Shown: positions 1 to 64,000 of the stretch, piece after piece
How the letters are laid out: each line of letters opens with the position of its first letter
Numbering within the stretch: position 1 is the first letter of the stretch
From: Rhea pennata
Taxonomy: Eukaryota > Chordata > Aves > Rheiformes > Rheidae
DNA: 64,000 nt
Assembly: GCF_028389875.1 (NCBI RefSeq)
Contig: NC_084675.1
Coordinates: 18,562,412-18,626,411, forward strand
Direction of reading: 5' to 3'
Position numbers and translations under genes: made by a program
Notes under the pieces: model-generated
What the model was told of the DNA's origin: nothing
Databases searched by the model: none
The model's input: only the letters and a program-made list of their open reading frames with translations

Positions 1-3000
1 ACCGAGCTTCCCTGCAGATGAAGGCTGTGATTTTTTTTATATCCGTATGACTTCAGAGGCTGAGGATTTAAGAAAACATAGAGAAACACCTGATGAAACT
101 TTGCAGCCTGCTGGCCTGTCATACTCATGTGCTCTTGAATCCATTCTGCTGTGCAGCATTAGATCCATCAGCATGTTCACCTCCTTCCTTCTGCTGATCT
201 CTGTTGTTGAAACCTAGATCACTGCTGGTTTTCTCTTTCTCTCTGACCCTATTCCTAGAAAAACGTCATTTTTCCCTTTAAAGCAATTACTGGTTGCCTT
301 TTCTGTGATTAAAAAGCTCATTTACCATATATATTAAATATGTCATTCCTTCTGCTTGCAACCCACATATGCAATTTTCACAAATTATACATTCAGGTTT
401 TTTACATAGACATTTCAAAAGTTCTGATATTATTTATTGGTTCTTTGCAGCAGGCCCTACCTTTTCAAAGGTAGCTAATTTCCAAATGAATGTCCATGAA
501 TACAGCACTCAGCCTCTTTCGAAAATCCCAGCTGTAGCTGCAAAATTGTATGTTATATCAAAATTACTGTAAAGCTCTCATTTCAAGATGGACAGTGCTG
601 TACTCACTACAGCCACATAACTTTTAAGCTGTTTACCTGTTTGGTTCATTTACTCGCAATTATATTTAGTAAAATATCTCATACTGTTGACTGTTCAGTC
701 ACTTGCCTCCACACCTTATTAGTCTTGTCACTAGGAGAATCCTCCACTGGTTCACAAATAATGCTGAATAGCAGTCTGTAGGACATCTGCCTAACTGCAT
801 AAAAATGCACTTACATTCTATTTTATTGCAAATAGTGCCTACCAAATTTTCCAAAAGGTACATATTTCATACATCCTCCAATACACTTACCTACAGCCCC
901 AAAACCTTTATCCTAATTCCACTCATCAGCTTATGATGTCTTTATGTACCACACTAGCATCTAGCCTAGCTCATCTTTTCCACTTCAGCAGTTGTACATC
1001 CCCTTGTGCTGTTCCAGTTTATCCATGTGGCCCACACCTTCCACACGGCAACATCAAGATGACCACTCATCCAGATAATCCTGGTCAGTACTGTCACAGC
1101 TCTGACACCAGGCGACTGTACCTGTCACATTAGATAAGCTATTCCATTTGCTTCACATTAAATGGCAGGGCGATACCTAGATATCATCTGTCACATGGGA
1201 AGCCTCAGTGAAAAGACAGCTTTATCAAACAAAAAAAAAAGCATGAAGAGCAGAAGAAAAACCCAGTGAATGAAAAATATTCGAATATTTAAATGATTCT
1301 CCTATTAAATTAAAATGGATTAAAAGTAAAATGGTATACATGCATATAAAGAGTCGCCTTACTAAAAGATGGCCTGTTCTTACCCTTGCTATCTCTCTAC
1401 CAATCACCTTGTTTCCATCAGAAATACTCTTAATATGGTAATAAGTTCAAAAAATTCAAGGAATTAGCCACAAATCTTCCACCAACTGACAGTCTGTGCT
1501 CTTTATATTAGTTTTAACAGAATGTGCAATGATATGGCTTTGAAAATCTGTAAACATAGTCAAGGAAACCGATGTATTAGAAACAGTCTCCAAGATAAGA
1601 ACAACCTTCATGTCAAATCTCTCTTTATTCACCTTTGCAAGAAATAAATTGTATGTAGGTTACATCATTTACGATATTTTATCCAAATAAAATGATGTAA
1701 ATGGCCTACATGTAAATTGCCATCAAGCTGCAGCTTTCCATTAACTAGGTAGACAAGATCCTACTTCCCCAGTCCCTGAAACCACAGGAGCTCCTCCAAC
1801 AAAAGTCATAGCAGCAAATGCCAGAAATAAACTGCCAAAAGCAACCAGATAGGTGGTGGCGGCCTCTTACAAAATGATGATGATTTGTAGGGCAGTGATA
1901 ATTCATCCATGTGTAACTTAATTGATTTAACTTTGGTTTTGTTTTGATATTATAAAACCTCATTCCGAATGAGGTGTTAAAACCATTTTCTGAGTGCAAG
2001 TGACAGTGGATTTGGGACATTTCTTGCATACCAGATATATGAAGTTCAGAGTCAATTACTGAGGATAGTGACTACTATGGACAGAGGGCACTAGCCTCTC
2101 TGTTGAAAATCTGGAAAGGAAGTTCTCTTCCAGAAAGCAAAACTTGTAAAGGTCTCAATATTGTCAACATATTTTTTCATAATTGTTCTGAATGAATTTG
2201 GCCTGCAAGGGCTACAGGATCTGCTAAGGATCTCAGTTTTTATGACTGATCCAAAACTGCATATATGTTTGCACAACTGATTGCAATATCATGAGAATTT
2301 ATGGTTCAGAACATTAACTATTCTTAAGTAAGCAGTTAGTTAGAATACATCAGAATTGCTATTTTCTCTCTAAATCCCTCTATCACCAAAAACACAGCCT
2401 TTTTGTCAAAAAGAAAACAGAATTCCCAAACTGTTTACTTAGCTTTATCTATTTTGATCACTTTGATTTGTATCTTGACCACTTTGATTAGGATTGTTTT
2501 ATTTTACCAAAATCTTAAATTTTTCAGTTAGGAAAAAGAATTCAATTTTATAGAAAACAGAAAAGTTTTTGATAGAAAATTTTCAAGAAGCACCACGGTT
2601 AAGTTTACATCCATCTGTTAAGGGGGATAAAAGCACCCAAAAAAGTCTTAGGAGAAGAAGAACAGCTTGGATTTAAGAAGAGAGTGCAGACTTCAGCCTG
2701 GATTGTAGCAGCCCACCTCAAACCCAATGTGAGTGACTAGCTCAAGTCAAGCTCTGTGTTACCACCTCTGAAATACTTTTCCATTCATGCTATGCAGATT
2801 ATTAGCAATCATATATTTGATTGGAGTGCGTACAAACACAAAGCCACTTAACTTCCAACTCGAGCAACAGTATCATCTCAGCAGGATGCTGGGAGGACGG
2901 AAACATTCAGGAGCCTGCAGCATTCATATCCTATAGCAGCAAGAGCTACATAAGAAACTTGATAGAATTTTCTGTGCCTCACCAACACGTTTACCTACAG

Positions 3001-3954
3001 CTCTAGGTATGCAGCGAGCCCCACGGCTATAGGGGTGACATTTTCAAAACTTTCAAAGGGGTTTAAGAATACCCACAGGACTTGGGCTAAGTCACTAAGG
3101 AACGCTGAAAAGTGCATACAAAATATTTAGCCCAGGACAGCAGTGGCAGCGCTCGCTGTTTTGCAACAGCTCTTTTAAGAGTTCTTTAAAATGGGACTGT
3201 TCACGTAAACGCCAAAATCAGGTACACGTACCGTGGCTCTACATGTGCTGATGACTAACTGACTAGCTAGATCCTAATAATTGCATTTGACTACATGTGC
3301 AGTAGGAAACTGGATCTAGATGGTGAAATTCAGACTTAACAGTGAATATCTGAAAAAGACTTGTTTCTGTATTTTTACTTAATCTTGACAGTTTAATATC
3401 CCCTTCTGTAAACTAGGGATATTCTGAGATATTTATTACCTGTTCTAAAGAAGAACTGTCATATTTAATCAGTTTGTACTTAAGTGTTCTAGAGATGGAA
3501 ATTCTATGTACAGCAAAGATATTACTATTGCTTAAATACTATAAAGTAGATGCAATAGTTCAAATCTAAGGTGATTAGAAAAAAGGCATTGTATAAAGCA
3601 TAACACAAACATTGAGTGGGCTTCAGCTACTGCTCTGTTGTTAATATTTTCTCTCATTTTTTAAATTCAATGTTGCTAAAGAGTCAGTTCATACTTCATA
3701 GGAACTTCATATTTTTTCTCTTTTTTCATTCTTTTGTTTATGCACTTGGAGCAACCAATTGCTTTTTAAAAGGATGGATTCATTTTTAAATATGAATCAC
3801 ACAGTAATCTTAAAAGGAAGGAGAGGAATTAGTCACTAAAACAATTGTATATTCAAGCACAGAAGAATGTGTAGAGCAGAACAGTGAGGGGTGGGAAGCC
3901 AAGACAGACAGAAAGCTGCCATAGCTATTTTAATCAGGAAAAAAAAATTGTAGT

Positions 3955-3963
3955 GGGGGGGGG
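3955..3963 (+). repeat. G9 homopolymer
   Basis: Nine G residues followed by AGGG and a run of A. An unusual poly-G/poly-A switch in AT-rich DNA; low complexity only. Confidence 0.9.
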
Positions 3964-3992
3964 AGGGAAAAAAAAATAGGCCAGCTTCATAG

Positions 3993-4005
3993 CCAGCAGA
4001 GGGAG
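3993..4005 (+). promoter_or_regulatory. Possible CTCF-type site
   Basis: CCAGCAGAGGGAG agrees with the CTCF core (CCASYAGRKGGCR) at all but one position. Single motif match; occupancy cannot be judged. Confidence 0.2.
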
Positions 4006-4189
4006 CCAGGAAAAGCCCTTAGTATCCAGAGTTAAAGAGAAATTAAAACAGATGCATCATTTTTTCCATCTTCTTTCACATTTTTACCACTTTGTTGAGT
4101 GACTCACTATTGGAATTCATGTCATCCATTTCCACTATGACACAGGCGCATTAAATGTAATGAAGAATCTTTACATGTTTCAGACTTAC

Positions 4190-4432
4190 CTTCTACCAAT
4201 GACCAATAGGGTTTCTACACTGTATAGAGAAAATGGAGAACGTTGACTGCACGGACTCGGAAGACTTATCTGCTATGTATTTTAATCTTGATTTAAGAGA
4301 CAAAAGCTCTCCTGCAGTATTCTGCGGGACTCAGCCACAAAGAGACTGCAGGCACTGATCCATGGCTCGTGCTTTTCCCAAAATACATACCTGCAGATGG
4401 CTACCCCGAATCAAGTGCCTCAGACATCTGTA
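4190..4432 (-). other. Two predicted minus-strand micro-exons (4391-4432 and 4190-4219)
   Basis: Exon 4391-4432 (42 nt) has an acceptor ending AAGTGCAG and donor CTGCAG|GTATGT. After a 171-nt gap, exon 4190-4219 (30 nt) has a pyrimidine-rich acceptor (TCTCCATTTTCTCTATACAG) and donor GAAG|GTAAGT. The first is open in phase 0 (YRCLRHLIRGSHLQ), but joining it in frame to the second meets a TAG, so if real they more likely belong to a non-coding RNA. The gap is short for an intron. Confidence 0.25.
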
Positions 4433-4611
4433 CTGCACTTGAGCAAAGAGGTGACTAACACTAGATTAGCAATGGACTCAGACATTGCTGTTATTCAATT
4501 AATAACATAATTAATAAAATAAGACATGACACAATTTTTAGCGTTATTCAGCCAGCTGCATAAATGAGTGAAGAAGTTGCTGGACAGATTAACAATCATC
4601 TCCCATGGATC

Positions 4612-4644
4612 TTTTCTTTCTTTTTTTCTTTTTTTTTTTTTTTT
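4612..4644 (+). repeat. T-rich pyrimidine tract
   Basis: TCTTTTCTTTC followed by long T runs broken by single C residues, then AAGTAG. Low-complexity sequence. Confidence 0.9.
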
Positions 4645-7600
4645 AAGTAGACAGACTAGATCACTAACACTTGTAGGAAAAACCTAGCTCCACTTTCATT
4701 GGAAGTGGTCTTGTTTACACAACTCTGAAAATCTTGCCCAAAGTTAGGCAAATGCTGCATTAAAATAAAACAAAAAAAAGCAAACTTTCTGGGTTTTTTT
4801 TTGTTTTGCTTTTTTTGTGCACATTGCATTACTTTAACTGTTCTTGAGCTCTAATTTTGGGCCCTGCTCTTCAGCTACTGAATTAAATGGGTAACTGTTT
4901 AAGTCAGTAATTCTGAATAGGCTGGTCCCTCAAAGAGATGCCTCAGCACTTTCTGCAAATAGGAAGCAGGACTGGACTTTTAAGGCAAATCCTAACTCCT
5001 TTCTTCCCCAAATCCAAAACATTTATTCCAAAACATCTAAATTCTCATTTAGACCATCAGAGTCACCTGACAGCTTCACTCGCAATGCACTAGTTACAGC
5101 GAGCCATGGACAAGGCCTTTTTTGGGAACTACCACCTTGTAAACAATCCCAAAGCACAGCTAGATGTGAGGCAATGACAGCCTGTTCATGAACAAGCTGC
5201 TAGTAGAAAAGGTTTGGAATATGATTAATAAGATCCAGCTCTTCCTAAACTGACCACATTCTTCTGTGCTCTTTGGACTGCCAAAACAGAGAGTGGGAAC
5301 AGGCATTTTAAAAGTCAGTTACTTGGTTATGAGTGCACTTAGGACAAAAATGATTTACTGAAGCTTACATCATGTGCTATTATTTTCCACTGTGGCACAG
5401 AATCATAGCTGTTCGGCCCGTAACAGTGATGTGCAAACATCTTCCGTCCCCAGCATCGCTCTGCGGCAGGGGATACAGAGCCCATTATGTTCCCGACTCG
5501 CAGAGCAGCGACAGAGCGCTGTTCCACCCGGGGAGCAGAATACAAGGAAGAGAACTGCCAGCAGCTTGTATTTATACATAGCCTTCCTCAGTAATTACAC
5601 AAATGTTGCCACTCTTTGGCTGCACACTTTGGATAATAAATGCTACTTGATATACCTGACTTATCCAGAATGCTGACGTACTTGATTTAGCCATTGCTGT
5701 CACATTATTATTTCCCTTTTTTTCCCCTAAATATTACCCCAAAATTTCGTAAGAATATTCTACAATGCTGCAGAAGTGGTGATAAAAATCGACCATAAAG
5801 AAATATATAGGAAACAGGTCTGATTTTTTTTTCCTTTTTACAAATTCACTGATTATAACCATTCTGGTGGTTTTTGCCATTGCAAAGTGTGTACTTGTTC
5901 CTAAGAGATACTGCTATGTGTGCCTTACCAATGTTCTTTATCTTAAAAATAGCATTCGTAACACACAATATAGCAGTTGCTTTGGTAACTGATATTTCCC
6001 CTTTTAAAGGCTGAATAAAGTGAATAAATAGTTGTGTAATACACATGTAAATTATCAGCATGCTTGTGATGATTGCCATGAGTCTGAAGCAACTTCTAAA
6101 TCATATTTTTTTTCTGTCCTTTTCCATGAATATGCATAAATATCAAGGTATGACATGCTTACTAAGGAAATAACTTGTGTCAGCATGGCATGTTGTGATT
6201 AAAGGAGCTTACTGGAAAAAAAATGATTTTGAGCAGAAATTGCAAAATTAACAAGAGCTCTGGTAAATAAAACTTCAAGTTGTTTCACTCTACTGGTAAC
6301 CTTCACCTTAATGAGAGTCCCAACTGTACATGAACTCAGGGAATGAAATAGTTACTTAATGTGTATTTTGAACTGAATTCAGTAGCAGAATCCAAGCATG
6401 TTGCTTTGTGATTTTGGAGTAAAGCAACAGAAAAGAGCTAAACTTCTTAAAAAGCACAAAACTATTCATGTCTGCACATACCCCACTGACATCTGTGGAG
6501 TACTTATCTTTCAGACCAGCCAAAACTCTTATCAGTGCAATCCTCCTATTCTTCAGTGGGTATAGGGGACATTTACATTGAAATTTCCCAAGAAAGTAAA
6601 TAACACCCTGCACAAATACAGGGAGTATCCAATCAAGGGTCGAGTCCTTCCAACTGACTTCATTACCAAAGTCCAACTGACCTCACTGAGAGCAACGAAG
6701 ATCCTATGTGACTTCTGCCAAAACCAAAAACATGACACTAAACAACAGCACTTCTGCTGAGAAGGCACTTGTGACTAAGTTAGAAATGTAGATTATTTTT
6801 ACTTAAGTACAGGTACAGTTACATAGTAGAGGAAGACTGATAAATCAAGCTACTATGGTATAGCTGGAAATAAGACCATTTCTTCCTCCCCAAAATGTGT
6901 GCAAATATATTTGATCTCAACCACTATCTTTCCAGCTACTTATTTAAAATAAAACACTATTTTATTACTTAGTAAGAGCATTAAAATGCCTTGCCTATGT
7001 AGCAAAGAATTAATTAAAATTCAGATTATAATAATAGTTTAACACTGAAGCATAGAACTAAATTTCTTTTTTTACAAATCAGAAAGGGTACTGTGAGCAC
7101 AGATACATGTGTCAGGAATGTGCTATATTGTTGTGAATTAATTGCAAAATACAGCAGATGACTCTGTTCTTACACTTGGTATTGAATGGCCAAGCTATCA
7201 TATAAACACAGTGCATTCTGCCTGGTAGTACCATAGAATGAATGGGTAAAATTAAATGAATTACAAGAAAGATTCCTTATAAAGACGTACTCAACAGATC
7301 ATAACTAGATGCAAGGGCTATCAAAGTCAACAGAAAGATTTCTATTAATTTTGGCATCAAGCCCCAAGAAAAGAGGCTGTTTTGGAAAGGAGTGATCTTA
7401 CCTTAAGTATTTTAAGAACATGAGGAAGGTGGGCCAAGCAGCAGTTTCAATCTTTAAAGTCTCAGATGTCCTTCAAGAATGTCTTGACATAGTAAGGAAA
7501 GGCAAAACAGGCATAAAGTCAAACATGAAGAGGTCTATAAAGAACTCTTACCTATCTGCCTTATTCCAATCATTAGTAGATTAGACACGGATAGTAGCTG

Positions 7601-9049
7601 ATACAGTGGACAGGAGTGACTATGTGCATGAACTTCAGAAAGATTTGAATCCTTCTGCATTGACAGATGCTAAGAATTGACTTTTTTCTTCAGTCTCTAA
7701 GAACTGTGGTCCCATTTCCATTCTAAAGGGCAATATTTCAAAATAAAAAGTATCACAGCTCACTCTCTCCATATGCATAATCAGATACCCTCAAACACCA
7801 CCCTTCCCACAGTCCCTTTAGAGGAAATATGCAAATCAGCATTCAGTGTATTTAATTTTCTACTTATAGGTCCACACTTGCACCTTGGCCTGCACAGGAT
7901 TTCGGAAGTTTTTTTCACTGACATCCACTAATAATATCACTGTATCTCTATGTGGGACAGTGCGTAATTCTAAAATATCCTTTTTAACTTGGAATCACAT
8001 TTCGCAGCACTTATGGTAACGATTCTGATGTTTCCAAGCAGCTACTTCATCCAGCCCGGGGATGCGCTGGGAGACTCGGGTTCATCGCTGCTTGCTGCAT
8101 GTGATGGTCATGTTCTCTCCACTCCCATTCCCCACATTCCAAACTAATTCAAAACACAGTGTCATTAAAGTGCTCTGATGCCTCCACATTAACTAGCAGT
8201 TTTACCAAGTGAAGTACTTCCCTTTTATCACTATAGGCACTGAATTTCATGTGATCTTATTTTCAGTAGCAAATTACTTCCTGTTGTGAGTTCAACTGTT
8301 GAAACACTCTGCAAAGGATCCTACACTGCAGGAAATAGTCCTGTTCTATTTAAGTATTTTCTAGTTATACAAATTACTTCCTTTCCAAATTGCTTTTCTT
8401 TTTTTTACTCTTTAAATTGTTTAGTTTAATTATCAAACTATTTTCAAAAGCAGGATAGCTTAGTTTTTTCAGAATACTATTAAAGTTATTTCTGTAACTA
8501 ATATATGTTCTTATTACAGGTTTTCCAACTCTCACAAAAATAATTTGTAATTAGTTTCAGCACCAGACAACACAACACCGGTATATTTAAAGGTTAAAGG
8601 ATAAAGTTTAAGAGACAACTAAACAGCGATTCTTCCATTCTGATAAAGATAGACCTTGTCACATTAATCCTTAAAAAATCAAAATAGGTAAACATTTCCT
8701 TTCTTTTTTTAAGCCAAAGCCAGAACCTATTATGATTTTATTTTAAATGGGAAAGAAGACAGTCTTATGTTATACTAAGTGTATTAAATGAGTGCTGGGG
8801 ATATCTGACTAAATGTTTTGGAGGCAAATGCATAGTGACACGTGCCTAATGAACTACCAACAGCTCTGATTTGACCCTAATAAAACCACTTTCGGGTTAT
8901 TTAGAGAGGTCACGGTAAAACTACAGATACGTTTTTGAAGGTCAGCTCTGCTACCTGCTTGCTCAGTAGACCAGTACTCGCCACGCAATGACAAAAGCAG
9001 TTTGATGAAAGTTGAGCAGTTACGGCTTGACTCCGTCGTTTACATCAGG

Positions 9050-9230
9050 ATCTAATTATAGCGCGCTGGGTCACGCCGCCGGCTCCGCCGCCCGCCTCCA
9101 GCGCAGCAGCCCGCGGCTGAGTCACGGCCGCGCGGGGGGAAGGTCCACCACCGCGACCGCTCTCCGCCCGGCGCAGGCCGCCGCTCGCTCCCGCTCAGAA
9201 AACGCGGTACGGTCACGTCTGAGCTGAAGC
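9050..9230. promoter_or_regulatory. Isolated 180-bp CpG-rich block
   Basis: A compact GC- and CpG-dense segment stands alone in AT-rich sequence. It contains GCGGCTGAGTCACGG, a consensus AP-1/MAF-type TGAGTCA site, and a second GGGTCACG. Flanks return to AT-rich DNA at once. No LINE or LTR homology is evident. It could be an orphan promoter, an enhancer or an early replication/unmethylated patch. The 67- and 71-codon open frames across it are composition effects. Confidence 0.45.
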
Positions 9231-9259
9231 GCTGACATTTCTTACGCACCTCCACTCCG

Positions 9260-11640
9260 ACAGGGTGAAAAAATGAGAGATGTAATGGTCATGCTGCGTG
9301 ATTTTAATCTAACCTGTGCAAAGCTCGCCAACACAGGCTTTGCCCACAAATATGTTTAAAGAAATCCAACTGAATTTGTGAAATAAACTATTTACAGAGT
9401 TTCTGGGTTTTTTAACATAATCTACTTGATCATCTCATTGCCAAATAAAGAAAAGCTTCACAAACAATATTCACCCACAAAAAGTCAAATCTTCACAGAG
9501 GATAAAATTACAGACTTCAAGCCTGCTTTCTGAATTACACCAAGGACCTACATTATGTGTCAATTTACAGGAAATTTGTCTACTATGCAATACAGTTGTG
9601 AAATAACAAATTTGTGTAGGACAGCATGTTGTAAAAGAGAAGGGTGGATCTGAAAATGAACATAGAACTCTGCATTCTTGAATGCACGAAACTCCTAAAG
9701 TTTCTTGTACAGAAATCAAAGTACTAAAACTCCTTCCGCAGCCGTTGCCTGAAATGTCATCGCTGGCAGCGTCAATCCAACACTAGTTCAACCTCCATTC
9801 TTTATTGTTAAGCTTCAAAAATTTGCATCTACTCCTGTTAGATACTCTTTTAACTTCAGCCTACTTACTTTTTAATCTCTCACAATTCTAACAGTAAGAA
9901 AGGGTGGTTTAATGATTTTTCTACAACGAGGCTGGTATTTATCCATAGCGAAAATATTGCACAGTTTTGCATCCTTTTTATAGGCACCACCACTCTCCTG
10001 TCTCAGGACGACTTGTTCCTGAGTTATGGCATTCCAATCCTGGGACTTTTGTGATCATGTTAAATGTTGCTTTTTGTACAGCTGTGCCAGTTGCAGATCA
10101 AATTTGAAACAATTACATCTATAGATGGAATTTGAAGCTTAAGAAAGAAGCAAGCATGCAACCCCTGTAAAGGGAGGAAGTGTACTGAATTTATAAAATT
10201 CATGCTTACGGATGGGTGAGCCATAATTCTGACTGTGAAGAAGACTTCCACTGGCTGAAGGAATGAAAGCGATATGAAACGGAGTGAACTGCAGTATGAT
10301 AAAAAACACGGTATTTTCATTCAACAAACCAAGGAACAAGAAGGTCACAAAACTTGCGTAGAAGGCCAAGTTCTTACAATTTTTCTTTTACTTAAGATGA
10401 ACATTTAATATTACTGTACTAAAAACAAAAGAAGGTGCCCAGTCATTGCTGAAAAAAATATTGTTTGAAGGTTAAATTCCTCTGCGGCAGCATAGAGGTC
10501 ACCTGCATTTCACACAAAGGGCAGAACTGGCCTTGTGATAGGAATAGAAAATACTTCTAACATTTAGCCTGTTATTTCCTCAGCTTCTAGATACTTAGTA
10601 CACGGTTATACTGAACTTATTCTAGAAGTCTGTAAATCTGAGTCAGTCTCTGAATATAAATTCTTCCAAGAGAATCATTATATAACCATAAAAGAAGGCA
10701 AGTATTTTAAAATGTTAGTAAGCTTTGTAAATACAAACATTATCTGGCAAGTAATATGATTTAGTTATATTAAAGCTCAATGAATTTAAGTGATGGCAAA
10801 AACCACGAGATACGTGGAATACATGATGATTCTCCACATGTTCAGTGCAGGATACCAGTTCTGCATCAGTCAGCAAAATGGTCTCATCTTGCTGCCAAAT
10901 TCTTATAGGTTAATATTTGCTAGAGACATTACAGCAATTCAAAGGATACCTTTTCTGCCGGTATAAATGCTGAGACTGACTCCAAAGAAGTCAATCCTTG
11001 AAATGGAGTCATCTCGTTCTGTTTACAGTATGCCCAAATGAGCTCTGGTGTTTTTTTCTCATAAAGGAGACTGTATCTTTTCCTGTCCAAATATATGTTA
11101 ATAGAGCAGGCAGAAATTTTAAAACATATTTAACTGGGGAAACTAGTAACTTAAGACAAGTTGGAAGGTTCACTATCATGGTGGTTACCCACAAGATCAG
11201 TTGCAGGGAGCTCAGGTGAAATACCTTAATGCAGTGAGGGAAGGATTTTTTTATCTATTTTATTTTTATACAATAGCTGAGTACTTAGTACTCAGTAAAT
11301 GAGAAAATTACTGTCTAGTGCTATGAACTGCTAGATATCTGAGGAAGGTTTTGAAAACCATCCTACATAGCTCTTTATAATTAACTACAATCCATAAAAT
11401 TCTCCAAAATATATTTTGTTGCTTCAGCTTACTAGGAAGAATAATGATGGAGTGACTGGACATCAATATTATTACCAGGTAATAAAATAGGATTTATCAA
11501 TATGTCTGACTCATTCATAAAACTGCTAAACTTCAGTATTTGGACAAAAATTTCCACTGTCACTGCAAACAGCAGAAAGATAGGAGGCAACTAGTCCTGT
11601 TACATTTCTAGACAGGTCAACTTTCATGCGTTAAAGATAA
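9260..11640. other. Intergenic, nothing recognised
   Basis: AT-rich sequence with scattered short open frames, some hydrophobic by composition (for example minus-strand 10060-10369). No repeat family, RNA gene or convincing splice-site pair was found. Confidence 0.6.
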
Positions 11641-11752
11641 AATTCATTTTTTGGACTTTCTCTTGTGCTTCTTGGTTGCAACTGCACTACTGAGTACACT
11701 CTCAGGTTAACGTCACGTTCCTTCCTCTGATTCAGGATCCCTGAATTCAGGA

Positions 11753-12000
11753 TCAGCTGTTGGTAGATGCCTGGATCCATGTTTCGTAATCAGCTGCATC
11801 TGGTACATGGGGTTCGACGGAGACTGTGGCAGTGCCCCACGGCAGGGTAATACACTTCCAGACAACATACATCCCAATAACAAGCTCTGGGAGTAGGCCC
11901 TTCCTGTCGTACAACACGACATAGCCAGGATTGGTCATGATGTGAAAAAGTGTCACTGTTGCACAACCCTGCGGCAGACACCCTGGATCCACACCAAGTA
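11753..12000 (-). other. Coding-like minus-strand open frame (about 80 codons, no ATG)
   Basis: Open frame from after a TAG to a TGA at 11753, with the segment GYVVLYDRKGLLPELVIGMY and a C-terminal PHVPDAADYETWIQAS. GC content is higher than in the flanks and CpGs are retained. No ATG opens it. An overlapping frame gives an acidic end (DPEFRDPESEEGT), compatible with a frameshifted remnant. No family recognised; an exon, retrocopy fragment and chance all remain open. Confidence 0.22.
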
Positions 12001-12059
12001 CCTAGTCTGACATGAGAGTCGTCATGATTCTGGTGGGGACAGTCAATTCTGGTTCCTTA

Positions 12060-14170
12060 AGAGATCTGGGCTTCATGCCAAATTCTTAATAAATCGTAAT
12101 TAGGAGCTCAGATGTTGGGAATTGACACAATGATCATATCCAAGCAGGGAATTTGGTTCAAATCCCCTCTCTTTACCATGCAAATAGAAGAATGACCACC
12201 CAGCACTAAGAAAAGCTCAATTTAGCATTGCATATTGCTCAGTTTAAGAGAGTGAATTGTACTTAATAATCTGTCTCCTGTACAGTTCTACTTCATCATA
12301 GTGAACTGGTTCAAGGAGAAATTGTTTTAACCTTGGTATTAGAATTCTGGATAAGATACTTAATACTCACTACTGGACAGAGAAATAAGGTCATAGGAGA
12401 CATGCTATTCTGAACCCTTCTTTCCCCTTTGTATAGATTAGCAATCACACTGGGGACCTAAAAACACAATAAGGAAACTACCATGCAGTACAGAAGCAGA
12501 TCCTCTCCTTCAAGAAGAGCCCCACTCGGTGCAGAAGACAGAGCAGATATTAGTGAGAAGGACAGAGATCCTGGGCTGAGGTCCAGCTCTGAAGCCCCAG
12601 CAGGGAGTCCTCCTACAGTAAAGGATTTCTCTGCTAGCAGCCTGTGGCCAAAGCCCATGCCCTTTATATAATGGTACATACAGACCAGAATGTCAGAATC
12701 CAAACACAAGAATTGTGTTAGGGATCAGTTAACAAGCAGATTCCTTTTTACGTGTTTTATAAATGCTGATGACATTTGTATGAAGGCTTTGGGCTTTTGC
12801 AAGTGAGTTAGTATGAATGAGCCGACTTTCCTTCCTCTGCTAAGGTTACTTTACTGGTTCCAAGCAGCAGGGTTGCAAGAGTCAAGATAAAGGGGTACGT
12901 CACGCATAATTAAATATTAATTTCTACTAAGTTTTTAGAAATGCCAATAATATTATTCTCAGTATGTATGAGAACATTGATTATTTCAGTGCCTTTGTCT
13001 TGAGTGATTTACCTGCATCATCGTGTATGATGTTTTCAGCCATTTAAATTTACTTTCAACTCTTATAATTAATAGATTAGCTAAATTAGATAGGACGTTT
13101 ATTAACCTGAATAATCTTTCTTCACAGAGTTAGTCTAATACTAAAAGTAATTTTACACTGGCTGCATATTTTTTGGACCTAATATCTTTTCATGGCAAAA
13201 TTTTCAAAAAAATTCCATGCCTGGATGCATTCTGCTTACACTGAAGTTAGTGCGTATTCTACCACTAATTTAAATGGGAAAAATTAAGCCAGAACCAAGA
13301 TTTTTGGCAAGTGCCATCCTCTGTCCTTGGTTTTGAGCAGACATCTCATCATCTATAAATAGATCTTATATCTAGTAGAATCACATTCCTTGTTGTTACC
13401 CAGCTGGCAAAATATTTAGCAAAATACTTAGCAAAAAATATATAGCAAAATATTTACTACTGTAACATTTTTCTACTGGAGTAGTTAATGGAAATGTTAG
13501 TATAGTTCAGATTATATATTCAAACTATTTGCCAGCTTCCTCTCAGCATGTGAAAACCCTTATTTGTGAGCAACGTCTTTCATGTACTGAGAGTATCCCA
13601 AAGTAGGCAATTACTGCTTAAACAGTGGTTACGGTGTAGCATTCTCCAAAGTACAGAAGTATTAGACAAAACAGATGAGAAAGCTTTTACTATGGCCAGA
13701 GACTGCAAAGTAAGAGTTACCCTTTAAAACCAACTGTACCAAATGCTGACCTTTCTTAAAGAAACTCAATCACATTCCAGTCGGCAATGTAGTGATTTTA
13801 TCAAAACACCTTCTATTTTCAGAAAGAACTTCATGAACTTTGGCTGAATTTGCTTTAATTTAGGTTAGATCCCAGTGCCAGTATAGCTTCTCTTTTAGGA
13901 AAAAAAAAAAATCTAAACATTTGTTCTTTTAGGTGGAAAAGCCAAGTAACAGATTTGCACAGATCAGTGATGCCTTCTGAAGTTTTATGGACATCTATTT
14001 TTCTTTTAAAAATCTTGCAGATTGCCTGCAAGTTTCCAGAAATGATCACAAGAGTCCAAGAGCCAAGGTTACAGGTCAACCATCTTCTCTGACTATTAAC
14101 AGAAAAAGTAGCTGTTATTTAAAAACCACAGCCCTATTGAAACACTCCAGTACAAAAATAACACAGGCGA
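12060..14170. other. Intergenic with one GC-richer patch
   Basis: The patch 12460-12710 is GC-richer and open on both strands; on the minus strand it follows an ATTATATAAAGGGCATGG motif that looks like a TATA box. It might be a promoter/first exon or an LTR remnant, but nothing confirms either. The rest is AT-rich and featureless. Confidence 0.4.
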
Positions 14171-14835
14171 ATTGAATTAAATGCAGTAACACCTCTTTAA
14201 TATTCAAACCATTCAGAGAAAGGTGGAAAAATCCAAAAACCATACCAAGGGAAAGGAAAAGGAAAAGGTGATTAGTGTTGTATAAAAAAAGAGTTCAAGA
14301 ATAGTTTGTTAAAACACCTTTCCAAGTAGGTGTATGGAACAACACGGGAAATAAAAATCGTGTTCTACAACATAGTATCATCATCTTGTAAGCTAAAAAT
14401 ACAAGAGCAAAATTCATCCCAGATGAGCAATGTTTGTGTACAAAACTTAGAAGACGGGGGTAAAAAAATCAAAGCATTTATGACTCCTGTAATACTGAAG
14501 AGACGCTATAAATCAAATACAACAATGTATTTACAGCCATTCTCATCAAACAATGAAAGCCAAATTTTAGAAGCCAAGCTCAAAGGGACTCTTCTTGTTT
14601 TGAAAGTGTTTTGGATGCTCACACGCTGTAATTGACTTGTAGGCATCACTTTGTAAAGTTTCACACCTCAGAAATTGTGCTGGGGTTTAAGGTCACAATC
14701 TTCCACACCCAGCTGCGTGATTCATCTCGGCTTCGCTGGACAACAGAAAATTTTCTACTTTGTTTTCGTATTCATGTCCCCAGTGCTTATCATATCGCAG
14801 TGTACAGCCAGAGAAGAAGGTTATTCTTTATTGTG

Positions 14836-15039
14836 CTAGAAATCGGCCGAGGGGTGGAACTCTCCATCATAAGGACTAAACATTGTTTTACCCGTGTAGT
14901 CTGCATTATAAACTGCCCCATATTTCCAGTTCGCCTTGGATTTAACCCTTTCTAGGTAAGCAGGTTTCTTCACTCTTCTCCAGCAGCGTCTCAGAGACCT
15001 GGTCTCCGAGTCCTCTGTTCTCGTCCTACTGGAACTTTG
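14836..15039 (-). other. Coding-like minus-strand open frame (67 codons, no start)
   Basis: The frame runs from after a TAA (15040-15042) to a TAG at 14836-14838 and ends NADYTGKTMFSPYDGEFHPS then ADF. It is rich in Y, W, K and D/E, unlike random AT-rich translation. There is no ATG near the start. A plausible acceptor (CTGCTTACCTAG|AAAG) falls inside the frame at about 14949, so a terminal exon of about 37 codons is possible. AATAAA lies 4 nt after the stop (14827-14832) and an ATTAAA near 14195 could end a 3' UTR. The family is not recognised. It could be a terminal exon of a minus-strand gene, a pseudogene fragment or chance. Confidence 0.25.
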
Positions 15040-15059
15040 TTATTCCTTTAACAATTTTA

Positions 15060-17850
15060 AAATCAGTTTTCACAATTATATGCAAAGAATGGTCTGGGTA
15101 AGGGAATCTCCCTGCATATGAGGAAACATATCTCAAACCAGAAGTGATAACCAGAAATAATCTTTTTGATGGTTTAGTTGAAGCTAGAAGTTAGTTCAAC
15201 ATTTCAAGCTGGTCATAAGGTGTGGCTACCATTTTAAGCTGTATGTCAGTGCTTGGAATGAAAAGGTTAACTAACACAGACTAAAAGATGCTGTATTCTA
15301 CCTGGGTTTTTCCATTATAGATCTGACATTGTAATGATAGGTTAGACTTAAATACTCCTGTATGAAAACGTTCTTTTGGAAATTAAAAAAATCATAGTCT
15401 TTTCATGGTTTGAGGCTTTTTCCCCCCAAATCCTACATAATTTTCTAGAGAGTTATATTACTGCTATACAATTTTATGAGCTATTTCAAAACTCTGTCTA
15501 AGGTATCATTTACCATTCATTTCTATGGGTAATTCTAAAAGTTTCCACGGGACTTTATTAAATTCTTGTAGAATCTAACTATTCTTGTTCCTATTAAATT
15601 TCACAGCATTTTTCCACAGGGGGTTGCACAGTCTGTTACATCAAAAGCCTGGAGTCAGTATAATCTAATTTGGACACTCTGATGAATGAATTTAAAGGGA
15701 AAAATTGAGTCATCATTAACTTATAACACATTGCCAGACTTAACAGTAAATACTGATCACCATAGTTTTGGAAACATCTACACTCAAAGTTTTTACTGAC
15801 TAGTTTGCTATCACAAACATGCATTCTCACGTATTTTGTGCAGATGTAGACAGTTACATATTTGCAATGGATCCTAATCCCTTATTCTTGAAAATATGAT
15901 TTTAAAAGCCCAAATAGTTTAGCTTCTTCCCCCAATTGTCCCTATAAGGAAAACGACCCCCAAGCAAACAGAAAACAGCTTACTACTAACTAACTGGAAA
16001 GCAGAGGCTTTAGTCTGAAACAAACACATTATATGACTATCCAGGATGAACAAACAAATTGGGGCATAGAGCTAATAACTTATGCCAGCACAGCTCCATG
16101 CATCAAGGATCTTATATGCACATGGGAAGGCATTACAAAAATTAGACTAATGTACCAGAAAGAATGGGTCTGATCTTCCGTTACAGCATTATTCTATTAC
16201 CGCTGCTTTGCTTTTCAGGCAACCCCACAACAAATACCCTTCCAAGGAGTGAGATAAGGGTATCTGCTGATGGGAATTCACCTTGTTTATGTTGGATCGT
16301 GGACCTTAAAAAAAAAAAAAAAAAGTGTAGCAGATGAGTAAATTCAGATCTCCTCTGTGCTTGCTCCCTTTTGCCATACGGCCATATGTTAGATTAGCAT
16401 ACGGAAAATCTTTTTCAACACCCTCGATCAGGTTATTTATCATGGTTTAGTCAGATCCCGCTCTGCCTCAAGAGCATGCATAGGTTTGGCACGTGAGCAT
16501 CATAAGAGGACTGAGCTAAAGAATCTCAAGCAGCAGGTGGGAAGACGCTATGAAAATACTGTGACGGGCACCAAGAGGTTATGAAAGTGAACTCAGGATT
16601 CCCATTTCGAATTGACTGACTACTTAAGAAGTGAACAAATACTTCATGAAGTGAAGGAAAAATTCATACATAGTCATTGCTATTAACAGAAAAAAATAAC
16701 TTGATAAAGCCAAACTTACAGACATTATTTGTAATCTGAAGACATCACAGAATGGCAGCTACCTTCAGCTAAATAACACAAGAAAGCAACAAGTTGTGGT
16801 AAAAATGATAGGTTTCTGTTGCTGAACATGTATATTCAACACTTCCACTAAGCATTTAAATGAAAAGCTGGTGAAAGTAGCTGCTGATTTATGGCACTTT
16901 TCTTCAGACATCAGAACCACAGTTTCCAAGAGCAGTAAGAACTCAAAACCCAAAACGGTCGACAGCATAATTACACTGAAGTTACAATACTCAAGACCGG
17001 CCATATTCCATATCTCACTCTACAAATAAGACCATCTGTGGACGTCTACCAGCATATGGAACAGCAGCGCTTTGTAGGAGATGTTGCAGTGGAAACCTCC
17101 CTACGAAGTCTGGCCCTTTACATGACAAAAATTAGGAAAGGCTTTGGGAAACTGCCCACTGAAAACAGTGGAGAGTGCTCCAGTGACCCCATTTTTTTCA
17201 CTAAGTTCTAACTGAGCTGAAAACAAAACTATCTACCACAAAGTAGTACGTAAAATGGAAAATTTTGTTACTGAAAGGATTCTCATATAGATTCTGCTTT
17301 GCATTTCACAGGAAAAGTTAATTAGCTGGGTAGGAACTTCACAACTGTTTTCTTAATTTCTAGATATGTACGTACATGAATATACAATAAAGGCAACTTC
17401 TCACACACATGATAAAAAAAGCTCAGTGAATCTTATAATTTTGTACTTCATACATTTTCTCCATTCTGTGTATACTTTGTGGACAAACCTGAGAGGCAAA
17501 TCCAGTAACACATTAGCATAACAACAGTATTATTAATAACATCAATGCCATAATAAAACAACAATAACTTAAGGAACATCAACATTTTGTCATTCATGTA
17601 TCTCCTATGGAAAAAAATACTAAGATAAATGCTTCTGAGAAAAGCATGACTTTAATCTTTTCACACACAAAATATTGCTACCATATAATTAATGCCAGTA
17701 GACTCACAGACTGTACTCATGCATTGCTTTTATCCTCCTTGAAAGGAAAAAATCCAACAATTTTCATCGCATACAAGTTAGTTTCACTATGATTATTTTC
17801 AATCCAGAACAAAAAGCATTGCTCAATAATAAATTAAATACTGTATTTTC
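15060..17850. other. Intergenic, nothing recognised
   Basis: AT-rich. A plus-strand acceptor-like site (GCTGCTTTGCTTTTCAG) at about 16219 has no matching donor. A 79-codon minus-strand frame at 17004-16765 begins MAGLEYCNF and is hydrophobic, but it has no known homologue and was not counted as a gene. Confidence 0.5.
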
Positions 17851-17966
17851 AATCCAGATTTCTATACACAAAAGCAGTGAAATCATGACAAGGGAAGAAT
17901 AACTCATCCACTAAAGGGATATCCTTGCGTATGGCTGGTTTGCTGCCATTCTGTGAGGGACTAAAT

Positions 17967-18380
17967 TCACTTCGCTTTGACTGGTGAAGTTCTACTGGCT
18001 ACCAAGGCCGTAAAAATGTCTTCCAGGTGTTTCTCCAGTTTCTAACTCAGCTGAAAATAAAAAATGCAAAAGCAAAGAAGGTACTAACAACTTCTGTTAC
18101 TGACTATTCAGCTGTTGTACTTAACATGGGCCCAACTGTGGTCACCCATGTGCTACAACACTTCATTCCAAGACACCCAGCGATGCAGTGTTAGCTTGCT
18201 GCGTGAAAATCCAGTGGGGCCTCTAGACTGAGGCAGGACACGCAGGGGCACGGATGGTAATGGGGTTGATGCAGTAGCAGGGGGTGTCCCATGGAGCCAT
18301 TTTGACACTGTGCTGTTTTGACGCTCTTGGCTCACTTGGACCATCTTTTCAGTAATGATGTTCTTTACTCCTTTCAGAGG
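17967..18380 (-). other. Two coding-like minus-strand patches
   Basis: Patch one (18380-18153) reads GVKNIITEKMVQVSQERQNS and then a proline/serine-rich tail, 75 codons open. Patch two (18041-17967) reads KLEKHLEDIFTALVASRTSP then VKAK and a stop, following a pyrimidine-containing TTTTATTTTCAG/GTTAG acceptor-like stretch. A third frame continues after it (about 17968-17855, containing DIPLVDELFFPCHDF). Such spaced, frame-shifting patches could be exons or a decayed coding unit. No homologue recognised. Confidence 0.2.
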
Positions 18381-18389
18381 TTATTTGGT

Positions 18390-21300
18390 CAGCAATGAAA
18401 TGGGGTTCACTGAAAGCTAGTGGCACTCCCAGAAAGTCCTAAGTGGAGATACAAATCACTTGAGATGCTTATGAAAGCACTTCTCCAGAACAAGATCCTA
18501 GTTCTTGAAAGTTCCTGCTTTCAAGAAATGATGACATGCACAGCAACACTCTGTTACTGATTTTCTCCCAACAAAATAAGATAGCATGGAAGTCCAGCCA
18601 CACAATAGGCAACTGCTGGATCCTGGAGATCTGGATTTTGCCATGAATTCTGTCTCTCAGAGACTAGAAAGAAGGGTCATGAACTATAATGTATGTAGTT
18701 GTATCTATATCTGTATATAGATGTTGTATATTTATTAGTCAATGGGGAAAAAATTATTACCTGTATTTCAGCCACACTGGAGGTGAAAAAATGTAAGCTA
18801 AGGAATGCAGCCTTTAAGAGTGCCACTATTCAAAGAGACTCCAGTTTGATGTGCACAAACAACTACACACAATCACGCATCCACACTGATTTATGTAAAG
18901 ATCTTTTCTCCCTAGTCTTCACTATAAATATGTAGATTAAAGTTTTCAAACTGTTTTTCTACTCATCTCTTCCAGGATTTTACAGATTCAGAATGACTCA
19001 AGTTCAGCTTCTCAGTCAAGTTCAGTCATGGATTGTGCAATTCAGTATTATGTGGTTTAATATAAATAAGCATTTATTCTTATCAATTTACTTATACAGT
19101 ATTTCTGTCTGGTTGTGGAGGGCAGAATGATATTGCATTTTTGACTCATCAATGAAAAATATTAGCTCATGGTGTGGTAAACAATCAAATGAAACTTCTG
19201 AGTGCACAGTCATTGCATTTAAAGGCTCTAGCTTTACACTACAGCAGATGTGTTTCTAAAGGTTTCTTTTGTGATTACCAGTTCTAGAAAACACTATTTT
19301 CCTGAACAGAACAGTATCCTTACTTATTGTTTTTTTCTTGAGAAGACCATGCTGCTAGTTGCATGCAGATGTTATTTGTGACAAATAACAAATACAGATA
19401 TTATTTGCAAGTTCTGCACCTAAAACAAAGGAAAAAAGAAAAAAATATGCAGCACTGCTATGTGGGAATACAGGTTCCATCCTTTGCTGCTGAGCGCAAG
19501 GCCTCCGAAAAGCAAGCTCCCACAGAGCCATGGTAAATGTGAAAAATCTTCAAGAGCAAAGAAGAAGAGTTAAATGCAAGCTGTCATGGACTCTGAACTC
19601 TCCAGCTAGACTCTGTTCTAACAGTATGAAAGGAAGAGGTGGAGAAGTAGATAAATAAAGGTAAAAGAAATGAAATAGGAGGTTATAAGGGAAGCAAAAA
19701 GGTAGTATGACTTCTGCAAGTGAAATTGCACGATACCACCAAAAAGTTGAATACGGAAAACAGAAATGGAATGAAACCTTTATATGCTGGGTGAATCACA
19801 GTTTGGCTAGAAACCAGGAAATAACTGCTGGAACAGGCAAACAGTGCAAAGCCATTTATAAGACCCTCGGCAGGAAACAAGCAAGATGACTTGGGAGAAG
19901 TTGCTGGACTGACTTAGGACAATTTCCATTGATGATGCAGGTTAAGAGAAAACACAGCACAAAATGGAATTAAGGAACAGCTGCTCATTTTGACAAGTAA
20001 TGTTATCACCGTCTGATCTGATAAGCTAGAGGAAAACACTTGACTTAAAGAACAACAAATGAACTTTGTAAGAATCAATCTGCCTAAGGCAAAAGGTAAC
20101 TTTAAAAGAAAAAAAAAAACAGAACAGAAACAAAATATTTCTTTCCTACATCCTTCCATAAAGTGGGTGACTGCATCTGGTTTTAAATGGAGTGTTTAGT
20201 TTTCTTCTAAAAAAGGGTTTTCCACAGAAGTGTTGGTTTTCCTTGGAAAAATGCTGATTCATTTAAAGTAAAATCCCTAGGAAATACATAGAGGACTTGG
20301 AAATTTTATTATGATGCTGGATCAGAGCTGTACTTTAAGTGTCTTATACTTCCATGAGAGGAAAAATGAAGAAACATAACTCATAGAAGTCATTGTGGGG
20401 ATTAAGACATCCTGGCAGCATTTTCAAATCAAAACTTAATGTTTCAACACAAAGCCACTTTTGGCTGAACATTTTTTTCACTGTTTATTTTTTATTTTTG
20501 ACAAAATAAAAACCAAAAAGTATTGCCATTAGCTTTAAAGGCAAACTTTTAGAACAGCCAGAGAGTATAATATATTATGTCTTTAAATAGAAGTAGTTAT
20601 TTACTTAATTTCATAACTGTAAATTCAATTGAGTAGGGTATTTCTTTGAAAAACTGCAGGAGGATCAGATTGCATTATACTAATTTTTATTTAAAAAAAA
20701 ATCTATTCTAAGCCACAGATGATCAAAAGATTACAGATGATGACCCTTCTCCACTAAATTTACAAAAGGATAAGGCATAAGCATTTGTTGAAAATACCAT
20801 TTCTGTGAGGTTAGATATCAAATTACTAGTATGAGAATGCCTATGATTAGGAGACATTGCAACGTAATGTGAATGAGTAAACCAACACTTCTGTGCAGTC
20901 TCAGAGCATGCTCACAGCAAAGTCTCTTTGAAACAAAGGGGCGACTAGAGGTTTATCTAACCTCTCATGCAATTAATAAAAATATTCAGTTCTCACTCTT
21001 GGCAAATCTGACTTCTAAGTGCTCTTCAAATGTTACAGTATTCAGCCTTTGTCACACTCACGAAAATATACTCAAGTGAAGTAGAATTTAGCCCTCAGCC
21101 ATTAACTTAATTAACTTTTCCTCTATTTTTCCAGGCCAACTCAGAACACTACAGGCACATGCAATTTTACCATTTCTTATGGATGACATAGATCTGAATT
21201 AATTGACCCATCTCAGAAAAAAATGTGTCTTTTTGGACAAATACACAGTTTTTGTGTCTACTGATCTCTTTCTAACTTTGCCCTTTTAAGATAATAATGC

Positions 21301-21840
21301 TCTCTTTCTTTTCCCCTGATGTGAATTAGAGGTACCCTAATTAACTCAATAAATTTATACTGGTGACAGAGAACAGGTAGCAGGCCCTTTACACTCCTGC
21401 AGTATATAAAAACAGTATTCTTCAACAGAACTTTTCACCGTGACTGTCTCCAGAAATTAAGAGTTCTAAGGAGAATTAAAATTACCTCAGAATTTCAAGA
21501 TTTTGAAATTTAACTTAATTCTAAACAAAAAGCAAAAACCTTTCAAAATGGTGTAAGGAAGAAAACTGAGGGAAATACATTTAACATAAGACTACAGGGT
21601 CATCCATACCAGCTCAGAGGCCCTAAGCGCCTGCCCACTCCAGTAACTTGTCTCTCTCTGGGCCTGGCAGCAGATGCCCAAACAAGAGTATAAAAGCAAG
21701 CAAGCAGATAGTGACATTTCTACAGAATACTCTCTCAGACTCCTCAGCAAGAGTCAGTGTCTGTTATGAAATAGCTGTGGATTAATTTTTCCTTCATAAA
21801 TTAGTGTAGTTGCTTTTTGAACTCATGAAAACTTTGGTTA
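18390..21840. other. Intergenic, nothing recognised
   Basis: Short frames only, AT-rich. A plus-strand acceptor-like tract (CTCTATTTTTCCAG) at about 21134 has no evident partner. The small palindrome at 19371 is listed separately. Confidence 0.55.
19371..19389. repeat. 19-bp inverted repeat
   Basis: GTTATTTGT and ACAAATAAC are perfect reverse complements around a single G. A related CAGATATTATTTGC follows, so the neighbourhood is repetitive on a small scale. Confidence 0.9.
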
Positions 21841-21844
21841 GCCA

Positions 21845-22215
21845 CAGTATCCTGTGGCAGGGAGTTTCACAGCTGAATGCCACACGTTTGCAGCTCTTTT
21901 CCTTTTCTGAACTTGCATGCTGCTAACTTCATTTCACGCCCCAGATCTCGTATTGGAAGAAAGGGTGAGCCATAATTTCCACCTCACTCCTTCCATGCCA
22001 CTTACAGTTTTACATATTTCTATCATCTCTCTCATTTACAGGCTAAGTCCTAACCTTCATTCATTCTTCAAGAGGAAGCAATTTCATTCCTTTGATTTTC
22101 CATGTTGTTTCCATGATTTTCCACTGCATCTTCTCTCCAGTTCTGCTGCATTTCCTTTCACATAAGGAACCACAACTTCATATAGAGCATTAAGGATTAA
22201 AGCATACCATGGATA
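21845..22215 (-). mobile_element. Ancient amniote CR1 3' portion
   Basis: On the plus strand the order of blocks (CCTGTGGCAGGGAGTTTCAC, then the TCTCGTATTGGAAGAAAGGG stretch, a TTTCTATCATCTCTCTC block, GGCTAAGTCC, TTCTCTCCAGTTCTGCTGC and a terminal ACCATGGATATA) matches old CR1 families known from reptiles, in reverse orientation. Divergence is high and no frame survives. The 82-codon plus-strand ORF here is a by-product of this repeat. Confidence 0.7.
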
Positions 22216-22326
22216 TAGGCAGTGACCTGTTTTTATTTGTTTCCTACTTACTGCATTCATTTCACTTTTTTTGAACCACTAAGCTGACATACTGAGCTGG
22301 CTGACATTCAACTGACTGATATTCTG

Positions 22327-22399
22327 ACCTTGCTTTGAGCAGGGGTTTGGACTAGGGGTGGGTTGCATATCCCTTCCAGCCTCAACGACTCTGTGATTC
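22327..22399 (+). mobile_element. CR1 LINE terminal fragment
   Basis: CCTTGCTTTGAGCAGGGGTT, GGACTAGG, CCCTTCCAGCCTCAACGACT and CTGTGATTC match the last 70 or so bases of CR1. It is very short and 5'-truncated. It lies just beyond the minus-strand fossil CR1 ending near 22215 but in the opposite orientation, so it is an independent insertion. Confidence 0.75.
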
Positions 22400-24490
22400 A
22401 AATTTATGGGACTTAAGGGACAGCAGGTAAAACGTTAGCATTTTGTCACTGTACAAGACACTCCCATCTCAGTTTTATACACAACTTCAGTCATTCCCAT
22501 TCAAGAAAAATGAACACAAACTGGATCAAGCACAGAAAATTATTACCGAGACTATTAGGAAAGGCAGGCATTATTCTGCATAAGAAAACTAAAGGAACTC
22601 AGGTTCAGCCTGAACTGAAGGCTGACAGGATTTACGATTGATATCCAAACTACATTAAAGAGCTAAATACTGTAAACGTCTATTTAAACTAGATGATAGC
22701 ATTGACAAGAAAAAAACTCTGCACGTGTGTTAACTATCCTTGAAAAATTTCAAGCGAGCAAATAGGAAAAAGATTCTGTAGAGGCTTTAAACACCATTTC
22801 AAACTCTCAACATTTCTGGCAGTACCAAAGCCAAAAAACCTCATTATGTTTAGTATGGAGTTTCCTGAGTTTTGACATTTTCTGAGCTCTTTCTTCCTTA
22901 AAACTAAATGATGGGGAAGATGATGCAATTTTTCAACGTGTTTTAGCTTTCATGGAATTTCATACCATAATGGAATATGACACTTTCGAATTTTCTTCAT
23001 CCAAGTCTATCTGAGATGCAGGATACACAGTTTGAAACTATTAGCTATAACAACAAGTAAGAGATGGGCTTTCTACCAACTTTGGATAGAACTCTTCAAA
23101 ATCTAATGTGAGAAAAAACTTCAAAACTCTTAGAAATGTCCACACTGAAAAAGGAAGGCAAGCCCAGAGACATTCACTGCTTGGAAAAAGCAATTAACAA
23201 CTTGGAAATTACACTTCCTAAATCATTCTAACAAGATGTGACACTGCTAAACCAGGGATTGTTCTATTACCTCATATGAAGCCCCCTATTAATAACTTGA
23301 AAGAGCAACAACTTTCTTGTCTATCAGCTCAGGCAAGTCAAGACAATAGCTTTCTCTTTCATCCATTAAAGCACAAAAAGAAAGCACCATCAAATCAACC
23401 AGACTGAACAGGCTTCTAAATGAGCTTGGTTTAAACTTGGTGTCCCCTGTCCTCCCTGTTCATTTTTCATCTAAGCCATACAAAACTGGGGCAGAGTTAG
23501 GAAACCCACTGGTCTCAGCTCTAGGTAGATGTTCTAGCTGCTGACGTGTTAAAAGAACCAACGTGACAGATTTCATTGGAGCTGCAGAAGTTAATCTGTC
23601 GGTTAGGAAGTGTGGAGTACAGGACATTACACACTTCCTAAAATCTTGTAGTCCAGGTATTCCATAAGCATTCTGTAACTAAGATTTTGAGTCACTCACT
23701 TTTTTAATTTCAGGTCTTGCTAAGAACATTAAAGCACGCCTAAAGTATTGCTGTTGTGGTGGCCTGCCGCTCCATTCAGACGGCTTATGTCTACTCAAAA
23801 ACAGTTTCACGTAAGACCCTCTCTACTTCCCAGGCATAGGGTCCATCTGCACACATACACACGTGATGTCTTGTAGAATATCACATGCAGAGGCATGTAG
23901 ACTTAGGTGAGAGACTTGTTTCTTTTATAAAGACAAAGCAACAGAGCCTAATACTTCACAAATGAAAAAAGAATTTCTTCAGAGTAATTTTAAATAGAAA
24001 AAAATTATTTTCTTCTACTTTTTCAGGAAAACATCACTGTCTGTGAGGATTAGCAGTCAAATACTGATAGCATAAGTTGTTGAGCACTTTTTCTTCAATG
24101 GAGCAACAGTTACTACACAATCTCTAGAGAGGTCATAAGCCTCCCTACAATTCACATTTTAATTCTGATTCTTATCGCTGCCTCTCGCCAAATCCTAGCC
24201 TTGCTAAGGGACTGGGAAATACGTCACTGGCCTCAAGGAGTCAGTTTGAGACACTTTTTGTATATAAATTATTTCCAGAATGTGTGTATAAAGCCAATAT
24301 AAAAGTATGTAACACTTTAATCTTTAATCACTATGATTGCAGATTACAGGAATCTCTCTCTTATTACAACGGTAAACTTATGTCAGGCTTTAAACAAATT
24401 ACTCTTGTATGGTAGAAAGAATCACATCTAGCAACAGCCAGTCAAGGTTAATCACCATTCTGCCTCAGCAGCAGTAGCTACAGCACTTAC

Positions 24491-24515
24491 CTTGTAAACC
24501 TTCTTTTGAGATCTC
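24491..24515 (-). other. Predicted 25-nt micro-exon, minus strand
   Basis: On the minus strand a very pyrimidine-rich tract (GTCCTCTGCTTTTCTCTCTC ending CCCAG) precedes a 25-nt segment that ends AAG and is followed by a perfect donor, GTAAGTGCTG (reverse of 24481-24490). Both sites are close to consensus. All three frames through the exon are open but none gives a recognisable peptide. It fits an exon of a transcript running leftward, perhaps the divergent transcript from the CDYL2 island 18.5 kb away. Prediction only. Confidence 0.35.
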
Positions 24516-26971
24516 CTGGGAGAGAGAAAAGCAGAGGACAGGTCCAGGGTAGGGTCAGATTGTTGCTGTTTGCTTATGTATGTTTTTTACTATTCTGATT
24601 TTACTGTTCAACAAATATTGTTCAAGAGTTTTTTGCATACCTGAGCTGATTTAACAGTATAATTAACTCGTTTCGACTTCAGTCTTCTGATCAAAGAATT
24701 TTAATTTGAAGGCAATTGTGTCATCTACCAGTACCAACATCTACACTCCTATGCCCTTTTTCTGTGCAATTCTCCTGCTGTTACTGAAATTTACTGCTTA
24801 AGTAAAGATTTCAGCCACAGGATCTGGCTCAATCCCATCTCTGTTGTCAGAATGTCTCTGAAAGACTTTGCTGGAAGTGGATGGGGTCCTAATGGTTCCT
24901 TGAACTAACACTAGTGTATTATTGGCCATCATTGCACTTATCTTCACAAATATTTAGCCAAGTACCAGTACTTTTTATTTTTTCTCTCAATGTTAACGAA
25001 CTCTAAATGTTAAATAACTTTCTACACCTCAATTCAAGTTAAGAAAACTACTTCGGAGTTTCTTGGCATTCTGGATGGAGTGCAGTAGAAGACTTCAGCT
25101 GCAGGTTCACCACACTGCCGTTTTAGCCATCCATATTCTCAGCTCAGAAGTTCATTATGGTCAGGAGTAACACATAGAGCATAGCTGTAATGCACATGTA
25201 ACCCTCAGTAGCATATATCTAATAACATGAATACGATGAATCTTCGTTAGCTTAGATTCTACTGGTTTTGTATTCTGTGGTCAAGATTTACTGACATCTG
25301 GCAGACATTAACCAGTTATTCTTGCACCAGCCTGTACAGAACAACTAAGAGAAATGAGGTATTAGCCTCATCTCAGCAACATACAAGAACTTCTCATTAT
25401 ACATAAATGGAATCATCTGGGACTACATCATCCTAAATACTAAAATAAATGTGGAACTAACACTATCATCTACATCAAACTCTACATTTGGCCATAGCGA
25501 ATGTGACATTTTCTACTTAAATTAATAGTTCTTGTCTTTGAATGAGCCATGTATATGAAATTCTGGTCTCAGACAAAATAGACATTTCAAAGGTATCAGT
25601 TACGGACTACTTCTTTACAAAGTTGTATTTTCAGCTTTTCTATAACTTCCAAAGTTGATTTAGGCATTAATGCATTAAATTGTGACTAAGTGATATAAAC
25701 CTGCTTTCACTAAAACTTAACTCCCATTTACTGTATTAACATAAAATTTTAATTTTCTCATTCAAATGAACACAACAGCTGATGTTGGATCAATCCTCTA
25801 CTTTGGCATCATCATTTTAGCTTATATTATTGGTCACTTTATTTAAGGTCGCATTGTGCTAAACATCGATGGAGGATCCCTTAATATACAATACTGAAAA
25901 TTACCGATAATTTATTCTGAGACCCCTTGAATATAATTTAGACTTACTCTGATGCAATACTCTAAATTACTTTTGTTTTGTATGTTCAAACAATAAAGTT
26001 CATGCTGCTTATAATAGTAAATGATATCATTATTTTTATATTAATATAATATTGAACACATTTGAATGCAACAGGATGCAAAGAATCTAGTTTGTACTGC
26101 TTCACTTCAATGAAATTAAGATCTGTGTAACCAAGAGGCAGATCAAATCCAAAACATAAATTTTACTATCTACATAATTTCAAATTTAAGACAGGAATAA
26201 GTTCAGTAGGGTAAAATGGTATAAAGTAAATTTTGTAGTGAAATACATTTTCCACAGAACAGACTGACATTTCTTTGAAGGTTTGCAAAAGGTACTTTAT
26301 GACCCATTAGGAATCAAATGTAATCTTTGTGGCACAAGTGCATATACTGCAACATTTATTGAGCCTATTTATCTGAGGTAAAACACATAGGATACAAAAT
26401 GTGAAAGCTATTATAATATTTTGTCTCCATTTATTTACGTGGCCAGGATACACTATTGAATTTCACAACTCATTTATGACGGACTAATGGGAATATGGCA
26501 ATTGCATAAATAATACCCCAAGTCAAAATGCAAAGCTGTAGCCATTGAGAAAGTACAATTGCTTTTTATAGCAGTTCTTATCTGCTCTTTCCTCGCCAAG
26601 GAAAAATAACACGTTAACTGTTTATTGATCTTTGATGTCATCATGTGAGCTTTAAAACAAAAAGGTGTGGACTTAAACAAAAACTCTGTTCCATAACAGT
26701 TTAATGCAGTTGGCCTTTCTCGTGACATTGTTATAGCTTCCAGAGCAAGAGTTTATGATGTAGGATGCAGAGCATTATCATTTCAGCAAGCACAAAAGGA
26801 AAGAGAGACACCGTGGATCAGAATCATCAGTTTACCTTGCTTAATGAGAAGTAACCCTTCATTGAAAATACTAGGAGTCAATCTAAAAGAAATTACATCT
26901 TTGTTGTAACTGATGACTAAACTACACGTACCAGTAAGGAAATTAGTTATCAACTTCCAAGTGGACCATAG

Positions 26972-27048
26972 ATGGATGGATATACATATATATGTATATA
27001 TATGTGTGTGTGTGTGTATGTATATACATATATATGTGTGTGTATGTG

Positions 27049-27098
<50 letters not shown>
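26972..27098. repeat. Compound TA/TG/CA microsatellite
   Basis: Alternating (TA)n, (TG)n and TATG blocks followed by about twenty AC/CA units (27057-27097). The TG-rich left part is complementary to the CA right part, so a long hairpin or Z-DNA is possible. Open frames rich in VCVC, HTHT or YIYI here are artefacts of the repeat. Confidence 0.97.
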
Positions 27099-29735
27099 AC
27101 ACACAAACATATTCTACTGTATGCACTTCTCATGGCCAAATATTTCAGGCTCAGAGTGCTGGAGCCAATAGCCGCAAGCGATTAAACCGACAGGCACAAA
27201 ATACACTTGGGTGCACGAGTCTTCCTGTCTCATGCAGACAAATGAGTGATGATGCTCCCAAACAAGACCAACGTTTGTGTGTGAGAAATTGTGCGCATGA
27301 ACTTGGGCAGAAATCGGTGCTGCAGCAAGCACCACTGAGGATACAACAGGGCAGATTCTAACCAGAGATTCAGACAGGGTGTTGATACTGGAGAACGGAA
27401 GGAAAAAAAAGGGGGGAGCGAAATATCACAACTTTAGGAAGAAAAGTGAGAAAAGTTTAAGTTTCGTCCCAGGAAACATCCAATGTCTAATGTGTATTTG
27501 GTCTAAGAATTTTATCACCAAGCTGGAGCAAGCACTATGGACAGCTGTTCCTCAAGCTCAATCGTACATTCAAGAGGCCCGGTGTGCCATTACACTTTCT
27601 TCCAACGAGGGGAGTTTATGGTGTACATCTTACTTGACATTTCCACTGCAGAAGTAATGGGACACATGTTTTCCAGTTACAGTAAGAACAATGCGCGGAG
27701 GGCTGAGCCTCTCAGACAAGGCCAAGTACTTCTCTGTTGCAATGATGTGGCCCCACTGATTTCAAGATGTGGCTTCAGGGATAAAAAAAGAATGGAACTG
27801 CAGCTACAACACAGACCCAGTTTTCATATGAAGAAACAGATTATATTGGAGTGTAAGCAACATTATGAGTAACATCTAATTATATTTTAAAGCAGAGCTA
27901 TGACTCAAAATACTTATTGATGAAACCCTTGAATATATTAATTTCACTAAAGAGGCAAGCCACTAAACTGTCTTCGAAGTGGTGTTAATAAAAAGGTCAG
28001 TCAGTCATTAGCAACATAAAGTATCCTCCTGCACTTTGGAGAATTTTGTAATGGATGTTAAAGGACAAGCCAGAGCTCTTTCAGCACAGTTTAGATGAAA
28101 ATTGCCATATTTTTCATGTAAAAATATAATATATAAAAAAGCTAGCCTTTTCACTACAGAATATGCCAATACAACAATACAGAACAACATAGACATTAAA
28201 TTTCTAATGCTTTTTTTTTAGCATTGCAACTTTGTAAGTGTTAGCTAAAACTGAACATGGGTAGAAACTTAGCAAATGCAGCTGTAAAGGATTCAAAACC
28301 CTCCCAGACAAACTCCACCTGTGAAAACCCAAACAGTAGAGAGGAAAGGCAGCTGGGAAGCCATATTTCTTCTCTCATAGAAAGTTATAACTGGAAACAA
28401 AAATATTTTATTAAAATTTGGGGAGTCTGTACAAGACATAGTTTTGATTGTCAAAATTGAGAATATTTGTATCTTTACAGATTAGAAAATAAGAAATATT
28501 TGTAACAACAAAAAGTTCTTCCTCTCCTACCCTGAAAGTGTTATTTAATTGAAAAGTCAATTTATTTAAAAAAAAAAAACTTTGGATGAAGAATGTCCTA
28601 CTTGCTGTTACTAGTTTCAATGTTCGGACTAAAAATCTGGAAACCATTGACACTGATAAATTTGCTAGCAGTAGCAGAGCAATGCTGCAAGCTTCCTGCA
28701 ATCCCCACCTCCTTCAGGGACCCAGAAATAGCTGCTGAAGTCCCAGAGCAGGTTTAGCTGATTCATGAGAAATGTGATTAGGCTAGGAGGAAAATGCACT
28801 GATTAGTCATTTCTCAGATAGGTTTTGCTCATAAGATTTCAGGTGAGGACCGCATCTCGGAGAGGCTTTGGCTCATATGAAACTCAGCCAAACTGCAGAG
28901 GCAATAGCAACTGTCCTTATCAGCTGACTCTTAATCCACAAGTTTAAAGTAATTTGTATTCTGCTTCTAGGAATTAATCTAGGTCAGAGCAAGAGTTTCT
29001 ATTGAGACTTGTGCATAAAAAAATCCCAAATACTGAAAGGAAAGCTTGCAAACAAGAACATGGTTTAGTACATATCTTATGTATTAAACACAGCCTTATT
29101 ACAGGGTTCTACAACATTACCAATCAGTAAAAAGCAGTATGTGTCAATAAAGGATGTTTGTGTAATGGGCATGGAGAATTAAGCTTGCGAACCAATTGTT
29201 CAGACCTAGAATATGTAACATTATTTCTCTGTAAAATGTATGAAGTATTTTACCACCAAATTAATGAAGAAGAGCTCTTCCAATTTCTTGTGCAAGCAAG
29301 CCTCTCCACAATGCTTGTGTACTGCACATATAATTGTTACAGACTAGTGCTGGGCCACAAATAACTCACATCAGTGCATTCACTTTCACTTAAATGGATT
29401 ACACCAATCCTTCTCTCAACACATTATGAAAATAGAGCTTGTTTTTCTCCTCCTCCAGGTTAGCTTTTCTAATTCAGAAATTTTTAAAAAGACATTAAAC
29501 ATTATTGCTATTAGCAGGCCTCAGATTTATAATGTCTAAAACTAAAAGATTCTTACAACTATTTTTGACAAGCTACTATGGTTTGCCACGGGCCTTTGAA
29601 ATGCAGAAGACAGAATGCCCTTAAGCTAAAGAAGTCCCTTTTCCTTATCCCATTAAATTGTACTTGGGCTCAGCTGAGTTACAAACTGCTTAAAATTGAC
29701 ATTTTCTTCTTTTGCTTGAATTGCTTAGGAAAATT

Positions 29736-29870
29736 TAGGAACATAGGACTGGAAGGGACCTCTCGAGTCATCAAATGCTGTCCTTAGGCACCATGTTATA
29801 TAACTTTTCATAAATGTATTGAGTTCTACCTCAAAATCAGCTGTTGTTTTCTGAATCCACTATCTCATTT
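29736..29870 (-). mobile_element. Old CR1-like 3' fragment
   Basis: ACATAGGACTGGAAGGGACC followed by TCTCGAGTCATC is the reverse-complement start of an old CR1 3' end. Downstream similarity (TAAATGTATTGAGTTCTACC) fades by about 29870. No coding content. Confidence 0.6.
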
Positions 29871-32800
29871 TTAGGCTATGGCCATGGATTTTCCAAAGAG
29901 CCAGGTCTGCACTGCCACAAAAGCAGAGGCACATGCTACACTGGGAACTCCTGAGATCTACCAGAGACCCTTGACCGGCCAGAGATTTAACCTGGAGCTG
30001 CCACATTGCTCTTCCCTAATCCAAACCATATTCAAGTATGCCCTCTTCACTGGGTACCACAGTAGGTGAAAACTCTTATTCTCAGAGGCAGACAGCAGAG
30101 ATGGGAGAAGGCCATGGAAAGAAGAAAGAAGTAAGAGGGAAGTGGAACAAACATTTCCAGTTAAAAAAAAGACAAAGCAGAAATTCAACAGATAACACTT
30201 GTCAATGGAGCTCAGTACCACCAGGGAACAGAAAAAGGACAGCACTGGTGCAAGGCTATATTTTTAACTTCTCGGGCATTCTTGAAATGGATAATTTCTG
30301 AAGCATTTTACCTAAGACGAAAAAAACAAAAAATATCAAGAATAGTTCTTAAATGTCCCATTAAAAGCTGCTGACATCAGACTGAATTTTCAAGAAGCTC
30401 TCAAAAATTTTAGCCAGGACCAAAAGGGGGTAGGTCTTAAAAGTTTTGTTACAACTTACAACATAGTACACAAAGGTTGACACAATTATACAGCCCACAG
30501 ACCATGATAGATACAATAGATCTGCTTCCAAGAGAAAAAATGGGAAAAATACAGCACCAGTGATGGAGAAGAGGAAAAATAAAGTGGGTATTTAATCACA
30601 TTTGGTGAGGCAATGTTATTTTTGATGCAAAATGACACAAGGAACATTAGGTTGAGTATTAAAAAATGCTCCTTAATGATGAGATTTGCTAGAGCCTGAA
30701 AACTGGGAAACAGCGGACGCTTGAAAGTACACGACACAAAGCACTTGAAGACAAACTAGTATCAGAGAAAAGTAATTTTAATCCTACTTTTTTTCTTTTG
30801 TTTCTCAGATTTTTTGTTTATATTCTATTGTAGATTTCCTTATAAATTCTACCCTGAATTTTCCTCTGTAAGGAATTCCAGGTTGATACCTGAGAGGCAT
30901 GACATTTCCTTCCAGTCCTGTGAACGTATCTGATGCCTGGAAGCATGGAGCACAGAGCGCCTTAGCACTGTTCCACCATTTCTCATCTAAGCCCATTGCT
31001 GAGAAGCAGCGAGATCAAGGCAATGCGTGCTTTCACCATCCTGAAAGGTGAATGCTGATCAATGGCATTTATGAATGATTTAGTATTCAGAGTGCATTTA
31101 GGACTCTCTTGTCATGTCATCTATCATAGACACACAAAGACAGATGCATAAAATAGAAAATTAATCCTTTACATCTAGCTTTATCAAGTACAACGCGTCA
31201 CTACTGTGGTATAGACTACCTTTATAAAATACATTCTGAAGACATTGAAGTAGGACAACAGCAATTCATCTTGACTAACAAACACTACAATCCAGAGCCT
31301 AACCTACATGTAAGAATGGTACATCTCAACACATACCCACTTCTCTTCCCTCCTTGGCCATTTCTGAAATCTGTAGCAATGAATTATCTTTTAATTTTTA
31401 AAAAGAGAAAGAGAGAGAGAAAGAGAAAAAAGAGAGAAAGAGAGAGGGAGAGGAATTTCTACTAAAAAAAAAGAGCTGATAGAGTAAACAACAAGACCCT
31501 TTAAGGCCACCAGGTCTTACATAGGCTTCCAGATCACTTAAAGGAGCAACTGCCAAAACAGTCGTTTACTCATTTGATTTAAAAGATCTCCTGAGTTAGA
31601 AAAGTTTTATCTGTTACTCTTTAGTTTTGCTGTAGGCTCCAACAGCAACTACCCAACGGCTTCTGATGTCTGCAGTCTTTGTCTTCTGACAAGAAATAAA
31701 GTTCTTTATTTTCTATATTCTTTAATTTTTCTGACACACCAGTGACACTGATGAAAACACGCCCTCTACATGTACAAAATTTATTCCATGTTGGCATTCA
31801 CTCATGATATGCTATTAAGAGAAAAAAACATTCTTTGATCTGGACTTTCTGAAGAGAGACAGCTTAATACATCTATTCTATTTGAAATGCACCCTCTTCA
31901 CTATGTTTTTGTAAAAAATAGTCTTCTAAGCATCACATAGAAATGCTGCTGTTAAGGGTACCATTTTCCAATACAGTTAAGATCAGCAGTGTATTCTCAC
32001 CATTCTTTTTAAAGCCAGCTCATGAACTAACTTACTTTTATCCTATTAATCCTTTGAAAGTAGGGGCAAGATTTGTCCCCATTAGGAATTTTGCTATCCA
32101 AAAAAGACTACAGTTAACAACTATAAGGACTGAGACATATTCGTGGATTTCTCAAGAGCAGACAGCTGATACACACAGCCTTTGGGCTAAGCAGATCACC
32201 ACTTTAGATGACAGAGGAGTTCTGTTCTTACATCTACCAGTATCAACCTTTTGAGACTACCAGAAAAATGGTTGTTTTTTTGTTACATGGGTAGCAGTTC
32301 ATTTAGACCTGAAGCTTAGACTCTAAAACTTACTTCACAGGCATATTTTCATGCTCTAGTTGGGAGAAGACTACTTCTTTTATGAGCCTTCCTCCAACTT
32401 AACTGCTTTTTCAGTTTTTCTACTGACTGCATGGCTAGAGTCAGCAAAACGTGGATAGAGTCATGGATACTGAGCATGACTGGCTGCACGAGAAGGGGAC
32501 AAAGGGAGCTCTGTCTCTGCTGCTGTCACCAGCATATGACGGCGAAGCCACTGCAGCAATCACATGAGTGAGTCAAGTGTAGTCCTCAGCACAGCTTGTC
32601 CGTGACCTCCAAGTACATCTCAGGTACATCCAAGTACACCACACCCCAGTGCACTGCTGGCCATAGTGAGACATATGGGTGGGTCAGCCAGGGGCAGGAT
32701 TTAGAGACAGGGCAGAAAGGGGATGACACTTGTGGACAGGGAGGGAGGTGTTGTGGAGTAGATGGTATATGCAAGAGACAACAGACATACTTTGGCCATT

Positions 32801-33870
32801 GCTGCTGGACTCTGTGCACAGCTATGGCCCTGAGCCAGAAAAAGGGCAGCACTTTTGGACAGGCATGGCTGAATCAGCCCTGGTCTTGGCATCCCCACCC
32901 TGTCGGATACTGGACCATTTGAACATCACCAGTCCCAAGAACTGACTTCCTTTCTTTCAGGAAACCTAGCATCAGCAGCCCAAGCTATCCAGTAAGACAT
33001 GGAGAACCTGCAGTATCTTCTAGGAGCAAACATGGGAGGGTAGCACAAAATACAGTGCAAGTTCTGTGGGTGACGAAGATAGCTCTCAGTTCATTAAGGT
33101 GCTGGCTGTGCTATTACAAGGCTGAACCTTGTAACAGGTTCAGCAGATATTAAAGGCTCCAAAAAACTGCTATTCAGATTGCAGCTGACGCTGCAATCCA
33201 AGCACAGTGTCAAGATCACCATGGCAGAAAGACATCCAAGTGTATTTACCACTTTCTGAGTATCAAATATTGTCAGGTATGTACAAGAATCACGGAACAG
33301 TTATCAAACAACTATGTGTTTGGTTTACTTTGCCCTGTGATGGACCTGTATTGCTAACATTGTGGAAAGGTTCAAGAGCTAAATTTAGAAGTGGCCTGAA
33401 AGTTGAAGCCATGTGAATGAACACAAAGATGTAGAAAGCAGAGTCTGGCCACTTACAAATTACAAATGCTCAACTGCAAGTACGTTTTTACCAGCTGAAA
33501 GTCATGTCTGAGTGGTGCATCAGTACCACAATCACAGGCAGTTCATGATTGTCTTGCAAGTTTACTTGTTTCCTGCCTTCCTTCAGCTGAAGTAGCACTA
33601 GGACTTGTACACAATGCAGCAAAGAAAGAGCACAGAGAAATGCAGATAGCAGGAGCTCTAGCTCAGGATACATTCTGCTACCACCCTTTTTAATTACTAT
33701 TTGCAGTTCAAGGCTGCACAGATTACCTCCACCCACACAAGGTAATTTGAGCACTTTTATTTCGTAAAACTATGTACTGACATGATGTTAACAGTTGCAA
33801 ATTTCAAGGAGTAAAATCCTTAGAACTGTAGTTAGAGATCAGGCAGAAACCTTCAGATCTTTCCCTCTGA
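29871..33870. other. Intergenic with a GC-richer patch at 32.58-32.95 kb
   Basis: The patch is open on both strands (up to 108 codons) without recognisable domains. Just after it on the plus strand, a strong acceptor (CTTCCTTTCTTTCAG) at 32960 and a donor (CCA|GTAAGA) at 32992 bracket a 31-nt possible exon. The remainder is AT-rich with the GA tract at 31.4 kb. Confidence 0.4.
31399..31455 (+). repeat. GA-rich purine tract
   Basis: About 57 bases, almost all A and G, dominated by GAGAGA and AAAGAG. Homopurine/homopyrimidine tracts of this type can form triplex DNA. Confidence 0.93.
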
Positions 33871-33871
33871 T

Positions 33872-34335
33872 TTCATAGAATCACAGAATAGCTGAGAGTG
33901 AAAAGGACCTCTGGAGGTCATCTAGATCACCCTCCTTCTCAAAGGAGGGCTAATTTCAAAGTTACTGGTTGCCCAGGGCCTTGTCCAGTTAAGTCTTGAA
34001 AATCTCCAAAACCAGAAATTCCACAGCCTCTCTGGGCATCTGATCCAGTGCTTAATTTCTCATTATGATTTTATTTCCCTTCTGTCCAGTCAAAATTTCC
34101 CTTGTTGCAACTTCTGACTATTACCTCTAATCTTTTTGCCTTAAATCTCTTAGGAAAGTCTGGTATATCCTCCCTATTACCATCTTACAGAAGTACAGTG
34201 AGATCCCCCCGCTTAGGCTTCTCTTCTCCGGGCTAAACAAGCCTTCGACCTTCAGCCTTTTCCTGTACATCAGTTTCTCCAGTCCCCTGACCATCTTAAT
34301 GGCCCAGCTCTTACCAGACTGCAAGCACACAGACC
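33872..34335 (-). mobile_element. CR1 LINE 3' fragment
   Basis: On the plus strand it begins with TCATAGAATCACAGAATA, the reverse complement of the CR1 terminal repeat, followed by AGGACCTCTGGAGGTCATCT, CCACAGCCTCTCTGGGCA and further upstream CR1 3' UTR and ORF2-end sequence (CTTCTCTTCTCCGGGCTAAACAAGCC). About 460 bp, diverged and frame-broken. The other end fades near 34335. It lies 400 bp from the tRNA/CR1 composite in the opposite orientation, so the two are separate insertions. Confidence 0.88.
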
Positions 34336-34747
34336 CACCGTACTGCTTTGTAAATGAAAGGGTTGGAAATTATCCCTAAATCGGATAGTGACATCAGGTA
34401 TAAATTCCCAGTCTCTAACTAAACCTCACCTAAAACATCAGACTTTACTGCAGAAAGAGAACCATTGGACTAACAGTGGGGAGAAAGATGTAAAAGATTT
34501 TTGCATTAGAGGAGAAAAATGAACAGAAAAGGTGATGAGGAACTGGAAAGTCATTCTCTTACTTGACATATGCTCTGAAACTGACTTGCTATTAACATAG
34601 CAACCAGAACAAAATGACATGTTTAATTACTCAGAATTAGAATGAAAATGAACTGGTTTGTGCACAAAAACATGACAGCCTGGCCAACGTGACAAAAACA
34701 GAACAAGAATATTATCATATAACACTAGTGTCAATATTCTTTAGCAG

Positions 34748-34821
34748 GGCACCATGGCTTAGCTGGTTAAAGCGCCTGTCTAGTAAACAGGAGGTCCTGG
34801 GTTCGACTCCCAGTGGTGCCT
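34748..34821 (+). tRNA. tRNA-Thr (anticodon AGT), intact cloverleaf
   Basis: Acceptor arms GGCACCA and TGGTGCC pair perfectly over 7 bp. The A box TGGCTTAGCTGG and B box GGTTCGACTCC match RNA polymerase III consensus. The anticodon stem CCTGT/ACAGG closes a CTAGTAA loop, giving anticodon AGT (threonine). The base at 34821 is the discriminator; no CCA is encoded, as expected for a eukaryotic nuclear tRNA. A TTTT run at 34835-34838 could terminate Pol III. What is odd is what follows: a CR1 LINE tail starts immediately after the TTTT. The sequence is either a functional tRNA gene beside a CR1 insertion or the tRNA head of a chimeric retroposon. The structure is clear; functionality is uncertain. 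Confidence 0.88.
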
Positions 34822-34838
34822 GGGCTGGGGACTGTTTT

Positions 34839-35015
34839 GACAGAGCACTGGAACAGGTTGCCCAGAGAGGTTGTGGAGTCTCCTTCTCTGGAGATATTCA
34901 AAACCTGCCTGGACGTGATCCTGTCTAACATGCTGTAGGTGACCCTGCTTGAGCAGGGGGGGTTGGACTAGATGGTCTCCAGAGGTTCCTTCCAACCTCA
35001 ACCATTCTGTGATTC
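34839..35015 (+). mobile_element. CR1 LINE 3' tail fused behind tRNA-Thr
   Basis: From GACAGAGCACTGGAACAGG onward the sequence follows the avian CR1 3' end: the GCCCAGAGAGGTTGTGGAG block, GAGATATTCAAAACC, the GAGCAGGGGG hairpin region, TTGGACTAGATGGTCTCC and the terminal CCATTCTGTGATTC. It is heavily 5'-truncated (about 177 bp) and lacks the reverse transcriptase. CR1 copies are usually 5'-truncated, but here the truncation point coincides with the end of a Pol III-type tRNA trailer. No clear target-site duplication is visible; CACTAGTGTC at about 34723 and CACTATGTC at about 35015 are a weak candidate pair. Confidence 0.9.
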
Positions 35016-37039
35016 ACTATGTCTTGTATGAAAAATGGCATACATATTTACAAGTATGTGGCATGAACTTACAAATAGAAAAAACTCAGCTCTTACTTCC
35101 AAAGAGAAAATTTAGATGGGCTTACTTACTGGTTTAACTTTTTAACCATAGTGGGAACACAAAGTAATACAAGCCAATGAGAATTACAGCTACAACTGAC
35201 CAGAACGCTAAACTGAAACAAAAATAGAACTTCTGATTTCAGGGAACTCAGAACCAGAACTAACATGTTGTAAGAGAACAGACTAAGAACGAGAATTGAT
35301 GCATTATTATGGAACTAATATAACACACAGTAAGACTAAGTGATGGGAGCTAAGCTGGGAACAAACCATCTCTTTGATTCCCACCAATATGCGATTTATC
35401 TCCAGTTAAAGACTCCAGGCCAGGATTTCAGGGAAGGTGAATAGCTGTTGTTATATTCAAGTAATTACTTTAAATGCACTGAAAGTCCAGCTTTCAGGCT
35501 GTGGCTCTTAATATGCTCCAACTTGCTTTGCCCCAGCTAGACTGTAGGAAATTTGAGTTTGAGTGTGAAGATACAGACCTGATTCTCATCTTACTCAGGT
35601 TTTACTCTTTGCTGAATTTTAAAGACTATTTCTGATTCACATTGGCAAAGTGAACCAGTCTTTCAGATTAAAACTAGCCTTTTTTTGTCTAATAACTTCA
35701 TTTAACTTTCACTCTAAGAAGTCAGTCCATCTTGGTTTAAAAAAGCCCTATTACAGCAGCTCTGGACCAGTCCATGCCTAACACAGGTAGGCTGACTGCC
35801 ATCTCATATGTACTGATACATACTTTCAGAAACACTAAAAGGAAGTTTAATGGTTCATTATTTGTAAATTAGTATTGCAAATGGAGTTCAAATTTTTTAA
35901 AGTCATTCTAGTGCAAAAACTAATAAAGTAAAATTCTTGGCATTTCTAAAGTTATATGAGAATGTTTAATGTCTTAAAATAAAAATGAGAATATATAAAA
36001 AGCACAATATCTGAGAACAAGATATTAACATTTTGCAAATTCTTTGTCAAAGACGGCATAAGTATGCTTTGGAAGCGTACTTTTCCTGCAAATAAATGCA
36101 ATGCAAATACGAGGTCCCACAAGGCCTAGTTTATAGCCCTTACCCTAAAAAGTAGTCCTAAGGATTAGCATAGTTAAGTATGTACTGTAATATAGAGTCT
36201 GTTGTATATTCATTCACAGTGGGTATAATTCTCTTCTTAGAGACATTACAAAACCCAGGAACTGCCTTTGTATGTAAATGGAGCGTTCCACTAGCTTGTA
36301 TTTAAATGTATCTATAATAACAAATAAATAATATGCACAATATAATTACATATTTTAAAAGTGCAGACTGTACTATAAGGTACCATGTAACATACATTAT
36401 CTAAAAACATATTAGTAAAATAAATAAATAATTCTTTAAATTTTAGTTTCCATGCTCCTGAACAAACCTCTTGTAAATACATAAATATTCTAAAAAAAAT
36501 GTGTAGCTAGTGACCATGAATAATTAGGCACAGAAAGAATTTCAGAATGTGCATCAGACAAAATTAACACAATTTTTCCTGGACTACAAAAGGCTTTTCC
36601 CATTTTGTCCATATCTAAATGATCTTTGTTTTAAAATTCCAGGCAAGAAATAGCTAATCCTTTACTAGCTCATAATAAGACTACTTTTAGCTGTGTTATG
36701 ATACTTAAATGTAATATAAATGCATTTTCTTGAGTGAAACTCAACATAATTTCCCAGGGATCAAGATTCCTATAACTGCAAAAAAAGGCTCTCCTTAAAG
36801 AATGTACTCAGAAACAGTAACACAGATAATCCAATCAATTGCTGGTACAAGGGCCTGAGAATTGAGGCATGGATTTCATCCCTGACTGCAATTTGCTGTG
36901 ATCTTAAGAATTATTGAACCTTGATACATTTCATCTTTCAGATCATCATGTCCAAGATACTAATATATTTTTTGTTTTGGAAAGTATTTTGAAAATCCCA
37001 TAAAGAAGAAACTGGTTAAATACAGTTTTATGAAATATA

Positions 37040-37283
37040 ATTTAAATATCCAGTTAAAGACTAGAAAAAAAAATGGAAAAAAAAATTTTTTTACTGTGAA
37101 AGTAATCAAAAACTGGCACAGGTTGTTCAGAGAGGTTGTGGAGTCTCCATCCTTAAGAGATATTCAAAATCCAACTGGGCATGGTCCTGGGCAACCTGCT
37201 CTAGTTACTCTGGTTTGAGCAGGGGAGTTGGACTAGAAGATTTCTAGAGGTCCCTGTCAACCCCAACTACTCTGTCATTCTGT
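37040..37283 (+). mobile_element. CR1 LINE 3' fragment, older
   Basis: The TTTACTGTGAAAGTAATC, CTGGCACAGGTTGTTCAGAG, GTTGTGGAGTCTCCATCC, GGTTTGAGCAGGGGAGTTGG and CTAGAGGTCCC blocks follow the CR1 3' end in order and finish in TACTCTGTCATTCTGT. Divergence is higher than in the 55.4 kb copy and the 5' boundary is blurred by A- and T-runs around 37065-37095. No coding capacity remains. Confidence 0.85.
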
Positions 37284-40200
37284 AATAATTGTACTTATTT
37301 TTTTTGCAACACTTCTGATGCATGTTTTCACTTCTAAACGTAGAAAAATGGATTTGAATGCACCTTCTGGCTTACAAAGTCAGGTTCTCCATACTCACAA
37401 ATATTGACATTACATAATCTTTTTCATACACTGATCAGGCTCCATCTTGCCTCTCAGTAGTAAGCAAACAATCTTTCAATTTTGTTTTCTGAATTGTTGT
37501 GTGTCCATGTATGATTTCAAAGTTAATGTTACAATCATGCAGAGTTATTCCTTTTCACTGGGCTCCTGTTGTGAATACGCTAATTACAGAGAGGATGTTT
37601 TGGGAACGGCAAATATAGAGACCCAAGCTGCACAATTAAACACAAGACATGTTATCACGTAACATATATAAATATACAAGCTGATGTTAAAACCCTGCCT
37701 ATTTGCATATTAGTAGACATCAGTAGTTCAATGCAATTTTTAAGAACTAAATCTCAGGAAAAAAAAAATCCATTAGCCTACTTCTGTGTGGTAATAACAC
37801 TGTGAATATTCCACATACTTCATGTGCAAGCTATAGGGAATTTGTCAAATGTCATCTCTTAAATAGACCCTTATGGTCAGCTAAATCTAACACTATTTTC
37901 TGTCCTGTCTAGCTATGTATGGATTCTTTTTACGATTCTAATATACCTTGTCCAGATATTATTGCTAAAACTTATTTTGACTTCCTTTAATTGGCACTGT
38001 GTAAGTTTCAAATCCCATTTTCCATTAGAACTTCTACAATTCTTAAGTGTTTACACAATTTAATTTTTGTTTAATAGAAGACACTACCTGAGCACTTGGA
38101 CACTACACTTCACACTTGAATTTCCACTCACATAAAAATGAGAGCATAAACCAGTATCTCTAATAGTGGACCCTTGCCTGATGTTTCAGATACAGATGAG
38201 AACATGGAAATCATGTTTTTGATTTGCTCCTGTTTGGTTTTCCTAAATCTGGTGAAAATCCAACTGTTGAGCTGTCAATTTTGAAAGTTCTGTATAAACA
38301 AGAGTACCAATTTCCCATATAAAACTAACTTCTACAAGATCTACATTTCCCATTTTTCCTCTGTGCAGGAAAGTTAGCAAACCTTTCTGTTTCAACAGGA
38401 ATATTTTGGCACCTGACTATTAGCTATCACAACATGTTGGGTGGAAACAATAGCATCTGCAAACAGGAGAGAACAGAATATGGATTTTCAATGTCATTGG
38501 AAGTACTGGCAAAAGGACCAATGCGTTCAGACAAAGTGAAAGCTAGGTTATTTTCAATGTTAGAAAAGACTCTACAACAACTAGCTTCAATTCTTGTTGC
38601 CAGACATGATTTTAGCTTCATAAAATAAGACGGTGAGTGATACAACAGTAAGCAAGAAGGACTCGAAAAGGAGAAGCAAGAGGAACCACAAAAGGAGAGA
38701 TGAACATCGAAGGCACCAAAACTCACAGAAGGTAAAAGAACACTTCCACTGATTTCCATGATTTTTGAATGATGATGATCATTTATGTTCCAGAACAAGC
38801 ATGCATCCTAGTAAAGCATGTTCTACAGTGGCTGTTATGTGGCTGTGATAATAAACCATGAACATACCTTTGCTGATCCACATCAGAAACCAATCCCGAG
38901 CCTTCTTTATCTGATGATAAGTCTTACTCACTATCTGGTTTTCTTCTTGTTCTTTTCAATGACTGCTGTTACAGAACACTGCCTGTACTGGTTTAGGGAA
39001 ACACTTTTTTGAAAGCGAAGTCTCATTTACCAGAGTCATTTCTGTGCTTGCCTTTTTTTCTGACAATGATATACAGTATCTCTGTTTCCTTCTCCTTTGA
39101 CACACCGTTCCATACTTCTATTTTTTAGGTATTTTTTCTCCATCTCTCTTTCTCACATGACGTCAGTCCGTTAAACTGATGGCAATGAGTTGATCCTCAT
39201 TTTTTCAGGGAGATCTGTTAAAATCAATGGATCACGTGAATCAACTCACAGAATAAGGGCATGCAACATAGCTAATATAAAATATTTCGCACTGTTAGTA
39301 ACTACCAAGCAAATACGTGCTAGGCAATGGAATTTCCTTACTTTCTAAATATAGATGAATCATGACAAGTATACACAACTGCATCATATAGATTCATAGA
39401 TTCCCGTTTGAAGTATTAACCATGGTAGATACCTATGTCTTCCCCTATATATCTTAGCTGACATCCATTTTTTCATGTATCCTTGGTCAAAATCTTCATC
39501 TGATAGGAAGTAAAGATGGTTTTCAGAACAACTGCCATTAAAATACATATTCAACCCTGGAAAAGTTCTGTTCTGCTCACATGCTGTACACTAGCACATA
39601 ACCATTACTTTGTTTTCTATATATTATTGTTTCACTATATTGTTGTGTTTCATATTCTGTTTCCAATGCTTCCTTTAGATGACAAATAATTGCATTTTTT
39701 AAGAAAGGTTTGGAGAAGTACATTAGCCTAGCATGAAAACCAAAGGATCACAACTACTTGCTTGCTTTCAAAGATAGCATGGCAAAGTACAAACTATAAT
39801 GAGCATTTCCCAAGTCTATGTCTTCCTGTGCAAATCAATTATTGAAAAAATTGTGCTTTCCTATTTTCCTTTCATGATCATCTGTTCTCCAGTTTTTAGC
39901 TAAGGACTTCCTCGTCTTGCTTTGCAACTCCTATTCGATGTTGCATCTTTAATAATTCTTCTGAAAACTTTCTTGGAGTATTTTAGCCTTCTTTCAGACC
40001 TAAGGGGTGAGTACACAGCCATCACAATACCAAACCAAGAAATCCACTGCTCTGCCTATCACCCAGCCAGAACAGTGGCGTCATAAGTGACTCTCCTCTT
40101 CCTGCTGTAGAAACTCACCATTTCCTGTCAGCTCTTCCTTTATGAACTCACCGAAACACTTCTTTTCATCTTTACCCTGACTGGTGAGACATTTCTTCAC

Positions 40201-40564
40201 ATTCTGTTCATCCTCCCCTCTCTGGTTAGAGATAGACAACTTGTTCCTTTGTCCATTGCTTCACTTCCAGCTGCTGCTGCTAAAATATCCCATTCTGCCT
40301 CCCATTTTTTGCATACCCAGGGCTTTGCACAGCTTTCTCCTTGCATTCACCTTTGGTTTCTCATCCTTCTCTCCTTCCTCTCCCCCATGCCTTGTTTTCA
40401 CCCTTTTCTCATTCAATTTTCATACTTTCCTGTCCCCTAATACAGGAATACTCTCCATTTCTTTGTTTACCAAACTATTCTCCCTCATCATTCAGCTTCC
40501 TTCTTAAGACACAATGCAGTCCTCCGCAGTGACTTTTCCTAGAGCTCACTGCCAAAATGCACTA

Positions 40565-40672
40565 TTAGACTACACTCCTTGGGGCAGGAACTGTACTATT
40601 GACTACACAGTATTTCCAGTATTTGCACAGCACTGGGCAGACTGACTAAACAATCAATAATAAATCAATGGT
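40565..40672 (+). mobile_element. Possible ancient LINE 3' tail (L2/CR1-like)
   Basis: AGACTACACTCCTTGGGGCAGGAACTGT.. then ATTTGCACAGCACTGGGCAG and AATCAATAATAAATCAATGG resemble the 'TCCTTGGGGCAGGGACTGT ... GCACAGCACCTAGCAC ... AATAAAT' tail of old amniote LINE families. The match is partial and from memory of consensus only. Confidence 0.35.
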
Positions 40673-43006
40673 ACAGATATGATAACAATATTTTTAGCTT
40701 TCTGAAATATAATAGTTTCATTTCTAAGTGTATTCAATCCAAGAGATAATGCCTGTAATTAACGTAGTGGAAATCAGAGCATCCACCAAACCAAAATTAG
40801 TGTTCTAATGTGACGTATCGCACTTGGAACGTCTCCCTTGCTTGCATTGCTCTCTTGGGATGGGAAATAGGAGAAGGCGGCAAAACAATAAGAGTAATGA
40901 ATAATCACATATTTCGCAAAAACGTTCAGTCGAGAGTTTGTAATTTGTACAAAAATCTGGATTTTGCAGCAATTTAATTTCAGAGTAAAGATATTTCCGT
41001 TTAAAGACAATTAAAATTTGTAAATATTTATTTCTAGAAAATCTGTCATCACAAACTCCAAAAAAATCCAATATAATAAATTTCCTTCTATTTTTTCCAC
41101 AAAGACTCAGAGGTATATTGTGTGAATTGATTAGGATTAAAATAGAGATTTGTCGGATTTTTTAAAATCCAGAACTTTGTTTTCTGCTAAATGAATAGGA
41201 GAAAACACTGAAATCTCAATCAACTTTTCCTAGGTTTGACAATCACAAAAGTCCTCTTCCCACTCCTCATTATTGACTCACACACAACTGCATCCCAAGA
41301 GACTAGATAGTCTAAAACAAGGAATGAGTAATCAGGAAAAAGATGTTTCCCCTCTTCAAAGTATGCACTAAAACATTCATCTTTTCAAAACTTCCAAACT
41401 AAAATTTGTTTGGGTTGTGAATATTACAGCAACAATATTGACAGCGTTAACATAATCTAAGCACAGTACACAAAGTACATTCCCTTGCTAAAATATAGAC
41501 CAGCTCATGGAAATTTCTTCCAATAAGGTGCAAGGCAGGTTCTTGTTTTAGCCGATTGAGAACGGAGTAACATAGAAGTGCAGAAAGACCAGGCGAATTA
41601 TTAGACCTATCTTGAAAGACAGGACATACCTTCTTCTACAGCTTGGAAAGGGACATTTCTTAATTTGTTCAAGACATCTTTGATGCAAGTTACTACTGTA
41701 AGTGAAGGCAGCAATTTTAGAGAAGGGATATTTTAGAACACATTCGAAAAAATGACTCAATGGATTTCACTGCCATTTTGTTTACTTCTGTAGAAAGCAG
41801 CGTAACAGTAGATGTAATAAAGCAGATTTTAATTTAAAGAGGAATGTATTAAAATGTCTACTCATGGAACAAATACTCTGCTCAATGAGCATGCCAAAGA
41901 GCTGACTTGCTACTGTAAACAATAAAACTCAGTTTACTGTAAGACAAAATAATTGATTTGTTTTCTGACAATAGCGTCAAGGAGAAACTATGGGATGTGA
42001 TTATTAACTTATGCATTTCTTGGGAACTAAAAATTTTTTCCTACACTAATTACTAAATTTGCTAAAGGTAAGGGTCATTTATATTTCTTAGTCCTTTCAA
42101 CATTGTACTGATCAAATATCAATTCTCAGAAATCCAAATATTGCTGGCAAATTGGCAAGCAGAGAACAAATTTCCAGCTCTTTTTGGTTAAGATACAAAA
42201 CTACTAGGTTTTAAGTAAGCAGAGTTGCTCGTCCTTCAGAATTCAACATTATCGCCTCATCTAGCAGACCACATAAACCATAAATGTCTTTAAGCTCCGA
42301 ACTACTATAAGATAGTTTTTATTGAACTACAAGTCAATACTAAACTGGTTAGCTGGCAAGTTCATAATCACCAGAGGTAATATTCACAGTTCAGGAGACT
42401 GGGTCAATCAAAACTTGTATGTGTGTCTGTTATTTCCTACTTTCATGATAAAAGGTGGCAGCTTTCAGAACATCCATTATCAATATTTTGAACTGGAATC
42501 CTTTCAGTTGGAAGCGTCTTCAGTCTTACCATGTGTGGAATTTGCTGAAAATTTTGGTTGTAAGTGAAATTTCAAAAATAATTTAGTGTTCAGATTTACC
42601 AATGCTCAGTACCCACACTCATACCCACTGTTTTATGCTCAATAACCGGCTCCAATCTACTATTCGGATAATAGTCTGGATAGTGCCGAATCTCACGTTA
42701 ACATGTAGGGCAGTGTTACACAAAGGGTTGAAATCAAAAGATGAAAAACGCCAACAAAATGACGACGAGCAGAAGCCACCACCGTAGCAAAGCCAAGCGG
42801 CACAGCCGCGAGCGTCCCTCCCTCGCGCCGAGGCAAGGGCTGCCAGGCGCGCATCAGCCATAAGGTGAAAACACGGAGTCCAAACGCCGGTACCAATTAC
42901 AGCAGGATCTCTACGAAGCCAAGACGTGAAGGGCCGACCAGAGCAAAATCTGACGGTGCGCTTGCTTATCAAGAAAGCTAATACTGAGAGGGCGCTCGCA
43001 CGTTAC

Positions 43007-43432
43007 CTGGGGGAACGAATCCTCCCAACGCGCGGCTGGGGAGCCGCGGGAACAGTGCTCGCGACAGAGCGGCCTCCCCTGAGAAGAAGCCGTGTCCTTC
43101 ACGCGGCTTTCGGTCACGGTGCTTCGCTAACGCCTGCCCCCGCACCCTGGTTTCCATCTCCTCAAGTCTCCACCATATCCGGTGCAAAGCGAAGCTTCCG
43201 CTAATGGTTTGCGGATTCACCTTGAATTATGGCCAGGTTGGTCTGGAAAAACCTCCTTGGCTTGGTGCAGGAGCAGGAGCCATCTGAGGGCGGTGGTGGG
43301 TCCCGTGCCAGAGCGGCCTCGCGTCGCGTGGGGAGGCCGCCGAGGCGTGCGGCGCCTCCGGGGGCACGCGGCCGCGCGAGGCCGCCACCGGAGACGGGCC
43401 GGAAGGTTCTCCGATGGAGAACCGCGCTCACC
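43007..43432 (-). ncRNA. Candidate first-exon region of a divergent transcript from the CDYL2 island
   Basis: Two donors face leftward inside the CpG island: CGCCAG|GTGAGCGCG with the last exonic base at 43432, and CCCCCAG|GTAACG with the last exonic base at 43007. CpG-island promoters commonly produce divergent spliced long non-coding RNA. No conserved ORF starts here on the minus strand; the long GC-rich frames are composition artefacts. The transcription start would lie in about 43450-44200. Inference from splice motifs only. Confidence 0.35.
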
Positions 43433-43770
43433 TGGCGTCGCGCGCCACCGCTTTTGGCGGCACCACAGCGCGTCGGCTGCCCTGCGCGTCTACGCAAAGA
43501 CCGAGGGGGAAGAGGAGGTAGGTGGCTTCCATTTCCTCGGGAGGGCTGGCTAACTTGCAAAATGGCTGAAAGGGAGCGGGAGAAGCCTCTCCTCGCCCGG
43601 CGGGGCTGGCCGTGGGGCGCCCGGCAGGCCGGGGCTGGGGCGCCCCTGCCCGGGGTCGCTCCGAAGGCGCCGTGGGCGCCTCCGCTTCGTGGCCGCGGCC
43701 TGCGGGCGGCGGCGCGGGGCGGCGGCGGGCGCGGGGCGGGCGGGCGCGGGGCTGCCCGAGGCGGCGGCGC

Positions 43771-43794
43771 GGGGCCGGGGCCGGGGCCGGGGCC
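43771..43794 (+). repeat. (GGGGCC)4 hexanucleotide repeat
   Basis: Four perfect GGGGCC units in the CDYL2 CpG island, about 560 bp upstream of the start codon. G-runs of four separated by CC can form G-quadruplexes. The copy number is short and probably stable, but the unit is the one that expands in human C9orf72. Confidence 0.97.
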
Positions 43795-44078
43795 GCCCGC
43801 GCCCGCCAAAGCACCGTGACCTTGGGCGGGCGGCGCGGGCCCTGCGCGCCGCGGCTCCCCGCGCGGCCTCGCTTCCCCCCTTTATTTTTAGGTTTTGGGG
43901 GGCTTGGGGTGGGGTTTTTCCCCCCGCCTCTTTTTTTTTTTTTTTTGGCCGCGGAAAGAGTTTGAAGTGCTCCCGGCTGGCAGGGGGGGAAGGGGAGGCC
44001 GGCTGCGGAGCGGCCCCGGGACTTTCCCTGCCGGAGGGCGCGGGGGGAGCCGCGGCGGCGCCCCGCGGGCGGGGCGGG

Positions 44079-44102
44079 GGGCGGCGGCGGCGGCGGCGGC
44101 GG
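44079..44102 (+). repeat. GGC trinucleotide tract
   Basis: About seven GGC units in the GC-rich region 250 bp before the CDYL2 start codon, between GGGGGG and GGGAGGGG runs. Probably promoter or distal 5' UTR. Confidence 0.85.
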
Positions 44103-44352
44103 GAGGGGGGCGCCGGCCCCGGCGCCGCGGGGGAGACGCGGCTCTCGGCGCTGTGCGCCCGAGCTGCTGCTGGTTACGCCAGCCCCGCCGCCTGCCTCGC
44201 TGCCGCTCCTCGCCTCTGATTCTGCGCACAGCCAGCCCCGAAGCCTGTCATTCTGCAAAACACAGTTTACTCAACAGAGAGCGAGCGAGTGGGGGAGCGG
44301 GAGAGGTGGAGAGAGGGAGACGGCGCGGCGGAGCCCAGTCCCGCAACCCAGC

Positions 44353-44376
44353 ATGGCTTCGGGGGACCTTTACGAG
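44353..44376 (+). CDS. CDYL2: CDYL2 coding exon 1 (first 8 codons, partial gene)
   Basis: The eight codons read MASGDLYE and stop at a splice donor (GAG|GTAGCG). In CDYL2 this N-terminus is followed by VERIVDK, the start of the chromodomain; the paralogue CDYL instead begins MASEELYE, so G4-D5 favour CDYL2. CDYL2 is a nuclear chromatin reader: an N-terminal chromodomain binds methylated histone H3 (K9/K27) and a C-terminal crotonase-like fold is joined by a disordered linker. Only the lead-in is here; the aromatic-cage residues lie in later exons. The start context (CCAGCATGG) is reasonable, a CpG island surrounds it, and the break is in phase 0, as expected for a V-beginning exon 2. No exon 2 was found up to 64000, so intron 1 is at least 19.6 kb. 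The identification rests on a short peptide plus exon structure and island context. Confidence 0.85.
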
Positions 44377-44930
44377 GTAGCGGGGGGCGGCGGGGCGCCG
44401 CGGGGCGCGGGGCGGCCGCGGGGCGCCGGCCGGGGCGCCGCGGCGGGCAGCGGCGGCGCGTTCGGGAGCCGCTCCGCGGAGCCCTCCTAGTTCCCCAAGA
44501 GCGGAGGAAATCGCCGAGGGAAGGGCTGGGCTGGGGGGAAAAGGGCTGGCGTGTGTGCCGGGGGGGCAGGGAGGGATGGAGCGGCTCCCCTCCCTTCCCG
44601 CTGCCTCTCTCTTTCTCTTTCTCTCTCTACTTTCCACTGGGCTCGATCTTAGCAGGCCTTGCAAGAGAGAAGGAGGAAGGAGTGAAGGAGAGCGAGAGTT
44701 AGCGGTAGGATGGGGAGGTGATCGCAGTGTGATGAGCCCGGAGAGTGGAGAAAGTCCAGGTAAAGTCATAGGCGCTCTGGACGTGCTGAATGTGCAGATT
44801 AGTGCGAAAAAATGCGCCTTAGCGCTGCCGGGAGGCGCAGGGATGGAGGCGGCTCTGCGCCCGCTGTGCAAAGTGCAGGAGCCGACGCCAGGTTGCTTCA
44901 CCTCGCGCCCGGGGGGCGGCGGGGGCGGCG

Positions 44931-44965
44931 GCCGGGCCGGGCCGGGCCGGGCCGGGCCGGGCCGG
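44931..44965 (+). repeat. (GCCGG)7 pentanucleotide repeat
   Basis: Seven perfect GCCGG units at the start of CDYL2 intron 1, about 555 bp after the splice donor. Flanked by further G-rich DNA, with strong R-loop and quadruplex potential if transcribed with CDYL2. Confidence 0.97.
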
Positions 44966-45200
44966 GCCGCGCGGGGGGCCGCGCCCGCGCAGCGCCCCGC
45001 GCCGCATGGCGGCCCGCCAAGTTCGGCCGCGGCCCCGCGCCCGCGGCGCCGGGCGGCCCAGGTGCGCGGCAGCGCGGGGGTCCTGCGCCGCCCCTCGCCG
45101 CGGCCGGGGGGCCCGGCCGAGTCGCGACCTGCGGCACCCCGCTCTCACGGCCGGGCGCTGGACAAGCCCAGCCGCGCTCGCTGCGCCGGGGCACACGGCA

Positions 45201-48200
45201 AGAGAAAACAGCCCTTTTTTATTTATTTTTTTTAAAAAAGGAAGACCTGACTCTGGTGGTTCAAATATCTATCTCCAGTGCATGGAACCGAGGTGGAACT
45301 CCACCATCTACACAGCCCACAAAGAGTAGATGTCCTGCACCAGCACTTGGAGCAGGACACCGTGGGCTCCATGCTCCCTGGTGAAAGGACAGTTGCTGCG
45401 CCGCTGCTGCCGTGGCTGCCGGGAGCGCGCAGTTCAAGGGCTACCACGAAAGCGATCGTGTTCTGGTTGGACCCATGTGCCAATGGTTCGGTGCCGCTCA
45501 AACACCAGGGTACACTTGGTGTAGAGTTACTGCTGCGGTAGATGTGGTTGGACTTACCATCATTTTGATGATCTGGTTTAGGTTCCTAAGTGCAAAAATT
45601 GGAGGATCTGCTGGGTTTCACATAGACAAAGTTTTTACTTTGTCATGATATTTTAAAGTCTCTAACAAAGGTCACAGTTAAGGGATGACATTGCTCTATT
45701 CGGACTTTATTTCACTGAATGGGACTCAGACCTTCTTTGAAGTGGAAAGCACTTACACTCTCCTAAGTGGTGTTAAGTGCTCAGAAGCACATGATGATTT
45801 GAGTAGTATCATTGACCTTTTTCCCCACCATTTTGCCATAGTTGTCAAATGAGTTTGTAGTTGTAAGGATACTGTGTATCAACTATGTTACCGCTGGGAC
45901 TCCAGCCTCGCCAGCAGGAGTTCTATGAAGAACAACCTTGACTGGCAAAAGTTAGTGATACAATTGCTTATTAGTAACTTTGGGGATGTGTAGAGAATCT
46001 TGCCTGGTTTGTCCAAGTTTTCCATATACGTCTGGATTAGTTCTGGAAAGAAATAAAACTAGAACCTCTTGGGTTAATGGTAGCCATGTTGTTTCAGCTC
46101 CTACTCATCGTTTAAAATTTCTGCTCTTTTAAGATCTTTGTGTTATTACAAGATGATGATGTTTGGCAACTGGATGTGGGCTGTGTGGCATATAGGTACA
46201 GCTGCTCAAGTAAATACATGGCAGGAAGATGTTGTGTGAGATAGCAGACTGCTGACCCGGGCAGTCAGTTTTCAGCCCAGTCATTTGCAGGCATTTGTCT
46301 GCAGCCGTTACTGGCTAAGCTGCAGACTGCACCAAGGCATTGTCAAGTGCTGTGGTTCAAAGACTCTGAATCACTTCCTCTCTTTGTTATTCCATTTGGA
46401 CTAGTTTTGCTTATCATTGTGTAATATGGAAGAATTTATCTACCAGAACAGGTAAGTAGAAGTTTGGCTATTCATTTCTTGTTTGGGATGTTTGGCATTA
46501 ATACAACCTTTTCAGCTGGGCGTGCTTTGTTAAGTGTTCATCTACCTGTCGGACACTGCAAAAAGTATGTACAGGGCTCAAATTATCAATCTAGCTACGT
46601 ATTGCGTATTCACTGTGAAGTTCTTGTGACAGGGGCCAGAAGAAATGTCTAGAAATGTTTTTATGCTGAATAGGTAGCAAGTTTGCAGATGGTAGCTTTG
46701 TTTAAACAACAGCTCAGCTTTGCTTCTTCCCATCCCAGAAACCCAACCGCATCAAAGGAACTCATTAGAAAGGAGCTCTTACAGGCTGGGATGTCCAATA
46801 CCAGTTAGACCACACGTGAGATGAAGCTATTCCCACCAGCACTTTACGCTTTCAGAGCTGACACCTCATTTCTTGCTTGGATACACCATTGTTTTCTGTC
46901 CTTCTTTTCAACAACTAAAACATTATGAGGCTGGCAGGATGATCACTAAACAGTTTCAAGATTTTATCTTGAAATATGTTATTCTTCTGAATAATGTGGG
47001 GTTTACGGAAATATTTTAAGTCATACTACACTTGATTCTTCTTTGACTCCATTAGTAACACCTGAGTCCTTCAAGGTTTCTTACTGAACTTCAGCAAATG
47101 AGTCGGTGATAATTTTCTCTGCAATTCAGAGTGCTGGCTGCACTACTAGTGGCTGCAGAATTATTTTTGTTAGAGCTGACAGTGGTCCAGGAGTCAAGAA
47201 ATTATTATTAAAAATAATACATTTTAATACATTAAAAAGTAGAGGGTCCATTACCCACACTAAGTTTTGCTCATGTATTGGTGGCACTCAAGAAACTTAA
47301 TTCGGTATGAAATTCACAGTTTTAGAAATAAATGTAACTATTTCTCCTATCAGTCCATCCATTTTCTATTGTTATGTTATTTTAGAAGATTTTTCTACCT
47401 TTTAAACTTAAAGATAAATTCAATGAATATCTTAATATTAAAGCTAATTAAGACCACAGACAAAATAACATCAGTGTTCTGTTAACTGGGTGCCTTTTTC
47501 CAGTTAGAAGTAGCTTTAAATCATCTGAAGTATGTCCTATTATATTATTTTTAGGACCATGAAATAGTTATCAATTTATTCTAGAAATTAAAGAATATGG
47601 GAATTCTGTGTTTACTAGTAGTCAGTTCTAGATTTGTGTATTAGAACCAGGACATCGTCCATTTAAATAGAGTAGCTTCCGCTTTATATGAGAAGGTAGG
47701 TGTTAATTTTGAAAGAAAACCAAAATTTTTATTTTTCTGTAAATATAAAGACTTCTATTTTAACAACAAGAAATGTTGTATATATTTTAGTATAATTCCC
47801 AAGTTAGATAAAGTGCTAGTTTGCTTGACTTCCATGTGCTTGGGACTTCAAGCTTTTCTGAGTCAGTGGAAAATTCATGGAATATTCCTCTGTCCTGTCC
47901 CCCCAAGAAAGAGATAATCTGTTAAATATTAAAGTGCTATGCTGCATATTTCTTAGAATTAACAAGCTAACAGTAAAGGACTAGCAAAAGGTCCTTTACA
48001 GACCTTTGCAGAGGCCTTTGTTAAGACATCCCTATTCTGCTTTATGATTCAAATATATTGTTGGATGCGTTGACAGAAAATCCCATTAATTTTGATAACA
48101 AACAAAAACAGTAATGTGTTTGAAAGTGAGCATCAATTTTGTTGATTCACATTAAAGTTTTTGTCACTGCTTTGGAGTAGTAACATTTTGAATTCTCCAT

Positions 48201-51200
48201 CTTGAATTTGGTTCCCACATTATCTTCACTCAGATGGTTTACTCACAAAGGCTGTGATATTAAAATATATGACATGGTTTTACAGGAAAAAATATTTAAT
48301 ATGAACAGTGCACCTCATTTTTTTTCCTAGCACAAAGCATCCTGTTTAGTATAATAAAGTTCAACTTTATTGATGAATATGTAAGTTATCAGCATCTTAG
48401 AAATGCTCATGAAGCTGACACTTTTTCATTTAATACTTTGATTTTTCAAAATTTAGATAATAAACACAACTATACATTCAGGGACAATGATGTTGAAATC
48501 TAACATGTTATTTTAACATCGTGTTAGATTATATTACAACACCTTAGGGGAGTGATCTAAAGATTATAGCTAACTCTCTGAAATGGACTGTCACATGCAT
48601 ATATTTCTGGATCACAACAATAAAATCACTTTTAAAACTCAGCAATTTCTGCACTGAAGTGTCCTCTGGGAAAAATGACTTTTTTAAAAATGGTATCTTC
48701 CCATTAAAGTTATCTGATACCCATGGATAGGAGGCTTGTCCACCTTAGTGACAAGTCTCAATTAAATCTTATGTCTGTTTATACAGCTGTGTAAGAATGA
48801 GCTGCAGCTTATTTTAGCTCATGTGATCCTCCAGAAAGATAATTTATTTCCAGATAAGTTACAACATCACTCCTTTATACCTGCACTCAGGTACCAGCAA
48901 AGTCAAAACCTGAAGACAATATTGGCACTATTTGGCCTGCTGAATCCTTACTACATGTGCAAACACGCAAAACACAGAGAACATGGCTGAACTTTTAGAT
49001 GATAGGTTTAGTTTGAAGAAAGCTGAGTTTGGAAAATACCTTTTGTTTTACAAAGTGAGGAAATGCGAGTTGTTGAGCACTGTGGCTTTCCATCTTACTT
49101 TTTTTTTTTAATGTAGTCACTTTTTAGAAGAGAGACATACTTAAACCTGCTTACTGAAGACTTCTGGAAAGCAGGAATCTATTTTTAAAGTACCTGAAAC
49201 ATGTAACCTCTGTGGCAGAGCTGATTTGCAAGAAAACAGGATTTTTAAGGAAACATTATTATTTCATATCAGCTTAAATAATGATTTTACTGCCATAACA
49301 GTTCAGCATTGAGGGAACAGAGTGATGGCACAAGCAGAAAACAGGGACTTAAAGTGTGATGGTGGGGATACAGAACAGAGTTAAGCATCTGCTCCTGCTG
49401 CAGAATGGGAAGCTATGGATGCAATGCTGACTTCAGTAATACTAGGCATATTCCCAACCACTAAGCATCTGGTCGTCTTCAAGTAACACCATTGTTTTTT
49501 CTAGTGGAAAAGCTTTATCAACAACTATTTTGAAGAATCAGCTATTTATCCACACACTGTTATGGAACTATTAGCAAAATCAGTTTTTAGAAGACAACTG
49601 CACTCAAAATAAGGTAACTTGTGAGCAATGCTCTACTCAGTAGAAAATTTGCTGCTTCATGAAACTTTTCAGAATTTACTTCCAGGTTAGGTGTGGTTTG
49701 CATACAGTGCAATTTGCATGCAGGGCAGACGGTAGCCTTTAATCCTAAACTGAGCAATCATCTGGATGATAGATTAAACTGAGGTATAAAGCCCATAAGA
49801 CAGAGTTAACCTGAGGCTCCTTCTATCCAAGTCCTACAGTTCCCTAAATTAAAAATATCAAGTGAGTTTCAAAAGCGTTACTGGGTAACTCTGGCAATAT
49901 TCATTATCTTACCATGAAATTCCAGCATCGAGCTGCACATGGAACATTACAATGCACATAATGACCATCTTGTTTACCTGCAACGTCACCGTGCTACCAC
50001 TACTCCAACTTCCTCATTACATTGTAAACTGGCTGGCATATTTGGGGATACTGAAAGGTAATTGATTTCTTATGCATGTTACAGTTTAGTTACAATCTTG
50101 GTGAAGTGCTTTATCTGGATCAAGTGTAGTTTGCCTCAAGAAGATACCCATCACAAGCATCTCTGGCTTGGAAAGGCTACTGAAAATAAACTCTGGAATG
50201 CACATGTACACCTAAATGCGTGCAACGAAGCCTTTCCCCCACCAAAGACACTGAACTGAACAGGGTTCCCTTCACTGTCCAGGTTCAGTGTTTCTCTTTA
50301 CCTATCAGGATAAAAATGATGTAACTTTATGTAACGCTTTGTGAACGACAACCATATTTTATTTGGGATTTGGTCTTTAATTCGATATTAAAACCAGTCA
50401 TAAAGCCATTATTTAGTAATTGTTTCTGAAAGATAAAATATTTAGAGAGAGACTAGTTCAAATAATAGCAAGATTTAAATGTGATCTAATATTGAGAGAA
50501 ATTGGCTGGGGGTTTTTTACATCAATGGAGTAATTGTGATGGCTAACTATGCTGTAAATAGTGTTTCTTTGTCCATTCATTTGACTTTTAGCAGTGTTAC
50601 AGTTTCTTGGCTCTGTACATTTTCATCAGTGCAATCCCTTTTTTTTTGTCCCTCCCTACCCATGTACTTTTCAAAAAATTTTTGCAGTCCATTTTATGAC
50701 TCTGGCATCTTGACACTGACAAAAAATATTAATTAAAAAGTAACCTGTTCTTTATGTCCAAACTATTGGAACAATATACTGCATCAGAGAGTGTACTATG
50801 AAATATTTATAATGTAAGGGGAACTGGTAGTGAGGTATATGAATGCTGGCTTGCTTTACATTCAGGAAAATAAGATCATTCTTCTGTTCTCCACAAAAGA
50901 AAAATTGTCCTTTTAGCCTGTTTAATACCAATGTCACATTCTCTTTGTTTATTATCAAAACTTCAGGCTGGCAATACTGAAAGGCTGAAGGAAAATGCAC
51001 CTGCTTTTTTTGATTACACAGCGAATACATAGGTTTTGGTATTATCTCATTATCAATCAGGATATAAAATAGTCAGGAAACTATTAGGTTTCTAAAAACT
51101 TTCTTGAGAGGTTGATGTGATTGACCTGTGTAGGAAGAAATGATTCTCTCTGAGGCTTACCAGTAAAAGAAGGGGGAATAGATTGACTATTACAGTATTA

Positions 51201-51499
51201 TAAATAGTAGCAATGTGATCAGCAGACTACAACAAAACATTAGCATAAAAACAGCAGAGAAAACATCTGTCAGAAGTCCACTTCTCTTTGAGAATAACAG
51301 TCGCCCCACTTGGACTTTGCTGGATTTCTTACAGACCACTCACAAAGCTCACAGCCCATTCCTTTACAGGGGCAAAACAGGGACAATGAGGATACTCTCT
51401 TCCATAATGCACTTCACTGTATTTATTTAGATTTGTGGATTTTATTCAGAATTCTCTTATAACAATGTAATCACTTACATCTGGTCAGCACCCAGGGGA
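45201..51499. other. CDYL2 intron 1, first part: no further feature recognised
   Basis: 45230-45560 keeps moderate GC and CpG (shoulder of the island) with frames open on both strands but no domain. From 45.6 kb the sequence is ordinary AT-rich intron. An imperfect stem (AATCTAACA at 48497 with TGTTAGATT at 48522) was seen but is short. Confidence 0.55.
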
Positions 51500-53123
51500 T
51501 TAAAAAGGAGGACCAGTAAGCCTGAGACCCATTGTATTCAAATTAATAGCACCTATAAAAATAAATTGAATCAGCAGATATATGGGAATATGTCTTGGTT
51601 TGGAGAAGAGTTAACATGACTTCTAAGAAGAAAATCACATCTCACAGATCTCTTAAAGTCAATGAACATATGGATAAGAAAAGTTCTGGCTGATGTAAAT
51701 GGATTTTCAAAAAATCTTCTGATAAGATCCCAAAGGAGCAGCTGTTACTGAAAAAAAAAGGAGGATTGGTCATCTGGACTACTTGGTTCATAGAGAAGAA
51801 CCAAAGGAAGCAATGAAACGAGGTTATGACAGAGTTTCCAAATATCAGTACTGGGACCTGTGCTATACAACCAAATTGTAAATTATTTGAAAATAATTGC
51901 ATTTATTGCTGATAATTTACAGATTATTATTAGCATTGTCAAGAGGAAAGTTGACAGTGAAGAGCTGGATGATAAAATAGCAATTGAAATTCAGTGTTTA
52001 TAAATTCAAGCTAGTAATCAAGGGAAAAATAATCCTGACTATACATGCACAGCAATGAGCCCTTCCTACAGTAGTAGCTATTCAGGAGAGAGATCTTGGA
52101 ATCACTGTGGAAAGTTTTTGGGCGTGTCTATGCTAGGATTTTAATTTGGATCAGATGCTTTCTAAATGGATCTCCCTCTGATCCCCGTTTATCCACCTCG
52201 GCTCGCATCATGGAACAGTCTCGGAGAGCAGGGACTGCATTCCTTTCAGATGAAACTAAACCGGAAAATGTGTTCCAATTCCTAATGGGTATCCAGGCCA
52301 TGGGACCAGACTACTGCTTATCAGAGGTTAACTTCCTGAGCTGTGTGTAGTGGAAATACCAGGTCCTCAACACCTATTGCTTCATTCTATAAGTTTGTTT
52401 CTACTTGCTAATCCAGATGTGGTCTTTGAAAAAAATCAGCTCAGTATTTAAGCACAGAAAAGCAGAATTTTGGTGTTATTAAAAAAAGAACTGAGAATGG
52501 AAGAGAAGAAAATCATCTTTACATCATTGGGGAATACCATTGTGCATCTTCAGTACTGCAGTCATTTCAAGAACACAGCAGAACTAGAAACAACGCAGAG
52601 AAGGGCAAGTAAGGCATTGCAAGGTATGAATGACTGTCAGTGAAAAGGTATCTTATGATACCTCTCTGGCTGGCTGAAGAGGTGATTGAGGAAGATATGA
52701 ATGGCATGGAAAAGACAAATGGGGATGATTAGTTAATCCAGTGATGAATGCTATTTCTTACTGCACAAGAAAAGACATGCAGCAAATAAAATGATCAGGC
52801 AAATAACTAAGACAAAAGCAGTAGTTCTTCACAGTATCTAAATCAGGGAGCTCATTGTCACAGGATGTTGTGGAAGTCAAAACTATAAATGGTTTCAAAC
52901 AATGGTAAAATAGCTTCTTGGAAGGTAGACACATTTAGACCTTCAGCACAAAAAATTCTTACACTTAATTTCCAGGAGCTAGGAGGGTAGACCAAGGACA
53001 GCACTTACCCTACAGAAGCTGTTTTCCTAAGCACCCAATACTATTTTCCATTAAAACATATAAAATGTTGAGCTAGATGGACCTGTAGTCTGACCCTCTA
53101 TGGCAGTTCTTAGTTTTGTATAT
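51500..53123 (+). mobile_element. Ancient CR1 LINE, ORF2 3' half plus 3' UTR, interrupted
   Basis: Recognisable blocks in order: GGAGAAGAGTTAACATGACT (about 51602), GGATTTTCAAAAAATCTTCT with GATAAGATCCC (the reverse-transcriptase FQKAFDKVP-like region), CAGTACTGGGACCTGTGCTA, a degraded active-site region (GCTGATAATTTACAG), GAGAGATCTTGGAATCACTG, then after an insertion the ATTAAAAAAAGAACTGAGAATGG-type block, GAGAAGGGCAAGTAAGGC, AGGATGTTGTGGAAGTCAAA and the end GAGCTAGATGGACC...GTCTGACCC. The FADD-type motif region is decayed and frames are broken, so it is a dead fossil. The segment 52120-52425 is not CR1 and is treated separately. Confidence 0.8.
52120..52425. mobile_element. Sequence inserted inside the fossil CR1 (possible old DNA transposon)
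   Basis: CR1 homology stops near 52118 (GGAATCACTGTGGAAAG) and resumes near 52426 (TTTGAAAAAAATCAGCTCAG) with little CR1 lost between, so about 300 bp were inserted. It starts GGGCGTGTCTATGCTAGG, reminiscent of old non-autonomous hAT-like elements in reptiles, and the other end reversed gives a weakly similar CATCTGGATTAGCA. A degraded 8-bp duplication may flank it. It retains more CpG than its surroundings. Family assignment is a guess; the insertion itself is better supported. Confidence 0.45.
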
Positions 53124-55360
53124 ACGGCAGTCATTAAACAAATACAAGTATTGACTAAGATGTTGATATGGTCTGCAGAGATCACATACTTGCCTGACAA
53201 ATTGTGCTCTAGTATTTTAACAGATGATCACTGCTAATTAGGGGGTTCAGTCTCTGACACAGAAAAAAAAACAGTTTCTGTTTTAGAGACCTCACAGTCT
53301 AGACTTCCAACAAGATACAACAGGTGGAAGAAGCAAACAAAAGAGTAGAAGAATGGAGGAGGTTATGAAGTAATGTTAAAACAAACATTCAGGATGACGA
53401 AAAACAAAGTTCTGACTCATTGCCATAGTCTGCCTAAAGCTGGGGTAAGAGGGATGATGGTAAAATGATGGTAAACTAGAAAACATTTGAGTAAATGCAT
53501 AGATTGAGGCAACTTCTCAGATCGTTGTTATTAGAAAGCTGCATTAATGAAAGAAAATACTTCTAATGATTGAAAATAGCCTTCTCCTACTTTATGAGGA
53601 AATTATTTTGAGATCTAAAAGAGCTTACTTATAAATTTAAACATTTTTATTTTTGGATGTTCTTCACAGGTTTCCCTAATGTTGTATAGGATTGTTAGGA
53701 TACACTTATAATCTTTCAAGGTCTCATCTGAATGTAATTAAAAGAGCCACTAGCTTTCAATAAACCTACCAAATTGCTATTTTGTTATTTTCTTGCCTGT
53801 AAATGGTGATTACTAATATAATGAAATAGTCTGACCTTTAACTGACGGGTTCTACTTGTCAAATTCTTTCAGATGCACCAAAATTAACTTTTTTTGACAT
53901 CACTTTTTTTGACATCACTTTGCACTCACTACAATGACCAGTGGTGGTCTAAACTGTGATCGGATATCAGGCTTAACTATGAAGGAGAGAGCTTTGCTTA
54001 GGTATTGTACTAGTTTTAGTAATAAGAAGGGGATTACAAAACAAAGTATGACATTACATAGCTTTTTGGAAGACTATTTTGTTAAATTGGTTTGACTGTG
54101 CTAATGAACTTCCCTTGAAACGGAATACAGTTGAAATTTGCTCCCATAATATTTTTGAAACTGTTAAATATTTTCCCTTTCTGGAGGGGGTGCTGTTTAG
54201 CAGAATACAAAATCACATTATTACATCAGTACACTTGATGAATTCTTCTTACAAAAATCTTCTCAAAAGTCTGTTTGTGATAGGTTATTAGGTGTTTTAG
54301 CACACAAAATCTGATAAGATGGTGCTGGGGAATTTCTGCTAAATACAGTTCACGTGGAAACAAAATGAACAGTAAAGCTTGCTGTATTTTCAAACTCTTA
54401 AAATGCAAAAGATATTGGTCACAAAGTTTTCGGTGACATGTTTGCAGTCCCGTGCAAACATGAATGTATTTAGGATGATACAGTGCGAGAAGGCCGCCTT
54501 CAATGAGAAGTGGCTGAATTTGATTGCTTCTAACTAAGCAGACGAAGTAACAACGTTCTTGGTCCAGTTATGGCAAGATGTAATAGTGTTGGTCTAAGTT
54601 AAATAGCAACGTATGTCAAGTATCAAAATTCATCATAGGAAAGAGGATCGAGACATTCTGCATCACAAATTAAATACCAGCAATTATAGGAAAAAACACA
54701 TTTATAAACAAAAATGTTTCTGCAAAACTCCAAGGGAAAGAACCCAGAAGTTCCTGAAACAATAAATAATGGTGATCATGACTGATGAAGAACAACTGAA
54801 ACTTTACAATTTGACTGCAGTAACTGGAAACTGGATTATAATAGAATCTGGGTGCACAAACTCAAATTTTTCACAAAAATGTTAAAATAGCTGAAAAGCA
54901 GCTTCCACTCTTGTACAATTAAACACTGCCACTAGTTCATAATTTTCTTCTGTGCTGAAATGTCAGAATAAGAGTCAGAAAAGGAAACTGTAGCGATGAT
55001 GGGGAGCATGACAAAGTTTTATCCAAGTAATAACTACTATATACCTAATACTACTAATATGCTATCAATAATAGTAATACATAAGAATAATTAATACATA
55101 ATTATATAGTTGGCAAGTTACACCATAGCACAGAAACAATGCTAAACTGGAAACTGAAGGAAGTAATAGGTATCAGCTTCAGATCTCCGGCAGCAGCAAA
55201 GCAGAAGTGAGCACTTCTTAGTAAAAATCTTTGTGTATTTAGTATTCCTTGGTAGTTGCATACCAATGGAGCTAGACAGGAACAGTTCCCTATGGATGTA
55301 TAAGGCACCAACGATGCAGACCAAGACATCCTGAGCAGAGATTACAGATTTAAAATATAT
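53124..55360. other. CDYL2 intron 1 between CR1 copies
   Basis: AT-rich, short frames only, one 15-bp tandem duplication listed separately. Nothing else recognised. Confidence 0.55.
53888..53917 (+). repeat. 15-bp perfect tandem duplication
   Basis: The unit CTTTTTTTGACATCA occurs twice in succession and is followed by a third partial CTTT. Recent slippage duplication. Confidence 0.95.
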
Positions 55361-55780
55361 AGGGCTACGAAGATGATCAGAGGAATGGAGCATCTCCCCT
55401 ACTAGCAACGGCTGCGAGAGCTGGGCCTCTTTAGCCTGGAGGACTGAGAGGGGATCTTATCAATGTCTACAAATACCTTAAGAGGGTCTGTCAGGAGGAT
55501 GGGGCCGGATTTTTTTTCAGTGATGCCATGCGACAGGACAAGAGGCAACGGGCACAAACTGAAACACAGGAAGTTCCACCTGAATATAAGGAAGAACTTC
55601 TTTACTGTGAGGGTGACAGAGCCCAGAGAAGTAGAGGAGTCTCCTTCTCTGGAGATATTGAAAACCTGCCTGGATGCAACCCTGTCTAACATGATCTAGG
55701 TGATCCTTCTTGAGCAGGGGGGCTGGACTAGATGATTGCCAGAGGTCCCTTCCAACCTCAACCATTCTGTGATTCTGTGA
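55361..55780 (+). mobile_element. CR1 LINE 3' end (about 420 bp) with the terminal tail
   Basis: Starts in the last part of CR1 ORF2 (GGGCTACGAAGATGATCAGAG, then the GAGAGCTGGGCCTCTTTAGCC block) and runs through the 3' UTR to CCATTCTGTGATTCTGTGA. It is the best preserved CR1 in the window. Compared with other copies it lacks roughly 20 bp at the TGACAGAGC/CCAGAGAAG junction near 55620, and the reading frame is broken, so it encodes nothing useful. Confidence 0.93.
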
Positions 55781-56258
55781 TATACTTTTTTTGTTAATAT
55801 GGAGAAAATTAACATTTTGAGGGTACAAGAAAACAAACAGGATCTTGAAACTACTCTCTGAATGCATTAAAGAGCACACCATAAAACACAAAAGAGCCAG
55901 AGGATAAAATTTAACAAATGCAGTTTTCAAAGGAGCAAGAAATTCAGTGAGCAGTGGAAGGAAGCCCAAAAATCCATGGGTTTGGAGAATCTTAAGAGAT
56001 ACTGACCTGCAAGGACTAACGAGCCTCAGAGTAAAACTCCTCTGAAGGAAAAAATGAGCAATAAACCCTAAGCTGTGTTCTGCATGGTTTCTTAAGGGGC
56101 ATCACAGAAGTTTGAGGGTTACAACTTATTTTTAGGAAATGATGAAGGGGATGAGAAAATAGCAAGAAATAGTAGATGGAAATGGTAACCCATCAATGAA
56201 TGAAGAAAGAGACTAGATCTTTACAGCAGAAATGCAGTATGACTTCATTTCTGTCTTG

Positions 56259-56292
56259 TGTATATATATATATATATATAAAAAAAAAAAAA
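56259..56292 (+). repeat. (TA)10-11 followed by A12
   Basis: A TA dinucleotide run passes directly into twelve A residues. Simple repeat; no retroposon body was recognised upstream. Confidence 0.93.
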
Positions 56293-57122
56293 CAGAGAAT
56301 GAGTCTTAGTCAAGTATAAAATAGGCAATTCAGATGGAAAAACTTTCTAAAATGCTGAATGGCCTAATAATGTCTTATGTACAACAGAAGCCCCAGTCCT
56401 CTGTGCAAAAGCTGTACCGAGAACCCCAGAGAAGCTGTGTTTGGTAACACTGTTTTGGTACTGGGGAATTTGTGTGCTGGTGAGTTCATATATTGGGGAA
56501 TTAGCTTATTTCTTATTTCAACCCACAGAAATACTCTGTTTCTTATCAGGATAAAAAAGATGAGGGAAACCAAAGTATATAAATGCACCATCAGCCTAAG
56601 TGCCAGGCAGGCTGCCTGTGGGACCTGCCAGCAGCTAAGGGGTAGGAGAGTGCTCTGCCCCTCCTGTGTCCCCAGCACGCAAGGATCGTGTTGATGCTCT
56701 TGGAAGCAGGTTCATCCATCTCCTGCCTGCTTTTCTTCCCCTGCTGCCTTCTCCCCCACAATAGATGGCTTCTGGTGCCTTTCCCATGCACTGGCATGCC
56801 CTTGCATCAGATGACAGATTAAAGCCAGAGTGCCAAGGTGGCCTTGTCATCTCTCCCTGCTGACTAAGGCCTACACAAACAGTATGTTGCATGACATTTA
56901 TCAAATGGATCAAGATAACAAAAATTGCAAGCTAACAGGAAGACTCCTTGTTGTGTTGTGTTTTTTGTTTTGTTCTTGTACACATCACATGCTTTGGATT
57001 CTTATTCTCACCAGTCTTTTGTTAGACTGATAGCATGCACTTCCACCAAAGAACACCCCTGCTTGGTGTGTGGACTGCCAGTCATAGTTCATAATCTTAT
57101 AGGAACTGTTGTTTTTACTGCC

Positions 57123-58067
57123 TCAGAAAGCATCAAGGAATTGATGGAAGACTGTTTCTCTTAGTTGAGTAACATGTCCCCCAGCTTTGTCATGAGAGCC
57201 ACAGAGGATGCCAGATCCGTTCCCTACATTGCTTGACCATCCTACAGTCTGGCTTTCTGACATGACATTACTTACAGTATTTCCAGTGAGTGCCAGTGAT
57301 AGCACTTCTCTCATAGAAGTGGTGTCAAATATTGCAGTATGTGCATGGTTTCCAGTTATTGACAAGCTGCTGTGGGCTGTGATTTGAATTGTTCCACAAC
57401 TGTCCTGCTGTTATTTTCTTTGCTGCATCTACTCATATCAAAAACCACTGACAACCTGCTATGTTTAGAAGACAACGACAGGTCTCTTTTTAACATGAAC
57501 TGGACCTTCTATTTGTACCATGAATAATGCAGTTTTTCTCACGTGCTGTTAACTGCTGCTCTTGTAGCCTGTTTAGTATACATGAAGTCTTGCTTACTGA
57601 ACAATTAAAATGTGTAGGCTACTCTTTTACCTTGGATATGCAACCATCCTCCATTGCTGTTTTTATCTTCACCCTTTGATTTTCTACAGTCCCTTTCAAG
57701 ATATGCATCCAAAGCACAGTTCATAAGCCAAGGAGAACATTCTTTAAAGCTATTATATCCCCAAGGCACAAGACAGAATTCCTTGGGTAATTGCTGTAGT
57801 TTCTTCCTTAACATAACACTTCTGTCAAATTTCTAGTTTCCTATATTAAACTCTTAAGTTTTTGTGCAGTTCAGAACAGCTTTAACAGCACTTTCCCTAA
57901 ATACCTTTCTTACCTCCTGTCCACTTGCTGTTGCTCCTACTACCTCCAAATACAGCCATTCCAAGATCAAAAGCATCTCCACTAATCACAGGCTGAAATC
58001 TAATGGCAGCTGAGCTTTCAAAAAGGGCAGAGCCATGCGCTGAGGGTGTTTTTTTAGTACTGAGCAT
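57123..58067 (-). pseudogene. Patchwork of coding-like minus-strand frames, possible broken gene of unknown family
   Basis: Four minus-strand frames of coding-like composition follow one another: 58067-57897 (57 codons from ATG, containing FQPVISGDAFDLGMAVFGG), 57814-57605 (69 codons, containing NCALDAYLERDC), 57508-57356 (50 codons, no start) and 57410-57123 (95 codons, no start). The first two contain donor-like sites, GGAG|GTAAGA at 57914/57913 and CCAAG|GTAAAA at 57631/57630. The last two overlap in different frames, as after a frameshift. I do not recognise any family. It could be a decayed gene or retrocopy antisense within CDYL2 intron 1, or chance. Stops and frame changes mean no intact protein is encoded. 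Confidence 0.3.
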
Positions 58068-58385
58068 CACAAAGGTCTATTTTGAATTTCTATTTAAATA
58101 CATACATATATTTAAATGTATGCATGAAGGGGTACTTGGGATTGTCTAGTGGATATTTAGTGTTTGATATATCACTTATTCAATATTTGTAACGCAACTT
58201 GAGTAGTAAGCCTAAAGGTTAACAGGGGAGCTCCATGGTAAGCCTCAGCTCTAACACAGGAACTGATAGCAAGACCTATGCTTTTGTTCCCCCTCTGATT
58301 ATACAGCAGCATAATACTGCTTTGCACTACCAAATGCAGTGTAATTGAACCAGACAGAAGACAACCACGACTGTTCTACAGTCTG

Positions 58386-58400
58386 TTGTTGTTGTTGTTT
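58386..58400 (+). repeat. Short GTT repeat
   Basis: About five TTG/GTT units (TGTTGTTGTTGTTG). It accounts for the run of T residues in a minus-strand open frame here. Confidence 0.85.
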
Positions 58401-58555
58401 TCTTCTGCAGTGAATAGTCTTTAGCTCCTTTTTCTGAGACAGTTTCTTGAAACTGTGACTCAAACAGAGACATCTCTGAACGGGGTGAACCAGTAGCTGC
58501 AGCACTTCTGGGACAGAAACTGCAAACTGTTAGGAGACCGTTCCCCTTTTCAAAC

Positions 58556-58651
58556 ATGGGGGCAGCTGCTTTCGATCTGTGGCTTCTTGCTGCTATTGTG
58601 CAAGGGAACAGCACTCTGCAAGTTTCAGGAGCCACAACAGAGAGTAAGTAA
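58556..58651 (+). CDS. Small plus-strand ORF with signal-peptide-like start, ending across a splice donor
   Basis: A 31-codon ORF begins MGAAAFDLWLLAAIVQG, a short hydrophobic stretch resembling a secretory signal peptide, followed by NSTLQVSGATTE. The start context is good (AAACATGG). A strong donor (AGAGA|GTAAGT) at 58644 lies 8 nt before the stop codon, so the ORF could be the first coding exon of a secreted or membrane protein that continues downstream. No second exon or homologue was recognised. It sits in CDYL2 intron 1 on the same strand, so a chance ORF is equally possible. Confidence 0.2.
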   Translation: MGAAAFDLWLLAAIVQGNSTLQVSGATTESK

Positions 58652-61600
58652 AGCTGGGGCTCATTTAGGACTGGGTGTTACTTTAATGAACTTAATAAAT
58701 CCTATCAAGAACTGAGAGTTTTTCTAGAGTTCTCAGTCCTGCAAAGCAGCAATTTCTGTCTGACCTCCGAGCCTTGCACACCCTGGACCCTACAAAAACT
58801 GCACCTGGTCTAAGCAGCATCAATTCAGCAATACCAGTAACCCTTGTGCAAGCAGTTCCCCCACTTCAGCAGCTTGTTTTCAGCGTGAAGTTGATTAGAC
58901 TTGCTCTGAGCAGGGTTTAAATGAGTCTGCACTGCAAATGGCTTCTTCAGCACCAGGTCACCACGACAAGGTGACGGGAGTCTGGTGGTACACAACACAC
59001 TCATGCAGAAACAAACTGGTTTTCATTGTGAAATAAATACCCATAGAAGATAAGAGGTTGGCATTTTTGTTAACCGAACACATCATATGGTTAAAACTGA
59101 ATGTTAATATTGTTCTTGTAAAACATGAATGGCAAGGATTTGTTTCATGTGCTGTATGGATACCGCCCTTCAAAAGGCAAAACGCATCGCAGCACCATTT
59201 ATCTAACTTTTAGGAAAGCAGGATAGAAAGAGATTTCCTAAGTCATTAATTCCAGAGTCACGGTTATCAACTCATCACAGTCAGCCACGTCATGTAATCA
59301 CTCACATCAAGAGAGATGGTATCTGGATCAGACTCCATCTTAAAATGAGCAGGGTTCGCACCCTCTCCCTCTAAACTTAAAGGATGCTTCTGGAAAAGAT
59401 TTCTAAGACCAGTCATGGTTAGGACTGAAAATGCACCAGAGGAAAGACTAAGCCAGCCAGCAAACTCTGATGCAGAAAAAACATTCACCATAGAAACCTA
59501 AAAATGACTCAGAATGATGAACTAGTTCATCCTTTCAAAAAGAAAGTACTATCATACCTATTTTCTGGCCACAGGGCAGTTTTGTTTACGGACATGAATT
59601 GTAAATTATATATTCTTGGTCTGTCTACTTTGGAACACTCAAAAAATTAAAAAAAAAAACTTTTATAAAATATTTCCGCGTGCTTTAATGCCAAAAGCTG
59701 ATAAGTATGGTAGATAAACCAAGAAAATTAAAAGCCCTAGGGCTAAATATTTTAATAAATGTCATTAGAAAAACAAAACTTGAACTAATCAAGTTGACCT
59801 TGCTTTTTAATGTGCTGGAGAGATTGGGTTGTGCATAACTCTGAGTATAGCACTGTTTAAATAACATATCAGAATCTACTGGTGGTGTAATGCTTTGTGA
59901 CTTCTGCTAAGGCATAATCTATAGCTTTTGAAACAGATGATTAGGTAAAGATCTGATATACTAGGTTCTCCTGTTACTTAGGGGAATATATAATTTACAT
60001 ATATTTAAAAAATTAATGTTATACTACTGTCTGTTAAAGTATTCTTTCCTTTCTTTTTCTGAAGCCCCTTTAAAAGGATTTTCAGATATCTAAAAATAGA
60101 ACAGAAATACCTGCGGGCCTGGTTCTTAAATGAAAATATTCACAGCTTCCCAGACTTTCATGGTGCAAAAGGTCGTGGTGGTCTAATCTACTACAAAAAA
60201 AATGAAGGCACCCTGGAACACAACAGAATTGTTATGCCATTCCTTACAATAGATCTGTGCTGCTCATTTTTTTGTGTGCAGCTCAAGAAACGACTATATT
60301 TCCCATGTGACATACACATAGGACAGTCACTTTTGTCACAAGCAGGGACATACGATTTAGGCAGTATATGTCACTCCTAATCCCAGACTCGCTCACTGAG
60401 CTCTGAAGGCTCTAAGGAACCTCTTGGTGTGCGCTCAGCCCTCTCCATGTGCTTCCCAGCCATCCCCTGTCTTTACGCTCCTTTGTGGAGTTTGCCCGGA
60501 TGCTGCCGGCACTCGGGAAGTCTTCTGGCAGCCCCACAATCCCACTGCCCAGCTCCAGCCCTCCGCTACCTCTCTGTGCTGCCTATGGCTATAGGGAGGC
60601 CGAGAAAGGGAGACAGGCTGTCCTCAGCTTTGTCTCTGTCTTGGAAGACTTGGCTTCACAATCAAGAAGCTCTATATGAATTTTAAGGCCAGGGACGCGT
60701 AGCTGATATACTTTAATCAGTGAATTAAAATAACATTCATACTAAGCTGCCCTGAACAAGTGAACTCATGTACCACTAATGCAAACTATTTACTGAATTT
60801 GCCCCATGGAGTTCCCTGATCTCTGAAATGCAGAACTGGGTTCTTTTACTAGAAGTTGATTCACCAGTCATGAATTTCATTTCAGAAAATGATGTAATTT
60901 TTGCTTGTTGGTTCGCTGTCTGCTCTGAAGTGTGACAACAGCTTTTTTACATACCCCAACAGTCTCAACAAACTTTCATAAGAGATTGAGGGTAGAGAAG
61001 AAAGTGTTGTTCCTTCTTCATTTCCCTCAACACATTTTATGGTGAGTCACTTGTGTCTAGTGAATGCTTTCGAAGGTCAGCCCAAACAATGCCCTTCTTA
61101 TTTTGGGGCACATGTATGCAAAGGATACCAACCCTGGCATCTCGCGAGATAACAGGTCTTGAATGCACTTTACCATGATAAAAAAATTAACAAACCTACC
61201 AAATTAAAAGCTTTTAAACTCACTCCTTATGTTTGATTACTGCTTTATATGCGTCCTTTCAAAACATTCCTAAAACAACTACTTGCATTCTAATTGGTTT
61301 AATTATTATTTTTGAACATGTAGCGTGTATTTTTAAAAGCTGAACGCTAAAACATTTTTATTCTTTAAAGGCAGATTATTACTTTTTACAGCATGTGTAA
61401 CTTTCATACATGACTTTGTTTTAAGGTTTTGCACTTATATTAATATAAGTGCAAAATATAAATAAATTCAAATAAACATTTAGCACTTGGATTTTTCACA
61501 AACAAACGAGAAAATTCTTGTCCTGTTTCTGAAGGACAGGCTACATATTTATGCAGATACAAAGCAGTTTGTAGACAGATGTGGGCAATTATATAGCTAT

Positions 61601-62269
61601 ACGCAATAATCCAGTGTAGCATGGGTGAAACTGTTCTCTTTGTCCATATGACTGAACACATGGATAAAGATTTAAGACAGTAAGTAAGTAATAAACTGTT
61701 TTTGCATAGCCAGATAAAACAGGGGCACAGAGCTGAACATTGAGTATTTTCCTTTTACGTAAATTTTACTTTGTCTTTGGTGAAAATTGCCCCACCTTTA
61801 AAAGGTACATTATTTTCTTAAGCAATAAAACAAAGAAAACAAGTGACTGGTACTAATCTCGAATGCAAATATCATAGTTTCTGTACATAATAAATATGTT
61901 CTCCCTCAAAATTGTACAAAATTTATGATTTTGAACTTTAAGCACAGGTGATGAACACTTGGGATGGAGTTTTAGAATATGGCTTCTGAAGCAGCTACAA
62001 AATTTTAGACTAAGCCATCACATTAGCACCCAAATTTTATAAAACTTAAGAAATATGGAGACCATCTGTTCAGTCAGGTGCAAACTCCCTTGCAGGATTA
62101 AAGGTTTGGAAAATTAAACTAGCTAACAAAGACATAAAGGAGCCAGTGGCTGGAAGTTTACCCTACGTAAATTAGAAGTTAGATGCCTTTTCAGCATTAA
62201 GGTTAGCACATTTTATTTATAGCATTTAGGAAACTTCACTAACAGCAATGGTGCACTTTCTGCGAATCA
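58652..62269. other. CDYL2 intron 1, distal part
   Basis: A GC-richer patch at 60.42-60.69 kb carries two overlapping plus-strand frames of 76-85 codons without recognised domains, possibly an old repeat or regulatory element. The palindrome at 61427 is listed separately. Otherwise AT-rich and featureless. Confidence 0.5.
61427..61456. repeat. 30-bp perfect palindrome
   Basis: Arms TTTTGCACTTATAT and ATATAAGTGCAAAA flank a central TA with no mismatch. It can form a cruciform with no loop spacer. It could be a solo terminal repeat junction of a small DNA element or a chance event; no larger inverted repeat was seen around it. Confidence 0.95.
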
Positions 62270-62438
62270 TTTCAAATTAAGATGCAATGATTTCCTAATA
62301 GATATGGTTTAACTAAATCAGAAGTTGGGACTTGATGCAGAACAGCTGAATGAAGATTGTTCCTTTGCAACCTAAGACAGGCTAGATGAATAGAATTGTT
62401 CCTTCTGGCCTTAAAATCTATGAATCTGTGAGTCTGTA
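62270..62438 (+). mobile_element. Old CR1 3' end
   Basis: TGGTTTAACTAAATCAGAAG, GGGACTTGATGCAG, GGCTAGATGAATAGAATTG and TCCTTCTGGCCTTAAAATCT followed by ATGAATCTGTGAGTCTGT match the 3' terminus of an old amniote CR1. It is only about 170 bp and non-coding. Confidence 0.75.
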
Positions 62439-62967
62439 AGTACCACCGTGACAGATAAATCATCAAGTCTGGGCCATCACACTGAAAAGGAACTTAGGTT
62501 CCTCTTAAATGAACAATACCACTTCTGGCGGCATGGTTACTTCTCTTCTTCTATGCATTTGTATATAAAATTTATTCCAGCTCTGTGCTCTAGTTTTTGT
62601 CAAAATATTATCAAGAGGTTGAATATCTCCAAAGTTTTATAGCGACACACCAATATTTTGTCAAAAATAAAAAAATAGTGACAAAAAATTGGGATACCAT
62701 GTTGTACATTCTGAAGCTTCGTTACTATTTTAATAGGTTTGTATTCTTAGTTTTCAGACTTTTACTACACAATAAACATACCTAAAAAACTCAAGCTCAG
62801 ACATGAGAGTCTTTTTCACCATTATTCTAGTGATCATCTAGTGAACACCCTATTAGTTTGGCATTTTAAATACAAGTTGAAAACCTATAGGTTTAGGAAA
62901 AACATGGTGACCAACTGTCCAAGAGTGAATTCTAATGTGTGAATTGAAAATAAAGTGCCTGTCACTC

Positions 62968-63226
62968 TCATAGAATCACAGAATCAGTAAGGCTGGAAGG
63001 GACTTCAGGAGATCATCTAGTCCAACCTCCCTGCTCAGCAGGGTCACCTAGAGCATGTTAGACAGGGTTGCATCCAGGCGGGCCTTGAAGATCTCCAGAG
63101 AAGGAGACGCCACAGCCTCTCTGGGCAGCCTGTGCCAGTGCTCCGTCACCCTCACAGGGAAGAAATTCCCCCTCACAGTCAGGCGGAACTTCCTGTGCTT
63201 CAATTTCTGCCCATTGCCTCTTGTCA
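62968..63226 (-). mobile_element. CR1 LINE 3' fragment
   Basis: On the plus strand: TCATAGAATCACAGAATCAG, GGCTGGAAGGGACTTCAGGA, GATCATCTAGTCCAACC, GCAGGGTCACCTAGAG, CCACAGCCTCTCTGGGCAGC and ATTGCCTCTTGTCA, that is, the CR1 3' end reversed. It is about 260 bp and fairly well conserved. The 61-codon open frame on the minus strand here is simply CR1 sequence. Confidence 0.93.
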
Positions 63227-64000
63227 TGTAGGAGAAATTTCACTATTTATACTGTTACTATATACTGTTAGAAATTAGAAATGTTCTCAGTTTACATGCA
63301 GCATATTTAGATTATTATAAGATGCCATTCTTTGAACATCGTATGACCAGTATGACCCTACGACTACTTACATGATTAGATGTTTTATTGCTGACTTATG
63401 AATCCTTTAACTAAAGGAGCATTAGACAGGGGAAAGACCCTGGATCTTAGAACACAAACTTGGGGGTAGAAGAGAGCCTGAAAAATCTCTTCAATGTATA
63501 ATAATTACCATAAAATTTTTTTGAAGCGAAACAGATTTTTATGTTGAAGAAAAAATGCAGTTACATTCCTTAAGCAAAACTGAAGTGACTTACTGATTAA
63601 CTTGGACAGGACTCTCCATTGTTACAATCTGTGGAATTACAAGGTTTTAAAGAAATAAGGAATTACAACAACAAACAGTTTAAAGTGGAAGATTTCAGAT
63701 GTTCTGTTTGTCATCTTGAAAAAAAAAATATTTGATATTATATGGCCATCAGCGGAAGTTACTAAAAACCTAAAGAATGCTCATCTGAGTAAGATAAATT
63801 TCCAACAAAATGCAGGAGATGCACAGATGATTCGCATGCACTGTTCTCCCGCCCTGTCACCTTTAGAGAACACCTTCTAGCAGGTAAAAGAAAATTAGTG
63901 AACTTCTCATTCTTCTTTCCCCAATGACTCTCATCTAACTAGCATATATCCTTGTGTTGAAAAACATCTCAGATTCCCTTTAAAAGTAACTCACAGACTT

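Follow-up and report, generated by a model that had tools for sequence, protein, structure and literature searches.

Structure of the Element in the Window

The window, the whole stretch of 64,000 nucleotides that was analyzed, is located at C13:18562412-18626411 in its own genome. The genome searched was this assembly of 1.27 Gb in 180 contigs. At positions 34743-35015 of the window, on the forward strand (+), lies a composite element. Its head is an intact tRNA-Thr(AGT) preceded by a 5-nt leader, and a 13-nt trailer and TTTT connect this head to the 5'-truncated 3' end of a CR1. The leader AGCAG (34743-34747), the 5' leader of a pre-tRNA, gives the first bases of the retroposed unit. It is common to the window copy, the copy on C2, and both tRNA-Thr genes on C6, and the sequences differ farther upstream. 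The tRNA body (34748-34821) forms an intact cloverleaf and contains the Pol III A box TGGCTTAGCTGG (34755-34766) and B box GGTTCGACTCC (34800-34810), both recognized by sequence. The 3' trailer of the pre-tRNA, GGGCTGGGGACTG (34822-34834), corresponds to GGGCTGAGGGGACTG followed by TTTTT in the C6 genes. The TTTT (34835-34838) is a Pol III terminator run and the end of the pre-tRNA part, and its last T may be the first base of the CR1. The CR1 part (34839-35015), defined by tail-only matches and the consensus of 27 ordinary copies, represents the last ~177 nt of a CR1 and ends with ATTCTGTG ATTC. The element has a tRNA head in which both Pol III promoter boxes are present, and its 3' tail, derived from a LINE, closes with the CR1 8-mer.

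ARAGORN predicted tRNA-Thr(AGT) at 34747-34822, and the Rfam model RF00005 scored 69.7 bits on 34748-34821 against a gathering score of 29. It is the sole tRNA given by ARAGORN or Rfam in the window. The tRNA of the C2 copy was likewise called as tRNA-Thr(AGT). The cloverleaf with A and B boxes had been described in a first reading made from the letters only (the sequence-only reading), and it is borne out by ARAGORN, the RF00005 score, and the canonical boxes. Of the unit bounds in that reading, the tRNA-CR1 junction holds, but the start had to be moved from the first base of the tRNA, since the leader AGCAG also belongs to the unit. The 5' end of the unit is possibly up to 4 nt upstream of 34743; BLAST aligns the C2 copy to the window from 34739, and 8 of the 9 bases before the tRNA are identical.

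No clear target-site duplications were seen at the element; flanking matches reach 4-5 bp at best, which is near chance level. RNA folding of the whole unit gave an uninformative z-score of -1.43. Elsewhere in the window, 43131-45381 is strongly GC-rich with short GC repeats, and is probably a CpG-island promoter.

Head-Tail Junction and CR1 Tail

In the genome search with the whole unit, 37 of the best 40 of 4153 candidates were tail-only matches, starting at query base 91-94 (window positions 34838-34841). The CR1 starts where the sequence-only reading placed it, at the base after a 13-nt trailer and the TTTT. At the junction, the consensus of 27 ordinary CR1 copies reads ...GTGACAGAGC, versus ...GTTTTGACAGAGC in the chimera. 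The comparison suggests a microhomology of 1 nt; the last T of TTTT may equally belong to the CR1 side. In the alignment with the 27 ordinary CR1 loci (L004-L030), there is no position of the tail where the three copies of the chimera jointly differ from the consensus. By this alignment, the chimera tail is plain CR1.

The TTTT is an early terminator between the head and the tail of the window element. With a TTTT inside the element, most Pol III transcripts should end before they reach the tail. This fits the small family, of which three copies were found, and agrees with the earlier expectation that the terminator limits the Pol III output. The window element would work like a SINE but, with this early terminator, is an incipient one at best.

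Copies of the Element in the Genome

A genome search for further copies, as suggested in the sequence-only reading, was made with a 25-base junction pattern, which could miss copies with more than three changes at the junction. With up to 3 mismatches allowed, the pattern was found in 3 places of the 1.27-Gb genome, each with 0 mismatches. The reversed pattern, used as control under the same setting, had 0 matches in the genome. The shared junction is well beyond chance. The dispersed copies with the common head-tail junction are located at C13:18597150-18597426 (the window copy, L001), C2:79564719-79564994 (L002), and C4:71882292-71883128 (L003), and two of the three have a readable tRNA body. 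In the whole-unit search, the full-length matches among the best 40 of 4153 candidates were the window and C2:79564728 (96%), and C4:71882932 was a partial match from query base 70. The search with the junction region gave five candidates, all scored. Three of them carry the junction, and the other two are the tRNA genes on C6.

L001 and L002 have unrelated flanks and an identical leader and junction. The left flank of L001 has no match elsewhere in the window, and its match to L002 covers 9 bases only. The two copies are 95% identical, with differences at 9 of 176 positions in the tail, 2 of 74 in the tRNA, and 0 of 17 in the trailer. The lower number in the tRNA does not support selection on the tRNA (2/74 versus 9/176, Fisher p = 0.51).

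In L002, the unit interrupts an older CR1, whose two halves join as one alignment to an ordinary CR1 (60% over 990 columns). Upstream of L003 lies ~570 bp of the same old CR1 that flanks L002, with a K2P distance of 0.070 over 557 sites. The order in L003 is the old CR1, AGCAC-GGTGCCA, 62 N, and then the trailer and tail as in the other copies. The 62 N (L003:1439-1500), which may be masked sequence or an assembly gap, occupy the place of the tRNA, and 7 bases, 62 N, and 5 bases add up to 74, the length of the tRNA. The tRNA is therefore visible in only two copies. At its 3' end, L003 has a variable run of CR1 8-mers, and the second half of the old CR1 does not follow; the sequences downstream of L002 and L003 are different. 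When the last 201 bases of the upstream flank of L002 were used as the query, L003 matched over 200 of the 201 bases at 90% and was, besides L002 itself, the sole full-length match among the best 40 of 129 candidates; the other 38 were partial, at 71-84%. As L003 alone among these shares the flank over its length, the L002 locus is the most likely source of L003, through a retroposed longer transcript, a 5' transduction. Two of the three copies begin where Pol III would initiate, and L003 extends into the upstream CR1. As far as chance matches allow the ends to be placed, L001 and L002 have a common start point, which would be expected of Pol III transcripts.

Over the trailer and the tail, the differences are 9/193 between L001 and L002, 14/193 between L001 and L003, and 16/193 between L002 and L003. 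Private changes number 3 in L001, 5 in L002, and 10 in L003. These numbers suggest that L001 and L002 are the closer pair. Concerning the order of L001 and L003, 37 of 557 positions differ in the flank between L002 and L003 versus 14 of 276 between L001 and L002, with no significant difference between the two (Fisher p = 0.44).

Parent-Type tRNA-Thr Genes

Two tRNA-Thr genes are located on C6, at 43831868-43831965 (+) and 43834359-43834456 (-), in a cluster with 14 tRNA calls by ARAGORN in 20 kb. Both genes show ...GGGCAGCAG, the tRNA, and GGGCTGAGGGGACTGTTTTT, and run on past TTTTT without CR1. Their AGCAG leader is equal to that of the chimera. Over the 74 nt of the tRNA, L001 and L002 each differ from them at 3 positions, and two of these differences are common to both copies. 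Compared with the C6 trailer, the chimera trailer has a 3-nt deletion, and the CR1 is joined at the T-run. The flanks of the C6 genes are shared with the window element only over AGCAG and the trailer. A query of the tRNA with its leader and trailer gave six candidates, all of which were scored. They comprise the C6 pair, two copies of the chimera, and two copies of a different fusion; L003 was absent, its tRNA being N. The C6 pair is the closest parent type found, and the shared differences and the trailer deletion argue that neither gene is the exact parent.

The leader and trailer are removed in a mature tRNA. Since both are retained in the chimera, the template is considered to be an unprocessed or partly processed transcript. 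The retained ends point to an unprocessed, hence probably nuclear, pre-tRNA.

Two copies of the CR1 tail are found within the 20 kb on C6, more than 4 kb from the nearer tRNA-Thr gene. The region C6:43822000-43841999 (L039/L040) also contains a repeat of ~5 kb that comprises tRNA-Leu, tRNA-Ala, and CR1. Two 1.7-kb arms in the region are inverted relative to each other and 99.9% identical, and the two tRNA-Thr genes likewise form an inverted pair.

Other tRNA-CR1 Fusions in the Same Genome

A second fusion joins a tRNA-Thr-like head to CR1 at its own junction, with the linker ...CCCTTCCTCCCTTCT then GGAACAGG, without TTTT. The name tRNA-Thr-like is based on 83-86% similarity to tRNA-Thr sequences. 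Four copies were found, with all eight candidates in the search scored. Copies with the full head are C1:114856013-114856124 (L046) and C6:40050570-40050681 (L045/L068), and matches from within the head on are C2:160627439-160627495 (L073) and C2:97753693-97753740 (L074). The linker pattern with up to 3 mismatches recovered 3 of these 4 copies and nothing else, and the reversed control gave 0. ARAGORN called no tRNA in the two full copies. The second fusion is more decayed, and a C-run in the tail is common to its two full copies.

The genome search with RF00005 gave 54 matches (63 scored of 56288 candidates), and six dispersed partial ones were among the matches listed. Four of the six were read, and they consist of a tRNA-Ile-like head and a ~56-nt CR1 tail (L081-L084: C7:29135752, C2:73982783, C3:32484884, and C5:10409032). 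The head resembles a tRNA-Ile, and the SINE would be TguSINE1-like. For the same four copies, ARAGORN called tRNA-Ser(GCT) in one and no tRNA in three. With one copy as the query, the best 40 of 2511 candidates were all 93-100% identical over at least 100 of 103 bases. This tRNA-Ile-like SINE is abundant in the genome. The abundant CR1-tailed SINE and the two other fusions indicate that this genome supports CR1-tailed SINEs and that at least three different junctions arose. As a separate observation, C10:24888543-25084072 contains at least 28 tRNA matches on one strand, mostly at ~5.95-kb spacing. They form a tandem array within 0.6 Mb of the contig end, and the array copy that was read is tRNA-Cys(GCA).

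Origin of the Element

It is likely that the element is a retroposed chimera of pre-tRNA-Thr and CR1 that was made by template switching and then recopied. The chimera, already proposed in the sequence-only reading, is supported by the junction common to the copies and by the parent-type gene elsewhere without CR1 at its T-run. In this mechanism, CR1 reverse transcriptase would have copied the 3' end of a CR1 RNA at a nick by target-primed reverse transcription, jumped to the free U-run 3' end of an unprocessed pre-tRNA-Thr, and copied the pre-tRNA up to its own 5' end. The resulting locus would combine a Pol III promoter with a tail that CR1 reverse transcriptase should recognize, and so could be recopied; two or more further rounds of copying would have followed. 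The copies in the window and on C2, beginning at the pre-tRNA start, would fit a Pol III transcript reading through TTTT. The C4 copy would come from a longer transcript whose start lay in the old CR1, upstream of the unit. The small family size would be explained by the internal terminator.

The template switching itself is what we infer against another route, in which a real tRNA-Thr gene first received a 5'-truncated CR1 at its terminator; Pol III transcription then continued past TTTT, and retroposition of the fused RNA gave the three copies. This route would yield the same RNA and copies, and L001-L003 fail to separate the two readings. The CR1 copies within the tRNA cluster on C6 show that CR1 does insert in the neighborhood of tRNA genes. 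However, the CR1 would need to be inserted exactly at the end of the T-run, and the C6 tRNA-Thr genes continue uninterrupted after TTTTT. Nor is there a locus with C6-type flanks and CR1 among the six candidates, all scored, of the tRNA query, in which L003 is missed because its tRNA is N. We consider this route unlikely. The simpler alternative in the sequence-only reading, that the window site holds an ordinary tRNA-Thr gene whose terminator later received a CR1 insertion, agrees with the intact cloverleaf and the promoter boxes, but the identical junction at two other sites refutes it unless the three sites are DNA duplications. The likeness of the leader also ends after 5-9 nt in L002 and 5 nt in the C6 genes, and this alternative is hardly credible.

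The spread of the 270-bp block by duplication or gene conversion at the DNA level would agree with the 95% identity between L001 and L002. It is very improbable, as the block is bounded by the pre-tRNA start and the CR1 8-mer end, no flank is common to L001 and L002 beyond the unit, the 8-mer run at the end of L003 is variable, and the downstream sequences of L002 and L003 are not alike. The upstream CR1 common to L002 and L003 raised the idea of a CR1 subfamily carrying the tRNA, which was rejected, as the flanks of L002 are one older CR1; among the best 40 of 129 candidates, L003 alone besides L002 has the L002 flank over its length. An origin from the tRNA-Ile-like SINE of the same genome was rejected on the length of the tail (~56 nt versus ~177 nt in the window element).

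The window copy had been proposed to be a one-off chimera or a founder. The former is rejected, as the junction is in three places; the lack of any other copy with the junction had been named as part of what would speak against the chimera, and the two further copies contradict that part. The window copy is one of the three, and sequence comparison singled out no founder among them. With the fusion in three places, a new family of short retroposons seems to be at its very beginning. A wider reading, to which we give even chances, is that CR1 reverse transcriptase repeatedly captured tRNA transcripts in one bird lineage. The at least three junctions would then be at different stages: tRNA-Thr at U4 with three copies, tRNA-Thr-like with a read-through linker and four copies found, and tRNA-Ile-like with a short tail as a family of abundant copies. 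In the window element, a SINE family would then be seen at the moment of its birth, derived from an unprocessed nuclear pre-tRNA, with the parent gene type recognizable and one copy moved with its 5' flank.

The birth of SINEs has mostly been reconstructed from old, high-copy families. In the present case, a single genome allows the type of the parent gene, both ends of the pre-tRNA, the junction, and the number of three copies to be read.

Comparison with Known Systems

The element is of a known kind, the tRNA-headed and CR1-tailed SINE, represented by TguSINE1 and PittSINE in the text of Suh et al. 2017 (PMC5729268). TguSINE1 of passerine birds has a tRNA-Ile head with A and B boxes and a CR1 3' end, and is mobilized by CR1. 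The window element likewise has a tRNA head with both boxes joined to a CR1 3' end. It differs in the head (tRNA-Thr instead of tRNA-Ile), the three copies found, and the internal TTTT. As described in PMC5729268, tails of TguSINE1 and PittSINE come from CR1-X1_Pass, with four diagnostic bases. The heads described there are tRNA-Ile and tRNA-Asp; "tRNA-Thr" and "threonine" are absent from its main text. Among the titles and opening abstract lines of the papers listed in the literature searches, a tRNA-Thr head on CR1 was not met.

PittSINE of Pitta, derived in that paper from TguSINE1 by a head swap, has a tRNA-Asp head for which template switching was proposed, and alternatives are described in PMC5729268 as untestable without a pitta genome. 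The gain of a new tRNA head by proposed template switching is common to PittSINE and the window element. In contrast to PittSINE, the head here is tRNA-Thr and the tail is ordinary CR1, longer than that of the tRNA-Ile-like SINE of the same genome. From these two features of the tail, its donor was probably CR1 itself.

Chimeras of U6 and LINEs, reported in a paper on U6 snRNA pseudogenes (PMC4476161), join the 3' part of a LINE (L1, L2, or RTE) to a Pol III RNA by template switching. The only bird CR1 case in that paper (turkey) is left open owing to a gap of N. The joining of a LINE 3' part to a Pol III RNA is the same in the window element, but the RNA here is a pre-tRNA and the product moved again. 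In tuatara, the likeness lies in the presence of CR1-mobilized SINEs in a sauropsid; the text of PMC7116210 describes ~6,900 RNA-like elements derived from recently active elements overlapping such a SINE.
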